Below, one piece after another: positions 1 through 64,000 of a DNA stretch of 64,000 bases (positions within the stretch are counted from its first letter, which is position 1; each line of letters opens with the position of its first letter). The translations under genes were made by a program, and so were the position numbers. The notes beneath the pieces were generated by a model. The model was given only the letters and a program-made list of their open reading frames with translations, was not told the origin of the DNA and made no database searches. The stretch comes from Bacteroidota bacterium. Its GTDB lineage: Bacteria; Bacteroidota; Bacteroidia; Bacteroidales; JAADJA01. Location of the stretch: NCBI GenBank assembly GCA_020444515.1, contig JAHLKX010000004.1, positions 434,001 to 498,000 on the forward strand, written 5' to 3'.

Positions 1-264
1 TCCGATTTCGACAGCATAGGTATTGGGATCTTTCTTCTGAAAGCTCTTATTGATAGTGTAATGATAGACAAAATTGGTATTTCTTAAACTGGTCAGGTTG
101 TGTTTAGCAAGCTCCTTAATGAAAAAATTATTGATGCTTAATTTTTTCGATTTGTCTACCGAGTACTCAAATTTATACGTTCCTGTTTCATTCAGTTCAA
201 ATGATTCAGCCGCAGACACAGAGAAACTTGCCAACATGGCAAGAACAAGAAGAATGACAATCAT
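1..264 (-). CDS. Secreted protein of unknown function (3' part outside window)
   Basis: Only the N-terminal part is present and the gene runs off the left edge. From the ATG at 264 the protein opens with a hydrophobic stretch (MIVILLVLAMLASFSVSA) that reads as a signal peptide, followed by a polar region starting ESFELNETGTYKFEYSVDK. An in-frame GTG at 327 would add about 21 residues with several basic residues, but it falls almost exactly where the promoter at 332-362 would start transcription, so it would need a leaderless message. I prefer 264. The family is not recognised from this fragment. It is likely exported, but whether it is periplasmic or surface-exposed cannot be told. Confidence 0.5.
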   Translation of the reverse strand, partial: MIVILLVLAMLASFSVSAAESFELNETGTYKFEYSVDKSKKLSINNFFIKELAKHNLTSLRNTNFVYHYTINKSFQKKDPNTYAVEIG

Positions 265-331
265 TACTTCGCCTGCATATATTTTTCTTGGCCGACGGAT
301 AACCAGTATGTTTTTATTAAAGTTCACGGTA

Positions 332-362
332 CAAAGTTAGAATTACACCTTTAAAACCCAAA
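332..362 (-). promoter_or_regulatory. Bacteroidota-type promoter of the edge gene
   Basis: Reading the minus strand, TTTG (362-359), 19 bp, then TAACTTTG (339-332). This matches the Bacteroidota sigma-A consensus TTTG / TAnnTTTG with normal spacing. It would start transcription near 326 for the leftward gene at the window edge. Confidence 0.6.
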
Positions 363-556
363 ACGTTTTCTTATAGAACTTTATACGGTGGTTAAAAATT
401 TTGTTGCAATAATGGGCTTAAAATTTAACGATCTGAAAATCATACAATTTAAATATCAAAGATACGCAATTTGGAAAAACATTAAAACAGTGAATATGTT
501 ATTACCAAAACGACTCTTTGTTACTGTTGATGTTTTGGAATATCAATGAAAGTTCT

Positions 557-590
557 AAAAAAAGAGAAAGTCCGGATTTACCGGACTTTC
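557..590 (-). terminator. Intrinsic terminator of the tRNA-Leu pair
   Basis: A perfect 10-bp inverted repeat, GAAAGTCCGG (566-575) and CCGGACTTTC (581-590), has a 5-base loop. On the minus strand it is followed by a T-rich run (complement of 557-563). It lies 4 bases past the 3' end of the second tRNA. Confidence 0.85.
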
Positions 591-593
591 CAG

Positions 594-677
594 TGCCCAG
601 AACAGGAATCGAACCTGCACGACCTTGCGGTCACTAGTCCCTGAAACTAGCGCGTCTACCAGTTCCGCCATCTGGGC
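594..677 (-). tRNA. tRNA-Leu (anticodon CAG)
   Basis: On the minus strand a long-variable-arm (class II) tRNA can be folded. The acceptor 5' GCCCAGA (677-671) pairs with TCTGGGC (601-595), with discriminator A at 594. The anticodon stem CTAGT/ACTAG encloses loop TTCAGGG, giving anticodon CAG. The T-arm carries GGTTCGATTCC. CCA is not encoded after the discriminator (the next bases are CTG), so it must be added by the Cca enzyme. Length 84 nt, typical for tRNA-Leu. Confidence 0.95.
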
Positions 678-732
678 CCGTGTATTCAAAACTGATGTTC
701 AACATTGGATCATCAACTTTGAACCATCTGTG

Positions 733-816
733 TGCCCAGGACAAGAATCGAACTTGCACTCCCTAACAGGAACATGGCCCTCAACCATGCGCGTCTACCA
801 TTTCCGCCACCTGGGC
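733..816 (-). tRNA. tRNA-Leu (anticodon GAG)
   Basis: Second class II tRNA, 84 nt, transcribed before the CAG tRNA. The acceptor GCCCAGG (816-810) pairs with CCTGGGC (740-734), with discriminator A at 733. The anticodon stem CATGG/CCATG encloses loop TTGAGGG, giving anticodon GAG. CCA is not encoded. It shares most of its acceptor, D-arm and T-arm with the neighbouring tRNA-Leu(CAG), suggesting a tandem duplication with anticodon divergence. Confidence 0.95.
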
Positions 817-827
817 AAACGGGAGTG

Positions 828-856
828 CAAAAGTAATAATTTTCAATTAACACAAA
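828..856 (-). promoter_or_regulatory. Promoter of the tRNA-Leu pair
   Basis: Minus strand TTTG (856-853), 17 bp, TACTTTTG (835-828). Exact matches to both Bacteroidota promoter boxes. The expected start site lies a few bases before the first tRNA at 816. Confidence 0.7.
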
Positions 857-945
857 ATTATTTTTTGATTTTTTACCACCCCTAACCCTTTGCAGAAATT
901 ACTATTTTTGCCCCTCATAGCAGAGCAAAAGAAAAACCCGTACAT

Positions 946-1581
946 ATGACGAAAGCAGTAAAAATATATGGAGAAAGAAACAGTGGAAATATCTATTTGG
1001 AATGGCTCCTGGCTAAGAATCTCGAAGTTGAATTAATCAATTCTCCAGCTTATGGATGGAAACATCGTCTGGCTCCTCAGCCAGATGAATTAACCGATCA
1101 GATGAAAGAAAATGCCATTTTTGCGTGCCTTATCAAAAACCCATATGCCTGGCTTTTATCTATGCATAAGCGACCTTATAACCATGAATCGCTCAGAAAA
1201 CTGAGTTTTACTGATTTTTTAAAATATTCATTCGGCGACTATCGAAATCCCATCATCATGTGGAATCTTAAAAACCAATCATACCTGAAGCTGAGTGAAT
1301 ATGTTCCCAATCATATCATTTTCAGATATGAAGACCTGGTATCAGATTTCAAAGTCCAATTGAATCGGTTCGCTGATAAATTCAATATTGATAAGCCTGA
1401 ATTGTACAAAAACATCAATAACCTACTCACACACTCCCATGGCATAAAAAGCCAAAGCTTTCACCGTGAATACTACCTGGAAGAACGATGGAAATTTAAC
1501 CTGCGCGGCAAGCATATTGATTTTATCAATGATCACCTCGATCAGAATTTAATGCAAAAATTAAATTATTCCTATTTATAG
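946..1581 (+). CDS. Sulfotransferase-like protein
   Basis: A 211-residue cytoplasmic protein resembling P-loop sulfotransferases. Near the N-terminus (residues 8-21) is GERNSGNIYLEWLL, in the position of the 5'-phosphosulfate-binding loop. KNPYAWLLSMHKRPY near residues 65-79 resembles the 3'-phosphate-binding segment, and RYEDLVSD near residue 127 is the family's typical 'R-Y-E-D-L' element. It is shorter than many family members. The acceptor is unknown; cell-surface glycans or metabolites are usual. The DUF4301 gene starts 9 bp downstream, so the two are probably cotranscribed. A TATTTTTG box at 903-910 may be its promoter, though no well-spaced TTTG was found. Confidence 0.7.
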   Translation: MTKAVKIYGERNSGNIYLEWLLAKNLEVELINSPAYGWKHRLAPQPDELTDQMKENAIFACLIKNPYAWLLSMHKRPYNHESLRKLSFTDFLKYSFGDYRNPIIMWNLKNQSYLKLSEYVPNHIIFRYEDLVSDFKVQLNRFADKFNIDKPELYKNINNLLTHSHGIKSQSFHREYYLEERWKFNLRGKHIDFINDHLDQNLMQKLNYSYL

Positions 1582-1590
1582 TCACTGGCC

Positions 1591-3141
1591 ATGTTTACAA
1601 AAAAAGACATTCAACAAATTGAGATGAAGGGGACGACCTTAGGTCTGGTTGAAAAGCAGATCGAATACTTCAAAAAGGGATTCCCTTTTGCTGACTTGCA
1701 GAAGCCTGCAGTCAAGAATGATGGAATTACAGTTTTTACCGAAAAGCGCATTGATGAACTGGTTCGCTTTTTTGAAAAAAATAAACACCGTTACCAGATT
1801 GTTAAATTCGTTCCGGCGTCCGGTGCAGCCAGCAGGATGTTTAAGGAGCTCTTCCATTTTCTGGAAACCGTGAACCAGGATGATCAGTCTGAATTACTGC
1901 AATCGGATACCAGCTTTAATTCTGTTTATAATTTTATCAAACGTTTAAAAGATTATGCTTTTTATCCCGAATTGGAAGCCAGTATGGCACGGGATGGGAT
2001 TGCAATAGATGATTGCCTCGAAAAGAAAGACTATTTCACCATAATTGAATACGTTGTAAATGCGAAGGGCCTTGATTATGGTAGTCTGCCCAAAGGCCTT
2101 CTCAGTTTTCATAGCTATCAGGGCAAAGGCAGGAAAGCTCTGGAAGAACACCTGGTAGAAGCCGCACACTACGCAACTGATTCAGAAAACAATGCACGCG
2201 TTCATTTTACGGTTTCTCCGGAGCATATGGACAATTTCCACAAAACACTGGAACAGGTCAAAGATCATTATGAAAAAACCCATCAGGTTAAATTTGATGT
2301 TAGCTTTTCCATTCAAAAACCTTCAACCGACACCATCGCAGTGGATATGAATAATGAACCATTTCGTGAAGTGGATGGATCTTTATTGTTCAGACCTGGC
2401 GGGCATGGTGCATTAATTGAAAACCTCAACGAATTGGAAGGGGATGTGGTATTTATTAAAAATATTGACAATATTGTTCCTGACAGGCTGAAACCTGAAA
2501 CAACACGGTATAAAAAAGCCATTGGTGGCTTGCTGACCAGTCTGAGGGAGCAAGCTTTTGATTATCTCAAAAGAATGGAATTGGGAAATGTTGATCCGGA
2601 GAACCTGGAAGATATTCGCTTTTTTGCAGAAAATGATTTGAATATTAATATCCCCGATTCATATAATACTATGGGTGATTCGGAAAAAGTAGCTTTCCTG
2701 TATAGAAATCTCAACCGCCCCATTCGGGTATGTGGAATGGTTAAAAATGAAGGGGAACCGGGAGGCGGTCCTTTCTGGGTAAAAAACTCAAGAGGAGAGA
2801 TCTCATTGCAAATCGTAGAAAGTTCACAGATTAATCTCAGCGAACCCAACCAGCGATCAATTGTGAATGCAGCCACACACTTCAATCCGGTAGACCTGGT
2901 TTGTGGGTTGACTGATTTTAAAAATAACCGTTTTGACTTGCATCAGTTCATTGATCCCGAGACCGGTTTTATTTCCATAAAATCAAAAGCTGGCAAAAAT
3001 CTGAAAGCCCAGGAATTACCAGGACTTTGGAATGGTGCCATGGCCGATTGGATCACCATTTTTGTTGAAGTCCCTGTCATTACCTTTAATCCGGTAAAAA
3101 CCGTAAATGATCTTTTGCGTGATCAACATCAGCCGGCTTAA
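1591..3141 (+). CDS. DUF4301 family protein (nucleotidyltransferase-like)
   Basis: A 516-residue protein recognised as the DUF4301 family, restricted mainly to Bacteroidota and of about this length throughout. FVPASGAASRMFKELF near residues 72-87 resembles the nucleotide-binding glycine-rich loop of UTP-sugar pyrophosphorylases, and RPGGHGALIENLNEL followed by DVVFIKNIDNI (near 270-297) resembles their later sugar/nucleotide-binding motifs. A role in sugar-nucleotide metabolism is inference; no function is established. No signal peptide, so probably cytoplasmic. It follows the sulfotransferase-like gene by 9 bp, consistent with a shared message. Confidence 0.8.
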   Translation: MFTKKDIQQIEMKGTTLGLVEKQIEYFKKGFPFADLQKPAVKNDGITVFTEKRIDELVRFFEKNKHRYQIVKFVPASGAASRMFKELFHFLETVNQDDQSELLQSDTSFNSVYNFIKRLKDYAFYPELEASMARDGIAIDDCLEKKDYFTIIEYVVNAKGLDYGSLPKGLLSFHSYQGKGRKALEEHLVEAAHYATDSENNARVHFTVSPEHMDNFHKTLEQVKDHYEKTHQVKFDVSFSIQKPSTDTIAVDMNNEPFREVDGSLLFRPGGHGALIENLNELEGDVVFIKNIDNIVPDRLKPETTRYKKAIGGLLTSLREQAFDYLKRMELGNVDPENLEDIRFFAENDLNINIPDSYNTMGDSEKVAFLYRNLNRPIRVCGMVKNEGEPGGGPFWVKNSRGEISLQIVESSQINLSEPNQRSIVNAATHFNPVDLVCGLTDFKNNRFDLHQFIDPETGFISIKSKAGKNLKAQELPGLWNGAMADWITIFVEVPVITFNPVKTVNDLLRDQHQPA

Positions 3142-3230
3142 CTGACGATTAGCCAGTTTGAATTGTAGATCGTAAATGTGTAAATAATATAAGGTAGATA
3201 CGTTCATTTTTTCAATTTACAACACGCAGT

Positions 3231-4688
3231 ATGGAATATCAGTCGCAGCTACTTATTGTAATGATCACCTACATGGCCCTGCTCATCCTATGGGGTGTAT
3301 ACCAGGGACGTAAGGTAAAAACAAACAGTGATTATGCCATTGCCGGACGCAAACTTCCCGGATGGATCGCTGCCCTGTCAGAGCGAGCTACCGGAGAATC
3401 TTCATGGGCCTTATTGGGGTTACCCGGAGCTGCATATGCAACAGGCCTAACCGAAATTTGGACCGCACTGGGATGTGTAGCCGGTATCATCACTGCCTGG
3501 GCCGCTATCGCCTGGCGATTAAGAGATGAAGCCGAAAAATATGAAGCCGATACCTTTACTGATTATATAGCCAAGTTTCATAAGGATAATGGAAAATGGA
3601 TCCGTATTGTCGGAAGCTTCACCATCGTATTTTTCTTCTTCTTTTATGTAGGTGCCCAGTTTCTGGGAGGTGGAAAAGTATTGCATACCATGTTTGGTAT
3701 TGCACCAACAACAGGAATGATTATCACAGCAGCGATTATCGTGCCCTATACCATTTATGGGGGCTTCAGGAGTGTGGTATACACCGATGTGATACAAGCC
3801 GTTGTAATGATCACGACCCTGGTATTGGGTCCGATTGTAGGCTTGATCTACCTTGGAAATCATCCAGAACTGTTTGCCCAATCCATACCCATGGCCCTGG
3901 AAAAAGCCGGACCAGCCTATAATTCATTGATACAGGCAGCCTCAGGATTTGGAGCCGGAGTCGTCATTGTTGGAGGCTTCTCCTGGTTTTTTGGGTACCT
4001 GGGAGGACAACCCCAATTGAGTATGCGATTTATGGCTATCAGTGATCCCCGGCAGGCAAAAAAAGCACGCAATGTTGGTGTAGCATGGACGGTCATTGCT
4101 TATATCGGAGCTCTGGCTATTGGATGGATCGGGATCGCTATTTTTGGCCCCGATGGACTGGAAGACAGGGAATATGTAATGCCAGCCGTATTGCTCAAAA
4201 TATTCCCACCTGCTATAGCAGCTGTCCTGATAACAGGTGCAATCGCTGCTATGATCTCTACAGCCGATTCATTGTTGATATTATCCTCTACTGAATTATC
4301 TGAAAACCTGATTAAACCGGCCTCCAAACGAAAAATTAATCCCCGAAAAAGCCTGATGCAATCTCGCATCATAACGGCCCTATTGGCTGTCATTGCTTTA
4401 ATTTTAGCCCATTATGTCAAAGAAGATACCATCTTTACCCTGGTGAGCTACGTATGGGCAGGTATTGGTGGAACATTTTCAATTGTAGTTCTTTTTACCC
4501 TTTTCTGGAAAAGGTTCCATGGAAAAGCAACCCTCATTACCATTGTTTCAGGAATGGTTTTTACAATCATTTGGATAGGGACCGGCATGGATGAAAAAAT
4601 TACGGCTCGGGTCATGACCTTTGCTGTGGCTGCTCTGGTAGCAATTGCTTCTACCCTGTTTCTCAAGCCCTCCAAAAAACTGGATTAA
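3231..4688 (+). CDS. Sodium:solute symporter (PutP-like)
   Basis: A 485-residue integral inner-membrane protein with about 13 hydrophobic segments, matching the sodium:solute symporter (SSS) family in length and motifs. SERATGESSWALLGLPGAAY near residue 50 is the conserved early loop of the PutP branch, and AAMISTADSLLILSST near residue 340 matches the region containing the Na+-coordinating Ser/Thr of PutP. The closest relatives are sodium/proline symporters. The substrate cannot be proven, but proline or another small amino acid would fit with a dipeptidase gene 105 bp downstream on the same strand. Confidence 0.85.
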   Translation: MEYQSQLLIVMITYMALLILWGVYQGRKVKTNSDYAIAGRKLPGWIAALSERATGESSWALLGLPGAAYATGLTEIWTALGCVAGIITAWAAIAWRLRDEAEKYEADTFTDYIAKFHKDNGKWIRIVGSFTIVFFFFFYVGAQFLGGGKVLHTMFGIAPTTGMIITAAIIVPYTIYGGFRSVVYTDVIQAVVMITTLVLGPIVGLIYLGNHPELFAQSIPMALEKAGPAYNSLIQAASGFGAGVVIVGGFSWFFGYLGGQPQLSMRFMAISDPRQAKKARNVGVAWTVIAYIGALAIGWIGIAIFGPDGLEDREYVMPAVLLKIFPPAIAAVLITGAIAAMISTADSLLILSSTELSENLIKPASKRKINPRKSLMQSRIITALLAVIALILAHYVKEDTIFTLVSYVWAGIGGTFSIVVLFTLFWKRFHGKATLITIVSGMVFTIIWIGTGMDEKITARVMTFAVAALVAIASTLFLKPSKKLD

Positions 4689-4793
4689 GGGTTTACAGGT
4701 AAACAAATTCCTAGCTGATCGGTTCTAATATTATGCATTGAAGCATAAAGATGTCACCACTATGTCAAGCTTATCAAACTAAAATTTACGCTC

Positions 4794-6233
4794 ATGAAAA
4801 CAAATTTTATCGACCTTCATTGCCATCCAGCCATGAAACCCTTTGGCAAATCGTTTAACAAAACACCTGGTCAGAACACCAGCCGACGGCGTCGAAAAGA
4901 GAGCATCTGGCATTATGATCCACCCCGCATTATCGACAAAATTGCCAACATCGCCCTGACCATTACAAAATTTAGCCAGGCTGATTTTTCAACCTTAAGT
5001 TATGGGGGAGCACATGTTGTATTTGCTTCTTTATATCCCATGGAAAAAGGATTTGTATTGAATAAAATGGGGAACAACCTTCCGGCCGATTTACTTAAAA
5101 ATTTAGTCATGGGGATTGGCAAAAAACGGATCGATCACCTACAAAAAATGACGGATTACTTTACGGATCTTGAAATGGTATATAATTATTATCGCCAATT
5201 GGATGGGAAGGTGATCCAACTCGATGGACAAAAGTCGCGATATAAGATGGTGAATAGTTTTGCAGAAATCGAAAACGATCCCGATGCCGGAACCGATACC
5301 GTATATGTTGTACTTACCATCGAAGGAACCAATGTTTTCAACACCGGCCTTCAACTGATGAATATCCCGGTGAATGAAGCAGAAGTAATGGCCAATATCG
5401 ACAAAGTCAAAAACTGGGATAAGCGACTGTTCTTTATTACGATGACCCATCATTTTTATAATGATATCTGCGGTCATGCCAAAAGCATCGGAGGTATATC
5501 AGAATCGGTGCATAACCAGCAACTGGGCCTCGGTACAGGTTTTACGGAATTAGGATTAAAGGTATTGGACAAATTACTGGATGATTCCAAAGGCAGAAGA
5601 GTTTTGATCGACATCAAGCACATGAGTGTTCAATCGCGAAAAGAATATTATAAATTGCTGGAAACCAAGTATGCCAGTGAAAACATCCCGCTCATCGTCA
5701 GTCATGGTGCCGTTACCGGTTATCGCTCAGCTGGAGAGAAAATCATTGATAATCAAAATACCTATGGCCTGTTTCAGGATGGTGATATTAACTTTTACGA
5801 TGATGAACTGGTGCGGGTGGCCCGATCGGAAGGGATCTTCGGGATCCAGCTGGATGAACGCAGATCGGCCAGTGAATTGGAATTGAAAAAAGCCGGAAAG
5901 CGAATCAGCCGCCGGAAAATGTTGTTTCACCGATCTAAATTCATATGGAATCAAATCCAGCATATAGCTGAAATTTTGGACCGTCAGGGACTTTATGCCT
6001 GGGGCATACAATCCATCGGATCGGATTTTGATGGTTTAATCGATCCAATTAATGGCTACTGGTCAGCAGAGCAGATGGGCCTACTCGATAGTTATCTTGA
6101 GAAGCATGCCTTTAATTATTTATCGTCTCCAGCGGGGAAAAATCTTAAATCATTCAACCAGATCAGTGCAGATGAAATCATCGATCGATTTATGCATGAC
6201 AATGCCTGGGAGTTCTTGCGCCGTAATTTCTAA
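4794..6233 (+). CDS. Membrane dipeptidase-like amidohydrolase (peptidase M19)
   Basis: A 479-residue protein of the M19 renal-dipeptidase group. The metal-ligand motif near the N-terminus reads DLHCHP (residues 8-13) instead of the classic HxD form. Later metal/substrate segments are recognisable: LIDIKHMS near 278, IVSHGAVTGYRS near 303 and IGSDFDGLIDPINGYW near 405. No signal peptide is visible, so it is probably cytoplasmic. It would cleave dipeptides or related amides. It follows the Na+ symporter gene, which suggests uptake and intracellular hydrolysis of peptides or amino-acid derivatives (inference). Confidence 0.75.
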   Translation: MKTNFIDLHCHPAMKPFGKSFNKTPGQNTSRRRRKESIWHYDPPRIIDKIANIALTITKFSQADFSTLSYGGAHVVFASLYPMEKGFVLNKMGNNLPADLLKNLVMGIGKKRIDHLQKMTDYFTDLEMVYNYYRQLDGKVIQLDGQKSRYKMVNSFAEIENDPDAGTDTVYVVLTIEGTNVFNTGLQLMNIPVNEAEVMANIDKVKNWDKRLFFITMTHHFYNDICGHAKSIGGISESVHNQQLGLGTGFTELGLKVLDKLLDDSKGRRVLIDIKHMSVQSRKEYYKLLETKYASENIPLIVSHGAVTGYRSAGEKIIDNQNTYGLFQDGDINFYDDELVRVARSEGIFGIQLDERRSASELELKKAGKRISRRKMLFHRSKFIWNQIQHIAEILDRQGLYAWGIQSIGSDFDGLIDPINGYWSAEQMGLLDSYLEKHAFNYLSSPAGKNLKSFNQISADEIIDRFMHDNAWEFLRRNF

Positions 6234-6266
6234 ACATCGCAATGTTTTTCAAACCTTTAGAAATGT

Positions 6267-6274
6267 TAAATTTG
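6267..6274 (+). promoter_or_regulatory. Putative -7 element of the rpsP operon
   Basis: TAAATTTG, an exact TAnnTTTG box, lies in the gap between the dipeptidase gene and rpsP. The upstream box is imperfect (TTTC at 6247-6250, 16 bp away). It would give a leader of about 100 nt before the rpsP ATG at 6380. Confidence 0.4.
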
Positions 6275-6379
6275 CACTTTTTTTGGAAGGAGGTTTTTTA
6301 TTTCAAAAAAAAGTAAGACCTTTGCACCCCTTTTTATAGGGAGACTTATACAACAATTTATTAATTAACATTTTAAAGA

Positions 6380-7339
6380 ATGCCAACAAAAATTAGATTG
6401 CAGAGAAAGGGAAAAAAAGGACGTCCTTTTTTCCACATTGTAATTGCGGATGGTCGTGCACCACGTGACGGAAAATTTATTGAAAAGATTGGCAGCTACA
6501 ATCCGCTGACGAAACCCGCTGACATTGACCTGGATTTTGACAGGGCACTTTACTGGCTGCAAACAGGGGCTCAACCCTCTGATACCGTCAGGGCCATATT
6601 GTCATACAAAGGGGTCATGCATAAAAATCACCTGCAAATAGGTGTGAAAAAAGGAGCACTCACACAGGAACAGGCTGATGCCAAATTTGATGCCTGGTTG
6701 AAAGAAAAAGAAGCGAAAATTGAGGGAGCTGTGAAACAAACCGAGCAGGAGATGACGGATGAGATGAAAAGGCGATTGGAAGCGGAACGGAAAATCAACG
6801 AGGATAGAGCCAAAGAACTGGCGGCTAAACGCGCTGCTGAGTTGAAGGCGATGGAGAAAGAAAAAGCAGAAGAAGTAGGTGAAGAAGTGGCCGAAGAAGG
6901 AAAAGAGGAAACAACCTCTGAACAACCAGCTGAAGCAGAAGCTAAAGAAACAGCCCCTGTTGATGAAGTGAAGGAAGAAAAAGCACAAGAACCAGCAGCA
7001 GAAAAGAAAGAAGAAAAAGTAGAGGAAAAAACTGAAGCGAAAGAAGAAGATAAAGAGCCAGCTGCTGAAGAAGTAAAAAAAGAAGAATCCGCCAAAGAGG
7101 ATGCACCTGTCGCTGATAAGAAAGAAGAAAAAGTAGAGGAAGCAGAAGTAAAAGAGGAAGCAAAAGAACCGGCTACTGATAAAGCAAAGAAAGAAGAATC
7201 TGAGAAAGAGGATGCACCTGCGGCAGAAAAGAAAGAAGAAAAGGTAGAGGAAAAAGCAGAAGAAGAGGACAAAGAAGATAAAGAAAAAGATTCGAAAAAA
7301 TCTTCTGCGAAAGATACCGAAGAGAAAAAGGCTGAATAA
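6380..7339 (+). CDS. rpsP: 30S ribosomal protein S16 with a very long charged C-terminal tail
   Basis: Residues 1 to about 85 form a normal S16 domain (start [33 protein letters not shown]), which binds 16S rRNA and is needed for 30S assembly. The protein is 319 residues, whereas bacterial S16 is usually 80-90 and Bacteroidota forms are often near 180. Residues about 110-160 are a Lys/Glu/Arg helix, and from about 160 the tail is a low-complexity Glu/Lys/Ala sequence containing three related units of 37-38 residues, each with KKEEKVEE. The corresponding DNA units start at 7004, 7118 and 7229. First gene of an rpsP-rimM-trmN6 operon (12-bp gap to rimM). Confidence 0.95.
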
Positions 7340-7354
7340 TCAAATTCAGTCGTG

Positions 7355-7879
7355 ATGGAGAAAAAGGATTTTTTCTTTCTCGGTAAAGTGGCTAAAACAT
7401 CAGGTTACAAAGGTAGCCTGGTGTTTTTTTTTGATGTGGATGACATTGATAACTATAAAGACCTGGAGGCCGTTTTCATTGAAACCGGTGGAGAATTGAT
7501 CCCTTTCGCCATAAGGAATCTCCAGTATAAGTCGGGGCAAACTTTCTTTGCAACCCTGGAGGAGGTCGATTCCGATGAACAAGCAATGGCCCTCATCGGA
7601 AGCAACCTTTACCTTCCTTTATCTTTTTTACCAAAACTTGAAGGAAATCAGTTTTATTACCATGAAGTTATTGGCTTTAATGCCAACGACAAAAAAAGGG
7701 GCAACATAGGAATAATTGAGTCGGTGATGGACCAGGGCAAACAAGCTTTATTCAGCATTCAATATGAAGGCAAAGAAATCCTGGTTCCGGTTTCAGATCA
7801 CATCATCATTAAAGTGGATCGATCTTCCAAAACCATCTATCTCGATTGCCCGGAAGGGCTCATCGACGTTTACCTTTAA
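7355..7879 (+). CDS. rimM: Ribosome maturation factor RimM
   Basis: A 174-residue protein with the two-part RimM architecture: an N-terminal beta-barrel (FFLGKVAKTSGYKGSLVFFF at residues 5-24) and a C-terminal PRC-barrel (YYHEVIGFNAND near 102; ILVPVSDHIIIKVD near 146). It acts with S16 in 30S head assembly, and linkage to rpsP is the usual arrangement. A GTG at 7352 directly precedes the ATG at 7355; I use the ATG. It lies 12-15 bp after rpsP and 9 bp before trmN6, so the three genes are almost certainly one transcript. Confidence 0.92.
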   Translation: MEKKDFFFLGKVAKTSGYKGSLVFFFDVDDIDNYKDLEAVFIETGGELIPFAIRNLQYKSGQTFFATLEEVDSDEQAMALIGSNLYLPLSFLPKLEGNQFYYHEVIGFNANDKKRGNIGIIESVMDQGKQALFSIQYEGKEILVPVSDHIIIKVDRSSKTIYLDCPEGLIDVYL

Positions 7880-7888
7880 AAAGCAGGT

Positions 7889-8605
7889 ATGCGAACACCA
7901 TTCCATTTTAAACAATTTGCCGTAAGGGATACCCATAGCGCCATGAAAGTCAATACCGATGGTGTGTTACTTGGGGCCTGGGCTGGTGTCAATGGATTGG
8001 ATAAAATACTCGAAGTTGGCACCGGTTGTGGTATAATCACTTTGATGCTTGCCCAGCGGTTTGAATCAGAAATTCTGGCCATAGATGTGGATGAAGGGTC
8101 CATTCATGATGCTCGGTATAATTTCGCAATCTCTCAATGGGCTGATCAACTGTTTGCCATCCATGCTGACTTTCGTCATTTTGCTAAAACCTCTCCGCAC
8201 ACCTTTGACATGATTGTCAGCAATCCTCCGTTCTTTAGTAAAAGTTTGAAATCACCACATGCCCACAGGAATTTATCACGCCATGACCAAAGCCTGTCAT
8301 ACAAGGAACTTATTGAAGGAGCATCCCGGGTTATTTCAGAAGAGGGCATTTTTTCCGTCATCCTACCCTTCGCTGTATTTGATGAATTTAACAGCATAGC
8401 AGAAAATCATGGATTTTACCTGGCCCGTCGGCTTGATATCATTCCGGTTGAGGGTAAAAATAAAAACAGAATCCTTGTTGAATACAAGTATAAAAAAACA
8501 AGTTCCGTGACATCCTCATCGCTGGTTCTATTCCATCCCGGGCACATTCCCACTGAAGCATATAAAATACTGACCGGAGAATTTTACACTGGATTTGAAA
8601 GATAA
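7889..8605 (+). CDS. trmN6: tRNA1(Val) A37 N6-methyltransferase
   Basis: A 238-residue class I SAM-dependent methyltransferase. The N-terminus (FHFKQFAVRDTHSAMKVNTD) is typical of the TrmN6/YfiC group. The SAM-binding motif I reads ILEVGTGCGIITLMLAQR (near 39-56), and the N6-adenine catalytic motif is NPPFF near residue 112. It would methylate N6 of A37 in tRNA-Val in the cytoplasm. It is the last gene of the rpsP-rimM-trmN6 cluster. Confidence 0.9.
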   Translation: MRTPFHFKQFAVRDTHSAMKVNTDGVLLGAWAGVNGLDKILEVGTGCGIITLMLAQRFESEILAIDVDEGSIHDARYNFAISQWADQLFAIHADFRHFAKTSPHTFDMIVSNPPFFSKSLKSPHAHRNLSRHDQSLSYKELIEGASRVISEEGIFSVILPFAVFDEFNSIAENHGFYLARRLDIIPVEGKNKNRILVEYKYKKTSSVTSSSLVLFHPGHIPTEAYKILTGEFYTGFER

Positions 8606-8651
8606 TGGAATCATTATTGCATAATTTTTGCCAATATTAAAATCCCGGATC

Positions 8652-9008
8652 ATGAAAATAATAAATTGCCCTGTCCCTTATTGGGTCCTGTTATGTGGAC
8701 TGTTATTTTTTTCGGAATCAGTTTTTCCTCAAAAAATATATTCTTGTGAAAGCAAGTATGAAGCAGATTTCAAAATCTTCGTTGTTGAAAGCAAATATGA
8801 AGCCGATCTGTGTGTATATAAGGTAGAAAGCAAGTATGAAGCTGACGATAATAGGGGGTTGTGGTATTTCGTCGAAAGTAAATACGAGGCTGATAAAAAA
8901 ATATACTTTACCGATTCCAAATACGACGCAGATTTATTGATCTATTTCGTCGACAGCAAATACGAAGCAGAATGGCGAAAGCGACAACAAATGCATTTGT
9001 TATATTAA
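8652..9008 (+). CDS. Exported DUF6150-type SKYEAD-repeat protein
   Basis: About 118 residues. The frame also opens at a TTG (8628), but the ATG at 8652 starts directly at a signal peptide ending ...FFSESVFPQ, so I use it. The mature part is almost entirely six copies of a unit starting [ED]SKY[ED]A[DE] and continuing with alternating hydrophobic residues (for example FKIFVV, LCVYKV, LLIYFV). The period is 13 residues, with one 16-residue unit. This is the pattern of the DUF6150 family; function unknown. The repeats differ at synonymous codon positions, which argues for long-term selection on the protein. Probably periplasmic or surface-located, perhaps a small beta-solenoid (inference). Confidence 0.75.
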   Translation: MKIINCPVPYWVLLCGLLFFSESVFPQKIYSCESKYEADFKIFVVESKYEADLCVYKVESKYEADDNRGLWYFVESKYEADKKIYFTDSKYDADLLIYFVDSKYEAEWRKRQQMHLLY

Positions 9009-9120
9009 AATACGGATCCAAAACTCAGGAAAAAGGTTCCTGAGTTCTTTGCAATACCCTATTGTGTCGAACTAACAAATTAATTTTTTATCTTCGCCGC
9101 CAGTTTACTAATCAAATCAA

Positions 9121-10347
9121 ATGTTTATGAGAAAATTAGCTTCGCTATTGTTGCTATTGGTTTTCGTAGTATACGAATCAATGGCAGGAGGGTATCAGGT
9201 ACGTTTACAGGGTCAGAAGCAAACTGGTATCGGGTTAATCGGGACCCCTTTTGCATTTGGTGCTTCCAGCATCTTTTACAACCCCGGTTCACTCTCCTTC
9301 ATGAAGGACAACTATAGTTTCTCGGGTGGTATCAGCCCTATTTTTTCCAATGCCATCTTTCGGGCCAGCAATTCCGATTATACGGCCACTACTGACAATC
9401 CCACAGGTACTCCTTTTTATTTCTATGGAGCCGGGAAAGTGATCGATGAAATGACCATTGGCATTGGTGTATACACCCCATTCGGCAGTTCTGTTTCATG
9501 GGATCCAAATTGGATGGGGCGCTACTTGATCCAGGATATTTCCCTACAAACCATTTTCATCCAACCCACTGTTTCATACAAGCTGAACGATAAAGTTGGG
9601 ATTGGTGCTGGACTAACCATTGCCACCGGCAGTGTTGAATTAAGTCGAGCTTTACCATCACCAGTAAACGGTCATTTTAATATGGAAGGAAATACCGTAG
9701 CGCTTGGTTTTAATGCTGGCGTTTATTTCAATCCCATTGAACCGTTAAAGATCGGTGTTGATTACAGGAGCAAAATGACGATGAAAATTGACAATGGCAA
9801 TACCGCCTTTACTGAAATACCACAGTCTCTTGTTGATTATTTCCCCGCTTCAGGAAATTTTAGCGCGGATTTACCGCTTCCGGCAAACCTGGATGCAGGA
9901 ATTGCTTATGACTTTTCCGATAAATTTACACTCGCAGCTGAAATGAATTTGGTGTTCTGGTCGGCATACGATTCCCTGATCATTGATTTTAAAGAGAACA
10001 ATGAGCGCCTTGCGGATGCGCGCAGCCCCAGAGAATATAAGAACAGTCTTATTTTGAGGTTAGGTGGTGAATACCGAATTTCAGATAAATTGACTGCCCG
10101 TGCAGGTGTATATTACGATCCAACACCCACCAATGAAAAATACTTTTCACCCGAAACCGTCAGCTTGAATACCATTGCTTTTACATTTGGACTGTCATTC
10201 ATGCCTGTTGAAGGTTTAAGTATTGACCTGTCATATCTCCAGCTTGAAGGGATGGAAGATGACCGCTCCTATGAACCCGATAATTTTTCCGGGACCTATA
10301 AGGCAAGAACATTCATTCCCGGTATTGGCGTCAGCTATAATTTCTAA
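9121..10347 (+). CDS. OmpP1/FadL family outer membrane porin
   Basis: A 408-residue outer-membrane beta-barrel of the FadL/TodX group, which moves hydrophobic compounds such as fatty acids across the outer membrane. A signal peptide (residues 1-22, ending ESMAG) precedes the typical N-terminal plug region (GGYQVRLQGQKQTGIGLIGT; ASSIFYNPGSLSFM). The remainder alternates as beta strands and ends in an aromatic residue (GIGVSYNF), as expected for Bam-inserted barrels. A TATCTTCG box at 9089-9096 is a candidate promoter. The SGNH lipoprotein gene starts 18 bp downstream; a pair of FadL-type porin and lipase-like lipoprotein suggests joint handling of lipids or esters (inference). Confidence 0.88.
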   Translation: MFMRKLASLLLLLVFVVYESMAGGYQVRLQGQKQTGIGLIGTPFAFGASSIFYNPGSLSFMKDNYSFSGGISPIFSNAIFRASNSDYTATTDNPTGTPFYFYGAGKVIDEMTIGIGVYTPFGSSVSWDPNWMGRYLIQDISLQTIFIQPTVSYKLNDKVGIGAGLTIATGSVELSRALPSPVNGHFNMEGNTVALGFNAGVYFNPIEPLKIGVDYRSKMTMKIDNGNTAFTEIPQSLVDYFPASGNFSADLPLPANLDAGIAYDFSDKFTLAAEMNLVFWSAYDSLIIDFKENNERLADARSPREYKNSLILRLGGEYRISDKLTARAGVYYDPTPTNEKYFSPETVSLNTIAFTFGLSFMPVEGLSIDLSYLQLEGMEDDRSYEPDNFSGTYKARTFIPGIGVSYNF

Positions 10348-10365
10348 TCCAAAAAATTGAAGAAA

Positions 10366-11682
10366 ATGAAGTTTAAATATATCCTGTATATTATAATTAT
10401 CGGGTTTCTTTTTTCGTGTAAACCCGAACTGGAAGATTATGCAGTTTCCAGCGGAAGTGCTGATTTCTCAACCTATGTAGCCCTTGGCAACTCCCTTACG
10501 GCAGGTTATGCCAACGGAGCATTGTATCGTTCCGGTCAAATGTATTCTTATCCTTCCATCCTGGCTGAACAATTTAAAAAAGCCGGAGGCGGAGAATTCG
10601 TTCAACCTCTTTTGGATGGCGAATATGGGATTTTACCCGGCAAACTCAAACTTGGATATGCTACCGATTGTCTGGGTGCGACCAGCCTGGCTCCTGTCCC
10701 TGATCAAGGCAACCTCGATCCTTTGGTACCTGTTGGATACGCCGTTAACAACCTGGGTGTGCCCGGAGCCAAGTCGTTCCATCTGGTTGCACCCGGATAT
10801 GGAAATTTAGCAGGTGTTCCTGTTGGAACTGCCAATCCTTATTATGCTCGATTTGCCAGTTCACAAGTTGCCACAGTTATTGGGGATGCAATTGCACAAA
10901 CGCCAACATTCTACACCCTCTGGATCGGCAGCAATGACGTTTTGGGCTATGCCACTTCTGGGGGCATCGGAGATACGATTACCGGACAAAATACCTTTGC
11001 ATATGTATTAAACACCATCCTCATGTCGATGAATGCTACGGGTGCCAAGGGGGCCGTCGCCAATATTCCCGATATTGTTTCAGCTCCTTTTTTTACCACA
11101 ATACCTCCAAATGGATATGTGGTAACCCAGGGACAGGCTGACACATTGAATTTATTCCTTGGTGGATTTGGATTTCAATACCAGGCCGGCCCCAATTATT
11201 TTATTATTGAAGATCCAACTTCGCAGTTGGGATTCCGGCAAATGGTTCAGGGTGAATTGTTGTTGTTAACATTACCTCAGGATTCATTAAAATGTGCCTA
11301 TTGGGGTGGATTTGACCCGGTATTGCAGCAGCCTGTTCCCATACCCAGACAATATGTATTAACAACTGCGGAGGTCAATAGTATCAATGCGGCTGTCGAG
11401 GGTTACAATGCAACCATAAGCCAGTTGGCCAGCCAGTATGGTCTAGCGCTCGTTGATGCAAATACGATCTCAAAAGAACTCCGTGACGGATTGGTTTACA
11501 ATGGTGAAACCATTTCATCCACTTTTGTCACAGGAAATGGATTCTCACTGGATGGCATACACCTCACACCGAAAGGTTATGCTTTGATTGCCAATTTGTT
11601 CATCGAAAGCATTAATCAACAATTCGGTGCTACACTACCTGAAGTAAATCTTGTTGATTATCCGGCTAACGAATTACCTTAA
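10366..11682 (+). CDS. SGNH/GDSL-hydrolase family lipoprotein
   Basis: About 438 residues. An in-frame TTG occurs at 10357, but the ATG at 10366 is preferred. The N-terminus is a lipoprotein signal ending in lipobox GFLFSC, so the protein is probably anchored in the outer membrane. SGNH blocks are visible: VALGNSLTAGYANG (block I, with catalytic Ser), LWIGSNDVLGYA (block III, GxND), and DGIHLTPKGYALIA near the C-terminus (block V, Asp-His). The chain is longer than a minimal GDSL esterase, with an insertion in the middle. It likely hydrolyses esters of lipids or acylated glycans. It is followed by a strong terminator and preceded by a FadL-like porin gene. Confidence 0.85.
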   Translation: MKFKYILYIIIIGFLFSCKPELEDYAVSSGSADFSTYVALGNSLTAGYANGALYRSGQMYSYPSILAEQFKKAGGGEFVQPLLDGEYGILPGKLKLGYATDCLGATSLAPVPDQGNLDPLVPVGYAVNNLGVPGAKSFHLVAPGYGNLAGVPVGTANPYYARFASSQVATVIGDAIAQTPTFYTLWIGSNDVLGYATSGGIGDTITGQNTFAYVLNTILMSMNATGAKGAVANIPDIVSAPFFTTIPPNGYVVTQGQADTLNLFLGGFGFQYQAGPNYFIIEDPTSQLGFRQMVQGELLLLTLPQDSLKCAYWGGFDPVLQQPVPIPRQYVLTTAEVNSINAAVEGYNATISQLASQYGLALVDANTISKELRDGLVYNGETISSTFVTGNGFSLDGIHLTPKGYALIANLFIESINQQFGATLPEVNLVDYPANELP

Positions 11683-11709
11683 TTATCAAGGTTATTAATT
11701 TATTTGAAA

Positions 11710-11747
11710 ATCTTTCCCATACTCTCTGTGCGGGAAAGATTTTTTTA
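11710..11747 (+). terminator. Intrinsic terminator after the SGNH lipoprotein gene
   Basis: ATCTTTCCC (11710-11718) and GGGAAAGAT (11732-11740) form a 9-bp stem, followed at once by a run of T. It ends the FadL/SGNH transcript. A TATTTTCG box just downstream (about 11745-11752) may be the rdgB promoter. Confidence 0.85.
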
Positions 11748-11783
11748 TTTTCGCACCACTGAAACACCTGGAAAATAATTTAT

Positions 11784-12368
11784 ATGAAATTGGTATTTGC
11801 GACAAACAATGAGCATAAACTTGATGAGATCAGACATATCCTTGATTCCAGCATACGGATTCAATCCTTAACAGAAATCGGTTGTATGGAAGATATACCC
11901 GAAACTGCCAATACCCTTGAAGGAAATGCACAACTCAAAGCAAATTACATTCACGAGAAATACAACCTGGATTGTTTTGCTGATGATACCGGATTGGAAA
12001 TTGAAGCGCTGGGAGGCAAGCCAGGTGTTTTCTCAGCACGATATGCCGGTCCCGGTCACAATCACCAAAAAAACATGGATAAGGTTTTGGTTGAGCTGGG
12101 AGGAGAAATCAATCGCAAGGCACAATTCAGAACGGTGATCGCACTTATTCTGGATGGAAAGAAATATTCATTCGAAGGGATTGTTGAAGGAAAAATCTTA
12201 ACAGAAAAGCATGGTGACAAAGGTTTTGGCTATGATCCTATTTTCCAACCCGATGGATTCAATGTTTCTTTTGCTGAGATGGATCTGAAGGATAAGAATG
12301 AAATTAGCCATCGGGGAAAAGCAGTCAGGAAACTGGTTGATTTTTTAAAAAACTATAATAAATCCTGA
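11784..12368 (+). CDS. rdgB: XTP/dITP diphosphatase (RdgB/HAM1)
   Basis: A 194-residue protein of standard length for Rdg[15 protein letters not shown] at the N-terminus is the nucleotide-binding start of the family. [20 protein letters not shown] (near 65-84) is the signature block with the catalytic acidic residues, and [12 protein letters not shown] near 145 is the C-terminal signature. It removes inosine- and xanthosine-type triphosphates from the nucleotide pool. It is convergent with miaA and their 3' ends overlap by 16 bp. Confidence 0.93.
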
Positions 12369-13252
12369 ATATATTCAAGAATTTCGGATCCTTGCCTGGG
12401 TTGGAACCATTTTATTTGATCATCTTTTTGAAACCAGGTTAATTGTCGTTTGGCATATCGTCTTGTATGGGTTTTGATTTTTTCGATGGCCAGTTCAAGG
12501 CCCCATTCCCCATCAAGATATTTGAATATTTCCTTATAACCAACCGTATTTAATGAATTTTCATTTCTATATTTTTCCAGGCTCTTCACTTCGTCAATTA
12601 ACCCCTCTTCAATCATTTGATCCACACGCTGGTGTATTCGCTCAAAGAGCTCTGATCGTGGGCGATTAAGGGCAATTTTGATTGTATTGAAAGTTCTGCT
12701 TTTGCGGGTATTTCTTCTCAATTCAGAAAAAGGTTTTCCCGCAGTGTAAAATACTTCCAGCGCCCGAAGAATGCGATTGGGGTTATCTATATCAACGACT
12801 GCAAAATAATCCGGATCCACCTTTTGTAATTCATCTCTTAAAGATTCAATGCCTTCGGTTTGTAATTTCTGCTTCAATGATCTCCGCAATCCAACTTCAG
12901 GATCGGGAAAATCGTCGATGCCCTTACATACTGCATCTATATATAAACCCGATCCACCCACCATAACAGCCACCTGATTATTTTTGAAATAATCATCCAG
13001 AAATCCCAGTACATCCTTTTCAAATTTCGATACATTATAATAATCGGTAACCGAAAGATGGCCTACAAAATGATGTGGGACCGCCTGCATTTCTTTCTCC
13101 GTTGGTGATGCGACTCCGATCTTTAATTCCTTATAGAACTGCCTTGAATCGGCCGATATTATATCACTGCCCAGGGCCAGGGCCATTTCAATGGCCGTGC
13201 TGGTTTTACCAACCGCAGTGGGTCCTGTAATGACAATAAGGGTAGGTTTCAA
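12353..13252 (-). CDS. miaA: tRNA dimethylallyltransferase
   Basis: A 299-residue enzyme that adds an isoprenoid group to A37 of tRNAs reading UNN codons. The P-loop GPTAVGKTS is at residues 9-17. [16 protein letters not shown] and the catalytic HHFVGHLS segment follow. [18 protein letters not shown] and the C-terminal [15 protein letters not shown] motif are also present. The reading frame begins at TTG (13252); no ATG or GTG fits upstream, so a TTG start is likely. Its 3' end overlaps rdgB by 16 bp. It is the last gene of a minus-strand run with the pRiA4b-like gene and cca. Confidence 0.93.
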
Positions 13253-13284
13253 AGAAAAGAATTTGTAGTTTAATGAAGGGAACT

Positions 13285-13827
13285 TTACTGATTATCAACA
13301 TAATCATCCAGTGATCCGTCGATGATATCTTCAAAATCCTGTATGAGTTGTTTTCTCAATTCATCATCATCTTCGTCATCGATATCCACCTCAGCTTTGA
13401 GATCCTGAAGGGTTCCCCGTTTAAATGAACACTTCGGATAATTGACCTCCTCTTTTTGTTTGAATACACTCAGTAATTCCATAAAAAATGTTTTCATGTT
13501 GAGAAAATCATACTCGAACAGGAGGCGCTGCCGGGGTTCATTGATAAAATCTCGAATAACAGCCTGATGCATAACATAGGTTTCCTTTAAAGGTTGGTTC
13601 TCTTCCTCCATTTCTTCCCCATTCATCATATCAATTAAAGTGATCTCCTGTTTTTTATTCCATTTCTGATCACATATATGAAACGAGGCCAGTTCATTCT
13701 CATTGAGCCCCACACTTTCCATGATCACTTTATGTAAATCTTTAAAAGTTTGATTGGCTTTGATTTCATAATCTCTTATAAAATCATCAACTTCACCATA
13801 TAACATCCTGAATTTATAAATATGCAT
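13285..13827 (-). CDS. pRiA4b ORF-3-like protein
   Basis: A 180-residue acidic protein. The N-terminal part (MHIYKFRMLYGEVDDFIRDY; FKDLHKVIMESVGLNENELASF) matches the plasmid pRiA4b ORF-3-like family, a small fold seen both in mobile-element-associated genes and, in Bacteroidota, as a conserved chromosomal gene of unknown role. The C-terminus is very acidic (EVDIDDEDDDELRKQLIQDF). No signal peptide, membrane segment or catalytic motif is visible. It lies between cca and miaA on the same strand, and nothing around it suggests recent transfer. Confidence 0.7.
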   Translation of the reverse strand: MHIYKFRMLYGEVDDFIRDYEIKANQTFKDLHKVIMESVGLNENELASFHICDQKWNKKQEITLIDMMNGEEMEEENQPLKETYVMHQAVIRDFINEPRQRLLFEYDFLNMKTFFMELLSVFKQKEEVNYPKCSFKRGTLQDLKAEVDIDDEDDDELRKQLIQDFEDIIDGSLDDYVDNQ

Positions 13828-13899
13828 ACTCCAAAAAGTTTATCAGTGCCATAAAGTTAAGCAATATGATTTAATTCAATCGTGCGAATCGGATAAAAT

Positions 13900-15360
13900 T
13901 TAATCAGGATGGCTATTTGATATACCCTTGTTCGGGTTCAGTCCATGAATAGCCCCCTGTTTTAGCATATATGCATAAGCTTCTTCATAATTATTATGAA
14001 TCTCACCTTCCAGGATGGCCTCCCTGATCGCTGTTTTAATCTCACCAACCACCCTGCCCGGCTTAATACCAAAAGTATCCATGATCACTTCACCGCTGAT
14101 GGGTGGTTGCCAGTTGCGCAAACGATCTTTCTCTTCAATATCAATGAGCTTTTGCCTTACGAGCTTGAAATTGTTCAGGAATCGTTTGACCTTTTCCGGG
14201 TTTTTCGAAGTGATATCCGCTTCACAAAGCATCATCAAATCGTCAATCTCTTCACCCGCTTCAAAAAGAAGCCGTCGGATGGCCGAGTCAGTAACATGAC
14301 TTTCGGCAAGCGCAATGGGCCGCAAATGAAGTAAAACCAATTTTTGCACATATCGCATCTTCTCATTCAAAGGCAATTTGAGTTTACTGAATATTTTGGG
14401 AACCATTTTCGAACCGATAAATTCATGACCATGGAAGGTCCATCCGGTATCTGGTTCAAACTTTTTGGTAGCCGGCTTGGCGATGTCATGTAAAATGGCA
14501 GCCCATCGCAACCATAAACTATCGGTTTTTTCTGCCAGATTATCCAACACCTTCAGTGTATGGTAAAAATTATCTTTATGTCCTTTTCCATTGATAAACT
14601 CAGTGCCTTTTAAATCCTGCATTTGGGGAAAAATGAGTTTGAGCAATCCTGTCATCTCAAGCATTTTAAATCCAATGGAGGGTTTTGGAGCCAGGATCAA
14701 TTTATTCAACTCTTCCACGATCCTTTCCATGGAAACAATTTTGATCCTCCCGACATTTCTTTGAATGGCAGTAAATGTTTCTTCTTCGATCTTAAAATTG
14801 AGTTGGGTTGCAAACCGAATGGCACGCATCATCCGCAAAGGATCATCAGAGAATGTAATATCAGGATCAAGGGGTGTGCGAATGATCCGGGCTTTGATAT
14901 CATTCATCCCACCAAAGGGATCGAGTAAACGACCATAATCACTTTTCTGCAAACTGATTGCCATGGCATTGATGGTAAAATCGCGCCGGTTCTGATCATC
15001 CTCAAGGGTTCCATCTTCCACCAGGGGCTTTCGTGAATCTTTTCGATACGATTCCTTGCGGGCACCTACGAACTCAATCTGCCAGTTTTCCTCCCCTTTA
15101 TATTTTACCATGGCTGTACCAAAATTTTTGAAAATATTGACCTTATTTTCACGTCCGGTCCGCTTTGCAAACTCTAACGCAAACTCAATACCACTTCCTA
15201 CAACCACAATATCAATATCAACACAGGCCCGTTTCATAATCATATCTCTTACATAACCACCCACGACATACGCAGGGAGGTTTAATTCTGTGGCTGCGTC
15301 AGCAATAATTCTGAAGACCGGTTTATCAATGTAATCCTGCAAGGTTTTTATTTTGGGCAA
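13900..15360 (-). CDS. cca: CCA tRNA nucleotidyltransferase with HD domain
   Basis: About 486 residues. [13 protein letters not shown] (near 32-44) and the metal-binding DIDIVVVG identify a class II nucleotidyltransferase. [11 protein letters not shown] and [12 protein letters not shown] follow in the normal order. A C-terminal HD domain has HDIAKPATK and GHEFIGSK. The enzyme builds or repairs the 3' CCA of tRNAs, and the two tRNA genes in this window lack encoded CCA. The frame opens at TTG (15360), but that codon lies inside a TAATTTTG promoter-like box (15365-15358), so a downstream in-frame TTG at 15342 is a possible true start. The catalytic region is unaffected. Confidence 0.9.
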
Positions 15361-15548
15361 AATTAGGAATAAAACCTAAAACAGGAGGCAACGATATTCG
15401 GGCTTACCTGAAGACATCTCGCGTTGAAATAAAATCAATTCACACCATGATTGTAAGACTGTGTTGTCTACTCAAAAAGTAAAAATATGCGCTGCAGAAC
15501 ACAATACCATTAGTAATTTGCCGATCGACATAATTAGAAAATTTTGCA

Positions 15549-15575
15549 TTTGGAAATATTATTTACTTATATTTG
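15549..15575 (+). promoter_or_regulatory. Promoter of the DUF3276 gene
   Basis: TATATTTG at 15568-15575 is an exact -7 box. Upstream TTTG copies lie at 15549-15552 (15 bp away) and 15543-15546 (21 bp away); the second has normal spacing. Transcription would begin near 15582, which rules out upstream start codons and fixes the gene start at 15611. Confidence 0.65.
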
Positions 15576-15610
15576 CGTGGGTATTTTTTATTAAAACAAA
15601 ACGACTAAGC

Positions 15611-16054
15611 ATGGAAGAGATTGAAAATAAAGGAAAAGGCCAACATCCATCTGATAGTAATGAGGCAAATACCTCAGGGAGCGATAGGCAGGAGATATTT
15701 TCAAGGACGGTTCGGGCAGGGAAAAGAACATATTTTTTTGATGTAAAATCAACCCGTGCCGGCGAATATTATCTCACAATTACGGAAAGTAAGAGGAGGT
15801 TCAACAATGATCAGGGAAAATTTTTCTATGAAAAACACAAACTTTTCCTTTACAAAGAAGATTTTGAAAAGTTTGCCAAAGGATTGAACACAACCATTGA
15901 TTTTATCCAAACGGGAAATGCACCTGAAGAAATTGAAGAAGAGACAGTGAAACCTGCTACAGATCCACATACTGACATTGACTTCGAAGATCTGGATAAT
16001 GAATCAACTGCTGCGAGTAAGGACTCTGAAGAAGAGGATAAAGACACGCAATAG
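15611..16054 (+). CDS. DUF3276 (PUR-alpha-like) nucleic-acid-binding protein
   Basis: About 147 residues. The frame is open back to 15461, but the promoter at 15549-15575 and the family's usual start place the N-terminus at the ATG 15611 (MEEIENKGKG). After a polar lead, FSRTVRAGKRTYFFDVKSTRAGE and YYLTITESKRRF...FEKHKLFLYKEDFEKF form the PUR repeat fold known from DUF3276 proteins of Bacteroidota, which bind single-stranded nucleic acid. The C-terminal about 40 residues are acidic and low-complexity. The gene stands alone and ends before a weak hairpin. Confidence 0.85.
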   Translation: MEEIENKGKGQHPSDSNEANTSGSDRQEIFSRTVRAGKRTYFFDVKSTRAGEYYLTITESKRRFNNDQGKFFYEKHKLFLYKEDFEKFAKGLNTTIDFIQTGNAPEEIEEETVKPATDPHTDIDFEDLDNESTAASKDSEEEDKDTQ

Positions 16055-16062
16055 AAAACATC

Positions 16063-16097
16063 AAACAGGTTGAATTTCAAGAGGGTTAACCTGTTTT
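16063..16097 (+). terminator. Weak hairpin after the DUF3276 gene
   Basis: AAACAGGTT (16063-16071) and AACCTGTTT (16088-16096) form a 9-bp stem with a 16-base loop, followed by only a short T run. It sits 9 bp past the stop codon and may act as a terminator. Confidence 0.5.
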
Positions 16098-16158
16098 CAT
16101 CCATTTACCTATCTTGCCCCGATATTAACACATCGACTGTAATTGTTAATATTTAAAT

Positions 16159-16189
16159 TTTCCGAGCAAATCCTTAAGTTGTATTTTTG
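16159..16189 (+). promoter_or_regulatory. Promoter of parAB
   Basis: TTTC (16159-16162, one mismatch to TTTG), 19 bp, TATTTTTG (16182-16189, exact). The start site would be near 16195, about 35 nt before the parA ATG. Confidence 0.55.
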
Positions 16190-16230
16190 TGAGAAATCGT
16201 CAACTTCAAATGGGCGAAAAAAATTGAGTT

Positions 16231-17046
16231 ATGGGTAAAGTTATTGCCATTGCAAATCAAAAAGGAGGAGTTGGTAAAACAACAACCGCCATTAATCTGG
16301 CCGGTAGTTTTGCGATTTTAGAATACAAAACCCTGATTATCGATGCTGATCCTCAGGCCAACGCCACCAGTGGTGTTGGGATTGACCCCAAAAATGTTAA
16401 AACCAGCATTTACGAATGCATCGTTGATGAAGTTGAACCCGCCAATATTATCCATAACACAGATACTCCAAACCTTGACCTGATCCCTGCACACATTGAC
16501 CTTGTTGGTGCCGAGATTGAGATGATCAACCTGCCCAACCGTGAAAAGATGATGCGAAAGGTCATTGCAAAAGTGAAGGATAATTATGATTTTATTGTGG
16601 TAGATTGCTCTCCTTCCCTGGGCTTGATTACTGTTAATGCCCTCACGGCTGCCGATTCGGTGATCATTCCGGTACAATGTGAATATTTTGCCCTGGAGGG
16701 TCTTGGGAAATTGCTCAATACCATAAAAATAGTTCAGTCACGATTGAATCCCGACCTGGATATTGAGGGTATTCTGCTAACCATGTTCGATCAACGATTG
16801 CGACTTGCCAAACAGGTTGTAGAAGAAGTAAAAACCCATTTTCAGCAAATGGTTTTTGACACCATCATCCATCGCAATACCAAACTGGGTGAGGCCCCTA
16901 GCTTTGGTGAAACCATCATCATTCATGATGCCAGTAGTACCGGTGCGATCAATTATCTCAACCTGGCCCGCGAAATACTTCAGAAAAACAGCATGACAAA
17001 TATCCAGGAGTCGGACAAACAAATTCATACGGTAAATGAAAACTAA
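16231..17046 (+). CDS. parA: Chromosome-partitioning ATPase ParA (Soj)
   Basis: A 271-residue Walker-type ATPase. The deviant Walker A motif KGGVGKTTTAINLAG is at residues 11-25. IDADPQANAT and the Walker B region YDFIVVDCSPSLGLITVNAL follow. It binds DNA non-specifically in the ATP form and moves ParB-parS complexes. parB starts inside its last codons (11-bp overlap), so the two are translated from one message. Confidence 0.94.
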   Translation: MGKVIAIANQKGGVGKTTTAINLAGSFAILEYKTLIIDADPQANATSGVGIDPKNVKTSIYECIVDEVEPANIIHNTDTPNLDLIPAHIDLVGAEIEMINLPNREKMMRKVIAKVKDNYDFIVVDCSPSLGLITVNALTAADSVIIPVQCEYFALEGLGKLLNTIKIVQSRLNPDLDIEGILLTMFDQRLRLAKQVVEEVKTHFQQMVFDTIIHRNTKLGEAPSFGETIIIHDASSTGAINYLNLAREILQKNSMTNIQESDKQIHTVNEN

Positions 17047-17923
17047 AAAATCGGCCTTGGGAAGGGGACTCAGTGCCATATTGGAGAGTCCCGAAACTGA
17101 TATTACTTCAAAAGATATTTCTGGTAATTATGTGGTGGGCGCCATTGCCAACATTCCACTCGAAAAAATAGAAGCCAATCCCTTTCAACCCCGTGATCAA
17201 TTTGAAGAAAAATCGCTGAAAGAGTTATCACAATCAATTCGGGAACAAGGGATCATACAGCCGGTTACCGTGCGCAAAATGGGTTATGAAAAATACCAGC
17301 TAATTTCAGGTGAAAGGCGATTCAAAGCAGCCAGGCTGGCAGGATTAAAAGATATCCCATGCTTTATTCGGGTAGCCAATGATCAACAAATGCTGGAACT
17401 GGCACTCATCGAAAATATTCATCGCAAAGACCTCAATGCCATTGAGATTGGTATCAGCTACCAGCGTTTGATGGAAGAGTGTAAATTGACCCAGGAAAAA
17501 CTTAGTGAAAGATTGGGAAAAGATCGTTCAACCATTACCAATTATATCCGTTTGCTGAAGCTTCCTCCGCCGCTTCAAATAGCACTCCGCGAGGAAAAAA
17601 TCACCATGGGTCATGCACGGGCACTCATTACCATTGAAGACACATCACTACAGGAGGATTTCCTCGAATTGATCATCTCAAAAAATCTTTCGGTCAGGGA
17701 TGTTGAAAGATTGGTCAAAGACAGTGGAACCAAACCTGCTTCAACGCCTCCCAAAAAATCAACAGCCCTTCCCGAAAAGCACCTCTATGTTAGAGACAAA
17801 TTGCGGGGCACCCTCGATACCCGGGTTGATATCCGCAGAAATAATAAAGGCGCAGGAAGCATCGTTATCACGTTCAAATCCGATAATGAATTTGATCGTA
17901 TCATGTCGGCTTTTGAAAAATAA
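17036..17923 (+). CDS. parB: Chromosome-partitioning protein ParB (Spo0J)
   Basis: A 295-residue protein with the ParB/Spo0J layout. KKSALGRGLSAIL at the N-terminus is the ParA-interacting segment. IEANPFQPRDQFEEKSLKEL and ISGERRFKAARLAGL contain the CTP-binding motifs (the GERRFxA box). ENIHRKDLNAIE is followed by a helix-turn-helix (LTQEKLSERLGKDRSTITNY) for parS binding. The C-terminal part after residue 230 is the dimerisation region. No parS site was identified by eye in the window. Confidence 0.94.
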   Translation: MKTKKSALGRGLSAILESPETDITSKDISGNYVVGAIANIPLEKIEANPFQPRDQFEEKSLKELSQSIREQGIIQPVTVRKMGYEKYQLISGERRFKAARLAGLKDIPCFIRVANDQQMLELALIENIHRKDLNAIEIGISYQRLMEECKLTQEKLSERLGKDRSTITNYIRLLKLPPPLQIALREEKITMGHARALITIEDTSLQEDFLELIISKNLSVRDVERLVKDSGTKPASTPPKKSTALPEKHLYVRDKLRGTLDTRVDIRRNNKGAGSIVITFKSDNEFDRIMSAFEK

Positions 17924-17941
17924 CTTACTTTTGAATTGATC

Positions 17942-18577
17942 ATGCACATTCAATTGCCGGATATCCTTAAAATTTTTAGCAATCACGTTCTTCTGGGATT
18001 ATTGATAATCGCAGGGATACAAAGTACTGCTCTGGCTCAGGTTGACATCGATTCGACCCAAACAGAAGTTGCGGTCAGGAAAAAAATTCCTGTAGATACC
18101 TCATTTTACCAGGAACATTCTGCACGCAGGGCAACACTTTATTCAATGGTCCTTCCGGGTCTTGGCCAGGCTTATAATAAAAAATACTGGAAAATCCCGA
18201 TCATTTACGGTGGATTCACGGTATTCTATTTCCTGATACAATATAATGATACTGAATATCAATTATTCAAAGAAGCCTATTATCACAAATTAACCAACGA
18301 GGACGGAAGCGAGGATCCTGTCAATGAATATGAGGAGAAATATGACGAACAAACGCTGCTCAACGCTAAAAATGATTATCGCCGAAATCGTGATCTGAAT
18401 TATATATTGAGTGGTGTTTGGTATGTTCTTAACATCATTGATGCGGCTGTGGATGCTCATCTTTTTTCATGGGAAGTAGATGATGACCTTTCACTTCGGG
18501 TTGAACCCGACTTATATACCCCGAATATGCTGGGACTGCGCACCGGAGGTGGTGTAAAACTCACCCTTCGTTTTTAA
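17942..18577 (+). CDS. DUF5683 family exported/membrane protein
   Basis: About 211 residues. The frame opens at TTG 17936, but the ATG at 17942 is the more natural start. A signal-like hydrophobic stretch (HVLLGLLIIAGIQSTALA) precedes a polar segment. The DUF5683 core then follows: RRATLYSMVLPGLGQAYNKKYWKIPIIYGGF, split here by a predicted membrane hairpin, and a second hydrophobic segment near DLNYILSGVWYVLNIIDAAV. Function unknown. A TACTTTTG box at 17926-17933 directly before the start could drive a nearly leaderless message. The 3' end overlaps rluD by 4 bp tail to tail. Confidence 0.75.
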   Translation: MHIQLPDILKIFSNHVLLGLLIIAGIQSTALAQVDIDSTQTEVAVRKKIPVDTSFYQEHSARRATLYSMVLPGLGQAYNKKYWKIPIIYGGFTVFYFLIQYNDTEYQLFKEAYYHKLTNEDGSEDPVNEYEEKYDEQTLLNAKNDYRRNRDLNYILSGVWYVLNIIDAAVDAHLFSWEVDDDLSLRVEPDLYTPNMLGLRTGGGVKLTLRF

Positions 18578-19635
18578 CCATTGTCCATGCCATCCATGGA
18601 TTTGTGAATGGCATAATGCCTCCATTTTTCAATGACATCGGCAACATCCGTTGCCAGGGGTTTTTCAAAACGTAAATGTTTACCAGTCGTAGGATGATCA
18701 AAACCCAGTACCCGTGCATGCAAGGCCTGCCGTGGACATAATTTAAAACAATTTTGAACGAATTGCTGGTATTTACTGAAGGTGGTACCCCTTAGTATCC
18801 GGTTGCCACCATAGGTTTCATCATTAAACAAGGGATGCCCGATGTATTTCATGTGCACCCTTATCTGATGGGTGCGGCCGGTCTCCAGTTCACACTCCAC
18901 CAGCGTCACATACCCGAAACGCTCCAATACTTTATAATGCGTAATGGCATGTTTGCCAACAGAACTATCCTGATAAACCGTAAATATTTTTCGATCGGAT
19001 TTACTGCGAGCAATATTACCGGTGATGGTTCCTGCGTCATCTTTCAAATCGCCCCACACCAGGGCATTGTAGATCCTGTCGATGCTATGATCTGCAAACT
19101 GCCCTTGTAACTTTCGCTGGGTTTCTTCATTTTTAGCCACAACCATCAATCCGGAGGTATCCTTGTCAATGCGATGCACGAGATAGGGGCCGGTAGATAG
19201 CAGCCCTAGTCGTTCATCACTTTTATCCAGGTGATACAACAGGGCATTAACCAGGGTCCCACTATAATTTCCATAGGCAGGATGAACTACCATTCCGGCT
19301 TTTTTATTCACAACAATAACATCTTCATCCTCATATTCAATATCAAGGGGTATCGCTTCAGGAATGAGTTCAATTGATCGGACGGGTTCTTCCATCATGA
19401 TGCGGATCACATCACCCGGCTTCACCTTATAGGATGATTTCACCGGGATTTCGTTGACCACAATATTTCCATTGGATGCGGCAGTCTGTATTTTAGTCCG
19501 GGATGCATTTTCAATGCGATCCATCAGAAATTTATCGATGCGCAACAATCCCTGACCACGATCTACGACAAACCTGTAGTGCTCGTGCAGGTCATCATCA
19601 TTGGTGTTGTTCACATCAATGGAATTATCTGCCAT
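18574..19635 (-). CDS. rluD: RluA-family 23S rRNA pseudouridine synthase (RluD-like)
   Basis: A 353-residue protein. An S4 RNA-binding domain (RIDKFLMDRIENASRTKIQTAASNG, in two pieces near residues 32-58) precedes the catalytic domain, with the signature HRIDKDTSGLMVVAKN carrying the catalytic Asp. ETGRTHQIRVHMKYIGHPLFND is the second conserved block. It converts uridines in the large-subunit rRNA to pseudouridine. It lies 12 bp after the T9SS protein gene and is cotranscribed with it and the PASTA gene. Confidence 0.9.
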   Translation of the reverse strand: MADNSIDVNNTNDDDLHEHYRFVVDRGQGLLRIDKFLMDRIENASRTKIQTAASNGNIVVNEIPVKSSYKVKPGDVIRIMMEEPVRSIELIPEAIPLDIEYEDEDVIVVNKKAGMVVHPAYGNYSGTLVNALLYHLDKSDERLGLLSTGPYLVHRIDKDTSGLMVVAKNEETQRKLQGQFADHSIDRIYNALVWGDLKDDAGTITGNIARSKSDRKIFTVYQDSSVGKHAITHYKVLERFGYVTLVECELETGRTHQIRVHMKYIGHPLFNDETYGGNRILRGTTFSKYQQFVQNCFKLCPRQALHARVLGFDHPTTGKHLRFEKPLATDVADVIEKWRHYAIHKSMDGMDNG

Positions 19636-19647
19636 GATTCCGGATCA

Positions 19648-21792
19648 TTATTTTACAATCAGTAATTTGGTGGAGTAATGCAAAGCTTGAGCAGCATCAT
19701 GTAAATTAACAATATATAATCCTTTTTTCAAAAAATCGATATTGATCCTGTCGGTATATGGTCCTGAAATAACCACCCTCCCATACAAGTCGACAACACG
19801 CAGGTTGAGGTAATTTCGAATGGCCGGATCGGAAGACGCTTTTGGCAGACCAACATAGATCTGATTTGTTCCGATGGGAGGATTAGGATGTATGGCAAGA
19901 TCATCAACTGGTGTACTTTTTGAATCCGGCAAATCATCTCCCAATGCTTTGCCCAGGATTGGCCGGATCATGATGGCTCCCTCAAAACTCGAATTTACCC
20001 AGCTACCATCAACATTATAATAATTCTTTGATCGGGCATTGGTATTCCGGTCAAAACCAATATTGAGATTGTCATTACTCGTTTGGGTCCAACCTATGAA
20101 AAATGATTGAACCCCAAGTTTCACATATCGATCGAAAATAAAAGTATGGTAGCGGTTAAGACCATCAGTAAAAGCTGGCCTTTCATTAAGTTGCACCATC
20201 AGGGTATCTCCCGGTATCCCATCATTATCATTCCACACGGTAATATGAAACAACCGGTCATTTTCATTGCCCAGGGTTTTATTGAAATACATTTTAACTC
20301 CCCGCAGTGTATCAACATCTTCTGTTCTGAATCTGACTGCGAGTTTTGCACCACCTGGTGAAAGGCCATATCCCGATTCAGCGGTGCCATCATCGTAAGC
20401 CAGGTAATTTCTGAATTGCTGGTTATACACAAGGGTATCCCCGTTATCAGGTAAGTCGGAATCCCGAATAACATGGGTAATCCTGAAATCGGCCGTATCT
20501 TCACTCTGTGAAGTATAAAAATAAGTCACCTTCGGATTGACGAAAGGCTGATAGTCAAAAACATCCTGTGCATATACCGAATTCAACATCCCGGTAAATC
20601 CATCATACTCAAAGGCAGGTAAGGTATCACCAGCAGCATTTTGCACAAAATAATCGTATTGGTAAGTATGATTGACTGAATCCAGGTTATTCACATACAG
20701 GCTGATGCTATCTTTTTTGAGTCCGGTAATGTTACCCGCATAGTGCTTATAGGGCATGGATGAAAAATCTTGAATGAAACCAGGCGCATCCAGTGTAAAA
20801 CTAACTTCGCGCCGATACTTATCCAATTTCTTGCGATTCCAATCAAGCCTGACCATATCCAGATGCCACTGGTCGGTATTGCTTTTCCAGGAATTGATAT
20901 TGGAAATACTACCAAAATTTTTGAACCTGAACTGAAAATCATTTCGGAAATAGGCGGTATCTTCAATGGGGATGACCACATATTTAAAAAACGCATCCGT
21001 TGAATCCAGAAAAACGTCCAGAGAATCACCTTTGGCACTCCAGATAAAATCCCATTTCGTATCATATACCAATACCGAATCACAGGGAATGCGCACAGAA
21101 TCATTATAAAACAAGGTATCCTTTAACTGGTACCAAATAGGATCACAAGAAAGCGGTGGCAGAATAGATACCTTAGGGGGGTAATATTCTTCCGGATCAT
21201 CAAAATATTCGTATCCAAAAACAGTCACCGAGTCATAATGAGAAAAGACCGTATCTCCATTGTATAATCCGAATTCAAGCACCAGGGAATCATAATCCAG
21301 GGGATAATCCCCCAGGCCCTGTGGTTGATAATAAAAACTGAAATAGACCGAATCGGCAGGTGTTAGTTTTTTCATTGCCTGGGCTGCAGGATCATATACT
21401 GAATCCAGGCGGATGGGTTTTGAAGTAAGTCTGTCTGCCAAAAAGGTAAAAGGCGTCGCTTCGGGATAAATATTTCCATTGGCATCGATTACATCCAGTG
21501 TAGCAACACCATAGTTGATCGGGAAATAGGCAAATGTTGAGTTGATAAATGCCTCATTATCGATCCAGCGGTTGGTGTCCGGATAAACCGTCATAATGGA
21601 AAAATCATCATAAAAGGGCAGGTCCAGAGGAAGAATACTTAAGAACTTTGATTTAAGTGGAATATGATTCTGCTGATGTTGTTTTTGAAATTTCTTTATG
21701 ACCCCATTGCCACCGATACCGGTGAGATATTCCTGGCCCAGTGTGAAAAACGGGAGAACGATCAGTAATATGCCAATGAAGTATAATTTCAT
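19648..21792 (-). CDS. T9SS-sorted secreted protein of unknown function
   Basis: About 714 residues. The frame opens at 21831, but the ATG at 21792 starts exactly at a signal peptide (MKLYFIGILLIVLPFFTLGQ) and leaves the PASTA gene intact. The mature chain has repeated beta-rich, lectin-like stretches (for example FDSVTVFGYEYFDDPEEYYP and WHLDMVRLDWNRKK) without a recognised catalytic motif. The last about 85 residues look like a type A T9SS sorting domain: HPNPPIGTNQIYV, LRVVDLYGRVV and LKKGLYIVNLHD. The protein is therefore predicted to be exported and surface-attached or released. It sits between the PASTA and rluD genes, probably in the same operon. Confidence 0.82.
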   Translation of the reverse strand: MKLYFIGILLIVLPFFTLGQEYLTGIGGNGVIKKFQKQHQQNHIPLKSKFLSILPLDLPFYDDFSIMTVYPDTNRWIDNEAFINSTFAYFPINYGVATLDVIDANGNIYPEATPFTFLADRLTSKPIRLDSVYDPAAQAMKKLTPADSVYFSFYYQPQGLGDYPLDYDSLVLEFGLYNGDTVFSHYDSVTVFGYEYFDDPEEYYPPKVSILPPLSCDPIWYQLKDTLFYNDSVRIPCDSVLVYDTKWDFIWSAKGDSLDVFLDSTDAFFKYVVIPIEDTAYFRNDFQFRFKNFGSISNINSWKSNTDQWHLDMVRLDWNRKKLDKYRREVSFTLDAPGFIQDFSSMPYKHYAGNITGLKKDSISLYVNNLDSVNHTYQYDYFVQNAAGDTLPAFEYDGFTGMLNSVYAQDVFDYQPFVNPKVTYFYTSQSEDTADFRITHVIRDSDLPDNGDTLVYNQQFRNYLAYDDGTAESGYGLSPGGAKLAVRFRTEDVDTLRGVKMYFNKTLGNENDRLFHITVWNDNDGIPGDTLMVQLNERPAFTDGLNRYHTFIFDRYVKLGVQSFFIGWTQTSNDNLNIGFDRNTNARSKNYYNVDGSWVNSSFEGAIMIRPILGKALGDDLPDSKSTPVDDLAIHPNPPIGTNQIYVGLPKASSDPAIRNYLNLRVVDLYGRVVISGPYTDRINIDFLKKGLYIVNLHDAAQALHYSTKLLIVK

Positions 21793-21793
21793 A

Positions 21794-22666
21794 TTAAAAA
21801 ACAAAGTTTGAATCCACTGCCAGGCTGTCATTTTGCAATGAATCCGGTAAAAATGTATTCAAATAAGCGTCAAAATCAACAGCCGTATCTGACCTGTACC
21901 ACAAATGTATGGAATCTCCGGGGAAGTATGAAACTTCTGCATCCCACCGAGGTTCCTGCATAAATACCCGCTGTAACTCATCCTGCACACTGTCCATATA
22001 AAACTCATTGCCCAGGTTAAACGAAGCAATGTTCAGTTCATAAATGGCTTCTTCACGAGTTTTACCAAGCAGGAATGGGACAGGAATCTTATAATTGCGG
22101 TCACCCGTCCCGATTACCAGGTCAATTAATGTTCCTTTTACTAACGTATCACCAGGCCAAATGGTATCCTCTTTATAAAATTGAGCCAGAACCGCATTCT
22201 TATCAAAGCTGGGTTGGTAGATCAACTTCCCGGTTTTCAACTTATTCAACTCCAAAATATTAATGGCCTGGCGCAATGTCAGGTCTCTTAAATCAGGCAT
22301 GATCACCATTTCAGGGGTACTGGCCACAATGGTAAAATACACATTTCGACCACGTTTTACCATGGTTCCCGGCAGGGGATTCTGAATGACCACTGCGCCT
22401 TTTTTATTGTTATCATCATACAATGAATCGATCACCTCAAAATCGTAAATATCAGCATATCCTGCCGAATCGATCTCGTGCAAAGTCATTCCATAAAAAT
22501 TAGGAAGAATCATTTCCTTGCCGTGCCGGGTATAATAATCGAGGTATCGAATGAGTACGAATATCAATCCTCCCAAAACCAAAATGGAAATGACCAGGTT
22601 AATGAAAAATTTTTTACTGATCAGAAATTTAAAAAAAGATGATTTTTCACTATTCGGATCTTGCAT
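21794..22666 (-). CDS. Membrane-anchored PASTA-domain protein
   Basis: A 290-residue bitopic protein. A short cytoplasmic tail is followed by one membrane segment (LVISILVLGGLIFVLIRYL, near 24-42) and three extracytoplasmic PASTA domains. These begin near LPNFYGMTLHEIDSAG, MPDLRDLTLRQAINILELN and VPFLLGKTREEAIYELN, each followed by the typical 'Q-x-P-x-P-G' type segment (QNPLPGTMVKRG in the first). PASTA domains bind muropeptides or beta-lactams in other proteins; there is no kinase or transpeptidase domain here. First gene of the operon with the T9SS gene and rluD. From established gene-order knowledge, ddl usually neighbours this cluster; here it lies 5.7 kb away beyond the two-component locus. 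Confidence 0.87.
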   Translation of the reverse strand: MQDPNSEKSSFFKFLISKKFFINLVISILVLGGLIFVLIRYLDYYTRHGKEMILPNFYGMTLHEIDSAGYADIYDFEVIDSLYDDNNKKGAVVIQNPLPGTMVKRGRNVYFTIVASTPEMVIMPDLRDLTLRQAINILELNKLKTGKLIYQPSFDKNAVLAQFYKEDTIWPGDTLVKGTLIDLVIGTGDRNYKIPVPFLLGKTREEAIYELNIASFNLGNEFYMDSVQDELQRVFMQEPRWDAEVSYFPGDSIHLWYRSDTAVDFDAYLNTFLPDSLQNDSLAVDSNFVF

Positions 22667-22735
22667 GCCCTGATATTAAACCGCTCAAAATTATATCTAT
22701 TAACTGCTTAAGTGCTTAATTATTGCTTAGCCCTG

Positions 22736-22743
22736 CAAAGATA
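22736..22743 (-). promoter_or_regulatory. Putative -7 box of the PASTA operon
   Basis: Minus strand TATCTTTG (22743-22736), exact TAnnTTTG, 70 bp before the PASTA ATG. The upstream box is only partly matched (TTTC, about 24 bp away). Confidence 0.45.
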
Positions 22744-23443
22744 GAAGAAATGTTGTTTGATCGTGATGAAAGATCATTTTCAATATCCACAACTGCCGGT
22801 TAGGTTAAGGATGAACATAACAAAAAGCACAAGACAAATTTTTTATATCAACCTCACCAAAAATTCGTTGATAAAAAAACCTGAATTCAGCAACAACTTC
22901 CTAATTCATTAGGTGATTAAAGCTTTATTTATGTAGTAGTTTTAACAATTCGACCTCAAAATATTAAACGTGAAATGTTCAGGAAACAGATCCTTCACTT
23001 TCATTTTTGATTAATAAAGCTTACCTTTACAAAATACAGTAAATACCAGATTTTCCAAAACATCTTAACAATTGAATAAAATTGGGATAGTACCATAATA
23101 AATCCACATGTATTATACCATATTACCAGGGCTGATAAGCAAAATATTTTTCAGGTATTTACAAGAATTATAAGAATTGTCTCCACATCGGAGTGAAATT
23201 TCAGAAGTGATTTTGAAATCTAGTTGCAGTATGAAGGTGCATCGACGATTGCATCAATTTAGTTTTCAGTTTAATTTTTTGGGATCAACGATATAGTACA
23301 AGCCAATCTTTGACTGGAACTAGCTTATGAGACGGTGCCATAGAAGATGTACAATCTTTGGCAATTACTGCTATGGTTTAGTTTAGTCTGGACATCATAT
23401 AACTTTATAAATACTGAAAAGAAAAATTATAAAAACCAACTCC
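22744..23443 (+). other. Gene-free AT-rich region upstream of the hybrid regulator
   Basis: About 700 bases without a convincing open frame on either strand. Two short palindromes stand close together: CTGAATTCAG (22881-22890) and CCTAAT-TC-ATTAGG (22900-22913). A GGTTAGGTTA direct repeat lies near 22799. No clear promoter with both boxes was found for the regulator gene at 23444 (TAACTTTA at 23400-23407 is the nearest -7-like box). The size and lack of coding sequence suggest either a long control region or an eroded gene. Confidence 0.4.
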
Positions 23444-26400
23444 ATGTATACAAAGCATCTTTTTTTTATTGGAGTGCTACTCAGTTTTTTCCTGAACATT
23501 AAAGCACAAACGCTTACATCAGCAGAGTTTGACTCACTCATGGTTGTTTGGAACAATCCTGCCCTGCCGGATACCATTCGATTGCAAGCCATTCACAAAA
23601 TATCCTGGGACGGCTACCGTGATACAAATCCGGATAGTTCTTATTATTATGCACAACTGCAGTATGATCTGTCCGAAGCTACCGGACAAAAAAAATGGAT
23701 GGGAAGTGCATTGAATACTCTAGGTCAATACAAACTATCGAAAGGTGACCCTGAACAAGCGCTCGAATATTATTCACATAGCATTAAGATTTTTGAAGAA
23801 TTAGGGAATAAAAAGCTATTGGCCACGGGCATGAATAACATTGGAATTGTATATCAAGATAAAGGAGATTTAGTGAATGCACTTGAATATTTTCTAAAAG
23901 CACTACCAATAACTGAGGAAATAAAAAACAAAGAAATAACCGTGCTTACCTTAAGAAATATCGGGATGGTTTATTACAAACAAGGCAATTATGATCAGGC
24001 GTTGATTTATCTCTACAAAAGCAGTAAAATCTGTGAGGGAATTGGAGATCTTAAGGGTCAGGCAAGTGCTCAGAAGATAATCGGCGCAATTTATAAACAA
24101 CAGGGCGACCAGCAATCAGCCCTTGAAATCTTTACACGGAATTTAGAGATTTATATAAAAATCGATTTTAAGCAAGCCATCGCTGGCACACTGACCAATA
24201 TAGGTTCTATTTATCGGGAAAATGGAGAATATGAAAAGGCATTGGAATACTTGAACAGAAGTTTAAATATCTCAAAAGAATCCGGGAACAAAGAAGGCGT
24301 TGCCATCGCCCTGGCCACGATTGCTGGTTTATACGAAACGCAGGGAAATTATAACAAAGCACTTTCATTCGGAACGAGAGCGCTAGCCCTTTCACAGGTA
24401 ATAGGGAATATACAGTGGACCAATTATATCTCCCAGGTTCTGTTAATAAGCTACAGGGAAACCGGCCAATATAAAAAAGCCCTGGAAATGGCAGATCTCA
24501 TTTTGGAAACAAAAGATAGTTTGATCAGCCAACAAAATCAAAAAGCTATGATAACACGACAAATCCGATATGAAAATGACAAGAAGGCCATTGCAGATAG
24601 TCTAAAACGGGAAAAAGCAAATTTAATCTTACAGCATGAGCATGAACACGAAATTATTGTTAAAGGAAAAGAAAGTAATATTATCCTGGGCATCGGAATC
24701 CTGATTTTGTTTATTGCTATAGGTCTCTGGAGCCGATTGAATTATATTCGAAGAACGAATATCGTAATTGAAAAAGAAAAAAGTGAAGCGCAAAAACAAC
24801 AATTGAGAGCCGAACAATCAGAAGCTTTTAAACAGCTGTTTTTCTCTAATATATCTCATGAATTCCGAACACCCCTGACTTTGATACTGGGACCACTGGA
24901 CAGAATTATTAACACATTAAAAAGCGAACAACAAAAACAAGAACTCCTTCTTGTTCGACGCAATGCCCAAAGACTTCAATCACTGATCAATCAATTATTA
25001 AGCCTATCCAAGATAGAATCGGGAAAAATGACACTGAAGACCCGGCCAGAAAATATTGTCAAATTGACCCGGCTCTTTGTTGATTCATTTCATTCTCTTG
25101 CGGAAGATAGGGGCATTAATATTGATTTTGAAAGCCATAAAGAAGAACAGATCCTATATGTTGATACTTTAAAATTTGAAAAGATTGTCAATAACTTACT
25201 TTCGAATGCCCTTAAATTCACCAAAAGCGGAGGCAAAATAAAAGTATCTGTCAGTTTAGCAATCGTGCACATTGACCCCAACTCGCTCAAGGAAAAGTTT
25301 GCAGAATTAAATCCCCCTTTTGAGGAAGGATTAAAGGGTGTGTTAATCAAATTTTGCGATACGGGAATTGGTATTCGCAGAGAAAGATCACAACACATTT
25401 TTGACCGTTTCTACCAGGCGGACAATCAAAAAGTACATCCTGATATTGGAATTGGTATCGGTTTAGCACTTACAAAAGAGCTTGTTGAACTACACCATGG
25501 AAAAATAATGGTTGATAGTGAGTTCGGCATTGGGACAACTTTTACGGTTTTTCTTCCTTTAGGAAACCACCATCTTATGGAAGATGAAATTTACAAGTCG
25601 GTTAATGACACTGTAGAAATGGAAGATGAGATACTTCAGGATGTTAAATTTCTTGTTCATGAAAAGATTGCTAAAAAAACGATACAAGAAGAGGAAGTAA
25701 TGAACAGCAAAAACATGCCATTGCTACTGATAGTGGAAGACAATGAAGATATGCGTGCCTATATTAAAAGTTATCTTGTAGACCATTACCAGGTTTTAGA
25801 AGCATCAAATGGAAAGGAAGGAGCCGAAATGGCAATCCAATATTTACCTGATTTAATCGTCAGCGATATAATAATGCCCTTTGTAGATGGAAACGAAATG
25901 ACGAACCAATTAAAAAATGATGAAAAAACAAGCCATATCCCGATCATACTTTTAACGGCCAAAGTTTCCGAGGAAAGTAAATTGGAAGCTCTTGAGACCG
26001 GTGCCGATGATTTTTTAACCAAGCCTTTCGACGCCAATGAATTACTGATAAGGGTTAAAAACCTGATAGAACAGAGAATTAAATTACGCAAATTACTATC
26101 TCAGCATATTGGAGATGCAGCGCAAACAAACCTCATAAAAGAGTCATCAGGCAGGGCAATGAGTAAACTGGATGTAAAGTTCCTGGAAAAAGTCAAAGAC
26201 CTTACCGGTGAACATATGTCAAATCCTGATTTTTCTGTTGAAATGCTTGCTCAGGAAATGTCAATGAGCAGAGTTCAGCTTCATCGAAAGCTCAAAAATC
26301 TTGTGGATTTATCTGTTAGTGATCTGATCAGGGACATTCGACTGATAAAAGCTGCTGAATTGCTTAGAGAAGGGGAATTAAATGTAACACAGGTCACCTA

Positions 26401-26491
26401 CGAAATTGGTCTTTCAGGCCTCTCCAATTTTGGTAAGAGCTTTAAGGAAAAATATGGAGTTACCCCTTCTGATTATGCAAAAATTCCGTAG
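23444..26491 (+). CDS. TPR-sensor hybrid two-component regulator (kinase, receiver and AraC domain in one chain)
   Basis: A 1015-residue one-chain signalling protein. Order: signal peptide (1-21); about seven TPR units (roughly 85-350); coiled-coil; membrane segment near 412-430; HisKA with phospho-acceptor His472 in FSNISHEFRTPLT; HATPase with the N-box near Asn588 and G-boxes DTGIGI and GIGIGLAL; receiver domain (about 758-872) with phospho-acceptor Asp808 in LIVSDIIMPF and Lys860 in LTKPF; AraC-type helix-turn-helix (about 915-1013). This is the hybrid two-component layout of Bacteroidota, but the sensor is TPR instead of the usual beta-propeller (Reg_prop) found in sugar-sensing examples. 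It likely senses a periplasmic peptide or protein and directly controls nearby genes such as 26821, whose promoter carries phased palindromes. Confidence 0.9.
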   Translation: MYTKHLFFIGVLLSFFLNIKAQTLTSAEFDSLMVVWNNPALPDTIRLQAIHKISWDGYRDTNPDSSYYYAQLQYDLSEATGQKKWMGSALNTLGQYKLSKGDPEQALEYYSHSIKIFEELGNKKLLATGMNNIGIVYQDKGDLVNALEYFLKALPITEEIKNKEITVLTLRNIGMVYYKQGNYDQALIYLYKSSKICEGIGDLKGQASAQKIIGAIYKQQGDQQSALEIFTRNLEIYIKIDFKQAIAGTLTNIGSIYRENGEYEKALEYLNRSLNISKESGNKEGVAIALATIAGLYETQGNYNKALSFGTRALALSQVIGNIQWTNYISQVLLISYRETGQYKKALEMADLILETKDSLISQQNQKAMITRQIRYENDKKAIADSLKREKANLILQHEHEHEIIVKGKESNIILGIGILILFIAIGLWSRLNYIRRTNIVIEKEKSEAQKQQLRAEQSEAFKQLFFSNISHEFRTPLTLILGPLDRIINTLKSEQQKQELLLVRRNAQRLQSLINQLLSLSKIESGKMTLKTRPENIVKLTRLFVDSFHSLAEDRGINIDFESHKEEQILYVDTLKFEKIVNNLLSNALKFTKSGGKIKVSVSLAIVHIDPNSLKEKFAELNPPFEEGLKGVLIKFCDTGIGIRRERSQHIFDRFYQADNQKVHPDIGIGIGLALTKELVELHHGKIMVDSEFGIGTTFTVFLPLGNHHLMEDEIYKSVNDTVEMEDEILQDVKFLVHEKIAKKTIQEEEVMNSKNMPLLLIVEDNEDMRAYIKSYLVDHYQVLEASNGKEGAEMAIQYLPDLIVSDIIMPFVDGNEMTNQLKNDEKTSHIPIILLTAKVSEESKLEALETGADDFLTKPFDANELLIRVKNLIEQRIKLRKLLSQHIGDAAQTNLIKESSGRAMSKLDVKFLEKVKDLTGEHMSNPDFSVEMLAQEMSMSRVQLHRKLKNLVDLSVSDLIRDIRLIKAAELLREGELNVTQVTYEIGLSGLSNFGKSFKEKYGVTPSDYAKIP

Positions 26492-26648
26492 AATGTTTGC
26501 GTAAACCCATTCATAATCCGAAATAATCTTTAATACTCCTCAAATTTTCTGCTGATTCCCTTGCAAAATAAGTGGATTTCAGGAAATTTCTTATTTTCAG
26601 GTTTAATCATTTATTATCAACGTATTACATTCCATTTTCAAAATTGCA

Positions 26649-26728
26649 TGTAACCTCCCGGTTAATCCGTGTAACCTCCGGGTTTAAACTTACTACATAC
26701 ATGATAATTCTTGTTACCAATCGGTTAG
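26649..26728 (+). promoter_or_regulatory. Three phased palindromic sites, probable regulator operators
   Basis: Sites of the form TAACC-N4-GGTTA: TAACCTCCCGGTTA (from 26651), TAACCTCCGGGTTTA (from 26672, one inserted base) and TTACCAATCGGTTA (from 26714). Their start points are 21 and 42 bp apart, i.e. two and four helical turns, so all face one side of the DNA. The third overlaps the upstream promoter box. They lie between the AraC-domain regulator gene and the secreted-protein gene it precedes, the expected place for activator binding. Confidence 0.55.
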
Positions 26729-26756
26729 ACAAGGGGACCCACTTGCTATAATTTTG
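26725..26756 (+). promoter_or_regulatory. Promoter of the small secreted-protein gene
   Basis: TTAG (26725-26728, weak upstream box), 20 bp, TAATTTTG (26749-26756, exact). The poor upstream box next to an operator is typical of activator-dependent promoters. The leader would be about 58 nt. Confidence 0.55.
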
Positions 26757-26820
26757 CCAATAGAAAGTTTAATACAAATAATTAAACAAGAAATAATTCT
26801 TTAAACTAAAACATAATACA

Positions 26821-27309
26821 ATGAAAAAGCAAAACAGATTTCAACTTTCAAGCCTTATGATTGGTGTAATTTTATCAATTGGATTATTAATCCAAAGTCA
26901 ATTGTTCAGCCAATCAATTCGCACTGATAAATCAATTGACGCAGTAAGAGTTACATCTACAACTCCCAACGTAAATGACATCGCACCCATTAATCCATTC
27001 ACAGAACAGCCCTACATTGATGCAGGAGAAGATATCAATGTATGTGAAGAGAATGGTGCCTATTCACTAAGCGGAGTAAGCACCTATACAGGAAAAACTA
27101 TTTGGGAATCCAATGGTGATGGAGTATTTAGTGATCCATTCAGTGTGAATTCACTCTATTATCCGGGTGATTATGATAAATTAAGTGGACATGTAACACT
27201 TTACTTATACCTTATCACTTCCCCCATTTATGATGGACCTCCGATTTTTGATTCAATGGAACTGTCATTTACGAATTGCATCGATTCAGCGGTTGATGAT
27301 GAATTTTAA
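26821..27309 (+). CDS. Small secreted protein with one PKD-like adhesin repeat
   Basis: A 162-residue protein. Residues 1-31 are a signal peptide with a long basic n-region (MKKQNRFQLSS...LFSQS). From about residue 60 it carries a single unit of the 'DAGED..C...Y.LSG....W.S.GDG.FSDP...N..Y.PG......G.VTL' type, otherwise seen in tandem arrays in giant Bacteroidota surface proteins. One copy alone, with two cysteines (in NVCEENG and FTNCIDS), may form a small disulfide-locked beta domain. There is no T9SS tail. It is preceded by the phased palindromes and followed by a terminator, so it is a single-gene target of the adjacent regulator (inference). Function unknown. Confidence 0.65.
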   Translation: MKKQNRFQLSSLMIGVILSIGLLIQSQLFSQSIRTDKSIDAVRVTSTTPNVNDIAPINPFTEQPYIDAGEDINVCEENGAYSLSGVSTYTGKTIWESNGDGVFSDPFSVNSLYYPGDYDKLSGHVTLYLYLITSPIYDGPPIFDSMELSFTNCIDSAVDDEF

Positions 27310-27360
27310 TACTGCATAATAATTGCAAACAAAGTCCCTGAAAAAGATGCCTCAAATAAG

Positions 27361-27393
27361 AAAAACATTGATCGTAAATGTCAGTGTTTTTTC
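27361..27393 (+). terminator. Intrinsic terminator after the small secreted-protein gene
   Basis: AAAAACATTGA (27361-27371) pairs with TCAGTGTTTTT (27381-27391), with one G-T wobble and a 9-base loop, and runs into further T residues. Confidence 0.65.
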
Positions 27394-27420
27394 TTTACCG
27401 TTTCTCCATAAAAATTAATC

Positions 27421-27963
27421 ATGATCATGAACCAATTAAACAAACCAGTGATGAGAACAATAAAAATTTTTACAGTAATATTTCTTCTGGGCATGGAACT
27501 CATTTTAAATGCGCAGCCAAATCAGATTTCTTCAGCAGAATTATTCACGCTTGAAGGGACAAAAATTGATGCAACTTCCATTTTAAATAACAACATGACC
27601 ACCATCCTGGTTTTTTGGAAAACCACTGATGCAAATAGCGTTGAAGAAATCGAATTTGCTGCTGAATTATGGAAAGAGCAAATAAAATTGAAGCGTGTCA
27701 GATTAATTGCCATTTGCATTGATTGCAGCGGCAGTGTGCAACATGTTAAGCCCTTTATTTTAGGTCATGGCATTGATGCTGAAGTTTACATTGATAAAAA
27801 CGGGAATTTCAAAAGGCAAATGTGCATTTCTGATGGCCCTACCGCAGTCGTTTTCGACGAGGACATGGCCTTTTATTACCGCGAGAATGGTTATTGTTAC
27901 ATGAATGAGATGCTTATTGAGAATAAAGTCAATCAAAGTTTACTGCATTTCGTTAACAAATAA
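27421..27963 (+). CDS. Exported thioredoxin-fold protein lacking the usual catalytic CXXC
   Basis: About 180 residues; ATGs at 27421, 27427 and 27451 (MRTIKIFTVIFLL) are all possible starts. A signal peptide ends ...LILNAQ. The rest follows the TlpA/AhpC pattern: ILVFWKTTDANSVEEIEFAAELW in place of 'FWATWCxPC', then VRLIAICIDCSG and a late cis-Pro-like GPTAVVFDEDM. The active-site position has KTTD, so the classical dithiol is missing. A CIDC pair occurs one strand later and could not act as the normal active site. It probably serves as a binding or scaffold protein, or is drifting. Located just after the PKD-like protein. Confidence 0.65.
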   Translation: MIMNQLNKPVMRTIKIFTVIFLLGMELILNAQPNQISSAELFTLEGTKIDATSILNNNMTTILVFWKTTDANSVEEIEFAAELWKEQIKLKRVRLIAICIDCSGSVQHVKPFILGHGIDAEVYIDKNGNFKRQMCISDGPTAVVFDEDMAFYYRENGYCYMNEMLIENKVNQSLLHFVNK

Positions 27964-28291
27964 TTGGCCATTTAATTGCAATTGCCTAACCTCATTGCAT
28001 CAAACCTACTACTAAATCTTAATTTACTTATTACTGAAACGTTTTCAACTGGAGTATCAGATTTAGGTTTACTTACAAATCTCAAATTGCTACTACAAAT
28101 CCAGGGAATACGAAACTGGGATTTGTATCTTCAGGTCCCGGCTCTTATTTGTTAGCCATTCGTGCTGTAGGGTTAGGACTCAATATTATGGTCAAAATCA
28201 AGGAATGCGAAGGACAGCTAATGTATAATTATTAACGGAAAGATTTTAAATATAAAATTCTGAGCCCAATCCATCGGAACGGGAAATCGCA
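27964..28291 (+). other. Gap before ddl, possibly holding a decayed gene tail
   Basis: Between the thioredoxin-like gene and ddl. A start-less frame of 65 codons (28038-28235) translates to a plausible-looking sequence containing KLGFVSSGPGSYLLAIRAVG and ending GQLMYNY, but open runs of this length occur by chance in AT-rich DNA. No RNA gene or strong repeat seen. Confidence 0.3.
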
Positions 28292-28299
28292 TATATTTG
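28292..28299 (+). promoter_or_regulatory. Putative -7 box of ddl
   Basis: TATATTTG, exact TAnnTTTG, 27 bp before the ddl ATG. No TTTG at the normal distance upstream. Confidence 0.45.
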
Positions 28300-28326
28300 T
28301 CTTTCGATTCGACAGATTAAATATTT

Positions 28327-29319
28327 ATGAAAAAAAACATAGCCATCGTCAGTGGTGGTGATTCCGGAGAGTACGATATATCGGTGCAAAGCGCCGAAGT
28401 GGTAAAAAAATACCTGGCCGGTGAAAATTATGCAGTTTATCCTATCCTCATAAAAGGCAAAGATTGGTTATACACCTGTCCGCATGATAATACCTATGAG
28501 ATTGACAAGAACGATTTCTCCCTGCCCATGATCGCTGAGAAAATTTACTTTGATTGTGTATTCATTGCCATCCACGGCACTCCCGGCGAAGATGGTAAAC
28601 TACAGGGGTATTTCGACATGATGGGTATTCCATACACCACTTGCGATCATGTGGTTTCGGCCCTGACCTTTAACAAACATTTGTGCAAGCTGGCTGTCCA
28701 GAGCCTTGGTATCAAACTGGCCAGATCGGTATTTTTAGAAGCTGCCGGAAACATCAAAGCCAAAAACATCCTTCAACAACTCCAGCTGCCACTTTTTGTG
28801 AAACCCAATAATGGAGGTTCCAGTGTGGGGATGACGAAGGTGAATAAACCTGAGGAACTTAGTCCGGCGCTTGCGAGAGCCTTCGATGAGGACCATGAGG
28901 TGCTGGTGGAAGAATTTATCAAAGGACGGGAGATTACATGTGGGGTTTTAAAATATAAAGGGGAGATCATTACCCTGCCGGTGACCGAAATCATTTCTAA
29001 AAAAGAGTTTTTTGATTTCGAAGCCAAATACGATCCCAAACTGGCCGACGAGATCGTACCAGCTCAAATTCCTGAGCCTGTTTTTAAGCTGTGCCAGGAA
29101 ACATCGGCTCAACTATACAGTCAACTGAGTTGTAGGGGAATCGTCAGGTTTGATTACATTTTCAACGATGACGGTATGTACTTCCTGGAAGTGAATACTG
29201 TTCCGGGAATGACCGAAGCCAGCATTGTTCCAAAGATGGCGCAAAGTCATGGACTGACATTGGATCAACTCTTCGGCATGGTGGTGGAAGAGGCACTGGC
29301 TGAAAATAAAAAAGGTTGA
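28327..29319 (+). CDS. ddl: D-alanine--D-alanine ligase
   Basis: A 330-residue ATP-grasp enzyme that makes D-Ala-D-Ala for peptidoglycan. The N-terminal IVSGGDSGEYDISVQSAEVV matches the family start. FVKPNNGGSSVGMTKV is the ATP-binding loop. VEEFIKGREITCGVL and the C-terminal RFDYIFNDDGMYFLEVNTVPGMT carry the Mg2+ and substrate residues. Length is normal. It is separated from the PASTA/rluD cluster, its common neighbour in this phylum, by the two-component locus. Confidence 0.93.
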   Translation: MKKNIAIVSGGDSGEYDISVQSAEVVKKYLAGENYAVYPILIKGKDWLYTCPHDNTYEIDKNDFSLPMIAEKIYFDCVFIAIHGTPGEDGKLQGYFDMMGIPYTTCDHVVSALTFNKHLCKLAVQSLGIKLARSVFLEAAGNIKAKNILQQLQLPLFVKPNNGGSSVGMTKVNKPEELSPALARAFDEDHEVLVEEFIKGREITCGVLKYKGEIITLPVTEIISKKEFFDFEAKYDPKLADEIVPAQIPEPVFKLCQETSAQLYSQLSCRGIVRFDYIFNDDGMYFLEVNTVPGMTEASIVPKMAQSHGLTLDQLFGMVVEEALAENKKG

Positions 29320-29326
29320 TCTGCGA

Positions 29327-29710
29327 TCAACCTGTCCTTTCATACCAGGGTTTGTGATGGTAAACAGCCCCCTGATTTTGTTCAAAAATTCCCATGTATT
29401 CAACTAAGAGGAATTTCAGTTGACAGGTCATAAAAGGTTTTGTTACCAAAGTAATCTGATTTCCAAAACCAACATCATTTACAAAAAAGTTGCGAACGAT
29501 CTTTGTTTTATTCGGATTTAATGGCACATCAAAAAACCAGGTGTTCTTCAGGAATTTGAAGACCTGCTGGTCGGTCATCTCAATCACGAATGGATCATAA
29601 TCTTCATCGTCTTCGCGCCGGTCATATCGTTGCTGAAAAGCCATCGCGGAAACATTCAACATGAAAGCTGAGAAAAAAATGATCACCGTTATGGATAATT
29701 TCCTTCGCAT
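29327..29710 (-). CDS. Small exported protein of unknown function
   Basis: About 127 residues from the ATG at 29710. The frame extends to 29779, but the promoter box at 29727-29734 lies inside that extension, which excludes it. Signal peptide: MRRKLSITVIIFFSAFMLNV, ending before AMAFQ. The mature part has an acidic lead (RREDDEDYDPFVIEMTDQQV) and then a compact domain with KNTWFFDVPLNPNKTKIVRN. No family recognised. Its 3' end faces ddl, 7 bp away. Confidence 0.6.
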   Translation of the reverse strand: MRRKLSITVIIFFSAFMLNVSAMAFQQRYDRREDDEDYDPFVIEMTDQQVFKFLKNTWFFDVPLNPNKTKIVRNFFVNDVGFGNQITLVTKPFMTCQLKFLLVEYMGIFEQNQGAVYHHKPWYERTG

Positions 29711-29726
29711 AAAAATCCTTGTTCTC

Positions 29727-29734
29727 CAAAGATA
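29727..29734 (-). promoter_or_regulatory. -7 box of the small exported-protein gene
   Basis: Minus strand TATCTTTG (29734-29727), exact TAnnTTTG, 17 bp before the ATG at 29710. It decides the start codon of that gene. Confidence 0.5.
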
Positions 29735-29784
29735 AGAAAAAGTACTAATTTTAAGAATTAATACGAATCGAAACTGCAATTATT

Positions 29785-31989
29785 ATGGTCATCCATCAAA
29801 ATCGAAAATTTTTTATACTGCTTTATTATTGGGGAATTGTTCTTTTAGCCATATTTTTTTCCAGGATGGCAGAATCACAACCGCTCCAAATTTCCGATTC
29901 TTACCTGCAAATCAAGGCATCTGCTACCGATCCAATTTACACCACCTATGCTGCTGCTATGGACCGGTCAAGACTTTATGGCGACAAAGCCTATAAGATG
30001 AATTACTATTCCGACTGCGATCCGCTGCATTATTGGACTGACCAGGGAGGCCGCATCTTCAATATCTGGATGATCAATAAACTGGTCATTGACAAAGTGG
30101 GGAAATATGTTCAAAAACCAGTTGTAACAGCGTCCTTTCCCGACATGGCGCTACTGGAATACGAACCTTTCGAAGATATCAGCGTTCAGGAATGCTTTTT
30201 TGTATATAGCTCTAAAATTGCTCTGAGCCGATTGTTTATCACCAATACTTCAGATAAGCCCCAACTGGTGGAATTGTTCCCCATACTGGATTTGGAAAAA
30301 GATTCGCTTGAAATTCTTGGATTTGATAAAAAAAACAATGGCTATATCACACAGCATTTCGAAACCAAAAAAAGGCTGATCAGCAACCTCTACAAAAATG
30401 CCCCCTACCCCACTGATTGCCGCGACTTTTTCTGTGGAAGCGAAATCCCTTATTCTTATGGTGGCTTCAACGGTAACCTGGATGATTTTTACAACTATAT
30501 CAAAACCGATTTTTATTCGGAAAACCGGTCTCAGGATTCGCTGAATTTTGCTGATTCGGGGTTGGTGCGATTTATTGCATTGCATTATCAAATCAAACTT
30601 CAACCGGGTGAAAGTAAAACCGTCAGTTATTACAGAGGCCTGCAGGATCAATCTGAAGACCTTGAAGATCTGATTACCGAAATCGATCAGGCTAAAAAAG
30701 AAAATCTTCAACAGTATATAGAAAAGAATGTGGCATTATTCAATTCGGTTCCTCGAATCAATTTTAAAACGGAAGATGAAAAACTGGTCTATCTTGGGGC
30801 ATTTAATCTTGTCCGTGGTTGTATGCTACCTCCAACTGAAAAGACTTCCCACAATTTTTATGTTTTCAGCCGCAATCCGCTTTGGGGCTGGGGACATGGT
30901 CACCAGGTGCTGCACGAATCACTGAGTATGATGGCCTATGTTTACCTCGATCCCCAATCAGCCATGGAATCGCAGCGGGTGTTTATGGAACAGCAAGGTG
31001 AGGACGGGCTGATCGCTTATCGGCATGGACCGCGAGGCAAACAGGATTATCCACATAAAAACGAACCTACCACTTCCGCACCATTTTACAGTTGGATCAA
31101 CTGGGAGATCTATCAGGTGAGTAAGGATGAAAAGTTCCTGGAGGAAGCGTATGATTCAGGTGTAAAATACATGAACTGGCTGATCAAACACCGCGACACC
31201 GATCAGGACGGGACTTTCGAATGGGGTCCCTATGGCATCATTGAAAATGTGCGCGACTGGTATAATGCGGTTTTCCAGGTATCGGCCGAGCGTTACCTGG
31301 ATGTGGACAAAGAGGACATCTCTGATGAACTCGAATGCCTCGACCTGACGGCAATGGTGATCAATGAAATGCGCTGCCTGTCGGATATGGCTTCGGCGCT
31401 TGGCAAAGAAAAGGAAGCAAAGAACTGGACCCAAAAAGCAGATCAAACAAGCAAATTGCTCGACCAACTGATGTGGGAAGAAAAGGACGACTTTTTTTAT
31501 TCGGTGAATAAGGAAGACCATTCCTTTTTCTTTATGGATCGTGACCTTCGTCGGCAGGAGATTATCGGATTCCTCCCCATGTGGGCAAAGGCAGTAGATC
31601 AGGAAAGAGCAGGTAAACTTGTGGAAACCCTCACCGACACCACCAAATTCTGGAGAAAATTCGGGGTTCCTACCCTAGCGGCCGATGATGAATGGTTCAG
31701 TCCATATGTGGACTATTGTTGTAAATGGAATGGGCCGGTTTGGTTGCTCTGGGATTACATGGTGTACGATGGTCTGAAAAAATATGGGTTCAACAAAGAA
31801 GCCTCAGAACTGGCTGATAAAATGATCCTTGCTGTGACTACCCAGCTCTCTAAAAATCATAATTACTGGGAATCCTACAGTCCCGATAACACCGTACTGG
31901 ATTGTCCGCCCAATTATATCTGGGATGCCATCATGGCAAAGTTGCTGATTGAGGAGTATGCCCCTCAAGCCATGAACCCTAAAAATTAG
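29785..31989 (+). CDS. Exported GH63-like (alpha/alpha)6 glycoside hydrolase
   Basis: A 734-residue protein with a signal peptide (residues 1-32, ending RMAESQ). Residues 1-300 form a beta-rich N-terminal domain, and from about 330 there is an (alpha/alpha)6-barrel of GH63 type. Motifs: WGWGHGHQVLHESLSMM near 370; HRDTDQDGTFEWG near 468, including the likely acid residue; and DDEWFSPYVDYCCKWNGPVW near 633 with GPVWLLWDYMVYDGL, the end motif of GH63/MGH enzymes. Substrates in the family range from N-glycan glucose caps to glucosylglycerate; none can be assigned here. It lies 860 bp from the PNGase F-like gene, but on the other strand and with yhhQ between. Confidence 0.75.
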   Translation: MVIHQNRKFFILLYYWGIVLLAIFFSRMAESQPLQISDSYLQIKASATDPIYTTYAAAMDRSRLYGDKAYKMNYYSDCDPLHYWTDQGGRIFNIWMINKLVIDKVGKYVQKPVVTASFPDMALLEYEPFEDISVQECFFVYSSKIALSRLFITNTSDKPQLVELFPILDLEKDSLEILGFDKKNNGYITQHFETKKRLISNLYKNAPYPTDCRDFFCGSEIPYSYGGFNGNLDDFYNYIKTDFYSENRSQDSLNFADSGLVRFIALHYQIKLQPGESKTVSYYRGLQDQSEDLEDLITEIDQAKKENLQQYIEKNVALFNSVPRINFKTEDEKLVYLGAFNLVRGCMLPPTEKTSHNFYVFSRNPLWGWGHGHQVLHESLSMMAYVYLDPQSAMESQRVFMEQQGEDGLIAYRHGPRGKQDYPHKNEPTTSAPFYSWINWEIYQVSKDEKFLEEAYDSGVKYMNWLIKHRDTDQDGTFEWGPYGIIENVRDWYNAVFQVSAERYLDVDKEDISDELECLDLTAMVINEMRCLSDMASALGKEKEAKNWTQKADQTSKLLDQLMWEEKDDFFYSVNKEDHSFFFMDRDLRRQEIIGFLPMWAKAVDQERAGKLVETLTDTTKFWRKFGVPTLAADDEWFSPYVDYCCKWNGPVWLLWDYMVYDGLKKYGFNKEASELADKMILAVTTQLSKNHNYWESYSPDNTVLDCPPNYIWDAIMAKLLIEEYAPQAMNPKN

Positions 31990-32067
31990 CAGATGACTGG
32001 TAGGGTTCAAAATAAATTTTCACCACCTTTGCAACCAACCATAATCTTCATTGTTAGCTTATATTAG

Positions 32068-32763
32068 ATGAAATCATCCAAACGCGACATTCTTTTTACG
32101 GTTCTGGCCGGCATATTCATCACCAATGCCATTGCGGGTGAATTCATTGGTGGCAAGCTGATTCAGCTTGGTCCATTTACCATGAGCATTGGGATCATCC
32201 CCTGGCCGGTGGTTTTCCTCACCACCGACCTGATCAACGAATATTTCGGCCGGCAGGGTGTTCGCCGGCTCACCATCCTCACCTCCGTTCTTATTGCCTA
32301 TGCTTTTATTTTGCTCTATTTCGGGATGCTGGTTCCGGCATCTGGCATATCGCCGGTTACAGATGAATTTTTCAGAGGCGTGTTCGGTCAATCCATGTGG
32401 ATCATCGTAGGCAGCATCATAGCATTCCTGGCATCACAGCTACTGGATGTGGTAGTATTTTGGCTGATCCGTAAACGGACCGGGCACAAAATGATCTGGC
32501 TACGGGCAACAGGCTCAACAGTTGTATCACAGTTGATCGATACTTTTATTGTTACAGGGATTGCTTTCTGGTTGCCCGGAAAAATATCCTTTGCCGATTT
32601 CATCAACACAGCCGGAACCGGTTATGTTGCCAAGCTGATCATCGCCATTGCCATTACCCCGCTCATTTACCTTGGTCATGCACTGATTCACCGGTATCTG
32701 GGCGAGGAGAAGTCGGAAGAATTAATCGAAGCTACTGCCATGGAAGAGGTTCACGAGAAATAG
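32068..32763 (+). CDS. yhhQ: Queuosine precursor transporter (YhhQ family)
   Basis: A 231-residue inner-membrane protein with about six hydrophobic segments, of the VUT/DUF165 family. WPVVFLTTDLINEYFGRQGVRR near residue 52 is the family signature. SQLLDVVVFWLIRKRTGH and STVVSQLIDTFIVTGIAFW are further conserved blocks. YhhQ imports queuosine precursors (preQ0/preQ1) for tRNA modification. No preQ1 riboswitch could be folded in the 78-bp leader. Confidence 0.88.
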   Translation: MKSSKRDILFTVLAGIFITNAIAGEFIGGKLIQLGPFTMSIGIIPWPVVFLTTDLINEYFGRQGVRRLTILTSVLIAYAFILLYFGMLVPASGISPVTDEFFRGVFGQSMWIIVGSIIAFLASQLLDVVVFWLIRKRTGHKMIWLRATGSTVVSQLIDTFIVTGIAFWLPGKISFADFINTAGTGYVAKLIIAIAITPLIYLGHALIHRYLGEEKSEELIEATAMEEVHEK

Positions 32764-32784
32764 ATCTCAAAATACCTTATTCAG

Positions 32785-32821
32785 AAAAAAAACGCACTGA
32801 CCTGCCGAAGCAAGCCAGTGC
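32785..32821 (-). terminator. Terminator after the PNGase F-like gene
   Basis: Minus strand stem GCACTG (32821-32816) with CAGTGC (32799-32794), plus an inner TGC/GCA pair, followed by eight T (complement of 32785-32792). Located 27 bp past the end of the minus-strand gene. Confidence 0.75.
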
Positions 32822-32847
32822 CCATTCAGTATATTCATTCACCATAT

Positions 32848-35364
32848 TTACTGAACCACAACCTTTCTGACATCTACTTCATCACCCACTTTGATCTTCA
32901 CAAAATAGACACCCTTTTGATAGTTGTTGAAATCCAAAACAGTCGTTTCACCATACCATTCAAACTGATCGATGGTCCCACCTGTCAAACTCATGACAGT
33001 GACCACGGCTTTACCAAAAGAAGCCTCTCCATGGAATGTCAATTCCATGTTATCATTGGTAGGATTCGGGTAAAGTGTGATGAATGAGCCTATATTATAA
33101 TAATGCTCATCAATGGCCACAATCTGTCCGCCATCTACCGGGCTGTCGGCAAAAGTCACCAGGTTACAGGCTACGATCAGGTGCGGATTAAACCCGTCAT
33201 CACAATCGGCACAGGTGACACCCGTTACACAATCGGGATGGTTGGGGTGGCAATAATCCACATAATTCTCATAGAAAACGTAGCCCAATATGATGTCTTC
33301 ATCTTCAATAAATGGTGTCATATTATAATCAAACCAGGGTGCAATGCTACCCGGGCACCAACCGGCGCGCGGAGCTGTCCATGTTCCATTCTGAAAATTA
33401 CAGCCATCGGGATTTGGCTGACAGGTTTGCCAGTTGTGTTGTTCAAAAGTTTCAGCTCCATTAACCCAAATATGATGGGTTGCATTATAAAATTCAGCAG
33501 CATTGCCAGTATTCAAGGCGCCCCAGCCATGACCGGTCGAAACCAGTTTCAAGGTCGAAGCAAGAGCATTTTCCGGATAAGTAAAATTCCAGTCCTCCAC
33601 AGGCTGCAGGTTTGCATAATCACCAAACTGGTAAGTTTCCCACCAGACAATATCAATAAAACTGTAATTATATAAGGGCGTTCCTTCATTGAAATCAAAA
33701 GTCAAATCATAGTAATAACCATTATCCAGTGTATAGCAATTGATTCTAATATCAATCTTGCCCTGCAAGAGAGACATATAATCAGTCAGGTCAATGGTAT
33801 GTGAGCAGGCAAGACTATACGGAGTTATATATCTAATAATTTCCACCCATTTTCCATCATGACCACGCGCATCCACACTGGCTACACGGTCCCATTCACC
33901 ACAACCTCCGGGAGGACAGGTTACCTCCAGGGTTGCTGTGATCTGGTCGAAAGCCCCCGTGTAAGACGGTAATTCGGCAGTAATCACCTGTGAAGGATTG
34001 TCGGTACTTATCCATACATCGTCCACTGCCAGCACCTCCATATAGCTAACCTGATCAGTGATATTGATCGAAACAGGGGTTGTGGTCATGGTACCAAAAT
34101 TGGTTTTTGCAATAATATTCAGGGTATAGTTTCCATAAGCAGGTGGTGCCCACCAACCTGAATAATAACCATCGCCCCAATTGGTTGGCTGGAAGGTAGT
34201 TCCACCCACACTGAACTGTACCTGATCTATTGAAAATAATTCCGGGTACTCTATGGTAACATAGGCCGCCAATTGAATATAATCAAGGTCAGGAACATAT
34301 ACATCACCGGCTAAAGGATTGCGCGGGTCGATATCTGCCACATGTACGTCCGGATCAATCACCATAAAGGTATTCTGAACAGGTTCAGCCGGATCATAGG
34401 TGCCGTTCCCGGGTTGGGTAGCCTCTACGGTTACTTCACCCGCCTCACCGGTAAGGGTCAGAATATTGCCGTCTACAGTGGCCGGTCCCGATAAGACTTC
34501 AAACAAAACGTCAAGTCCGGATGATGCCGTGGCCTCAAGGGCAAAAGGAGGATCGGTGGTCAGGTGATTGGGGATCTGGGCAAAAGAGATGGCCTGATAG
34601 CCTACATTCACCGTACCGTTAAAGTTGGAGGTTTCTCCGGTCAATGCAAAATTGAGTAATTCTGCATCGCGATCCGGACTTCCCACCTCGCTGATCAAAT
34701 GGGTGATGGTGGTATTGTTACCGCCCGGATCACCCTGATCCATTTTATAATATAATTGAAGTCCGGGTTCATTCCCGGTTAACTCATCATCCATCATATC
34801 CTGGATCTGGCCCTGTGTGAGGGCGATGTTCCAGGCAGATACCTCATCGATGCGGCCGCCATATACGAAGTTGAATCCGGCCAGCGTACTTTTTCCAATG
34901 GCGAAAGATACATTGGGATTGGTAAATTCACCACTGGCAGGAGAAGATCCCATGAGCGATCCATTGATATAAAGGGTAACCGAACTGCCATTGTAGACCC
35001 ATGCCCAATGCTGCCAAACCTGCGGAATGGTAGAACTGGCCGGGGCCACGTACTCAAATAAACCATTTCCGGTTTCAAGTCGACATTCTACGGCACCATC
35101 ATTCAGTTGGATCAGGTAAAATCCGTTTCCACTGGTACGGAAACCCATCATCCCCTGACCATATGCAAGTTCATCGCAATAGAACCAGCCAGCGATTGAA
35201 ATTGCACCAGCATTAACGATGTATTGCGAAGCATTATCAAGTTTAACAAAATCATCAACCCGATCAAAATGAAGGTATTGATTGGATTGGGAAAACAGGA
35301 ACAAGGGCTGCATCAGCACTAAAAGCGGAAGCATCAAACGAAAAGAAATGTAGGGTTTTTTCAT
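32848..35364 (-). CDS. Secreted LamG / PNGase F-like / T9SS protein
   Basis: 838 residues. Signal peptide 1-26 (ends LFLFSQ); LamG concanavalin-like domain about 28-190; Ig/MBG-like segment about 255-335; peptide-N-glycosidase F-like region about 445-735; T9SS sorting domain from about 760 (TLYPNPTNDNMELTF; KGVYFVKIKVG). PNGase F cleaves N-glycans from asparagine. Against my memory of the Elizabethkingia enzyme, GCGEWDR aligns its catalytic Asp60 with Asp492 here, and NAAEF aligns Glu206 with Glu624; EQHNW and APRAGWCPGS also match. Glu118 aligns with Tyr544, and the cysteines flanking Glu206 are lost. It closes the LacI-SusC-SusD locus, 64 bp after SusD. Confidence 0.8.
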   Translation of the reverse strand: MKKPYISFRLMLPLLVLMQPLFLFSQSNQYLHFDRVDDFVKLDNASQYIVNAGAISIAGWFYCDELAYGQGMMGFRTSGNGFYLIQLNDGAVECRLETGNGLFEYVAPASSTIPQVWQHWAWVYNGSSVTLYINGSLMGSSPASGEFTNPNVSFAIGKSTLAGFNFVYGGRIDEVSAWNIALTQGQIQDMMDDELTGNEPGLQLYYKMDQGDPGGNNTTITHLISEVGSPDRDAELLNFALTGETSNFNGTVNVGYQAISFAQIPNHLTTDPPFALEATASSGLDVLFEVLSGPATVDGNILTLTGEAGEVTVEATQPGNGTYDPAEPVQNTFMVIDPDVHVADIDPRNPLAGDVYVPDLDYIQLAAYVTIEYPELFSIDQVQFSVGGTTFQPTNWGDGYYSGWWAPPAYGNYTLNIIAKTNFGTMTTTPVSINITDQVSYMEVLAVDDVWISTDNPSQVITAELPSYTGAFDQITATLEVTCPPGGCGEWDRVASVDARGHDGKWVEIIRYITPYSLACSHTIDLTDYMSLLQGKIDIRINCYTLDNGYYYDLTFDFNEGTPLYNYSFIDIVWWETYQFGDYANLQPVEDWNFTYPENALASTLKLVSTGHGWGALNTGNAAEFYNATHHIWVNGAETFEQHNWQTCQPNPDGCNFQNGTWTAPRAGWCPGSIAPWFDYNMTPFIEDEDIILGYVFYENYVDYCHPNHPDCVTGVTCADCDDGFNPHLIVACNLVTFADSPVDGGQIVAIDEHYYNIGSFITLYPNPTNDNMELTFHGEASFGKAVVTVMSLTGGTIDQFEWYGETTVLDFNNYQKGVYFVKIKVGDEVDVRKVVVQ

Positions 35365-35428
35365 GATGAAGAATTTTAAATGGTTTTTAAATATTCTGAA
35401 TTTATGTTATCATATACAATTTCGATGA

Positions 35429-37057
35429 TTAAGGGATCCACCAGAGTTTGACCATGGGCTCATCTCCTCCCTGCCGGCTGATGGCTGTGGAGGTGTTGAC
35501 GGGATTATTTTCTATTTCACTGGGAGGATAGGGCAGGCGGAAATGATCAATCGGATCTCCTTCACGCGGTGTAGCTTTGGTCCTCCGGGCCAGTGCATAT
35601 GCTTCCCAGGGTTGACGAAATGCATCCAGCCAACGTTGAGCATAAAGCAGAGATAGTTTATCCTCCGTCATGTAAATCAAATTGGGAATTGTAAAATCAT
35701 TGGTATTGTTAATTCCTGGATCAATGTTGATCCATATTTCGGAGCCATTCATAACATTTTTCCAGAATGAAACAGATGCACGCGCACCCTGAAAATATTC
35801 CAGATCGGCTTGTTGTTCATCGACTCCCACTCCGATCCCCCTCATGAATGCTTCTGCCTTAAGATAATGCACTTCGGCACCGGTTATCAAAACTTCAGGC
35901 ACATCATACTCATCACGTGTCAAATAATAATTAAAAGGAGAATAAATACAGTCCTCCCCCTTGATGGTATAATTCAAGTCACGATGGTTGCCATAAGGAA
36001 TTCCACCAGCCGGAGGGGTGTTAGGTTCGGGGATTTGAGGATATGGGACCCAGTCACCCTCGTTGTTTGATTCGAAGAATATAAATGCCCTCGGATCAAA
36101 TATACCGCTGCCATCCAGGCTATCATGACTGGATATTTGATGCCAGACAACTGATCCCATTCTCAGGTTTTTGTGTTCTCTGAAGGACCAACTGGCACTC
36201 TGCCGCAGCCATGCTTGCTGCCTCGGCCACATACATACACTTTCAAGAATGGGAGAATCAAAATTATAACCCTCTATAACCGGGAGCTCATTTCCGATGA
36301 TATCACCAATAATTTCCGCAGCCAGATCAGGCTCTACTTCAACCATACGCATAGCATGTCTTAACCTTAAAGAATTGGCAAATTTGACCCACATTTCAAG
36401 ATCGCCATACAACAGGTTATCAAACTGTGAAATATCATAGTAGACCTCTCCATTGATAGAATCGCTGACATAATCCATGTTTTCGGCAGCCCACTTGAGG
36501 TCATTGAGCAGGTATTTATAAATTTCTTCCTGGGTGTCAAACTCCGGCCTCACGTAATCAAGGCTTTCAAATCCACGGCCCGCATTAAAAAAAGGCATAT
36601 CCCCAAACAGGTCGGTTACCCGAAATGTTTTATAGGCGGTAATGATCTTGACCATGCCCTTCAGGTTATTCAGCGATTCGGGCGATTGTTCCTTTTCCAG
36701 GTCTTCTATCCGTTTTTCGATATCGCGAATATGGGCCAGCGCCTGGTAGTAATTGGCCCAGATCTCTTCGGTACCAATGCTCAGATTCGACCAGGCCTCC
36801 GAAGTTAATGCACCCAGTTGCGACTGCTTGTACAATACTTCATTGTGCACATAAAATTGTTCGTTCCAGCCCAGTTGCAAGGACTGAACTACAGAATTGA
36901 ATAAGGGTCCTATTTCAGTTTGCGTGGGTTGGAAAGGGTTCTGATTGAGTTCATCAAAATCTTTGGTGCAGGATATGGATATCAAAAATACCAACATTGT
37001 CATCCCTGCAGCAACTTTTAATTTTATGGTTCTATTGAATATTTTTCTCATGATCAT
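35429..37057 (-). CDS. SusD/RagB-like surface lipoprotein
   Basis: 542 residues. Lipoprotein signal with lipobox ISISC (Cys near residue 30). The mature protein is rich in TPR-like helices, with typical SusD segments: TKDFDELNQNPF after the Cys, YKTFRVTDLFGDMPFF near 142, FANSLRLRHAMRM near 225, and a C-terminal RWLDAFRQPWEAYALARR. It resembles the SusD-like_2 branch. SusD proteins form the lid over the SusC channel and bind glycans or peptides at the cell surface. It follows susC by 6 bp and precedes the PNGase F-like gene. Confidence 0.9.
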   Translation of the reverse strand: MIMRKIFNRTIKLKVAAGMTMLVFLISISCTKDFDELNQNPFQPTQTEIGPLFNSVVQSLQLGWNEQFYVHNEVLYKQSQLGALTSEAWSNLSIGTEEIWANYYQALAHIRDIEKRIEDLEKEQSPESLNNLKGMVKIITAYKTFRVTDLFGDMPFFNAGRGFESLDYVRPEFDTQEEIYKYLLNDLKWAAENMDYVSDSINGEVYYDISQFDNLLYGDLEMWVKFANSLRLRHAMRMVEVEPDLAAEIIGDIIGNELPVIEGYNFDSPILESVCMWPRQQAWLRQSASWSFREHKNLRMGSVVWHQISSHDSLDGSGIFDPRAFIFFESNNEGDWVPYPQIPEPNTPPAGGIPYGNHRDLNYTIKGEDCIYSPFNYYLTRDEYDVPEVLITGAEVHYLKAEAFMRGIGVGVDEQQADLEYFQGARASVSFWKNVMNGSEIWINIDPGINNTNDFTIPNLIYMTEDKLSLLYAQRWLDAFRQPWEAYALARRTKATPREGDPIDHFRLPYPPSEIENNPVNTSTAISRQGGDEPMVKLWWIP

Positions 37058-37063
37058 AATCCA

Positions 37064-40000
37064 TTAAAATGAAGCAGTAATACCAAATGTAACAGAACGT
37101 GCACCAGGCAACGACGCCCACTCAAGGCCCTGTGCATTGCCGGCTCCATTGATCCCCTCCGGATTGATGTTATCGGGTAGGGTCGTATAAATATAAAATA
37201 GGTCTCTGCCAACAATAGAAAGGCTCAGGTCCTGGAAGACTTTGGTCTTCTCGATCAGTTTTTGTGGAAACCTGTAGATCAGTGAAATCTCCCTGAATTT
37301 TACCCATGTATTTTCAACAATACCGGGCGTAGAAAGGAAATGACCCCATCCACCGGCATTGGGCAGGTATTTAAAATAGTAATGGACAACCTGATCATTG
37401 GGTGTTCCATCAGCATAAACACCCGGCAGGACCACACCCACATTTCGTGTATTGCCTTCTTCATCGGTATAAGGCAGGCCCTCTCCATCGCGCTCAAGCA
37501 GTGTCTCCGGACTTTGCCCGGTTTGTAAACCGGTAACATAGGAACCACAGTATATATCGCCACCCCATTTGGTATCGATCAGGGTGCGCAATGTAAATCC
37601 CTTAAAACTGATACGGGTCCACCAACCACCCAGGAAATCAGGAGAGGCATTGCCAATGGGAACCCGGTTCTCGGTAAATAAATAATGGGTGCCGGCATCA
37701 TTCAGGATCGGTTGTCCGTTTTCATGGTAAACATAATCATAACCCACAATGGTTCCGTATTCATCGCCCTCACGAACGACCATGGCCGGACCATTCAGAC
37801 CCCAGATATTGGCCAGCTCCAGACTTTCTGCCCCTTCACCCAGACTCACCACATAATTCCGGTTGCGGCTGAAATTCATTCCGGTTTCAATAACAAAATT
37901 GTTGTTTTGCAGCAGCACTGCACTCAGGATCAACTCCCACCCTTTATTCTCCAATACACCATTGTTGATGGTTACCTGGTAAGCTCCCGATGAGAGGGGC
38001 ACCGGTGATGACAGGATCTGGTTATCGGATTTAATATAATAATAGGTAAAGTCAACATTGAGACGATTATCGAAAATACCGACCGTGGTTCCGACCTCAT
38101 ATGAATTTGCAAATTGTGGTTGCAGCTCCAGCGGAGGGATGGTACCTGGCAGGGTCGCTGTTTGCTGGTTACCAAAGGAACCCAGGTTGTATATAAAATC
38201 AAGCTGATAAGGATCCGTATCGGTAGCTGTACCGGCAATGGCACCCCGCACTTTCCAGAAATCGAACCATGAAATGCCAAAATCAAACGCTTCAGTCGGA
38301 ATGAAGCTTAGGGATACCGATGGATAGAAATAGGAATTGCTGTAAGACGGCAATGCTGAAGACCAGTCATTCCGACCGGTCAGCTCCAGGAATATATAAT
38401 TACTGTAGCTCAAATTGACAAAGGTGTAAAGTGAATTGATATTTTTTTCATATCGGTATTCACGGTTATCATAGGTGATCTGATTGGCATCGGAATAGTT
38501 CAGCATGGCAAACAACCAGGGATTGGTCCAGGTTCCCGACTTTCCCCGAAGGCCATATTGCCGGCGTTTCCACTGGGTGCCACCAAACGATATTTTTCCG
38601 CTGAATAGGGAATTAAAAAGGTTTTCTTTATGGAAGGTGACCAGGAAATCATTGTTGTTGACAATATCCCTGCCCAGTTCATTCTCATAAAAACCATTGA
38701 GCAATCCCTGAGCATCGGTTGGATCATTTCGGGTTTCAAACTGGTTCAGCGTAAAATCCAATCCCAGGCGTCCCAGCACATTCAACCATGGTGTAACATC
38801 ATAAGTGAGCGTAAAGGCGCCGATCAGCTTATCACGGTAGAGATTTCTTGTATTATGATGTTGATCCCAGGCAATATAAGGCGAAATATACCAGAAAGGA
38901 TAATTCCCACCCCATTCATTGCGGGTTCCATCCTTAAGTTCATAATCCTCCAGTTCAATACCCTTCCAGCTTCGCGGATAAGAATAGAGCAATCCCTTGC
39001 TGAAGGAATTGGCATCCTCACCCAGCATGGGACTGTTTGCCCGGTTGTATTTGATATAACTGAAAGCAAGATCGGCATGTACCTTTTCCGAAACATTGAT
39101 ACGGGATCCCATATTAATGGTGGTCTGATCATATTTACTGTTGGAAACAATGGCGGTGTTATCCGTCCTGGTGAATGAGACCCTGATTGATCCCATTTCA
39201 CCGGCTCCTGAAAAAGAGAGGTTATGGGTCTGGGTATTCCCATTATCAAAAAACAATTGCTGGTTATCGGGCTGCGGGGAATATTTCCGCATTTTCCCAT
39301 CCCACCATAAAACATTCTGTCCGAGCATTTCAGGGCCCCAGGAGACTGCAGTACCATAATATCCGAAGAGTTCGGAAGTGCTCATCCCAAAGGGTCCATT
39401 GTCGGAATGGGTACTTGAGGGATAGAGAAATGTTCCCATGCTATCCGTTTCAAATGTTGGTTCTGAAAGTGAAATGGGTCCGCCGGCTCCATACTTATTC
39501 TGGACATCGCGGTATCGATAAGGATGGATCAACTTATAAGTATAATTGTAATTTACTCCCAGTCCTTTCTTTTTTGATCCGCGCTTGGTGGTGATCAATA
39601 TCACCCCATTGGCTCCACGTGACCCATACAAGGCTGATGCCGTGGGTCCTTTCAGGATACTCATATCTTCGATGTCTTGCTGGTTGATGTTATTGATGGC
39701 TGAGCCCCAATCAATACCTCGACCAATATCGGTTTGTCCCGGTTCATTTTCCATGGGAACACCATCTACCACAATCAATGGCTGATTGTCCGCCGTAATG
39801 TTGTTATTTCCCCTGATGGTAATACGCGTTGTTCCTCCTTCAATGCCATTTACTGATGCCACATTTACACCGGCCGACCGACCACTGAGCGATTCAACTA
39901 CATTGGAGGTATTGGAGATCGTCAGTTCTTCCCCCTTGAAGGTCTCCATTGTATAGCCCACTTCCCGTTTTTCACGTTTGATACCCAGCGCGGTCACCAC

Positions 40001-40315
40001 CACTCCTTCGATCTCTTTAGCAGAAGGAACCATTTTAATATCAATGGTGGCGCGATCACCAGCTACCTCCTCCTTTGGATTAAAACCCAGATAACTGAAC
40101 AGCAGTGTATCTGACGGTTTAACATCAGTCAGATTGTAAAATCCATCCAGATCGGTAATGGTACCATTGGTAGTTCCTTTGATGAGGATGGTAACACCGG
40201 GCAATCCCTGGCCATCATCTGCTGAAGTCACCTGTCCTGATACGCTATGTTGCTGCGCTCGCAGAATAAGCGTCAAACAGGGGATGAGGACTAAAATGAG
40301 TAAAGCTTGTTTCAT
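37064..40315 (-). CDS. SusC/RagA-type TonB-dependent outer membrane transporter
   Basis: 1083 residues. Signal peptide 1-20, then a carboxypeptidase-regulatory-like domain (SVSGQVTSADDGQGLPGVTI; SYLGFNPKEEV) that defines the SusC class, a TonB-box-like EGVVVTALG, and a plug domain (NVVESLSGRSAGVNVASVNG; PLIVVDGVPMENEPG; LKGPTASALYGSRGANGVIL). The rest is a 22-strand barrel ending in aromatic Phe (TFGITASF). It takes up the ligand delivered by SusD, driven by TonB. Its ATG overlaps the LacI stop codon (4 bp), implying translational coupling with the regulator. No TonB genes are in the window. Confidence 0.93.
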   Translation of the reverse strand: MKQALLILVLIPCLTLILRAQQHSVSGQVTSADDGQGLPGVTILIKGTTNGTITDLDGFYNLTDVKPSDTLLFSYLGFNPKEEVAGDRATIDIKMVPSAKEIEGVVVTALGIKREKREVGYTMETFKGEELTISNTSNVVESLSGRSAGVNVASVNGIEGGTTRITIRGNNNITADNQPLIVVDGVPMENEPGQTDIGRGIDWGSAINNINQQDIEDMSILKGPTASALYGSRGANGVILITTKRGSKKKGLGVNYNYTYKLIHPYRYRDVQNKYGAGGPISLSEPTFETDSMGTFLYPSSTHSDNGPFGMSTSELFGYYGTAVSWGPEMLGQNVLWWDGKMRKYSPQPDNQQLFFDNGNTQTHNLSFSGAGEMGSIRVSFTRTDNTAIVSNSKYDQTTINMGSRINVSEKVHADLAFSYIKYNRANSPMLGEDANSFSKGLLYSYPRSWKGIELEDYELKDGTRNEWGGNYPFWYISPYIAWDQHHNTRNLYRDKLIGAFTLTYDVTPWLNVLGRLGLDFTLNQFETRNDPTDAQGLLNGFYENELGRDIVNNNDFLVTFHKENLFNSLFSGKISFGGTQWKRRQYGLRGKSGTWTNPWLFAMLNYSDANQITYDNREYRYEKNINSLYTFVNLSYSNYIFLELTGRNDWSSALPSYSNSYFYPSVSLSFIPTEAFDFGISWFDFWKVRGAIAGTATDTDPYQLDFIYNLGSFGNQQTATLPGTIPPLELQPQFANSYEVGTTVGIFDNRLNVDFTYYYIKSDNQILSSPVPLSSGAYQVTINNGVLENKGWELILSAVLLQNNNFVIETGMNFSRNRNYVVSLGEGAESLELANIWGLNGPAMVVREGDEYGTIVGYDYVYHENGQPILNDAGTHYLFTENRVPIGNASPDFLGGWWTRISFKGFTLRTLIDTKWGGDIYCGSYVTGLQTGQSPETLLERDGEGLPYTDEEGNTRNVGVVLPGVYADGTPNDQVVHYYFKYLPNAGGWGHFLSTPGIVENTWVKFREISLIYRFPQKLIEKTKVFQDLSLSIVGRDLFYIYTTLPDNINPEGINGAGNAQGLEWASLPGARSVTFGITASF

Positions 40316-41418
40316 ATATTTACATAATGATTGTGTTCACTTTTATTTTTTACCAATACAGATTCTCCTTCTACCGGTTGATCCGAATCAGGCTTTGTGC
40401 AGACACACGATCCACGTGAAATAAGTCTGGCAGGCAATATTTCGTGCCGCATCTTTTGCTGATTTTCATCTTCGATTAAATCCAATAATATGTTCACGGC
40501 CCTTTCACCGATATCTTCAACGGGTTGAGCCAAAGCAGTAATGGATGGATGCACCAACCGGAACAAGTCAATATCATCAAAACTGATCAGGGCGACATCA
40601 TCTGGTATACGCATGTGCAAAGTCCGCAATGTTTCAAGACAAGCGACGGCAATGTTATTGTTGATGGTAAATATGGCACCTACTGGTAACTCCCGCTGGA
40701 CCCATTGTGTCAATGCTTGGTGGGTCTCGTTGTAGATATTTTCATATGATATTTCTTTGACCAGGTCACTGTGAAAGCGAAGTCCGTTGTTTTTGAGGGC
40801 CTCCCTGTAGCCGGCTTCCCGCTCCCTGACAGAACTGAGATGCGAAGGAGAAATCTTCAGCAATCCAATTTGATGATAACGATTACGGATCAGCAGATCC
40901 ACCGCATCACGAGCCGCTTCAAAATTAGCGACCCCAACATAATTCGTATTTAAACGAGGCAGTTGCCGGTCGAAAAGGACAAAAGGGAACTGTTCCTTTT
41001 TAAGTTGTGTAAAAAACGATGACCCCTTCTGGGTGGTGGAGATCAGTAAACCATCCACCTGACGTTCCCGCAACATTTCAATCAGCCCGACCTCTTTCTT
41101 TTCATCTTCATCCGAGCTGCAAAAGATCACATTATATCCCCGGGCAGAAGCGACTTCCTCCACCCGACGAGCAATCTTTGCATAAAAATTATTGGAAATA
41201 TCAGCCACGATCAAACCGATGGTATTGGATTTTCCAAGTCGTAAACCACGGGCTATGAAATTGGGTTTGTAGTTAAGTTCGCGGGCTCTTTTCAGCACCC
41301 TTTGTTGTGTTTCGGACTTGATCCCTTTTTCATCACCAAGCCCATTGATCACAAACGAGACCAGCGATTTGGATACCTTGAGACTGGTAGCAATATCCTG
41401 AAGAGAGGCTTTTTTCAA
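40312..41418 (-). CDS. LacI-family transcriptional regulator
   Basis: 368 residues. The N-terminal helix-turn-helix and hinge read ASLQDIATSLKVSKSLVSFV and YKPNFIARGLRLGKSNTIGL. The periplasmic-binding-protein-like effector domain follows (VDGLLISTTQ; FVLFDRQLP; ISFDDIDLF; LAQPVEDIGERAVNILLDLI). The frame begins at TTG (41418), with an in-frame stop shortly upstream, so a TTG start is likely. LacI regulators in this phylum usually respond to a sugar. The regulator is in the same operon as SusC/SusD, and an operator-like palindrome lies 13 bp upstream of its start, suggesting autoregulation of the whole locus. Confidence 0.9.
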   Translation of the reverse strand: MKKASLQDIATSLKVSKSLVSFVINGLGDEKGIKSETQQRVLKRARELNYKPNFIARGLRLGKSNTIGLIVADISNNFYAKIARRVEEVASARGYNVIFCSSDEDEKKEVGLIEMLRERQVDGLLISTTQKGSSFFTQLKKEQFPFVLFDRQLPRLNTNYVGVANFEAARDAVDLLIRNRYHQIGLLKISPSHLSSVREREAGYREALKNNGLRFHSDLVKEISYENIYNETHQALTQWVQRELPVGAIFTINNNIAVACLETLRTLHMRIPDDVALISFDDIDLFRLVHPSITALAQPVEDIGERAVNILLDLIEDENQQKMRHEILPARLISRGSCVCTKPDSDQPVEGESVLVKNKSEHNHYVNI

Positions 41419-41430
41419 AGAGATAAATTA

Positions 41431-41444
41431 CTAAAACGGTTTAG
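41431..41444 (-). promoter_or_regulatory. LacI-type operator palindrome
   Basis: Minus strand CTAAACCGTTTTAG, a palindrome around a central CG with one asymmetric step, as for LacI-family operators. It lies immediately upstream of the TTG start of the LacI gene and of a TATCTCTTTG box (41427-41418 region), so binding would block transcription of LacI-SusC-SusD-PNGase. Confidence 0.6.
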
Positions 41445-41556
41445 ATGACTTAACTAACTAATATTCAACCTCCTAAAGCAACAACATGAATTACTAACAA
41501 ATTTAAAGAAATAATCGGTTTGAAAACAAGAAAAATGAGAAATAAATTTTTTAAGG

Positions 41557-42144
41557 TTACTCATAAAAATGCATTTCCCGCATATACTTCCAAACCTTCT
41601 CAGGCAGCATGTAGCGCATGTCTTTCCCTTCGGCGATTGACTTGCGGATGAAGGTGCTTGAGATTTCCATCAGCGGTGTTCTGAAAACCTTTACAGAAGG
41701 ATGTTTTTCGTATTTGCTTCCTTTGAAACCGGGTCGGGCATATACATACATTTTATATAACTCGAGAATCCGTTGTGGATTTTTCCATTTATCGAAGCTA
41801 GGTAATTGATCGGAACCGGCCAGTAATACAAAACTATGATCCGGGTATTTTTCCTCGAGGTAAGTGAGCGTATCGATGGTGTAGGAAGGTTGGGGCATGC
41901 CGAATTCGATGTCGGTCACCCAAAAACGGGGATCCTCTTCAATGGCCTCCCGCACCAATGCCAGCCGGTGATGGTCGGCCAACAGACTTTTTTTTTCCTT
42001 GAACGGATTTTGCGGGCTCACCACAAACCAAACTTTATCCAGATCGGTGTATTCAACAAACCAGTTGGCAATCACCATGTGCCCGATGTGGATGGGATTG
42101 AAGGAACCGAAAAATAAGCCGATGTTTTTGTTGTCGAGATTCAT
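41557..42144 (-). CDS. nadD: Nicotinate-nucleotide adenylyltransferase
   Basis: 195 residues, normal for NadD. GLFFGSFNPIHIGHMVIANW at the N-terminus has the nucleotidyl-transferase HxGH motif. WFVVSPQNPFKEKKSLL and the C-terminal ISSTFIRKSIAEGKDMRYML are the other family signatures. It makes nicotinate adenine dinucleotide in NAD biosynthesis. It lies 17 bp after the PIN toxin gene on the same strand, so it may receive readthrough from the toxin-antitoxin promoter. Confidence 0.93.
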   Translation of the reverse strand: MNLDNKNIGLFFGSFNPIHIGHMVIANWFVEYTDLDKVWFVVSPQNPFKEKKSLLADHHRLALVREAIEEDPRFWVTDIEFGMPQPSYTIDTLTYLEEKYPDHSFVLLAGSDQLPSFDKWKNPQRILELYKMYVYARPGFKGSKYEKHPSVKVFRTPLMEISSTFIRKSIAEGKDMRYMLPEKVWKYMREMHFYE

Positions 42145-42161
42145 TTTTTATGGCTGATCAT

Positions 42162-42548
42162 TTATTCCCAAAAAGCAAAGGTACAATTTGACAGTATTGT
42201 TTGATCTTTAGTTAACAATTTTACATCCCGAATTTTTGCATGAGCCGAAATGATGCGATCAAAAGGATCACGGGTCCAATCGTGGTTTAAAGCTTCCTCT
42301 ACTATTTCAGCAAAGTCATCATTGGCTTCTTTTAATCCAATCTCCTGCTTTAATGCATTTACGATTTTACCAGGTTTTTCCGAAATTTTTCCAATTTCAT
42401 ACAAATATTGCAGTTCCAGTTTTACAACCGGTGAAAAATATAGATTGGATTTTCTGATCTCACGAAGTGCTAAATTACTGAACAATTTCAATTTGCCGGC
42501 ATAGAGCCATATAAGCACATGTGTATCGAGGAATATTAACTTTTCCAT
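42162..42548 (-). CDS. PIN-domain toxin (VapC-like)
   Basis: About 128 residues from ATG 42548 (an upstream ATG at 42560 is possible). PIN RNase acidic residues are all present: Asp in FLDTHVLIWLY, Glu in VVKLELQYLY, Asp in DPFDRIISAHA and Asp in LLTKDQTI. The fold matches type II toxins that cut tRNA or rRNA. It overlaps the antitoxin gene by 13 bp, the usual coupling. Confidence 0.85.
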   Translation of the reverse strand: MEKLIFLDTHVLIWLYAGKLKLFSNLALREIRKSNLYFSPVVKLELQYLYEIGKISEKPGKIVNALKQEIGLKEANDDFAEIVEEALNHDWTRDPFDRIISAHAKIRDVKLLTKDQTILSNCTFAFWE

Positions 42549-42757
42549 TCGGATGACCAATCGATATGAATATACTCAGCCGGATCTTCATTCATGATAT
42601 TTCGTTCAGGCATTTTATCCAACTTATCATTTTCAGGGGGTGGAATGATCTTTAAAATCTTCCCCTTCCGTTTTATTTCCAGCGGAACCCCTGTTTCCAG
42701 CACCTGGTCGAGCAGGCGGTATAAGTTTTGACGTAAAGCAGACGTTGAAATGATCAT
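42536..42757 (-). CDS. Phd/YefM-type antitoxin
   Basis: About 73 residues from the ATG at 42757: MIISTSALRQNLYRLLDQV followed by ETGVPLEIKRKGKILKIIPP, the dimeric DNA-binding fold of Phd/YefM antitoxins. The C-terminus (YIHIDWSSEWK) would wrap the toxin. The frame is open to 42802, but the promoter (42774-42803) lies there, so 42757 is the start. It precedes and overlaps the PIN toxin gene. Confidence 0.82.
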   Translation of the reverse strand: MIISTSALRQNLYRLLDQVLETGVPLEIKRKGKILKIIPPPENDKLDKMPERNIMNEDPAEYIHIDWSSEWKS

Positions 42758-42773
42758 TTTTCCAAACTTTTTA

Positions 42774-42816
42774 CAAATATACAAAAAACGTACGATATCC
42801 AAAATAAAACGTACGC
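42774..42816 (-). promoter_or_regulatory. Toxin-antitoxin promoter with paired CGTACG operator sites
   Basis: Minus strand TTTG (42803-42800), 18 bp, TATATTTG (42781-42774): both promoter boxes exact. Two copies of AAAACGTACG (42785-42794 and 42807-42816), each with a self-complementary CGTACG core, stand 22 bp apart. One lies between the boxes and one just upstream of the -33 box. This is a classic arrangement for repression by the antitoxin. Confidence 0.75.
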
Positions 42817-42938
42817 ATATAAAATAAATTTTTCGATTAGCAATTTTGCTGTAATATACTAAACAAGGTAGAATTAATGATTAACTTTTACTTAAAAAGG
42901 AGAAATTCGTAATTTTAAAGGTTATAAAATATGAGGTC

Positions 42939-45377
42939 ATGAAGAAATACCTGATAGCTATTTTTCTTATCCTATTCAATTTCACAGGTTATAAATCAAT
43001 TGCTCAATGGACGACAATCTACGAGAATAGTGAATACTACTTTATGGGAATCTATTTTAAAAATGATACAACCGGATTCATGAGTGCATTTGATCTGGAG
43101 CAGTATTCTTCTCCTACATTAATTTTAAGAACAGATGATGCGGGTGAAACCTGGACAGAGATATTTACGGTTCCGGGAGGAAATGCAGGACCTTATACCT
43201 TTTATTTTGTGAACGACAGCATTGGTTATGGTGGCGGTCAGGATGGTGTATTCTATAAAACGGTGGATGGTGGTTACAACTGGTTTTTTGCAGGTAGTTT
43301 ACTGGGCACCTGGGATGTATACAGGTGCAGTTTTTTTGATGAAAACACAGGAATCGCTATCAAGCAACGAACCACTGATGGAGGTGTATCCTGGAGCCAG
43401 ATGGATATTTATACCAATGAAGTATACATCATTAATGATTCTTCAGGACTTGCAGCCTCTCCTGATGGTATTTTTTACACCTCTGATTTAGGCGAAACCT
43501 GGATACAAACCAATACACAAAGTCAAGATGACTTTTCTTCCATTTCGCTGATATCTGCTGAAATAGGATACGCCGGGAGTAAAACAGGCCTAATTTTCAA
43601 AACCAATGACGGTGGCAAGAATTGGAATTTAGTAGATTCTGTTCCTGAAGTTATCGACCGCATGATTTTTATCGATGAAAACAGGGGATACCTTCATACC
43701 GGAAGATACAATAATTTGCGGCTAATGAGGACCGAAGATGGAGGCCATAACTGGGATTATATTCTTTTTGGAAATAATTTTGCCAATGATTTTGCACTGG
43801 CTGGTGACAGCAACATCGTGGTTCCTATTGAAAATGGCTTCCTTTATAGAACAACCAATGGTGGTGGAGCTGCCCTGTTTCCTGAGCGTCCAAAAATAGA
43901 ATGGTATAAAACTTTACAGGGCAGTGACCTTGATCCCTTTGTTATTCAAAGTTCTTGTATCGATACTAATTCCAATCTATATATTTCCGGTAAATTCAGA
44001 GATACTTTAAAAATAGAAGATCAGGATCCCAACGTCTCTGCATTTCCTGAAATGATCAGCAGTGCATTAATCAAAATTACAGCCTCGGGTGAAATTGAGT
44101 ATCTGAAAATTTTTGAAGATTTTGAAAATGATATGTGGATATACACTTCAGCTTGTGATGAAAACAACAATCTTTATATTTGGATATCTGGAGAAAATGA
44201 ACAGGAAAATCAGTTACAAAAATACACTGAAGCTGGTGAATTGTTATGGTCGGTCCCAATCATAGCATACGATTGGAATCAGGGAAGAAAAATCCTTATC
44301 TCCTCGGAAAATGAGATTTGTCTTTCAGGAAATTTTGAAAATACTTTGCAAATAGCAGACGAATCCCTGACGACTGACTATAATGCTACATTTTTCGCAA
44401 AGTTGGATCAGGATGGAAATCTGCTCAGTCTTGATAAATTAATTGATTATGGGTCTTATCCTTCGAACAATATATTCAATATTGAATTAAATGATAATGG
44501 CTATCTGGTCTTGATGGCAAACGCATATGGTATTTATTACAATGGTGATTCCCTGGCTTTCGGGCCCATACACATAGTTACTTTTGATGAGGAATTTAAT
44601 TTACTCTGGAATTCAACTGGTTATAGCCAGGGTAGATTGTATGATATCCAGTTTATGGAAAATGAAAATCTGGTCATTTACGGAAAAACAGATAATGATC
44701 CCGATACCCTGCATAGCCTTCACGAAATGGATGTTTATGGTAATCTTGTCAATTATATTAAAATCAAGGGCCTCCAGTCTGGAGATGGCGGAAATATTTA
44801 TACCAATAGTTCTGGAATAATGGTTACCGGCAGATACTTCGATTTTGTTATTATTGGAAATGATTCTGTATTTGGATTTAACCCTTTAGAAACTTTTATT
44901 TTTAATCTTGATCAAAACTTTAATAATTCAGGTAAAGTACATATTGCCAGCGGCAGTTATTACAGTAGACTGATATTAAATAGTCAGAGTACTTTTTTCA
45001 CCGCTTTAAACCAGCCCGGAAACAATGTACTATTTGCTAATGACACCATTCCAGCCTCAGATGCAAAGCGCGAAATCATTGCAAAGTTCTCCAATCCAAA
45101 TACTTCAATTAATTTCTATGAATCTCATGAAAATCATGTTTTAATCTACCCCAACCCCACCAGCGGTATAATCAACTTTCAATTTCCGACAACTCAACAA
45201 AACCAACCCATACAAATCCAATGCTTCAGCAATCAGGGTAAACTGGTAAAAACAAAAACTTTTACAAATGCTGATACACACGTCTCACTCAACCTAAGTG
45301 ATTTAAGTCCGGGCATATATTATTTGCAGGTTAGATCAGATTCGAAAGTTTATATTGAGAAAATCATAATTCAATAA
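42939..45377 (+). CDS. Secreted YCF48/BNR-like repeat protein with T9SS tail
   Basis: 812 residues. Signal peptide 1-22 (ends YKSIAQ). Residues about 25-310 contain five or so units with the YCF48/BNR signature: LRTDDAGETW, YKTVDGGYNWFFAG, YTSDLGETWIQT, FKTNDGGKNWNLVD, MRTEDGGHNWDYI. This predicts a beta-propeller. A second propeller-like half (about 340-700) follows. The last about 80 residues are a T9SS type A domain (IYPNPTSGIINFQFP; LSPGIYYLQVRSD). Predicted surface-exposed or released; role unknown. Transcribed away from the toxin-antitoxin operon. Confidence 0.82.
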   Translation: MKKYLIAIFLILFNFTGYKSIAQWTTIYENSEYYFMGIYFKNDTTGFMSAFDLEQYSSPTLILRTDDAGETWTEIFTVPGGNAGPYTFYFVNDSIGYGGGQDGVFYKTVDGGYNWFFAGSLLGTWDVYRCSFFDENTGIAIKQRTTDGGVSWSQMDIYTNEVYIINDSSGLAASPDGIFYTSDLGETWIQTNTQSQDDFSSISLISAEIGYAGSKTGLIFKTNDGGKNWNLVDSVPEVIDRMIFIDENRGYLHTGRYNNLRLMRTEDGGHNWDYILFGNNFANDFALAGDSNIVVPIENGFLYRTTNGGGAALFPERPKIEWYKTLQGSDLDPFVIQSSCIDTNSNLYISGKFRDTLKIEDQDPNVSAFPEMISSALIKITASGEIEYLKIFEDFENDMWIYTSACDENNNLYIWISGENEQENQLQKYTEAGELLWSVPIIAYDWNQGRKILISSENEICLSGNFENTLQIADESLTTDYNATFFAKLDQDGNLLSLDKLIDYGSYPSNNIFNIELNDNGYLVLMANAYGIYYNGDSLAFGPIHIVTFDEEFNLLWNSTGYSQGRLYDIQFMENENLVIYGKTDNDPDTLHSLHEMDVYGNLVNYIKIKGLQSGDGGNIYTNSSGIMVTGRYFDFVIIGNDSVFGFNPLETFIFNLDQNFNNSGKVHIASGSYYSRLILNSQSTFFTALNQPGNNVLFANDTIPASDAKREIIAKFSNPNTSINFYESHENHVLIYPNPTSGIINFQFPTTQQNQPIQIQCFSNQGKLVKTKTFTNADTHVSLNLSDLSPGIYYLQVRSDSKVYIEKIIIQ

Positions 45378-45387
45378 TTGATACGGT

Positions 45388-45421
45388 AAAAAAAACCTGC
45401 TGTAATGAATCACAGCAGGTT
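45388..45421 (-). terminator. Intrinsic terminator of the 1523-residue T9SS gene
   Basis: Perfect 10-bp inverted repeat AACCTGCTGT (45394-45403) and ACAGCAGGTT (45412-45421) with 8-base loop. On the minus strand it runs into eight T (complement of 45388-45395). It may also stop the facing gene from the other side. Confidence 0.85.
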
Positions 45422-45444
45422 GTTCGTTAAGGTAGTTTATTTGG

Positions 45445-48400
45445 TCATTGCACAATGACCTTCTGATAGAAAATCTCTTTCGTTTGCCCATCAACATGAA
45501 CTTTCAAAACATATACGCCGGGATTCAGATCTGAAACATCCAGTTTCGTATTAAAAGTGCCTTTAAGTATAGTCCCAAAATTAATTTCTGATACTACCTC
45601 ACCCGTCAATTGATGCATTGTAAATGCAACTTTTGCCTCTGATGTAAGCTTCAGCGTAATACTGGTGGAACCGGAAGCGGGATTGGGTGCCACCTTGAGA
45701 AAGTTTTGTATTCCAGCAGCATTTTCGTTCGATCCGGTCATCACATCGGTGATATTTCCAACATAGGTCTCCAATGCCGCAAAGGTTTCACTGCCATCGA
45801 TGTATTCTGTTTGGACCGATTCATACAGTTGTCCGTTGCTATATACTTTAATGGTGAAATCATTTCCAATGGTAAAGCCATCCATTTCAGATGTTGCCGG
45901 GTCATCCATGGAAGTTACGGTGATGCTCATGGCATTTGAGTTACCATCATACACAGAGGCACCCACGCAAACTTCGCCATCAAAAATACCCACTTCATCA
46001 CCGGTGTTCAGCATGGTATTGGTCATCAGGATGAAATGCATCGGCATGTAAGGATTATTTTGGTACACAGGTTCAAAATATACCGGGTCATTCACAGCAA
46101 TCACAGACTTGCTGTTACTGCCGCCCTGCCCCTCCCCGATCATCAAGGAGCTCTCATCGAGTACTTTGATATAATATCCTTTACCATTTTGCAGGTTGCC
46201 GATGGTATTGATCCACTGTCCGTTGGGTTCCGGGAAAGGAATATACTGAATGAGTCCGCCTGCATCGTCCAGCACTTTATAAAGCACTTCGCCATCAATG
46301 AGCGGTTGAACGGTTTCCAAAGCATCCTGGGGATCATCAGCCGGATATCCCATAATATTCCACCCCGATTGCAACGGAACGGTCACAGGCATTGCTAGCG
46401 GCATTCCCTGCATGGATACATCTGCAGTTTCGCTCACCTTTACATAATAACCTTCCATAATGCTCATCTCACCGATGGAGTTCACCCATTTCCCTTCCGG
46501 ATCAGGCAGTGGAAGATAAACAAGGCTTCCACCATCCTGGTCGATCACCTTCAGCAGGTTCTCATCTTCAATCAGAGGTTGAAACACACTCATCATGTTG
46601 GTGTTTAGCGGCACCACTGAAGATGAAACCAGGTTCCAGCCCGGTTGAAATACCATCTGTTGGGTGGCCATGACTTCAGCGCTCAACGCAACAATAGCGG
46701 TTCCCAATGGCGTAAATACTTCATCAAATCCGGGTGTCGGGAATTCCGTAATAACTTCTGAAATTTCGCCCAGTTCAGCAGTCCAGAGTTTGAAGATCAA
46801 TTCATTGCCGGGTGTAAATCCGTTGGCCACATCTGGATTCGAACCATCATCCATTGAGACAATGATCTCAAGAATATTCGTATTATTTATCGGTTGCGTC
46901 ACCAAACCTGCACCCACACATATTTCCTGCCCGGTATTCGGATCAATATCGAAAACGCCCACCTCATCGCCAAGTTGCATGTCCAGGCTGTCAATTTGAG
47001 CCGACACCACAAAAATGGTCATTGGATTGAAAGGGGTTTCCCATACCGGATCGAAATTGCTCAAACTCTGATCAATCACAGTAAGATTAACGGGTAATTC
47101 AAAAAGTGAATTGATTGTATCATTGGAGCTAACTAAAATACTGGCTGTATAATCAGCAACGGGCAAATTGGATGCATCCAAAGTGACCTGCACAACTGCA
47201 TTGTCACCGGGAGCGATGCTCCCTGATAGAGGATCAAGTGCGATCCAGGGATTACTGGCACCAATTATAACGGTATAATCTTCTGTTTCACCAAAATTGG
47301 TATTCTGGCAGGGATCGGTATTGGAATACAACCAGGAACCCATCACACGCATTCGCGTTTCGCCATTGATGGCAGATACCGGAATTTCCAGTTGTGCAGT
47401 ATACGTTTGGCCTGGAATCTCACATTGCAGATCACTCACAACCCGTTCATCTTCTGTAAATTCTTCATCCTGGTTCAGATCGATCCATACATTCACAAAG
47501 TTGTTGCTGTAGGAGGAAGAAATCGTCACATCATAAACGGTTCCTGTGGCAAGGCCGGTGGACAGATTGGTAAAATCACCAAAACCGTTGGGAGAGCATC
47601 CTGAGTTGACATTGGATATTTCAGCCAGTTCAAAACTATTGATGCCATCCCCGAAATTACAATTGGAGGTGGGAATGCAATAATCATTGATTGATTCAGG
47701 ATCTGAAGGATCATATAAAAGTTGCTGCCATCCTTCGCCAAATCGCTCTGCGGCAAGTTTTTCAAACTGTTTTTTTGTAACCGTTGATATGCCTTTATTT
47801 TGTGATTTATTTTGATTGGTGTAAGCAGTATTGAGACTATAGTTGAGGTTAATGTTCCCTGTATTGTGGATCACAAGTTCAGTCAAAACCGATTCACCGG
47901 TTTCAACAACCTGATCTATGGATACCGGATTGACAGCTAAGTCAGGATTTCCGATTGCCACTTCCAGCGGATCCGTCAGTTGCGATTCACCTTCATCATA
48001 AAAGGCTGAAACCTGGTACTGATATATTCCAAAGTCAAGGTCGCTGTCTGAAAATGTTGTTGTTGTAACAGATCCCAACAGGTTGCCATCACGATAGACA
48101 TTGAAACCGGTATAGCTTCCTGTAAAGGGTTCCTGCCATGACAGTTCCACATTATTACCATTAACCGTTGCCTGCAGGTTTGACGGCGGCAGTAGCAGCG
48201 TATTTTCAGAGGGAATGGTAAATGCCGAGATGTGTACATTATTCTGAAGCGGAGCGGTCATCACAGCCTCTCCTGTTTGGGTATTAATAATGTAAAGACC
48301 CGATTCTCCACTGTAATTCTGTCCGGCGAAATAAAGTGTGTTGGTTGTTTTATCAAACGCGATATCCTGTATGATAATAAAATCGCCGCCAAGCGGCCCT

Positions 48401-50016
48401 ATGTAGTTCACATCAGCTGTTGCTTTATCAATGGAAAACAGGTTATCATCCGTGAGGTCAACCCCATACAAATTGCCATTTCCATCAAACGCAATGCTGG
48501 TAATACCATTTAATTCCGGATCCTCAAAACTACCAATGAGGCTTAATTCTCCTGTTGCAATGTTTATTTCAAATAACTCTGCATATGAATTTCCGTAAAA
48601 GTTCGTTCCGTCAAAAGCAATCCCAACCAAAGGGGAATCTTCAAAAAGCAGGGTGGTTTCGGTTGAGATCGGATCAAAGGAATAAACTTCACCTTCGTAA
48701 GCAACAGCATAGATCATTCCGTCGACCCATGTTGCTCCAATCAATGGAAGGTCCAGGCTGGAAATGCTTAACTGGTTAATGGTTCCGGGATCCACCAGGT
48801 CGAAGATAACCCACCCTTCCTGCAACCCGGAAGAAGGGCTGTAATTGACATATCCGTAAGCCGTCATGGGTGATACGACGGCTGTTGAGGCCGATTTGCA
48901 ATCATTGGCCGGATTTTCATCTCCGGTCAACTGTGTGCAAACTTCTGCTGAATAAGCACCCACGGACGCATCCCAGGGATCAAAACTGATATCGAGACTC
49001 TCCCCCGGCGCCAGTTCTATCACATCAACAGTGGAAACAAAATCCCCAATGGTGAGGGTAACCGGGAAACTCTGGCTCTCAAATCCATAGTTCACAACAG
49101 TGGCTTCCGCAGCATAGGGCCCGATGGCAATTGAAGCCGGCAATTCGAAGTTTAAAACCCCCACATTGGCAGCGAGCGGTTCACTCAGAATATTGACTGT
49201 ATAATCTTCAATTTCTCCGAAACTTGCGTTGGTACAAGGATCAGCAGACGACTGGATCCAGGTCACCTTCGCCCGCATCCGCGTGTTTCCTGACAGTGCA
49301 TCGGGAGGCAGATTGAAATCGACGTTGTAGGTTTCTTCAGCAACAGCCATCTCAAAATCGGTGATGAGCCGCTCATCATCCTGAAACACATAATCCTGGT
49401 TTAAATCAATGAATAGGCTGAATTTCTGGCTTCCGAAACCGGATTTCACCATTACTGTATGTGAAGTGGTTACGTCCAGATCGGTAGAAAGACTGGTAAA
49501 ATCACCATAACCATCAGGGCTGCAGCCAGATTCCAGGTTTTGGATATCACCCAGTGCAAAATCGGCTAATCCATCTCCAAACGCACAATCTGCCGAAGGA
49601 ATGCAATAGGCATCCAGCAAATGGGTCACGTCCTTTGTAAAACAGTTATTGTCAGGAAATACATCCCCGGCGAGCCAGGAACAAACTTCAATTTCGTATG
49701 TCTGTCCGGGATTGCTCAAATCAACCGGCATGAAAAAAGTATAATTATAGGTTTGGTTGGGTTGTAAAGGTTCGAGAATCGTTTCTTCAGAGAGTAGTTC
49801 TCCATCCAGTGTCAATGTCAGGGAATAATTGGCCTGTGTTTGGGTTCCTGCATTAAAAACCTCCGCAACCACAATTTCAAAATCACCCAGTCCGCCAGCC
49901 GACTCAGGACTGATGATGGCCGTTACGGCGAGATCCTTTTCATAAGGTTGACTAAAAATTGTTCCAGCATAAGTAATTGACAAAAAAAGGAACAGGATGG
50001 TAGACGTATATTTCAT
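45445..50016 (-). CDS. Giant multidomain T9SS secreted protein (GEVED, FN3, repeats)
   Basis: 1523 residues. Signal peptide 1-22 (ends GTIFSQ). Domains in order: CARDB-like (about 25-130); first GEVED domain (about 140-275, FSLFIDLNQDYVFQDDERL); a second CARDB-like stretch; a beta-propeller-like segment (about 400-620); fibronectin type III (about 630-710); second GEVED domain (about 780-905, VNVWIDLNQDEEFTEDERV); then a tandem pair of about 80-residue modules starting FQPGWNLVSSSVVPL and LQSGWNIMGYPADDP; and a T9SS domain (KVAPNPASGSTSITLKL; LNPGVYVLKVHVDGQ). GEVED and CARDB modules are common in secreted adhesins and enzymes. No catalytic domain seen; an adhesive or binding role is inference. 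Confidence 0.85.
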   Translation of the reverse strand: MKYTSTILFLFLSITYAGTIFSQPYEKDLAVTAIISPESAGGLGDFEIVVAEVFNAGTQTQANYSLTLTLDGELLSEETILEPLQPNQTYNYTFFMPVDLSNPGQTYEIEVCSWLAGDVFPDNNCFTKDVTHLLDAYCIPSADCAFGDGLADFALGDIQNLESGCSPDGYGDFTSLSTDLDVTTSHTVMVKSGFGSQKFSLFIDLNQDYVFQDDERLITDFEMAVAEETYNVDFNLPPDALSGNTRMRAKVTWIQSSADPCTNASFGEIEDYTVNILSEPLAANVGVLNFELPASIAIGPYAAEATVVNYGFESQSFPVTLTIGDFVSTVDVIELAPGESLDISFDPWDASVGAYSAEVCTQLTGDENPANDCKSASTAVVSPMTAYGYVNYSPSSGLQEGWVIFDLVDPGTINQLSISSLDLPLIGATWVDGMIYAVAYEGEVYSFDPISTETTLLFEDSPLVGIAFDGTNFYGNSYAELFEINIATGELSLIGSFEDPELNGITSIAFDGNGNLYGVDLTDDNLFSIDKATADVNYIGPLGGDFIIIQDIAFDKTTNTLYFAGQNYSGESGLYIINTQTGEAVMTAPLQNNVHISAFTIPSENTLLLPPSNLQATVNGNNVELSWQEPFTGSYTGFNVYRDGNLLGSVTTTTFSDSDLDFGIYQYQVSAFYDEGESQLTDPLEVAIGNPDLAVNPVSIDQVVETGESVLTELVIHNTGNINLNYSLNTAYTNQNKSQNKGISTVTKKQFEKLAAERFGEGWQQLLYDPSDPESINDYCIPTSNCNFGDGINSFELAEISNVNSGCSPNGFGDFTNLSTGLATGTVYDVTISSSYSNNFVNVWIDLNQDEEFTEDERVVSDLQCEIPGQTYTAQLEIPVSAINGETRMRVMGSWLYSNTDPCQNTNFGETEDYTVIIGASNPWIALDPLSGSIAPGDNAVVQVTLDASNLPVADYTASILVSSNDTINSLFELPVNLTVIDQSLSNFDPVWETPFNPMTIFVVSAQIDSLDMQLGDEVGVFDIDPNTGQEICVGAGLVTQPINNTNILEIIVSMDDGSNPDVANGFTPGNELIFKLWTAELGEISEVITEFPTPGFDEVFTPLGTAIVALSAEVMATQQMVFQPGWNLVSSSVVPLNTNMMSVFQPLIEDENLLKVIDQDGGSLVYLPLPDPEGKWVNSIGEMSIMEGYYVKVSETADVSMQGMPLAMPVTVPLQSGWNIMGYPADDPQDALETVQPLIDGEVLYKVLDDAGGLIQYIPFPEPNGQWINTIGNLQNGKGYYIKVLDESSLMIGEGQGGSNSKSVIAVNDPVYFEPVYQNNPYMPMHFILMTNTMLNTGDEVGIFDGEVCVGASVYDGNSNAMSITVTSMDDPATSEMDGFTIGNDFTIKVYSNGQLYESVQTEYIDGSETFAALETYVGNITDVMTGSNENAAGIQNFLKVAPNPASGSTSITLKLTSEAKVAFTMHQLTGEVVSEINFGTILKGTFNTKLDVSDLNPGVYVLKVHVDGQTKEIFYQKVIVQ

Positions 50017-50106
50017 TGGTTAAAATTTTAATGATTACCCCTTAAAAACATGCCTCCGACTTATTTTGTTCAGCCTTTCCGGAAAGTTTCTAAACATATT
50101 ATTACC

Positions 50107-50143
50107 CGAAATAGAAAACCATCACCCCAGTGGATGATGGTTT
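50107..50143 (-). terminator. Terminator after the nitrosative-stress operon
   Basis: AAACCATCA (50116-50124) and TGATGGTTT (50135-50143) form a 9-bp stem. On the minus strand it continues into TTTTCTATTT. It lies 41 bp after the end of the nrfA remnant. Confidence 0.65.
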
Positions 50144-50183
50144 AAATAATTCATTCAAACATTTGATGTAAATCTATAATTAT

Positions 50184-50575
50184 CTAATTATAATTGATTC
50201 CCCATCCTTCCTCACGCTTTTTAGCCTCCTCCAGCCATTTCGGGACCAGGTTCTCTTTGAATTCCTGTTTTTCCTCTTTCAGTTTTTCCATTGGCAACCC
50301 TATGAATTCCTGTGCTTTTGCTTTGGTGGAAATATCAGGATATGGAACCTCATCATTGAATCCTAATTCAGCCAGCAGCCGTGCCAACTTGATCCTGCCT
50401 TCCTGGGCAATGGTAATGCCGGTGCTCACTGTTCTTCCGATTTCCACAGGTGAATGGAAAGAACCGCCATGGGCCGCAGCCGCATAATCCCAGCGCCACT
50501 GTGCATGCCGTATGTCTGTCAAAATCTCTTTCATTTGTTCTTCAGATGCTCCTAAATCCCGGGAATTTTTGACAT
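50184..50575 (-). pseudogene. nrfA: nrfA remnant: C-terminal quarter of ammonia-forming nitrite reductase
   Basis: Matches the end of NrfA: DLGASEEQMKEI and then DIRHAQWRWDYAAAAHGG, DISTKAKAQEFIGLPMEKLK and a typical terminus (VPKWLEEAKKREEG). An ATG at 50534 would give only 116 residues; homology continues upstream to about 50570 without a start. All heme-binding CXXCH motifs and the catalytic lysine heme are in the missing part, so no nitrite reduction is possible. The upstream sequence is instead the start of a DUF438 gene in another reading frame. Reads as a deletion scar. It is the last gene of a minus-strand operon, followed by a hairpin. Confidence 0.8.
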
Positions 50576-50689
50576 CAGGCGTATCAATTGCTCGCGAACC
50601 ATATCAGGTTCCTCACCTTCATGGATCTGCACAATCATGTGCTTTAGCAGTTCTTTGCGTTTTTCTGAATTATTGATGAGTTCGCTCAT
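50552..50689 (-). pseudogene. DUF438 gene fragment (first 45 codons)
   Basis: ATG at 50689, then MSELINNSEKRKELLKHMIV and QIHEGEEPDMVREQLIRLMS, which matches the N-terminus of DUF438 proteins (about 400 residues, with hemerythrin and PAS domains in other species). It ends at an in-frame TAG (50552) within 20 bases of the junction to nrfA sequence; the nrfA frame is shifted relative to it. Everything after the first helices is lost. The parent protein family often accompanies NO-response genes. Confidence 0.65.
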
Positions 50690-50766
50690 TTTGTATCTTT
50701 TATTTTATGTGTTATTCATTTATTCCAAAGCCACCATCTTTTGGCTTCACATCTTTGCTGGTAACC

Positions 50767-51072
50767 TTACTTCCACTTATCTGTCATATGCAAAAAAGCC
50801 AGCCGGGGCTGATAAACAATCATCCTTGGGCCTGCATACCTCATCACCTCGCGAATTTGTTCTTTCCGATCTTTTTTATAACAATGAACCGGACATTTGG
50901 AACAAACCGGCTTTTCTTCACCAAATTTGCAGCGGTCGAGGCGGGTATTGCTGTATGCGATCAACAAGTTGCAATCCTCACACAATCCATCCACAGGATG
51001 ATGATGCGCTTTGCAATAGAGAGCAATCATGCTGTTCACCGTTTTTTTCTCCCGTTCGATCCGTTTCATCAT
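50767..51072 (-). CDS. ygbA: Nitrous-oxide-stimulated promoter (YgbA) family protein
   Basis: About 101 residues; starts at GTG 51075, ATG 51072 or ATG 51069 are adjacent, and I use 51072. IEREKKTVNSMIALYCKAHH at the N-terminus, followed by cysteine-rich segments (LCEDCNLL; RLDRCKFGEEKPVCSKCPVHCYK), matches the YgbA_NO family, named from genes induced by nitrogen oxides. Six or more Cys suggest metal or Fe-S binding. The stop of the amidotransferase gene is directly upstream (no gap), so it is translationally coupled. Confidence 0.82.
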   Translation of the reverse strand: MMKRIEREKKTVNSMIALYCKAHHHPVDGLCEDCNLLIAYSNTRLDRCKFGEEKPVCSKCPVHCYKKDRKEQIREVMRYAGPRMIVYQPRLAFLHMTDKWK

Positions 51073-51075
51073 CAC

Positions 51076-51768
51076 TTATCCTTCAAAAAATGTGTCCAGA
51101 AATTGAAACAGGATTTTCCGGTTAGATGCATGATATTTGTTCATGTGAAGCATTTGACCGGGTTTTTGCACAAATGGGAGATCCTCACCGAAAAGGGTTT
51201 CATTTTGCTCGATCAAAGCAACCACTCCATCCGGATTCATCTCCATATGAAACTGGAAGGCAGCCACATTTTCCGAAATAAATGCCTGGTTAGAAGTGGC
51301 CTCAGATGAAATAAAACAGTTTATCCCTTTCGGCAAACTGAAAGTATCGCCATGCCAATGGAATGTCTTAAAGTGTTTCGGGAATATACCTTTGTATTTC
51401 TTGGGGAGGTTTTTTTCGTTGATATCCACATCAAACCAACCCACTTCTTCATGTTCATTTTTAAAAACCTGAGCATTCATGGCATCGGCGATAAATTGCG
51501 AACCGAGACAAATGCCAAGTACCTTTGTCCCTTCCTGAACGGACTGTTTGATAAAATCCCGCTCATCAGGCAACCAGGAATATTCTTCATCATCATAAAT
51601 GTTCATCGGACCACCCATCACGATGAGGTTTTCAGTTTCCCTTATATCTGGTATTCCGGGATGATCATAAAAATTAACCTCCTCAAAAGAATGGCCATAT
51701 TCCTTGATCCAATCCAGGATATACCCCGGCGACTCGTAGGGCACATGCTGAAAAATGGTAAATTTCAT
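51076..51768 (-). CDS. Class I glutamine amidotransferase-like protein
   Basis: 230 residues, one GATase domain. The nucleophile Cys87 lies in VLGICLGSQFIADA, and the His174/Glu176 pair in FQFHMEM complete the triad. VMGGPMNIYDD near 50 is the oxyanion-region motif. It resembles the stand-alone amidotransferases related to GMP synthase. The acceptor partner is not encoded nearby. The gene lies between cupin and ygbA genes with gaps of 2 and 0 bp, so it is part of the same operon. Confidence 0.85.
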   Translation of the reverse strand: MKFTIFQHVPYESPGYILDWIKEYGHSFEEVNFYDHPGIPDIRETENLIVMGGPMNIYDDEEYSWLPDERDFIKQSVQEGTKVLGICLGSQFIADAMNAQVFKNEHEEVGWFDVDINEKNLPKKYKGIFPKHFKTFHWHGDTFSLPKGINCFISSEATSNQAFISENVAAFQFHMEMNPDGVVALIEQNETLFGEDLPFVQKPGQMLHMNKYHASNRKILFQFLDTFFEG

Positions 51769-51770
51769 TT

Positions 51771-52103
51771 TTATTCACTTTTGATCATGGTAAGTAACAT
51801 TTTGAACTTTTCAACGGCAAAAACAGCATGGGGTACATTGGCCGGCATGATGATCGATTCACCTTCAAGCAAATGATAAGATTTCCCTTGAATAATAATT
51901 TCACCTTCACCATCGAGAACTTGCACCAGCGCGTCAAACGGAGCTGAATGCTCGCTTAATTGCTGTCCCTTGTCGAAAGCAAACAGGGATACATTCCCCT
52001 TTTCTTTTTGCAATACCCGTTTACTGACAATGCCTTCAGCCGAATAATCTACTTTCTCTTTAAACTTCATGATGGTCGAATGACCGAATTCTTTTGATTC
52101 CAT
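51771..52103 (-). CDS. Small cupin-domain protein
   Basis: 110 residues, a single cupin barrel: FDKGQQLSEHSAPFDALVQV (motif 1 with His) and LLEGESIIMPANVPHAVFAV (motif 2 with the second His). The first motif has fewer His than metal-dependent dioxygenases, so a ligand-binding or regulatory role is possible. In this kind of operon such cupins are thought to respond to the same stress; the function is not known. It is separated from the ferredoxin gene by a GC-rich repeat. Confidence 0.75.
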   Translation of the reverse strand: MESKEFGHSTIMKFKEKVDYSAEGIVSKRVLQKEKGNVSLFAFDKGQQLSEHSAPFDALVQVLDGEGEIIIQGKSYHLLEGESIIMPANVPHAVFAVEKFKMLLTMIKSE

Positions 52104-52143
52104 ATTATTTCGTTTTTAAGAACTATTAACTTCAAACTTCGAA

Positions 52144-52204
52144 CCTGCCTTCCCTGCCTATCGGCTTTGCTCCGCTGAAGCTTTGCGAAAGCGATGCAGG
52201 CAGG
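52144..52204. repeat. GC-rich palindromic intergenic repeat (REP-like)
   Basis: A nested imperfect palindrome far richer in G+C than its surroundings. CCTGCCT (52144-52150) pairs with AGGCAGG (52198-52204); CCTGC..ATCG (52153-52163) with CGAT-GCAGG (192-200); GCTTTGC (52164-52170) with GCGAAAGC (52185-52192). It resembles the dispersed CCTGCC/GGCAGG intergenic repeats common in Bacteroidota. It sits inside an operon and splits the ferredoxin and cupin genes; no second copy was found in the window. Confidence 0.6.
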
Positions 52205-52226
52205 CGCCAGTCAGGCTTCAAACTAA

Positions 52227-53126
52227 TTATATCCATTGCTCGCTTAAAACCTCACCTTCAACACCCACTATAATTTCTTTCAACGGTATTTTGCGATCCG
52301 CTTGCTGCGTTGCCATTTGAGCCATCTGAACCAGGCCACCACAACAGGGAACCTGCATGCGCAAAATCGTCAGCGTATTGATGTTAGAATCACTGATCAT
52401 TGATGTGAGTTTGGTAACATAACTATCCAGATTCGAATCGAGTTTCGGGCAGGCGATGGCGATACTGTTTCCCTTAAGGTATTTCCGGTGAAAATCGCCC
52501 ATGGCATAGGCGATGCAATCGGCGGTTAATACCACATCTGCATTTTGAAAATAGCTGGCTTGTGGATTCAGCAGATGCAACTGCACCGGCCATTGTCGCA
52601 GTTCCGATTTCACTTCGATATTTTGTGTTTTCCCGGATGCTTCTACTTCATCCATATCAATGTTGAACTCACGGGCCTGCGATCCGGGACAACCTGCAAA
52701 TCCTGAATGGTTGGGCGAGCCGAACAAATCATGTACAAGGTTTTTTACATTCATGTCTTCCTTCTTAAATTCTGACAAATCCATCGGATGATTGATCTGT
52801 TCCAGGTATCCAAGGGATTCATTCAGAAAAACGGTTTCACCATGATCTTTTAAGTGCCGAAGGTGCGCCAATAGGGTATTCTCTCCTTTCGGTATCATCA
52901 TTTCCATCACTTTGATCTCATCATAGGGTTCGGCTTCCCGTTCCTCAATGGTTAAGGCACCTTCCGGACAATGGCCAATGCAAGCTCCCAGCCCATCACA
53001 AAATAAGTCGCTGACCAGACGGGCTTTTTCATCAACGATCTGAAGGGCGCCTTCATGGCATTCGGGCACACAGGCACCACAGCCGTTGCATTTTTCTTCG
53101 TCGATAACTATAATGTCTCTTTTCAT
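52227..53126 (-). CDS. 4Fe-4S ferredoxin-type redox protein of the nitrosative-stress operon
   Basis: 299 residues. Two [4Fe-4S] motifs near the N-terminus: CNGCGACVPEC (residues 13-23) and CDGLGACIGHC (43-53, with one irregular spacing). The C-terminal 150 residues have conserved cysteines and a CO-dehydrogenase/hydroxylamine-reductase-like chain (GFAGCPGSQ, ADCIAYAMGDFHRKYL, ACPKLDSN, VPCCGGLVQM). Relatives usually sit beside hydroxylamine reductase (hcp) genes, but hcp is absent here. It likely passes electrons to NO or hydroxylamine detoxification enzymes. It starts 3 bp after the Rrf2 regulator. Confidence 0.82.
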   Translation of the reverse strand: MKRDIIVIDEEKCNGCGACVPECHEGALQIVDEKARLVSDLFCDGLGACIGHCPEGALTIEEREAEPYDEIKVMEMMIPKGENTLLAHLRHLKDHGETVFLNESLGYLEQINHPMDLSEFKKEDMNVKNLVHDLFGSPNHSGFAGCPGSQAREFNIDMDEVEASGKTQNIEVKSELRQWPVQLHLLNPQASYFQNADVVLTADCIAYAMGDFHRKYLKGNSIAIACPKLDSNLDSYVTKLTSMISDSNINTLTILRMQVPCCGGLVQMAQMATQQADRKIPLKEIIVGVEGEVLSEQWI

Positions 53127-53129
53127 AGC

Positions 53130-53543
53130 CTATATAACTTTGTTCAATTTAAAGTCATTAAATGTCTTATTTTCAAGATAATTTTTGAAATCCCCTGCAA
53201 ATTTGTGAGGATGATTCCCGAAAATGCAGGTATCAAAATAACAATCCCCGCAAGTAATTGCACATTCGAAGCTGACCAGTTCACCTTCAATCAACTCATA
53301 GATTTCAAGCAGTGAAATTGAAGTGGGATTTTTTTTCATAGTAAAACCACCGTTGGGGCCTCGCAATGAATCGAGGTACTTATGTTTGACCAGGATATGC
53401 AACACCTTGGCAAGATGATTTCTTGAAAAATGGGTTACTTCTGCGATCTTGTTGGCACTCAGACTCCGTTCTGTATTAGCAATGAGGGCCAGGCTGTGGA
53501 TCGCAATGGTGCTGGCTTCCGATATGTTGATGAAGGTGCTCAA
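53130..53543 (-). CDS. Rrf2-family Fe-S regulator (NsrR/IscR-like)
   Basis: 137 residues. The winged helix-turn-helix reads ANKIAEVTHFSRNHLAKVLH and YLDSLRGPNGGFTMKKNP. Cys94, Cys98, Cys101 and Cys106 form a cluster-binding loop (FECAITCGDCYFDTC), as in NsrR/Rrf2 sensors of NO. The frame begins with TTG (53543); no in-frame ATG is available before the fold, so TTG is the start. It is the first gene of the operon and is preceded by its own promoter and an inverted repeat, so it probably represses itself and the downstream genes until NO damages the cluster (inference). Confidence 0.85.
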   Translation of the reverse strand: MSTFINISEASTIAIHSLALIANTERSLSANKIAEVTHFSRNHLAKVLHILVKHKYLDSLRGPNGGFTMKKNPTSISLLEIYELIEGELVSFECAITCGDCYFDTCIFGNHPHKFAGDFKNYLENKTFNDFKLNKVI

Positions 53544-53563
53544 ATGTTATTCTTATATTTAAG

Positions 53564-53605
53564 TATTTGAATGCGCAAATATATGAATAAATTTCCGTAT
53601 ACAAG
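53564..53605 (-). promoter_or_regulatory. Rrf2-operon promoter with overlapping inverted repeat
   Basis: Minus strand: CTTG (53605-53602, one mismatch), 18 bp, TATATTTG (53583-53576, exact -7). The -7 box is one arm of the inverted repeat TATTTG-N6-CAAATA (53564-53581). A repressor bound there would occlude the promoter, a typical Rrf2/NsrR arrangement. Confidence 0.6.
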
Positions 53606-53716
53606 AAAATCAGTAATTATTTACTGAGATTTATAATTAACCTAAATAGTTACATTATTTGGAATTTGAAACTACTTCTCAATATAAATTGTAACTGGGG
53701 TATCTGCTCTTAAGAA

Positions 53717-54445
53717 TTATTGAGCGGATATATGGTATGCCTCAATTTTTCCCAGCTCCCGTTTCCGGAAAGCATGCAAATAAGCCAGTATATAATAAGC
53801 CCCTACTCCGCTGAAGGCATGCCATAGAAAGTGTGTACCCATGGGTAGGAAGGTGATCTCGTAGGCATCCAGTTCGCGAAATAGAATGGCAGCAATAAAT
53901 AACAGAATGGTATAGATCACATACTGCACTTTGAAGAAATTTGTTTTAAATAGCAGGATCACCAGAGGAAGTCCCGTAATAATACCCGTCATAATATAGG
54001 ATACATTGATGGCCATGTGCGAGGGCAAACGTCCGAATAAAAGGAAACGCAACACAAAGGTAGGTATGATGATAAAAAACACATGCCACCATCGTTTCAA
54101 AACTTTGATCCAGAAATAAATACTCAAAGATAAAGTGAGGATGGCAGTGGGCAGAAAGTCCATAAATAGAAAAAATCGGGAAGCCCGAAATGCATGAAAC
54201 AGGGTACTGCCCGTTCCTCCCAGGATCATCAGGGGTATGGCATAGAGCATGAATTTATAATTGCGCCATTCCTTTCTCACCATCCAAAGCCAGTAAATTG
54301 CGGGTAAAACAATCAAAAGAGAAGAAACCGCATTCCATGGCTCCACGATAAGGTGCCCGGGCTGGGTCTCTGTATAAATTGGGCCACCATCGCTAAGGCG
54401 CTGGTTGAACCAATCCGCTTGTTCTTGTAAATTTCCGCTACTCAT
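53717..54445 (-). CDS. CREST-superfamily membrane hydrolase (ceramidase-like)
   Basis: 242 residues, seven predicted membrane segments. The CREST motifs are present in order: PWNAVSSLLIVLPA in the first helix, GGTGSTLFHAF near 76-86 (Ser and His), FLFMDFLPTA (Asp) and GTHFLWHAFSGVGAY near 205-219 (two His). These residues bind Zn2+ in alkaline ceramidases and related hydrolases. Substrate unknown; Bacteroidota make sphingolipids, so a lipid amide is a reasonable guess. Stands alone between the NO operon and a T9SS gene. Confidence 0.72.
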   Translation of the reverse strand: MSSGNLQEQADWFNQRLSDGGPIYTETQPGHLIVEPWNAVSSLLIVLPAIYWLWMVRKEWRNYKFMLYAIPLMILGGTGSTLFHAFRASRFFLFMDFLPTAILTLSLSIYFWIKVLKRWWHVFFIIIPTFVLRFLLFGRLPSHMAINVSYIMTGIITGLPLVILLFKTNFFKVQYVIYTILLFIAAILFRELDAYEITFLPMGTHFLWHAFSGVGAYYILAYLHAFRKRELGKIEAYHISAQ

Positions 54446-54595
54446 TTTTGTATGAAGAGTAACGGTAAAAGAAAGAAAGTGTTTAATCTTTAGGAAAATT
54501 TAAGATTATAACAGTGCAATAAATATTCAATATTTAAAATTGAAAACCAAGGATGATTGATAAACGATCATCGCAAAAAGCGGCTTAATTCATTT

Positions 54596-57433
54596 TTATT
54601 GCAAAATGATCTTAAAAAACTGAACATCGTTGGCACCTCTTAACTTAACATAATACAACCCGGCTTGATAATGCTTTAAATTGAATTGGGACTGACCGGG
54701 ACGCAGTTCCATATTTTTTATCTCGCAACCTGATACATCAAAAATTTGCAAATAAGCTGATTTGTTAAGCCTAATGGTAAATTCACCCGAACTGGGATTT
54801 GGAAATATGGATATATCATCGGCTCTGGAAACATCGGCTTTATTGATCAACAAGCTAACATCAATCATCAAATCTTCATCCACCAGAGCGAATGAGCCTG
54901 ACGCTAATGTATAACCATCTTTTGAAACGGTGTAATTATAATTCCCGGGTTCATATCCATCAAAATCGGCTTCTCCGGAAGTATTTGTGTATCGTATGGT
55001 ACCACTCATATTAATGGTAGCATCTTCAACGGGGATATTTCCGGGATCTTCGGTTACTAAAAACTGAATATTGTATGACGGACAGGCATAAGATTCGACC
55101 CACTCATTTCCTTCCATGCCCATTAATACACCGTCATATCCATTCTTACTATCAGTGAGCAAGGTCCCGCCACATTCATTGAATTTGAAATTAGCGATCA
55201 GATGTGGATCTGTAGAGCCTGAAAAATTTGTACACATATTTTCTTCGATCTGTTGGGCGGTGAGCGCAATATCCCACACCCGAACTTCATCAATTGTACC
55301 TGAATAATATTCAAATGCCACATCTTTGGTTCTTCCTATTTCGAGGGGTTGATCATTTTGAGGAATCTGGAAGTTTTTATATCCAATGGCCTTCTGGATT
55401 CCGTTTACAAATATCTTCACCTCTTCCATGTTATAAGTACAGGCAATATGAGCCCATTCTCCGACCAACAGATTTGCACTGGTCGTTTGAATGGGTTGCC
55501 ATCCAATGGTGTTGCTATAGAAGCCAAACAAAACTTCATCATTGAGTAACCTGATCTGGTAAGGATGTGCATTATTGCCAAAATTCTTTGAAATGACACC
55601 CTGTGTACCAGTAAGTGAGTTGGGTTTTATCCAGACCTCAAGGGTTATATCGGTTATGAAGTCAAAGGCACTTTCATTCGACACTTCAACATAATCGTCG
55701 GTACCATCATATTCAAGTGCCAGGTTACCGAATGAGAGCGAGGTTACCGTTATATAATCCTCCATAAGGATATCATCTGATCCGAGGCTATTGGTAACTG
55801 AAAGCGAAACATCATACGTTCCGGGGGCAGGATAGCTCACCAGGGGATTTTTTTCACTGCTCATTTCAGGGTCGCCTCCTTCAAATGTCCATTGCCACTC
55901 AGAAGGGCCACCGGAGGAAGCATCCATAAACTGGACTGTTCCCCCAATGCATAAAATGGAAGTCGAAGCATCGATCATGGCTGTGGGTTCATAGATGGGT
56001 AAAGTAAATGCAGTTGTTTCCTTATTGCCAAATCCCGTATTGGTTGAAACAATCGTTTGATTATCACCATCAACCAATGAATAAGATCCAAAAAAATAAC
56101 CATCGAGATCTGTCATTACAAAATGGTAACAACCTGCATCAACTTCCAGATCAATATTATAGGTGGAATTGTAATCGTACCCACTCCCCTGCTGGATGAC
56201 ATTGTTCTGATCATCATAAAGATACCATGCCGTTCCAAAATAATTATCGGTTTCCAAATGAAGCGTTACAGGAAGGACAACCTCAACAGCATCATTAAAA
56301 TTATTCTGTGCTATGTTGTTGGACGGATTTTCATCGGTAGCGCCATTAACTTCAAAAATGGTTATGGAATAATCATTGGAACCCATACCGCCAAAAAACA
56401 CTGCGGGTATTTCAATCTCCGCTGAAGTAAACGGCATCAAAGGTTCAATTTCAACATTGTATTCAACAGGGGCTTCTCCATTGATGCTTATACTAAATCC
56501 CAGGGAAGTAATATTTTCCGATCCGTAATTACCTATGGTCACTTTTGAATTGATGTACGAACAGGATGTTTCAGGCAATTCCAGTAAATCGATCCCCGCA
56601 TCCAGTGAATATGCAAAATTTGTCAATACAGGGATTGAAGCACTTGCTGTCTCCACTGCATTCTCACTTTCAGAAATGAAATTCACAATCTCTATATCAC
56701 CCAACCTGATTGGTATGTCATTGATTTCTTCCGGAACATTATAAACATAATACTTATCGATAAAACTTCCGGTTGTGGTGGGCGATAAAGCCTCTCCCCA
56801 TTGGCCTGTTATAAAATCCCGAAACATATGCTGGTGCAGATATTCACCATCCGGGGTGATGGCATCCGGGTTGAACCAACTGCTGAACTGCACTCCTTTT
56901 ACATTGTTTTGGGTAATCGCCACATTTAAATTATTTTCAGGCTCCGGACTGTTCCCTGTATAATACACTTCAACGTGCACTGATAATTCTCTGCTTTGAA
57001 CATCCAACGTGGCTTCACTAGCCATATTAACATAAGCGGTTTCATTCAGTACCTGGTTTCCATATTGCTGCCATTGATTAAAAGTATATAGATAGCCCCC
57101 TCCAAAATCATGTCGATTGATCATGGCATTGGGCCAGCCATTTACCGAAAAATAGGCGCCGAGTCCGTCACCGTATGTCGTTCGGTAATCCGGTTGACCC
57201 GGATCAGGAATCGCATAAAATCCCTGATGGTAAGCAATGCTAAATCCATCATTGGGATGCGAGGCAATAAACTCCTCAACTTCTTTATGACCATAAGGAC
57301 AGAAGCCACAGGCAATCCCGGTAAATTCTTCGATGATGGCATTTTTGTTTTCAGGATTGGTACTTACAATCGTTTGAGATGATAATTGCAGGAAGTAAAA
57401 TGTAAATGCAGGAATAAGGAGTAAAGATTTCAT
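54596..57433 (-). CDS. Omp28-like / PKD / LamG T9SS secreted protein
   Basis: About 945 residues from ATG 57433; the frame extends to 57484, but a promoter box at 57473-57480 excludes that. Signal peptide ends LQLSSQ. Domain order: Omp28-like thioredoxin region (AIIEEFTGIACGFCPYGHKE, with an intact CGFC pair, about 30-260); a linker; PKD domain (WQWTFEGGDPEMSSEKNP, about 495-570); LamG domain (about 590-760); a carboxypeptidase-regulatory-like beta domain; and T9SS type A sorting (IFPNPSSGEFTIRLN; YQAGLYYVKLRG). Secreted and surface-linked; possibly binds peptides. Role unknown. Confidence 0.85.
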   Translation of the reverse strand: MKSLLLIPAFTFYFLQLSSQTIVSTNPENKNAIIEEFTGIACGFCPYGHKEVEEFIASHPNDGFSIAYHQGFYAIPDPGQPDYRTTYGDGLGAYFSVNGWPNAMINRHDFGGGYLYTFNQWQQYGNQVLNETAYVNMASEATLDVQSRELSVHVEVYYTGNSPEPENNLNVAITQNNVKGVQFSSWFNPDAITPDGEYLHQHMFRDFITGQWGEALSPTTTGSFIDKYYVYNVPEEINDIPIRLGDIEIVNFISESENAVETASASIPVLTNFAYSLDAGIDLLELPETSCSYINSKVTIGNYGSENITSLGFSISINGEAPVEYNVEIEPLMPFTSAEIEIPAVFFGGMGSNDYSITIFEVNGATDENPSNNIAQNNFNDAVEVVLPVTLHLETDNYFGTAWYLYDDQNNVIQQGSGYDYNSTYNIDLEVDAGCYHFVMTDLDGYFFGSYSLVDGDNQTIVSTNTGFGNKETTAFTLPIYEPTAMIDASTSILCIGGTVQFMDASSGGPSEWQWTFEGGDPEMSSEKNPLVSYPAPGTYDVSLSVTNSLGSDDILMEDYITVTSLSFGNLALEYDGTDDYVEVSNESAFDFITDITLEVWIKPNSLTGTQGVISKNFGNNAHPYQIRLLNDEVLFGFYSNTIGWQPIQTTSANLLVGEWAHIACTYNMEEVKIFVNGIQKAIGYKNFQIPQNDQPLEIGRTKDVAFEYYSGTIDEVRVWDIALTAQQIEENMCTNFSGSTDPHLIANFKFNECGGTLLTDSKNGYDGVLMGMEGNEWVESYACPSYNIQFLVTEDPGNIPVEDATINMSGTIRYTNTSGEADFDGYEPGNYNYTVSKDGYTLASGSFALVDEDLMIDVSLLINKADVSRADDISIFPNPSSGEFTIRLNKSAYLQIFDVSGCEIKNMELRPGQSQFNLKHYQAGLYYVKLRGANDVQFFKIILQ

Positions 57434-57472
57434 AGGACAGTCGTATTTGAAATGAATGGATAACCAACTATC

Positions 57473-57480
57473 CAAAGATA
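57473..57480 (-). promoter_or_regulatory. -7 box of the Omp28-like gene
   Basis: Minus strand TATCTTTG, exact TAnnTTTG, 40 bp before ATG 57433. It decides the start codon. No TTTG at normal distance. Confidence 0.4.
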
Positions 57481-57558
57481 TCAATTAATTGCATTCCTGA
57501 TTAGAAATCAATTGAATATTCAATAAAATCAACCCTATTTGGAAAAACGCTGTTTCTC

Positions 57559-59847
57559 TTATTTTCCACCTGCTTCTACATGCTCTTTCAAATAGTTGGT
57601 AAGCAATGTGAATAAATGCCTGGTAGCACCCGGTATTTCATAAATTCCATGTGAGCAGTTGGGATAGGGCATCACATCAAACTGTTTACCGTTTTTGATC
57701 AGTTCAACAATCAATGCTTCTGCATTCTGATAATGGACATTGTCGTCGGCAGTACCGTGCACTATGAGGAGATTTCCTTCAAGGTTTTTGGCAAAATTAA
57801 TCGGTGATCCTTCTTCATATACTTCAGGGTTTTCCTGGGGCAAACCTGTGTATCTTTCCTGGTAAATATTATCATAATATCTGAGATTTGAAACAGCCGC
57901 GACTGCCATACCTGTTTTGTAAATATCAGGATGACGGAACATCAGGTTGAGGGTCATGGCTCCACCTCCACTCCAACCCCAAACGGCAATGCGATCAGGA
58001 TCAACGAAATCCCACTTTAGAATTTCTTTTGTAGCCGCCGCCTGATCTCCTGAATTAAGGACACCAATTTTCTTATAGATGGATTTTCTCCATTCCCTTC
58101 CTTTCAGACAGGGCGTTCCGCGATTGTCCATGGTCATTACAATATAACCCTCCTGCGCTAACATATAGTTCCACAAACTGCCCCAGGTATCAAAAGCAGT
58201 CTGGCTCCAGGGCTCACCATATAAATCAAAAAGCACAGGGTATTTTTTTGAAGGATCGAAATCGGGGGGTTTGATCATATAACCGTCCATTTCTACTCCA
58301 TCTTCAGTAGTGACATTAAAAAATTCAGCCTTGCCCAGATCAAGCGTGGCCATTTTTTCTTTAAAAGCTTCATTTGTTACCAGGTTACGAACAACCTTGT
58401 ATTTAGGCAACCCTATCATGTCGATGGTCCTCGGATGCTGAAGACTTGATGAGGTTTCAACTGCATACTGCATACCCGGTGCCAGATCGTATAAATTTAA
58501 TCCCGATTTATCAGCCGCAGTCAGGCGGGTCAGGTCACCACTTCCATCCAGGTTTACCCGATACAGATAACGCTGGGTAGAATTATCAGGTGAAGCGTTA
58601 AAATATACATATCCTTTCTTTTCATCGATCCCATAAAAACTGGCTATATCATAATCACCTCGGGTCAGCTTCATTTCGTTATCAGTCCCGGCAATGGATT
58701 TTTTGTAAAGATGACGCCATCCGTCCTGTTCGCTGATCCAAATAAAATCACGGTTATTGCTCAGGAAGGTAACATCCCTCATACCCCAGTGCCCCTGTGC
58801 AGCATCCGGATGCTCGATATCCACCCATGCTTCATCACGCTCGGTATAAAAGTTATTGAGCTTATTGGTGGCCAAATCGTATAACCATAGTTTGTTTTCG
58901 TTCTGATGCCGGTTAAGTTGCTGGATGAGCAGCTGGTAAGTGTTACCGATCCACTGCATCCGTGGAAGATAATTATTTCGGGGATCGCCCGGTATTTCAA
59001 TCCATTTTATTTCACCGGTAACAACATTAATATATCCTACCTTTGCTGATGAAGGTAATTCACCGGCTTTAGGGTATTGCACCGGAATGGTAAAACTATA
59101 CAGAGAGTCGGTATTGTCAATCATCAGGAAATCCTTAATATCTGAGGCATCCAGCTGCCAGAAAGCAATGTATTTACCATCTTCACTCCAGCGAAATCCA
59201 TCACGGCAGGCAAGCTCTTCCTCATAAACCCAGTCGAAAGTACCGTTAATAATATCTTCCGTTCCATCAAAGGTGAGCTGTGTAACCTCTCCCGATTCAA
59301 GGTCCTGCATATAAATATTGTGTTTACTCACATAAGCGGCCTTTGTCCCATCATGGGTAAACTTGGCAAACATCAGGGAGGACTCAGGCAGATCGGCACC
59401 CAATTGAAACAAATTTTTTGTATCCATATCGAATACCCAATAATCGCCTCGTGTGTTGGCCCTCCAAACGCGCCTTGTATTGGTAAAAATCATCAATTTG
59501 GAAAGATCGTCGGACCAGTCATAACCAGATATTCTTAAAGGTTTCTCCCGGCCTTCAGGAAAAAGATTCTCAGCAGCGATAAGCACTTCTTCTTTTTTAC
59601 CACTTTTGGTATTATACTTAACAACGTCCATACCCCCTTTGACGGAATCGGATCGCTCAAGCAGGGTATAATAGTCGCCATTGCCCAGCCATTTATAGCG
59701 GCCAAAATATTCCTGGCGAAATTCACCGGAGTTAAAAATCCGATCGAGGGTCAGTTTCCCCGAATCAGTATCTTCCTGTGCAATTGCTGGAATGATTCCT
59801 ACCAGAAAAACCAGCATTATCATGAATGAATTGATACGTTTTCTCAT
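57559..59847 (-). CDS. S9B dipeptidyl peptidase IV-like serine peptidase
   Basis: 762 residues with a signal peptide 1-24 (ends AIAQ). An eight-bladed propeller with the S9B signature DWVYEEEL (residues 205-212, substrate N-terminus-binding Glu pair) is followed by an alpha/beta-hydrolase domain. The catalytic triad is Ser626 in GWSGGGAMT, Asp701 in HGTADDNVHYQ and His733 in CSHGIYE. Such enzymes release X-Pro dipeptides from secreted peptides. Predicted periplasmic or surface-located; it has no T9SS tail. Confidence 0.93.
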   Translation of the reverse strand: MRKRINSFMIMLVFLVGIIPAIAQEDTDSGKLTLDRIFNSGEFRQEYFGRYKWLGNGDYYTLLERSDSVKGGMDVVKYNTKSGKKEEVLIAAENLFPEGREKPLRISGYDWSDDLSKLMIFTNTRRVWRANTRGDYWVFDMDTKNLFQLGADLPESSLMFAKFTHDGTKAAYVSKHNIYMQDLESGEVTQLTFDGTEDIINGTFDWVYEEELACRDGFRWSEDGKYIAFWQLDASDIKDFLMIDNTDSLYSFTIPVQYPKAGELPSSAKVGYINVVTGEIKWIEIPGDPRNNYLPRMQWIGNTYQLLIQQLNRHQNENKLWLYDLATNKLNNFYTERDEAWVDIEHPDAAQGHWGMRDVTFLSNNRDFIWISEQDGWRHLYKKSIAGTDNEMKLTRGDYDIASFYGIDEKKGYVYFNASPDNSTQRYLYRVNLDGSGDLTRLTAADKSGLNLYDLAPGMQYAVETSSSLQHPRTIDMIGLPKYKVVRNLVTNEAFKEKMATLDLGKAEFFNVTTEDGVEMDGYMIKPPDFDPSKKYPVLFDLYGEPWSQTAFDTWGSLWNYMLAQEGYIVMTMDNRGTPCLKGREWRKSIYKKIGVLNSGDQAAATKEILKWDFVDPDRIAVWGWSGGGAMTLNLMFRHPDIYKTGMAVAAVSNLRYYDNIYQERYTGLPQENPEVYEEGSPINFAKNLEGNLLIVHGTADDNVHYQNAEALIVELIKNGKQFDVMPYPNCSHGIYEIPGATRHLFTLLTNYLKEHVEAGGK

Positions 59848-60020
59848 CTTTTATGATATTAAATATGATAAATATCTATGGGGTATGTTGATGCCCCTTA
59901 AAATGACATACAAAGGTTTGGAAAAAAGTTTAATTAATTACAATATATCCATTGAAATTTACAAACTGCGCACAATAACATACCAATTGTAAATTTTCAT
60001 CATTCATTTGCAAAATCGAA

Positions 60021-60050
60021 TTTATAATAACCATCAATTTTTTAATTTTG
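60021..60050 (+). promoter_or_regulatory. Promoter of the M1 peptidase gene
   Basis: TTTA (60021-60024, one mismatch), 18 bp, TAATTTTG (60043-60050, exact). The ATG is 27 bp further. Confidence 0.5.
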
Positions 60051-60077
60051 GTATTCTGATCATCAGACATTTTAATT

Positions 60078-61946
60078 ATGAAAAAAATTGCGATTTCTCT
60101 GTTTACTTTTTGTGTCATTATCGTGTCGGCACAAGATATACCCCTTCCCCTGAATATAGCAAAGGCTTACGAAAACAAAACCCGCAGCCATGATGGCAAT
60201 CCCGGGATGAACTACTGGCAAAACCGAACCCAATACAAAATTGATGCAGTAGTGGATCCAACCACAGAAACAATCATCGGAAAGGCCTCCTTGCTATATG
60301 AAAACAACTCACCCGACACCCTCAGAAGACTGGTTATTCGGTTGTATCAGGATTTTTTCAGGAAGGGCAATGCACGTCAATGGCCGGTCAGCAATGGCGA
60401 TCTCACAGATGGTACAAAGATAACCCGGCTGAAGATTGCAGGGGAGAATTATGATCCCGATGAAGATTTCCCACGCTGGTGGATTACCAATTTTACCATT
60501 CGACTAAAAAATAGAATTGTACCCCATTCAACTACTCCAATAGAAATTGATTGGGAGGTTAAGATCCCCACCGAAAGGGGTTTGCGCATGCGTAAATATG
60601 CGGATGGTCATTACTTCATTGCCTACTGGTATCCACAAATTGCTGTTTATGACGACATTGATGGATGGGACGGGGTAGAATACCTTGGGATGGTAGAGTT
60701 TTACAACGACATCAATCAATTTGAAGTTAACCTGACCGTTCCTGGAGATTACCTGGTACGCTCCACTGGTGAAACTCAAAACCTCTATGAAATTTTACAA
60801 CAAGAAATTCTTAAACGATACCATAAAGCAGAAACTTCGGATGAGGTTATTCGGATCATTACGCCAGAAGATTATGCAAAGGGAAAGATATTTCTTCCGG
60901 GCAAAACACATACCTGGAAGATCAAAGCGAAGGATGTCCCGGATTTTTCTTTTGCCATGAGCACCCAATCCAACTGGGATGGTACCAGTCTTGTTGTTGA
61001 CTCAACCCTCAACCGAAGGGTCCTGACCGATGTCCTTTACCCGGATGGAACCCGCCACTGGGATCAAGCTGCGGAAATCTCGCGCAAATCCGTTCAATAC
61101 ATGTCTTTCAAATTACCTGGCGTACCTTTTCCTTATCCACATATGACCTCATTTTGCGCGGGTTCTCAGGGAGGAGGCATGGAAACACCCATGATGGCCA
61201 ATGATGGGGCTCCCAGAACCTTTGATTCTTTTGTGGAGTTGCTTTTTCACGAAATTTCTCATACGTATTTCCCATTTTATATGGGTACCAATGAACGGAA
61301 ATATGCATGGATGGATGAAGGCTGGGCAGCCTATCTTCCCGGTGATTTTACAAAAGAGCTGGATCCGCAAAGTACTTACATGGCAGAAGAAATTAATGGT
61401 TATCTCAATTTTGCTGGTGAAGAAGCAGCCCTCCCTTTGATGGTTCCCAGTTATCAACACAATAACTTTTCAAGTGCCCGTATTGCAGCTTATAATCATC
61501 CGGCCGTTGCCTACCACATCCTTCGACAAACCCTTGGCGATAAACTTTTTAAAAAGGCCCTGCATGCATACATTCAACGCTGGCAAGGCAAACATCCCAT
61601 ACCTTTTGATTTCTTTAACACCTTCAATGAGGTAGTCGGTGAAAACCTGGACTGGTTTTGGAGGCCATGGTTTTTCGAGACCGGATACCCTGATCTGGGC
61701 ATCAAAGATTTCAGCGAAAATAATCAACTGATCATAGAAAAAATCGGAAATCTGCCGATTCCAGCTGAGATAAATTATGAAACAGAGGCGGGGGAAGAAG
61801 GTCGGATAACGTATCCGGCTTCAGTTTGGAAGGATCAGCATGAAATCATTGTGAATTTACCTTCCGATCAATCAATACAATCCATTAAACTCGGGAGCGA
61901 CCTTATTCCCGACCTGAATGCCGATAATAACCATTGGGAAAAATAA
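60078..61946 (+). CDS. Exported M1-family zinc metallopeptidase
   Basis: 622 residues with signal peptide 1-18 (ends VIIVSAQ). The gluzincin zinc site is HEISH (His391, Glu392, His395), with the third ligand Glu414 in AWMDEGWAAYL. GGGMETPM near 366 is the substrate-binding motif, here GGMET instead of the aminopeptidase GAMEN. The C-terminal part has the usual helical and beta-sandwich segments. It would trim peptides in the periplasm, together with the S9B enzyme transcribed divergently next to it. Confidence 0.9.
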   Translation: MKKIAISLFTFCVIIVSAQDIPLPLNIAKAYENKTRSHDGNPGMNYWQNRTQYKIDAVVDPTTETIIGKASLLYENNSPDTLRRLVIRLYQDFFRKGNARQWPVSNGDLTDGTKITRLKIAGENYDPDEDFPRWWITNFTIRLKNRIVPHSTTPIEIDWEVKIPTERGLRMRKYADGHYFIAYWYPQIAVYDDIDGWDGVEYLGMVEFYNDINQFEVNLTVPGDYLVRSTGETQNLYEILQQEILKRYHKAETSDEVIRIITPEDYAKGKIFLPGKTHTWKIKAKDVPDFSFAMSTQSNWDGTSLVVDSTLNRRVLTDVLYPDGTRHWDQAAEISRKSVQYMSFKLPGVPFPYPHMTSFCAGSQGGGMETPMMANDGAPRTFDSFVELLFHEISHTYFPFYMGTNERKYAWMDEGWAAYLPGDFTKELDPQSTYMAEEINGYLNFAGEEAALPLMVPSYQHNNFSSARIAAYNHPAVAYHILRQTLGDKLFKKALHAYIQRWQGKHPIPFDFFNTFNEVVGENLDWFWRPWFFETGYPDLGIKDFSENNQLIIEKIGNLPIPAEINYETEAGEEGRITYPASVWKDQHEIIVNLPSDQSIQSIKLGSDLIPDLNADNNHWEK

Positions 61947-61997
61947 TACGATAAATCTACAGATCCTTTTATGGTGGCTGGCCAAACGGTGTTTGTA

Positions 61998-64000
61998 TTA
62001 AAATGTCAAAGTTAAGCCAGCCATAAAATTTAACGGGGCCTGTGGGAAATAACCATCCATTTCCCAATACTGACCCAGGTAATAATACCTGTAAACCCAG
62101 GCATTGCTTTCATACGTTTCACTCAGGAAATTGTTAATTTTTAAATAAATGCTGACCTCCTCCATAAATCCGGGATGGAAGTTATAATTGAAAAGCAAAT
62201 CATTTACAAAATAAGGATCCAGGCTGCGTGATTTTGCCATGGTGTTATCAATGTACTGACGCCCGACATAATTGCTTATCAAACTGATTTCAAAACCTTC
62301 AATGAGTTTAAAATTCAGGATACTCCCCATAATAATGGAAGGTGAAAAGGAGAGATCCGTTTCTCCTATTTCCTGCCGGATCTGTCCACCATTGTCCCAG
62401 TCATCAACATAGGTCACAAATTCCTTGATCTTATTCTGACTCAGGGTAACATTGGCATCCCAATGAATGTCTTTCGTAATCCTCCACTTACCCGATAACT
62501 CAATTCCTGCGCGGTAACTGCCGGGTACATTTTTCATGATCGGGTCGCCCACATTATTGATTTCGCCGGTTAGCACCAGTTGATCTTTGTAATTCATATA
62601 ATACAAATTCGCATTCAGGGCAAGCATTTGCGAATGGTATGCATAACCAACTTCATAATCAAGGAGGGTTTCGGGCTTCGGAACCTCACCCGGATCGGCA
62701 TCTCTGTATCCACTGCGTGAGGGTTCCCTGTTGGCTACCGCAATCGATGCATAAATCGTTGAAGCATCATTAATGGCATAATGCAAACCCGCCTTTGGGT
62801 TGATAAAGTTGTACTGATGGACTTGGGTAAGGTCTCGCAAGTCATCATGTATACCTACAATGTCATAGTTGATGTGCCTGTACTGCAGATCGGCATATAT
62901 GCTCAGATTATGCACCACTTCATATGTTCCTTTTCCATAAACGTTAAAGTCAGATTTTGTTCCTGTATTGCGGTACCATTCATGTCCGATATCTCCGTTG
63001 CTGGCATACTGCAACCAAACTACTTTACCAAAATGATCGCCCTCATACTGATTCCATGAACCCCCAATCGTTGCCCTGAGGCGGCTTTGGTTGTTATACT
63101 GAACCGACCACGTTAAACCATAAAAATCATTGTCGAGCCATTTTTGACGAACCAGGTCTGTCTCGGTTATGGTGTCACCCCCCAGGATCACCTCATCCAA
63201 TTGGTAGTCTGCAAAAGATTCGTCTTGTTTGTATTGCTCATAATAACCGCGTCCCCTGGTATAATGCAGGGCCGCATTCAGGTACCAGTTGGTTGCCGGT
63301 TCAAATGAATACAACAATTGGTAATGATCCTGCTGGTAATTATCTGTCTCGTTTTCGTAGGTATAAATATTATAGGTCCGACTATCCGAATTGATCATTT
63401 CCTGGGTTTGTTGAGGGGTATACAGGTAATGTTCTTCGTAACGAAGCATGCCGGCGAGATCATCGTTTAGCCTTACTTTAGGAACCCCGTTCCATGCCTG
63501 GTAAGTTTTTTCTTTACCTGAAAAGACGTTCAGCTTGAGCATACTTTTTTCACCATAGTATGCTCCGCTAACATAAAATGATTTAAGATCGGAAGTAGCC
63601 CGGTCAATATAACCATCAGAGGAGATCTTTGATAAGCGGCCATCTAACGACCATCGTCCATTTAGCAATCCTGAACCAAAGCGAACGCTGTTTTTAAAGG
63701 TGTTGTATGAACCCGCCGAAGAAGAAATTTCTCCATACGGATCTGCATTTAACCGGCTGGTTTGCATATTAATGGTAGCTCCGAAAGCTGCAGCTCCATT
63801 CCCCGAGGTACCAACTCCGCGCTGAATCTGTATATTTTCGAGCGAAGAGGCAAAGTCGGGCATATTGACGAACCACACCCCGTGCGACTCAGGATCATTG
63901 AGGGGGATTCCGTTCACGGTTACATTGATCCTGGTAATGTCGGTTCCCCGAATGCGAATGCCGGTATAACCCACGCCTGTTCCGGCATCGGAGGTCACCA
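61998..64000 (-). CDS. TonB-dependent outer membrane receptor (5' end beyond window)
   Basis: At least 667 residues; the frame is open to the window edge, so the signal peptide, any carboxypeptidase-like domain and the first part of the plug are missing. Plug-domain motifs are seen at the start: GVGYTGIRIRGTDITRINVT, VNGIPLNDPESHGVWFVNMP and IQRGVGTSGNGAAAFGATIN. The rest is a TonB-receptor barrel with the typical C-terminal aromatic (FMAGLTLTF). It is not a SusC type by the visible part and no SusD partner is adjacent, so it is more likely a siderophore, vitamin or metal receptor; the ligand is unknown. Confidence 0.9.
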   Translation of the reverse strand, partial: VTSDAGTGVGYTGIRIRGTDITRINVTVNGIPLNDPESHGVWFVNMPDFASSLENIQIQRGVGTSGNGAAAFGATINMQTSRLNADPYGEISSSAGSYNTFKNSVRFGSGLLNGRWSLDGRLSKISSDGYIDRATSDLKSFYVSGAYYGEKSMLKLNVFSGKEKTYQAWNGVPKVRLNDDLAGMLRYEEHYLYTPQQTQEMINSDSRTYNIYTYENETDNYQQDHYQLLYSFEPATNWYLNAALHYTRGRGYYEQYKQDESFADYQLDEVILGGDTITETDLVRQKWLDNDFYGLTWSVQYNNQSRLRATIGGSWNQYEGDHFGKVVWLQYASNGDIGHEWYRNTGTKSDFNVYGKGTYEVVHNLSIYADLQYRHINYDIVGIHDDLRDLTQVHQYNFINPKAGLHYAINDASTIYASIAVANREPSRSGYRDADPGEVPKPETLLDYEVGYAYHSQMLALNANLYYMNYKDQLVLTGEINNVGDPIMKNVPGSYRAGIELSGKWRITKDIHWDANVTLSQNKIKEFVTYVDDWDNGGQIRQEIGETDLSFSPSIIMGSILNFKLIEGFEISLISNYVGRQYIDNTMAKSRSLDPYFVNDLLFNYNFHPGFMEEVSIYLKINNFLSETYESNAWVYRYYYLGQYWEMDGYFPQAPLNFMAGLTLTF

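Follow-up and report, generated by a model that had tools for sequence, protein, structure and literature searches.

We report here what is very probably the scar of one deletion, or of a few nested ones, that extended from codon 43 of a DUF438 gene to the tail of the nitrite reductase gene nrfA and took the intervening nitrogen-oxide genes with it. The scar occupies positions 50184..50689 on the minus strand of the window, the 64,000-nucleotide stretch analysed here (bases 434001-498000 of the 554-kb contig C11), where the start of the DUF438 gene adjoins the end of nrfA and the reading frames of the two halves differ by 2. The genome, G000, comprises 5.0 Mb in 16 contigs. Both remnants stand in the order and orientation found in relatives, and the parts missing between them are absent from the rest of the assembly. 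Deletion scars left by gene loss are known in bacterial genomes, and no difference of principle separates them from the present case, in which two genes from one cluster, each truncated, meet, no repeat is visible and the genes between them are not found. The scar is an ordinary, apparently recent trace of gene loss. The accessible portions of the literature on DUF438, on nrfA loss and pseudogenes, and on ygbA or hemerythrin/HcpR contained no description of it.

Results

The junction and its two remnants

A preliminary description of this DNA gave a range of 50550-50590 for the junction, which can now be placed between bases 50561 and 50560, give or take at most about 3 bases. The 45 codons of DUF438-like sequence described there hold as the length of the open reading frame (50552-50689, minus strand); homology covers the first 43, and the last 2 lie past the junction, ahead of a stop codon at 50552-50554. 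Both ends were compared in seven relatives. On the DUF438 side, the bases before TA are CCT in five relatives, CCC in one and CCA in one, and on the nrfA side, the bases before GGGA are GCCT in four, GCAT in two and GCGT in one. Apart from CC or CCT, the two sides have no sequence in common in these relatives, and a repeat-mediated deletion was rejected on this ground.

Table 1. Features at and around the scar (window positions)
Feature	Position	Strand	Basis
Rrf2-family regulator gene	53130..53543	-	Pfam E 3.7e-23; same place in L072, L075, L081
4Fe-4S protein gene	52227..53126	-	Pfam; same place in L072, L075, L081
Cupin gene	51771..52103	-	Pfam; same place in L072, L075, L081
Class-I glutamine amidotransferase gene	51076..51768	-	Pfam; same place in L072, L075, L081
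YgbA_NO gene, upstream neighbour of DUF438	50767..51075	-	Pfam E 1.5e-40; same place in L072, L075, L081
DUF438-hemerythrin-PAS gene, 5' remnant	50561..50689	-	43 codons, 95% identical (aa) to the starts of two intact homologues
Deletion junction, ...AAAATTCCC|GGGATTTAGG...	50560..50561	-	Alignments and junction context in relatives; 0-3 bp possible microhomology (CC or CCT)
nrfA 3' remnant	50184..50560	-	Last 124 codons, two bases of the preceding codon and stop; Cytochrom_C552, NCBIfam, alignment with 33 other NrfA tails
Terminator-like hairpin behind nrfA remnant	50117..50142	-	Fold z -3.57 for 50108-50186
812-aa T9SS protein gene, flank marker	42939..45377	+	83% identity over 812 aa in L056, L055
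PIN gene, far flank marker	42162-42560	-	With NadD, behind the NosZ region of G005
NadD-like gene, far flank marker	41557-42144	-	Follows nrfA in G006

The DUF438 remnant resembles the starts of the intact proteins of four same-genus genomes, G006 and G011 (95% identity each), G005 (86%) and G014 (77%). With the intact G006 protein as query, the remnant is found at E 2.8e-18; against the Pfam DUF438 profile it aligns to positions 1-29 of 67, where its 20.3 bits (E 0.00054) fall short of the 25-bit cutoff. The G006 protein has 415 aa and combines DUF438, Hemerythrin and PAS_10. The remnant resembles DUF438-hemerythrin-PAS proteins (PF04282, PF01814, PF13596) over its 43 codons and lacks about 90% of the gene, including, by the domain positions in G006, the larger part of DUF438 and the entire hemerythrin and PAS domains. 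It does not qualify as a member of this group.

The nrfA-like frame begins directly after the DUF438 part, 24 bases upstream of the first ATG (DLGASEEQ), and the open frame from that ATG (50184-50534, minus strand) ends in the nrfA stop codon at 50184-50186. It matches positions 331-436 of 438 of Cytochrom_C552 (E 1.2e-27) and 374-481 of 487 of the NCBIfam nitrite reductase model NF008339 (E 2.9e-41, below the whole-protein cutoff of that model), with 86% identity over 116 aa to the NrfA of G006. This bears out the preliminary view that the last quarter of NrfA follows in another frame. All heme motifs are gone, as had also been stated: the scar contains no CXXCH/K motif, and in the intact G006 NrfA (497 residues) the five motifs lie at residues 141-333, whereas the remnant corresponds to the protein from residue 374 onward. 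In contrast to intact NrfA (PF02335), which is a full-length Cytochrom_C552 protein with heme motifs, the remnant lacks the N-terminal three quarters, and no NrfH partner was found in the genome. From these features, the remnant is not expected to be an enzyme.

No decay of the nrfA remnant was measurable. Among 34 aligned sequences, 28 were used (distinct rows with fewer than 12 gaps). Across the 27 sequences other than the remnant, 18 columns are invariant, and the remnant departs from none of them; when each of these 27 is treated in the same way, 7 depart from 1 of 19 such columns and the remaining 20 from none. Relative to G006, the remnant shows 48 synonymous and 19 amino-acid-changing codons, and G006 differs from five other same-genus sequences by 25-39 amino-acid-changing codons; the changes in the remnant are like those seen when intact genes of the genus are compared. 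Because the remnant is free of measurable decay, the loss looks recent relative to the split from G006 and the divergence of the genus, or else the remnant may still be constrained. The sole hint of constraint is the intact frame, which a recent loss explains equally well.

Layout of the cluster in relatives

G014 carries DUF438 and nrfA on a single contig and strand, with 15,648 bases (about 15.6 kb) between the positions equivalent to the ends of the scar. This interval holds homologues of DUF1858, NarG and NrfH; its other frames, judged by their starts, we take to be cytochrome c, NarH, NarJ, NarI, two NarK and a porin. None of the nrfA-side neighbours in the window is present in the 9.6 kb behind the nrfA of G014. 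In G006, the assembly is interrupted within nrfH, between contigs C245 and C50, and the second of these carries most of the remaining nrfH followed by nrfA and NadD; we infer the linkage across this break, and the equivalent interval amounts to 9,757 bases plus any gap (about 9.8 kb). The nrfA contig of G011 ends at nrfH. Five named loci from uncultured Bacteroidales or Bacteroidetes (L080, L095, L102, L127 and L130) carry DUF438, DUF1858, NrfH and NrfA in this order on one strand, within intervals of 3,589 to 7,298 bases; in L102 and L130 only the second part of DUF1858 matches, and PepSY is present in three of the five. Across the seven relatives measured, the interval thus spans 3.6-15.6 kb, and in several relatives nrfH directly precedes nrfA. 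The order and orientation of the two halves of the scar are therefore those of G014 on one contig, of G006 by way of the contig ends in nrfH, and of 5 of the 80 named loci.

The linkage is seen in some relatives only, which speaks against its generality. NrfA falls within the stretch in 7 of the 80 named loci, five of them in the order of the scar; in L086 it lies on the opposite strand and in L128 upstream. Among 16 same-genus relatives, many of them incomplete genomes, DNA of the DUF438 start occurs in six (G005, G006, G008, G009, G011, G014) and full-length nrfA also in six (G003, G006, G009 twice, G011, G013, G014), weak NrfA matches in other genomes not being counted. The DUF438 count was taken from the DNA search of the gene start; the search by family covered 10 of the 16 relatives, with four positive and G000 itself below threshold. 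G003 and G013 have nrfA and no match to the DUF438 start. The nrfA copy of G009 on contig C315 is preceded by nrfH, a porin frame and nar genes, with no DUF438 within the contig.

A search with 661 bases of DNA across the junction returned no match spanning it in 40 related genomes (including the 16 of the same genus): nrfA-side matches run past the junction by no more than 17 bases, and DUF438-side matches stop at or before it. The named loci are 80 of 278 DUF438 relatives, among which records from the window's own genome may be absent, and at least six of them (L072-L076, L081) are not independent of the same-genus relatives. In 77 of the 80, DUF438 homology extends to residue 409 or beyond of 415, and in the other three it runs to the contig end. 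The junction itself was present in 4 of 152 loci compared, all four from G000, and in none of the 148 loci outside this genome.

Flanking genes

The outer flanks of the window match both ends of the cluster in relatives. The run YgbA-amidotransferase-cupin-4Fe-4S-Rrf2 (Table 1) is also the run upstream of DUF438 in G006 and G005; G014 has one extra gene in between. On the nrfA side, a hairpin sequence similar to that behind the remnant also follows the intact nrfA of G011 and one of G009's two copies (L056, L055), and a homologue of the 812-aa gene adjoins intact nrfA in G011 and on one G009 contig. The gene at 41557-42144, which we take to be NadD, is called CTP_transf_like by Pfam. A 1523-aa surface-protein gene (45445-50016, minus strand) separates the nrfA remnant from the 812-aa gene; its product carries a T9SS sorting domain and, in one stretch, a sub-cutoff match to a thermolysin-like NCBIfam model. 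Because no homologue of this gene was found in the 13 relative stretches compared, the nrfA-side flank has changed in other ways too.

In G014 (L050:7234-8436) and G011 (L057:5496-6713), an extra gene of about 400 aa lies directly before the cupin gene, and by eye its start resembles a DUF438 protein; neither the window nor G006 has a DUF438-like frame of about 400 aa before cupin. A palindrome-like sequence at 52136-52216, in the gap that separates the cupin gene from the 4Fe-4S gene, was considered as a repeat element and rejected, as it has one copy in the genome and a fold that is not unusual.

Genes missing from the genome

Searches of the 5.0 Mb of G000 found NrfA only as the tail in the scar, and the intact DUF438 query found only the 43-codon start. 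The NrfH search, first run without controls, was repeated with relatives as positive controls: it was negative in G000 and positive in four of five relatives, the fifth (G005) giving a weak 29% match. DUF1858 was likewise not found in G000, while the same query was positive in five of five relatives. NosZ was not found in G000, and NarG gave weak 26-31% matches only; G006 likewise lacks NosZ and NarG. When 8.7 kb around DUF438 of G006 was compared with the DNA of G000, it matched at the DUF438 start and in five pieces of 29-35 bases at three places; the absence from G000 of PepSY, the porin and other genes of the G006 cluster rests on this DNA search. The intervening genes are thus missing from the rest of an assembly that is 94.7% complete, and could still sit in unassembled DNA.

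In G006, a gene between DUF438 and nrfH (L052:4142-4840) weakly matches Y1_Tnp, an IS200-like transposase family (20.1 bits, below the 23-bit cutoff), and short pieces of 29-35 bases near it recur in G000 on contigs C4, C10 and C13.

Discussion

The preliminary description proposed a deletion that had removed the rest of the DUF438 gene, nrfH if there was one, and most of nrfA. The same-strand order in relatives and the parts missing from G000 support this proposal: the rest of DUF438 and nrfH are absent and nrfA persists only as its tail, as a deletion predicts. The deletion must also include DUF1858, because relatives carry it behind DUF438 and G000 lacks it. In the course of events that we consider most plausible, one end would have fallen inside DUF438 codon 43 and the other in a Trp codon of nrfA just before the 124-codon tail, probably with the loss of further genes. 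The lost piece would have measured 3.6-15.6 kb by the seven relatives, or about 9.8 kb by the layout of G006, its exact size and content being estimates from these relatives. The most likely route would be illegitimate joining or slippage during replication, with 0-3 bp of homology between the ends, and the shared CC or CCT could have acted as microhomology. Such an event would leave a truncated DUF438 frame of 45 codons, an nrfA tail that has lost the N-terminal part and the heme sites, and, upstream, the Rrf2, 4Fe-4S, cupin, amidotransferase and YgbA genes.

It had been noted earlier that an assembly join would look the same, that is, that places several kb apart, or two strains, might have been joined and the DNA between them dropped. 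The contigs of two relatives with both genes break nearby, at nrfH in G006 and G011, which would fit trouble with assembly in this region. However, the junction lies inside a 554-kb contig of a 16-contig assembly, no repeat longer than about 3 bp is present there to mislead an assembler, and the missing genes are on no other contig. Since these genes are absent from the assembly and the join has no repeat, the doubt is weakened, and we consider an artefact of assembly or binning improbable and much less likely than a deletion. Still less credible, to a degree that we regard it as extremely unlikely, is a functional short fusion or a pair of kept peptides, in which the 45-aa DUF438 start, a 116-aa NrfA tail, or both would be made and selected. 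The tail frame runs uninterrupted through 124 codons, with no change at the 18 invariant columns, and its first ATG follows the stop of the DUF438 frame by 17 bases, so that re-initiation is conceivable. Yet the tail has no heme site and its frame no start before 50534, a recent loss accounts for the open frame equally well, and no relative examined (40 genomes, 80 named loci, 148 outside loci) has the arrangement. The check for a conserved fused gene that had been suggested earlier therefore found none, and a functional fused gene was rejected.

Given a deletion, the cell should lack NrfA-type, ammonia-forming nitrite reduction as well as the hemerythrin protein encoded by the DUF438 gene, as far as gene content can predict this. 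The scar looks like an early stage in the loss of nitrite ammonification, at which the remaining coding sequence is still undecayed. In a profile search it scores as an nrfA match of 109.2 bits, above the curated cutoff of 24.1 bits, and therefore surveys of the presence and absence of nitrite ammonifiers that accept partial matches would score this genome wrongly. A putative link to nitrosative stress comes from family names, namely the YgbA_NO and Rrf2 matches here and hemerythrin in the intact DUF438 gene. In enterobacteria, ygbA is under NsrR, and its level in a Salmonella nsrR mutant was raised 31.8-fold (PMC2884951). Predicted HcpR regulons often include hemerythrin-like genes, and those in Desulfuromonas and Geobacter species include nrfHA (PMC1274295).

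A more speculative proposal, which we hold to be possible if rather doubtful, is that the slot between DUF438/DUF1858 and PIN/NadD is an exchangeable site for nitrogen-oxide respiration modules in the genus, emptied in the window by a recent excision. The slot holds nrfHA in G006 and a NosZ region in G005, where no nrfA match was found and NosZ lies between DUF1858 and the same PIN and NadD as in the window (L058:1566-7889); by their starts and neighbours, frames near this NosZ were read as nos genes. G014, with NarG plus NrfHA, fits the slot on its DUF438 side only, the NadD-side flank not being seen. Modules at this site seem to come and go. If the proposal is true, the loss of a module here would be a repeated and perhaps niche-driven event, not one accident. 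The locus L077 (MAG Zod_Metabat.457) has an intact nrfH (193 aa) and no nrfA match in its remaining 6 kb, and may represent a separate loss of nrfA at this site. Behind this nrfH (L077:4013-5238) come a 135-aa frame and then frames that by eye resemble parts of formate dehydrogenase.
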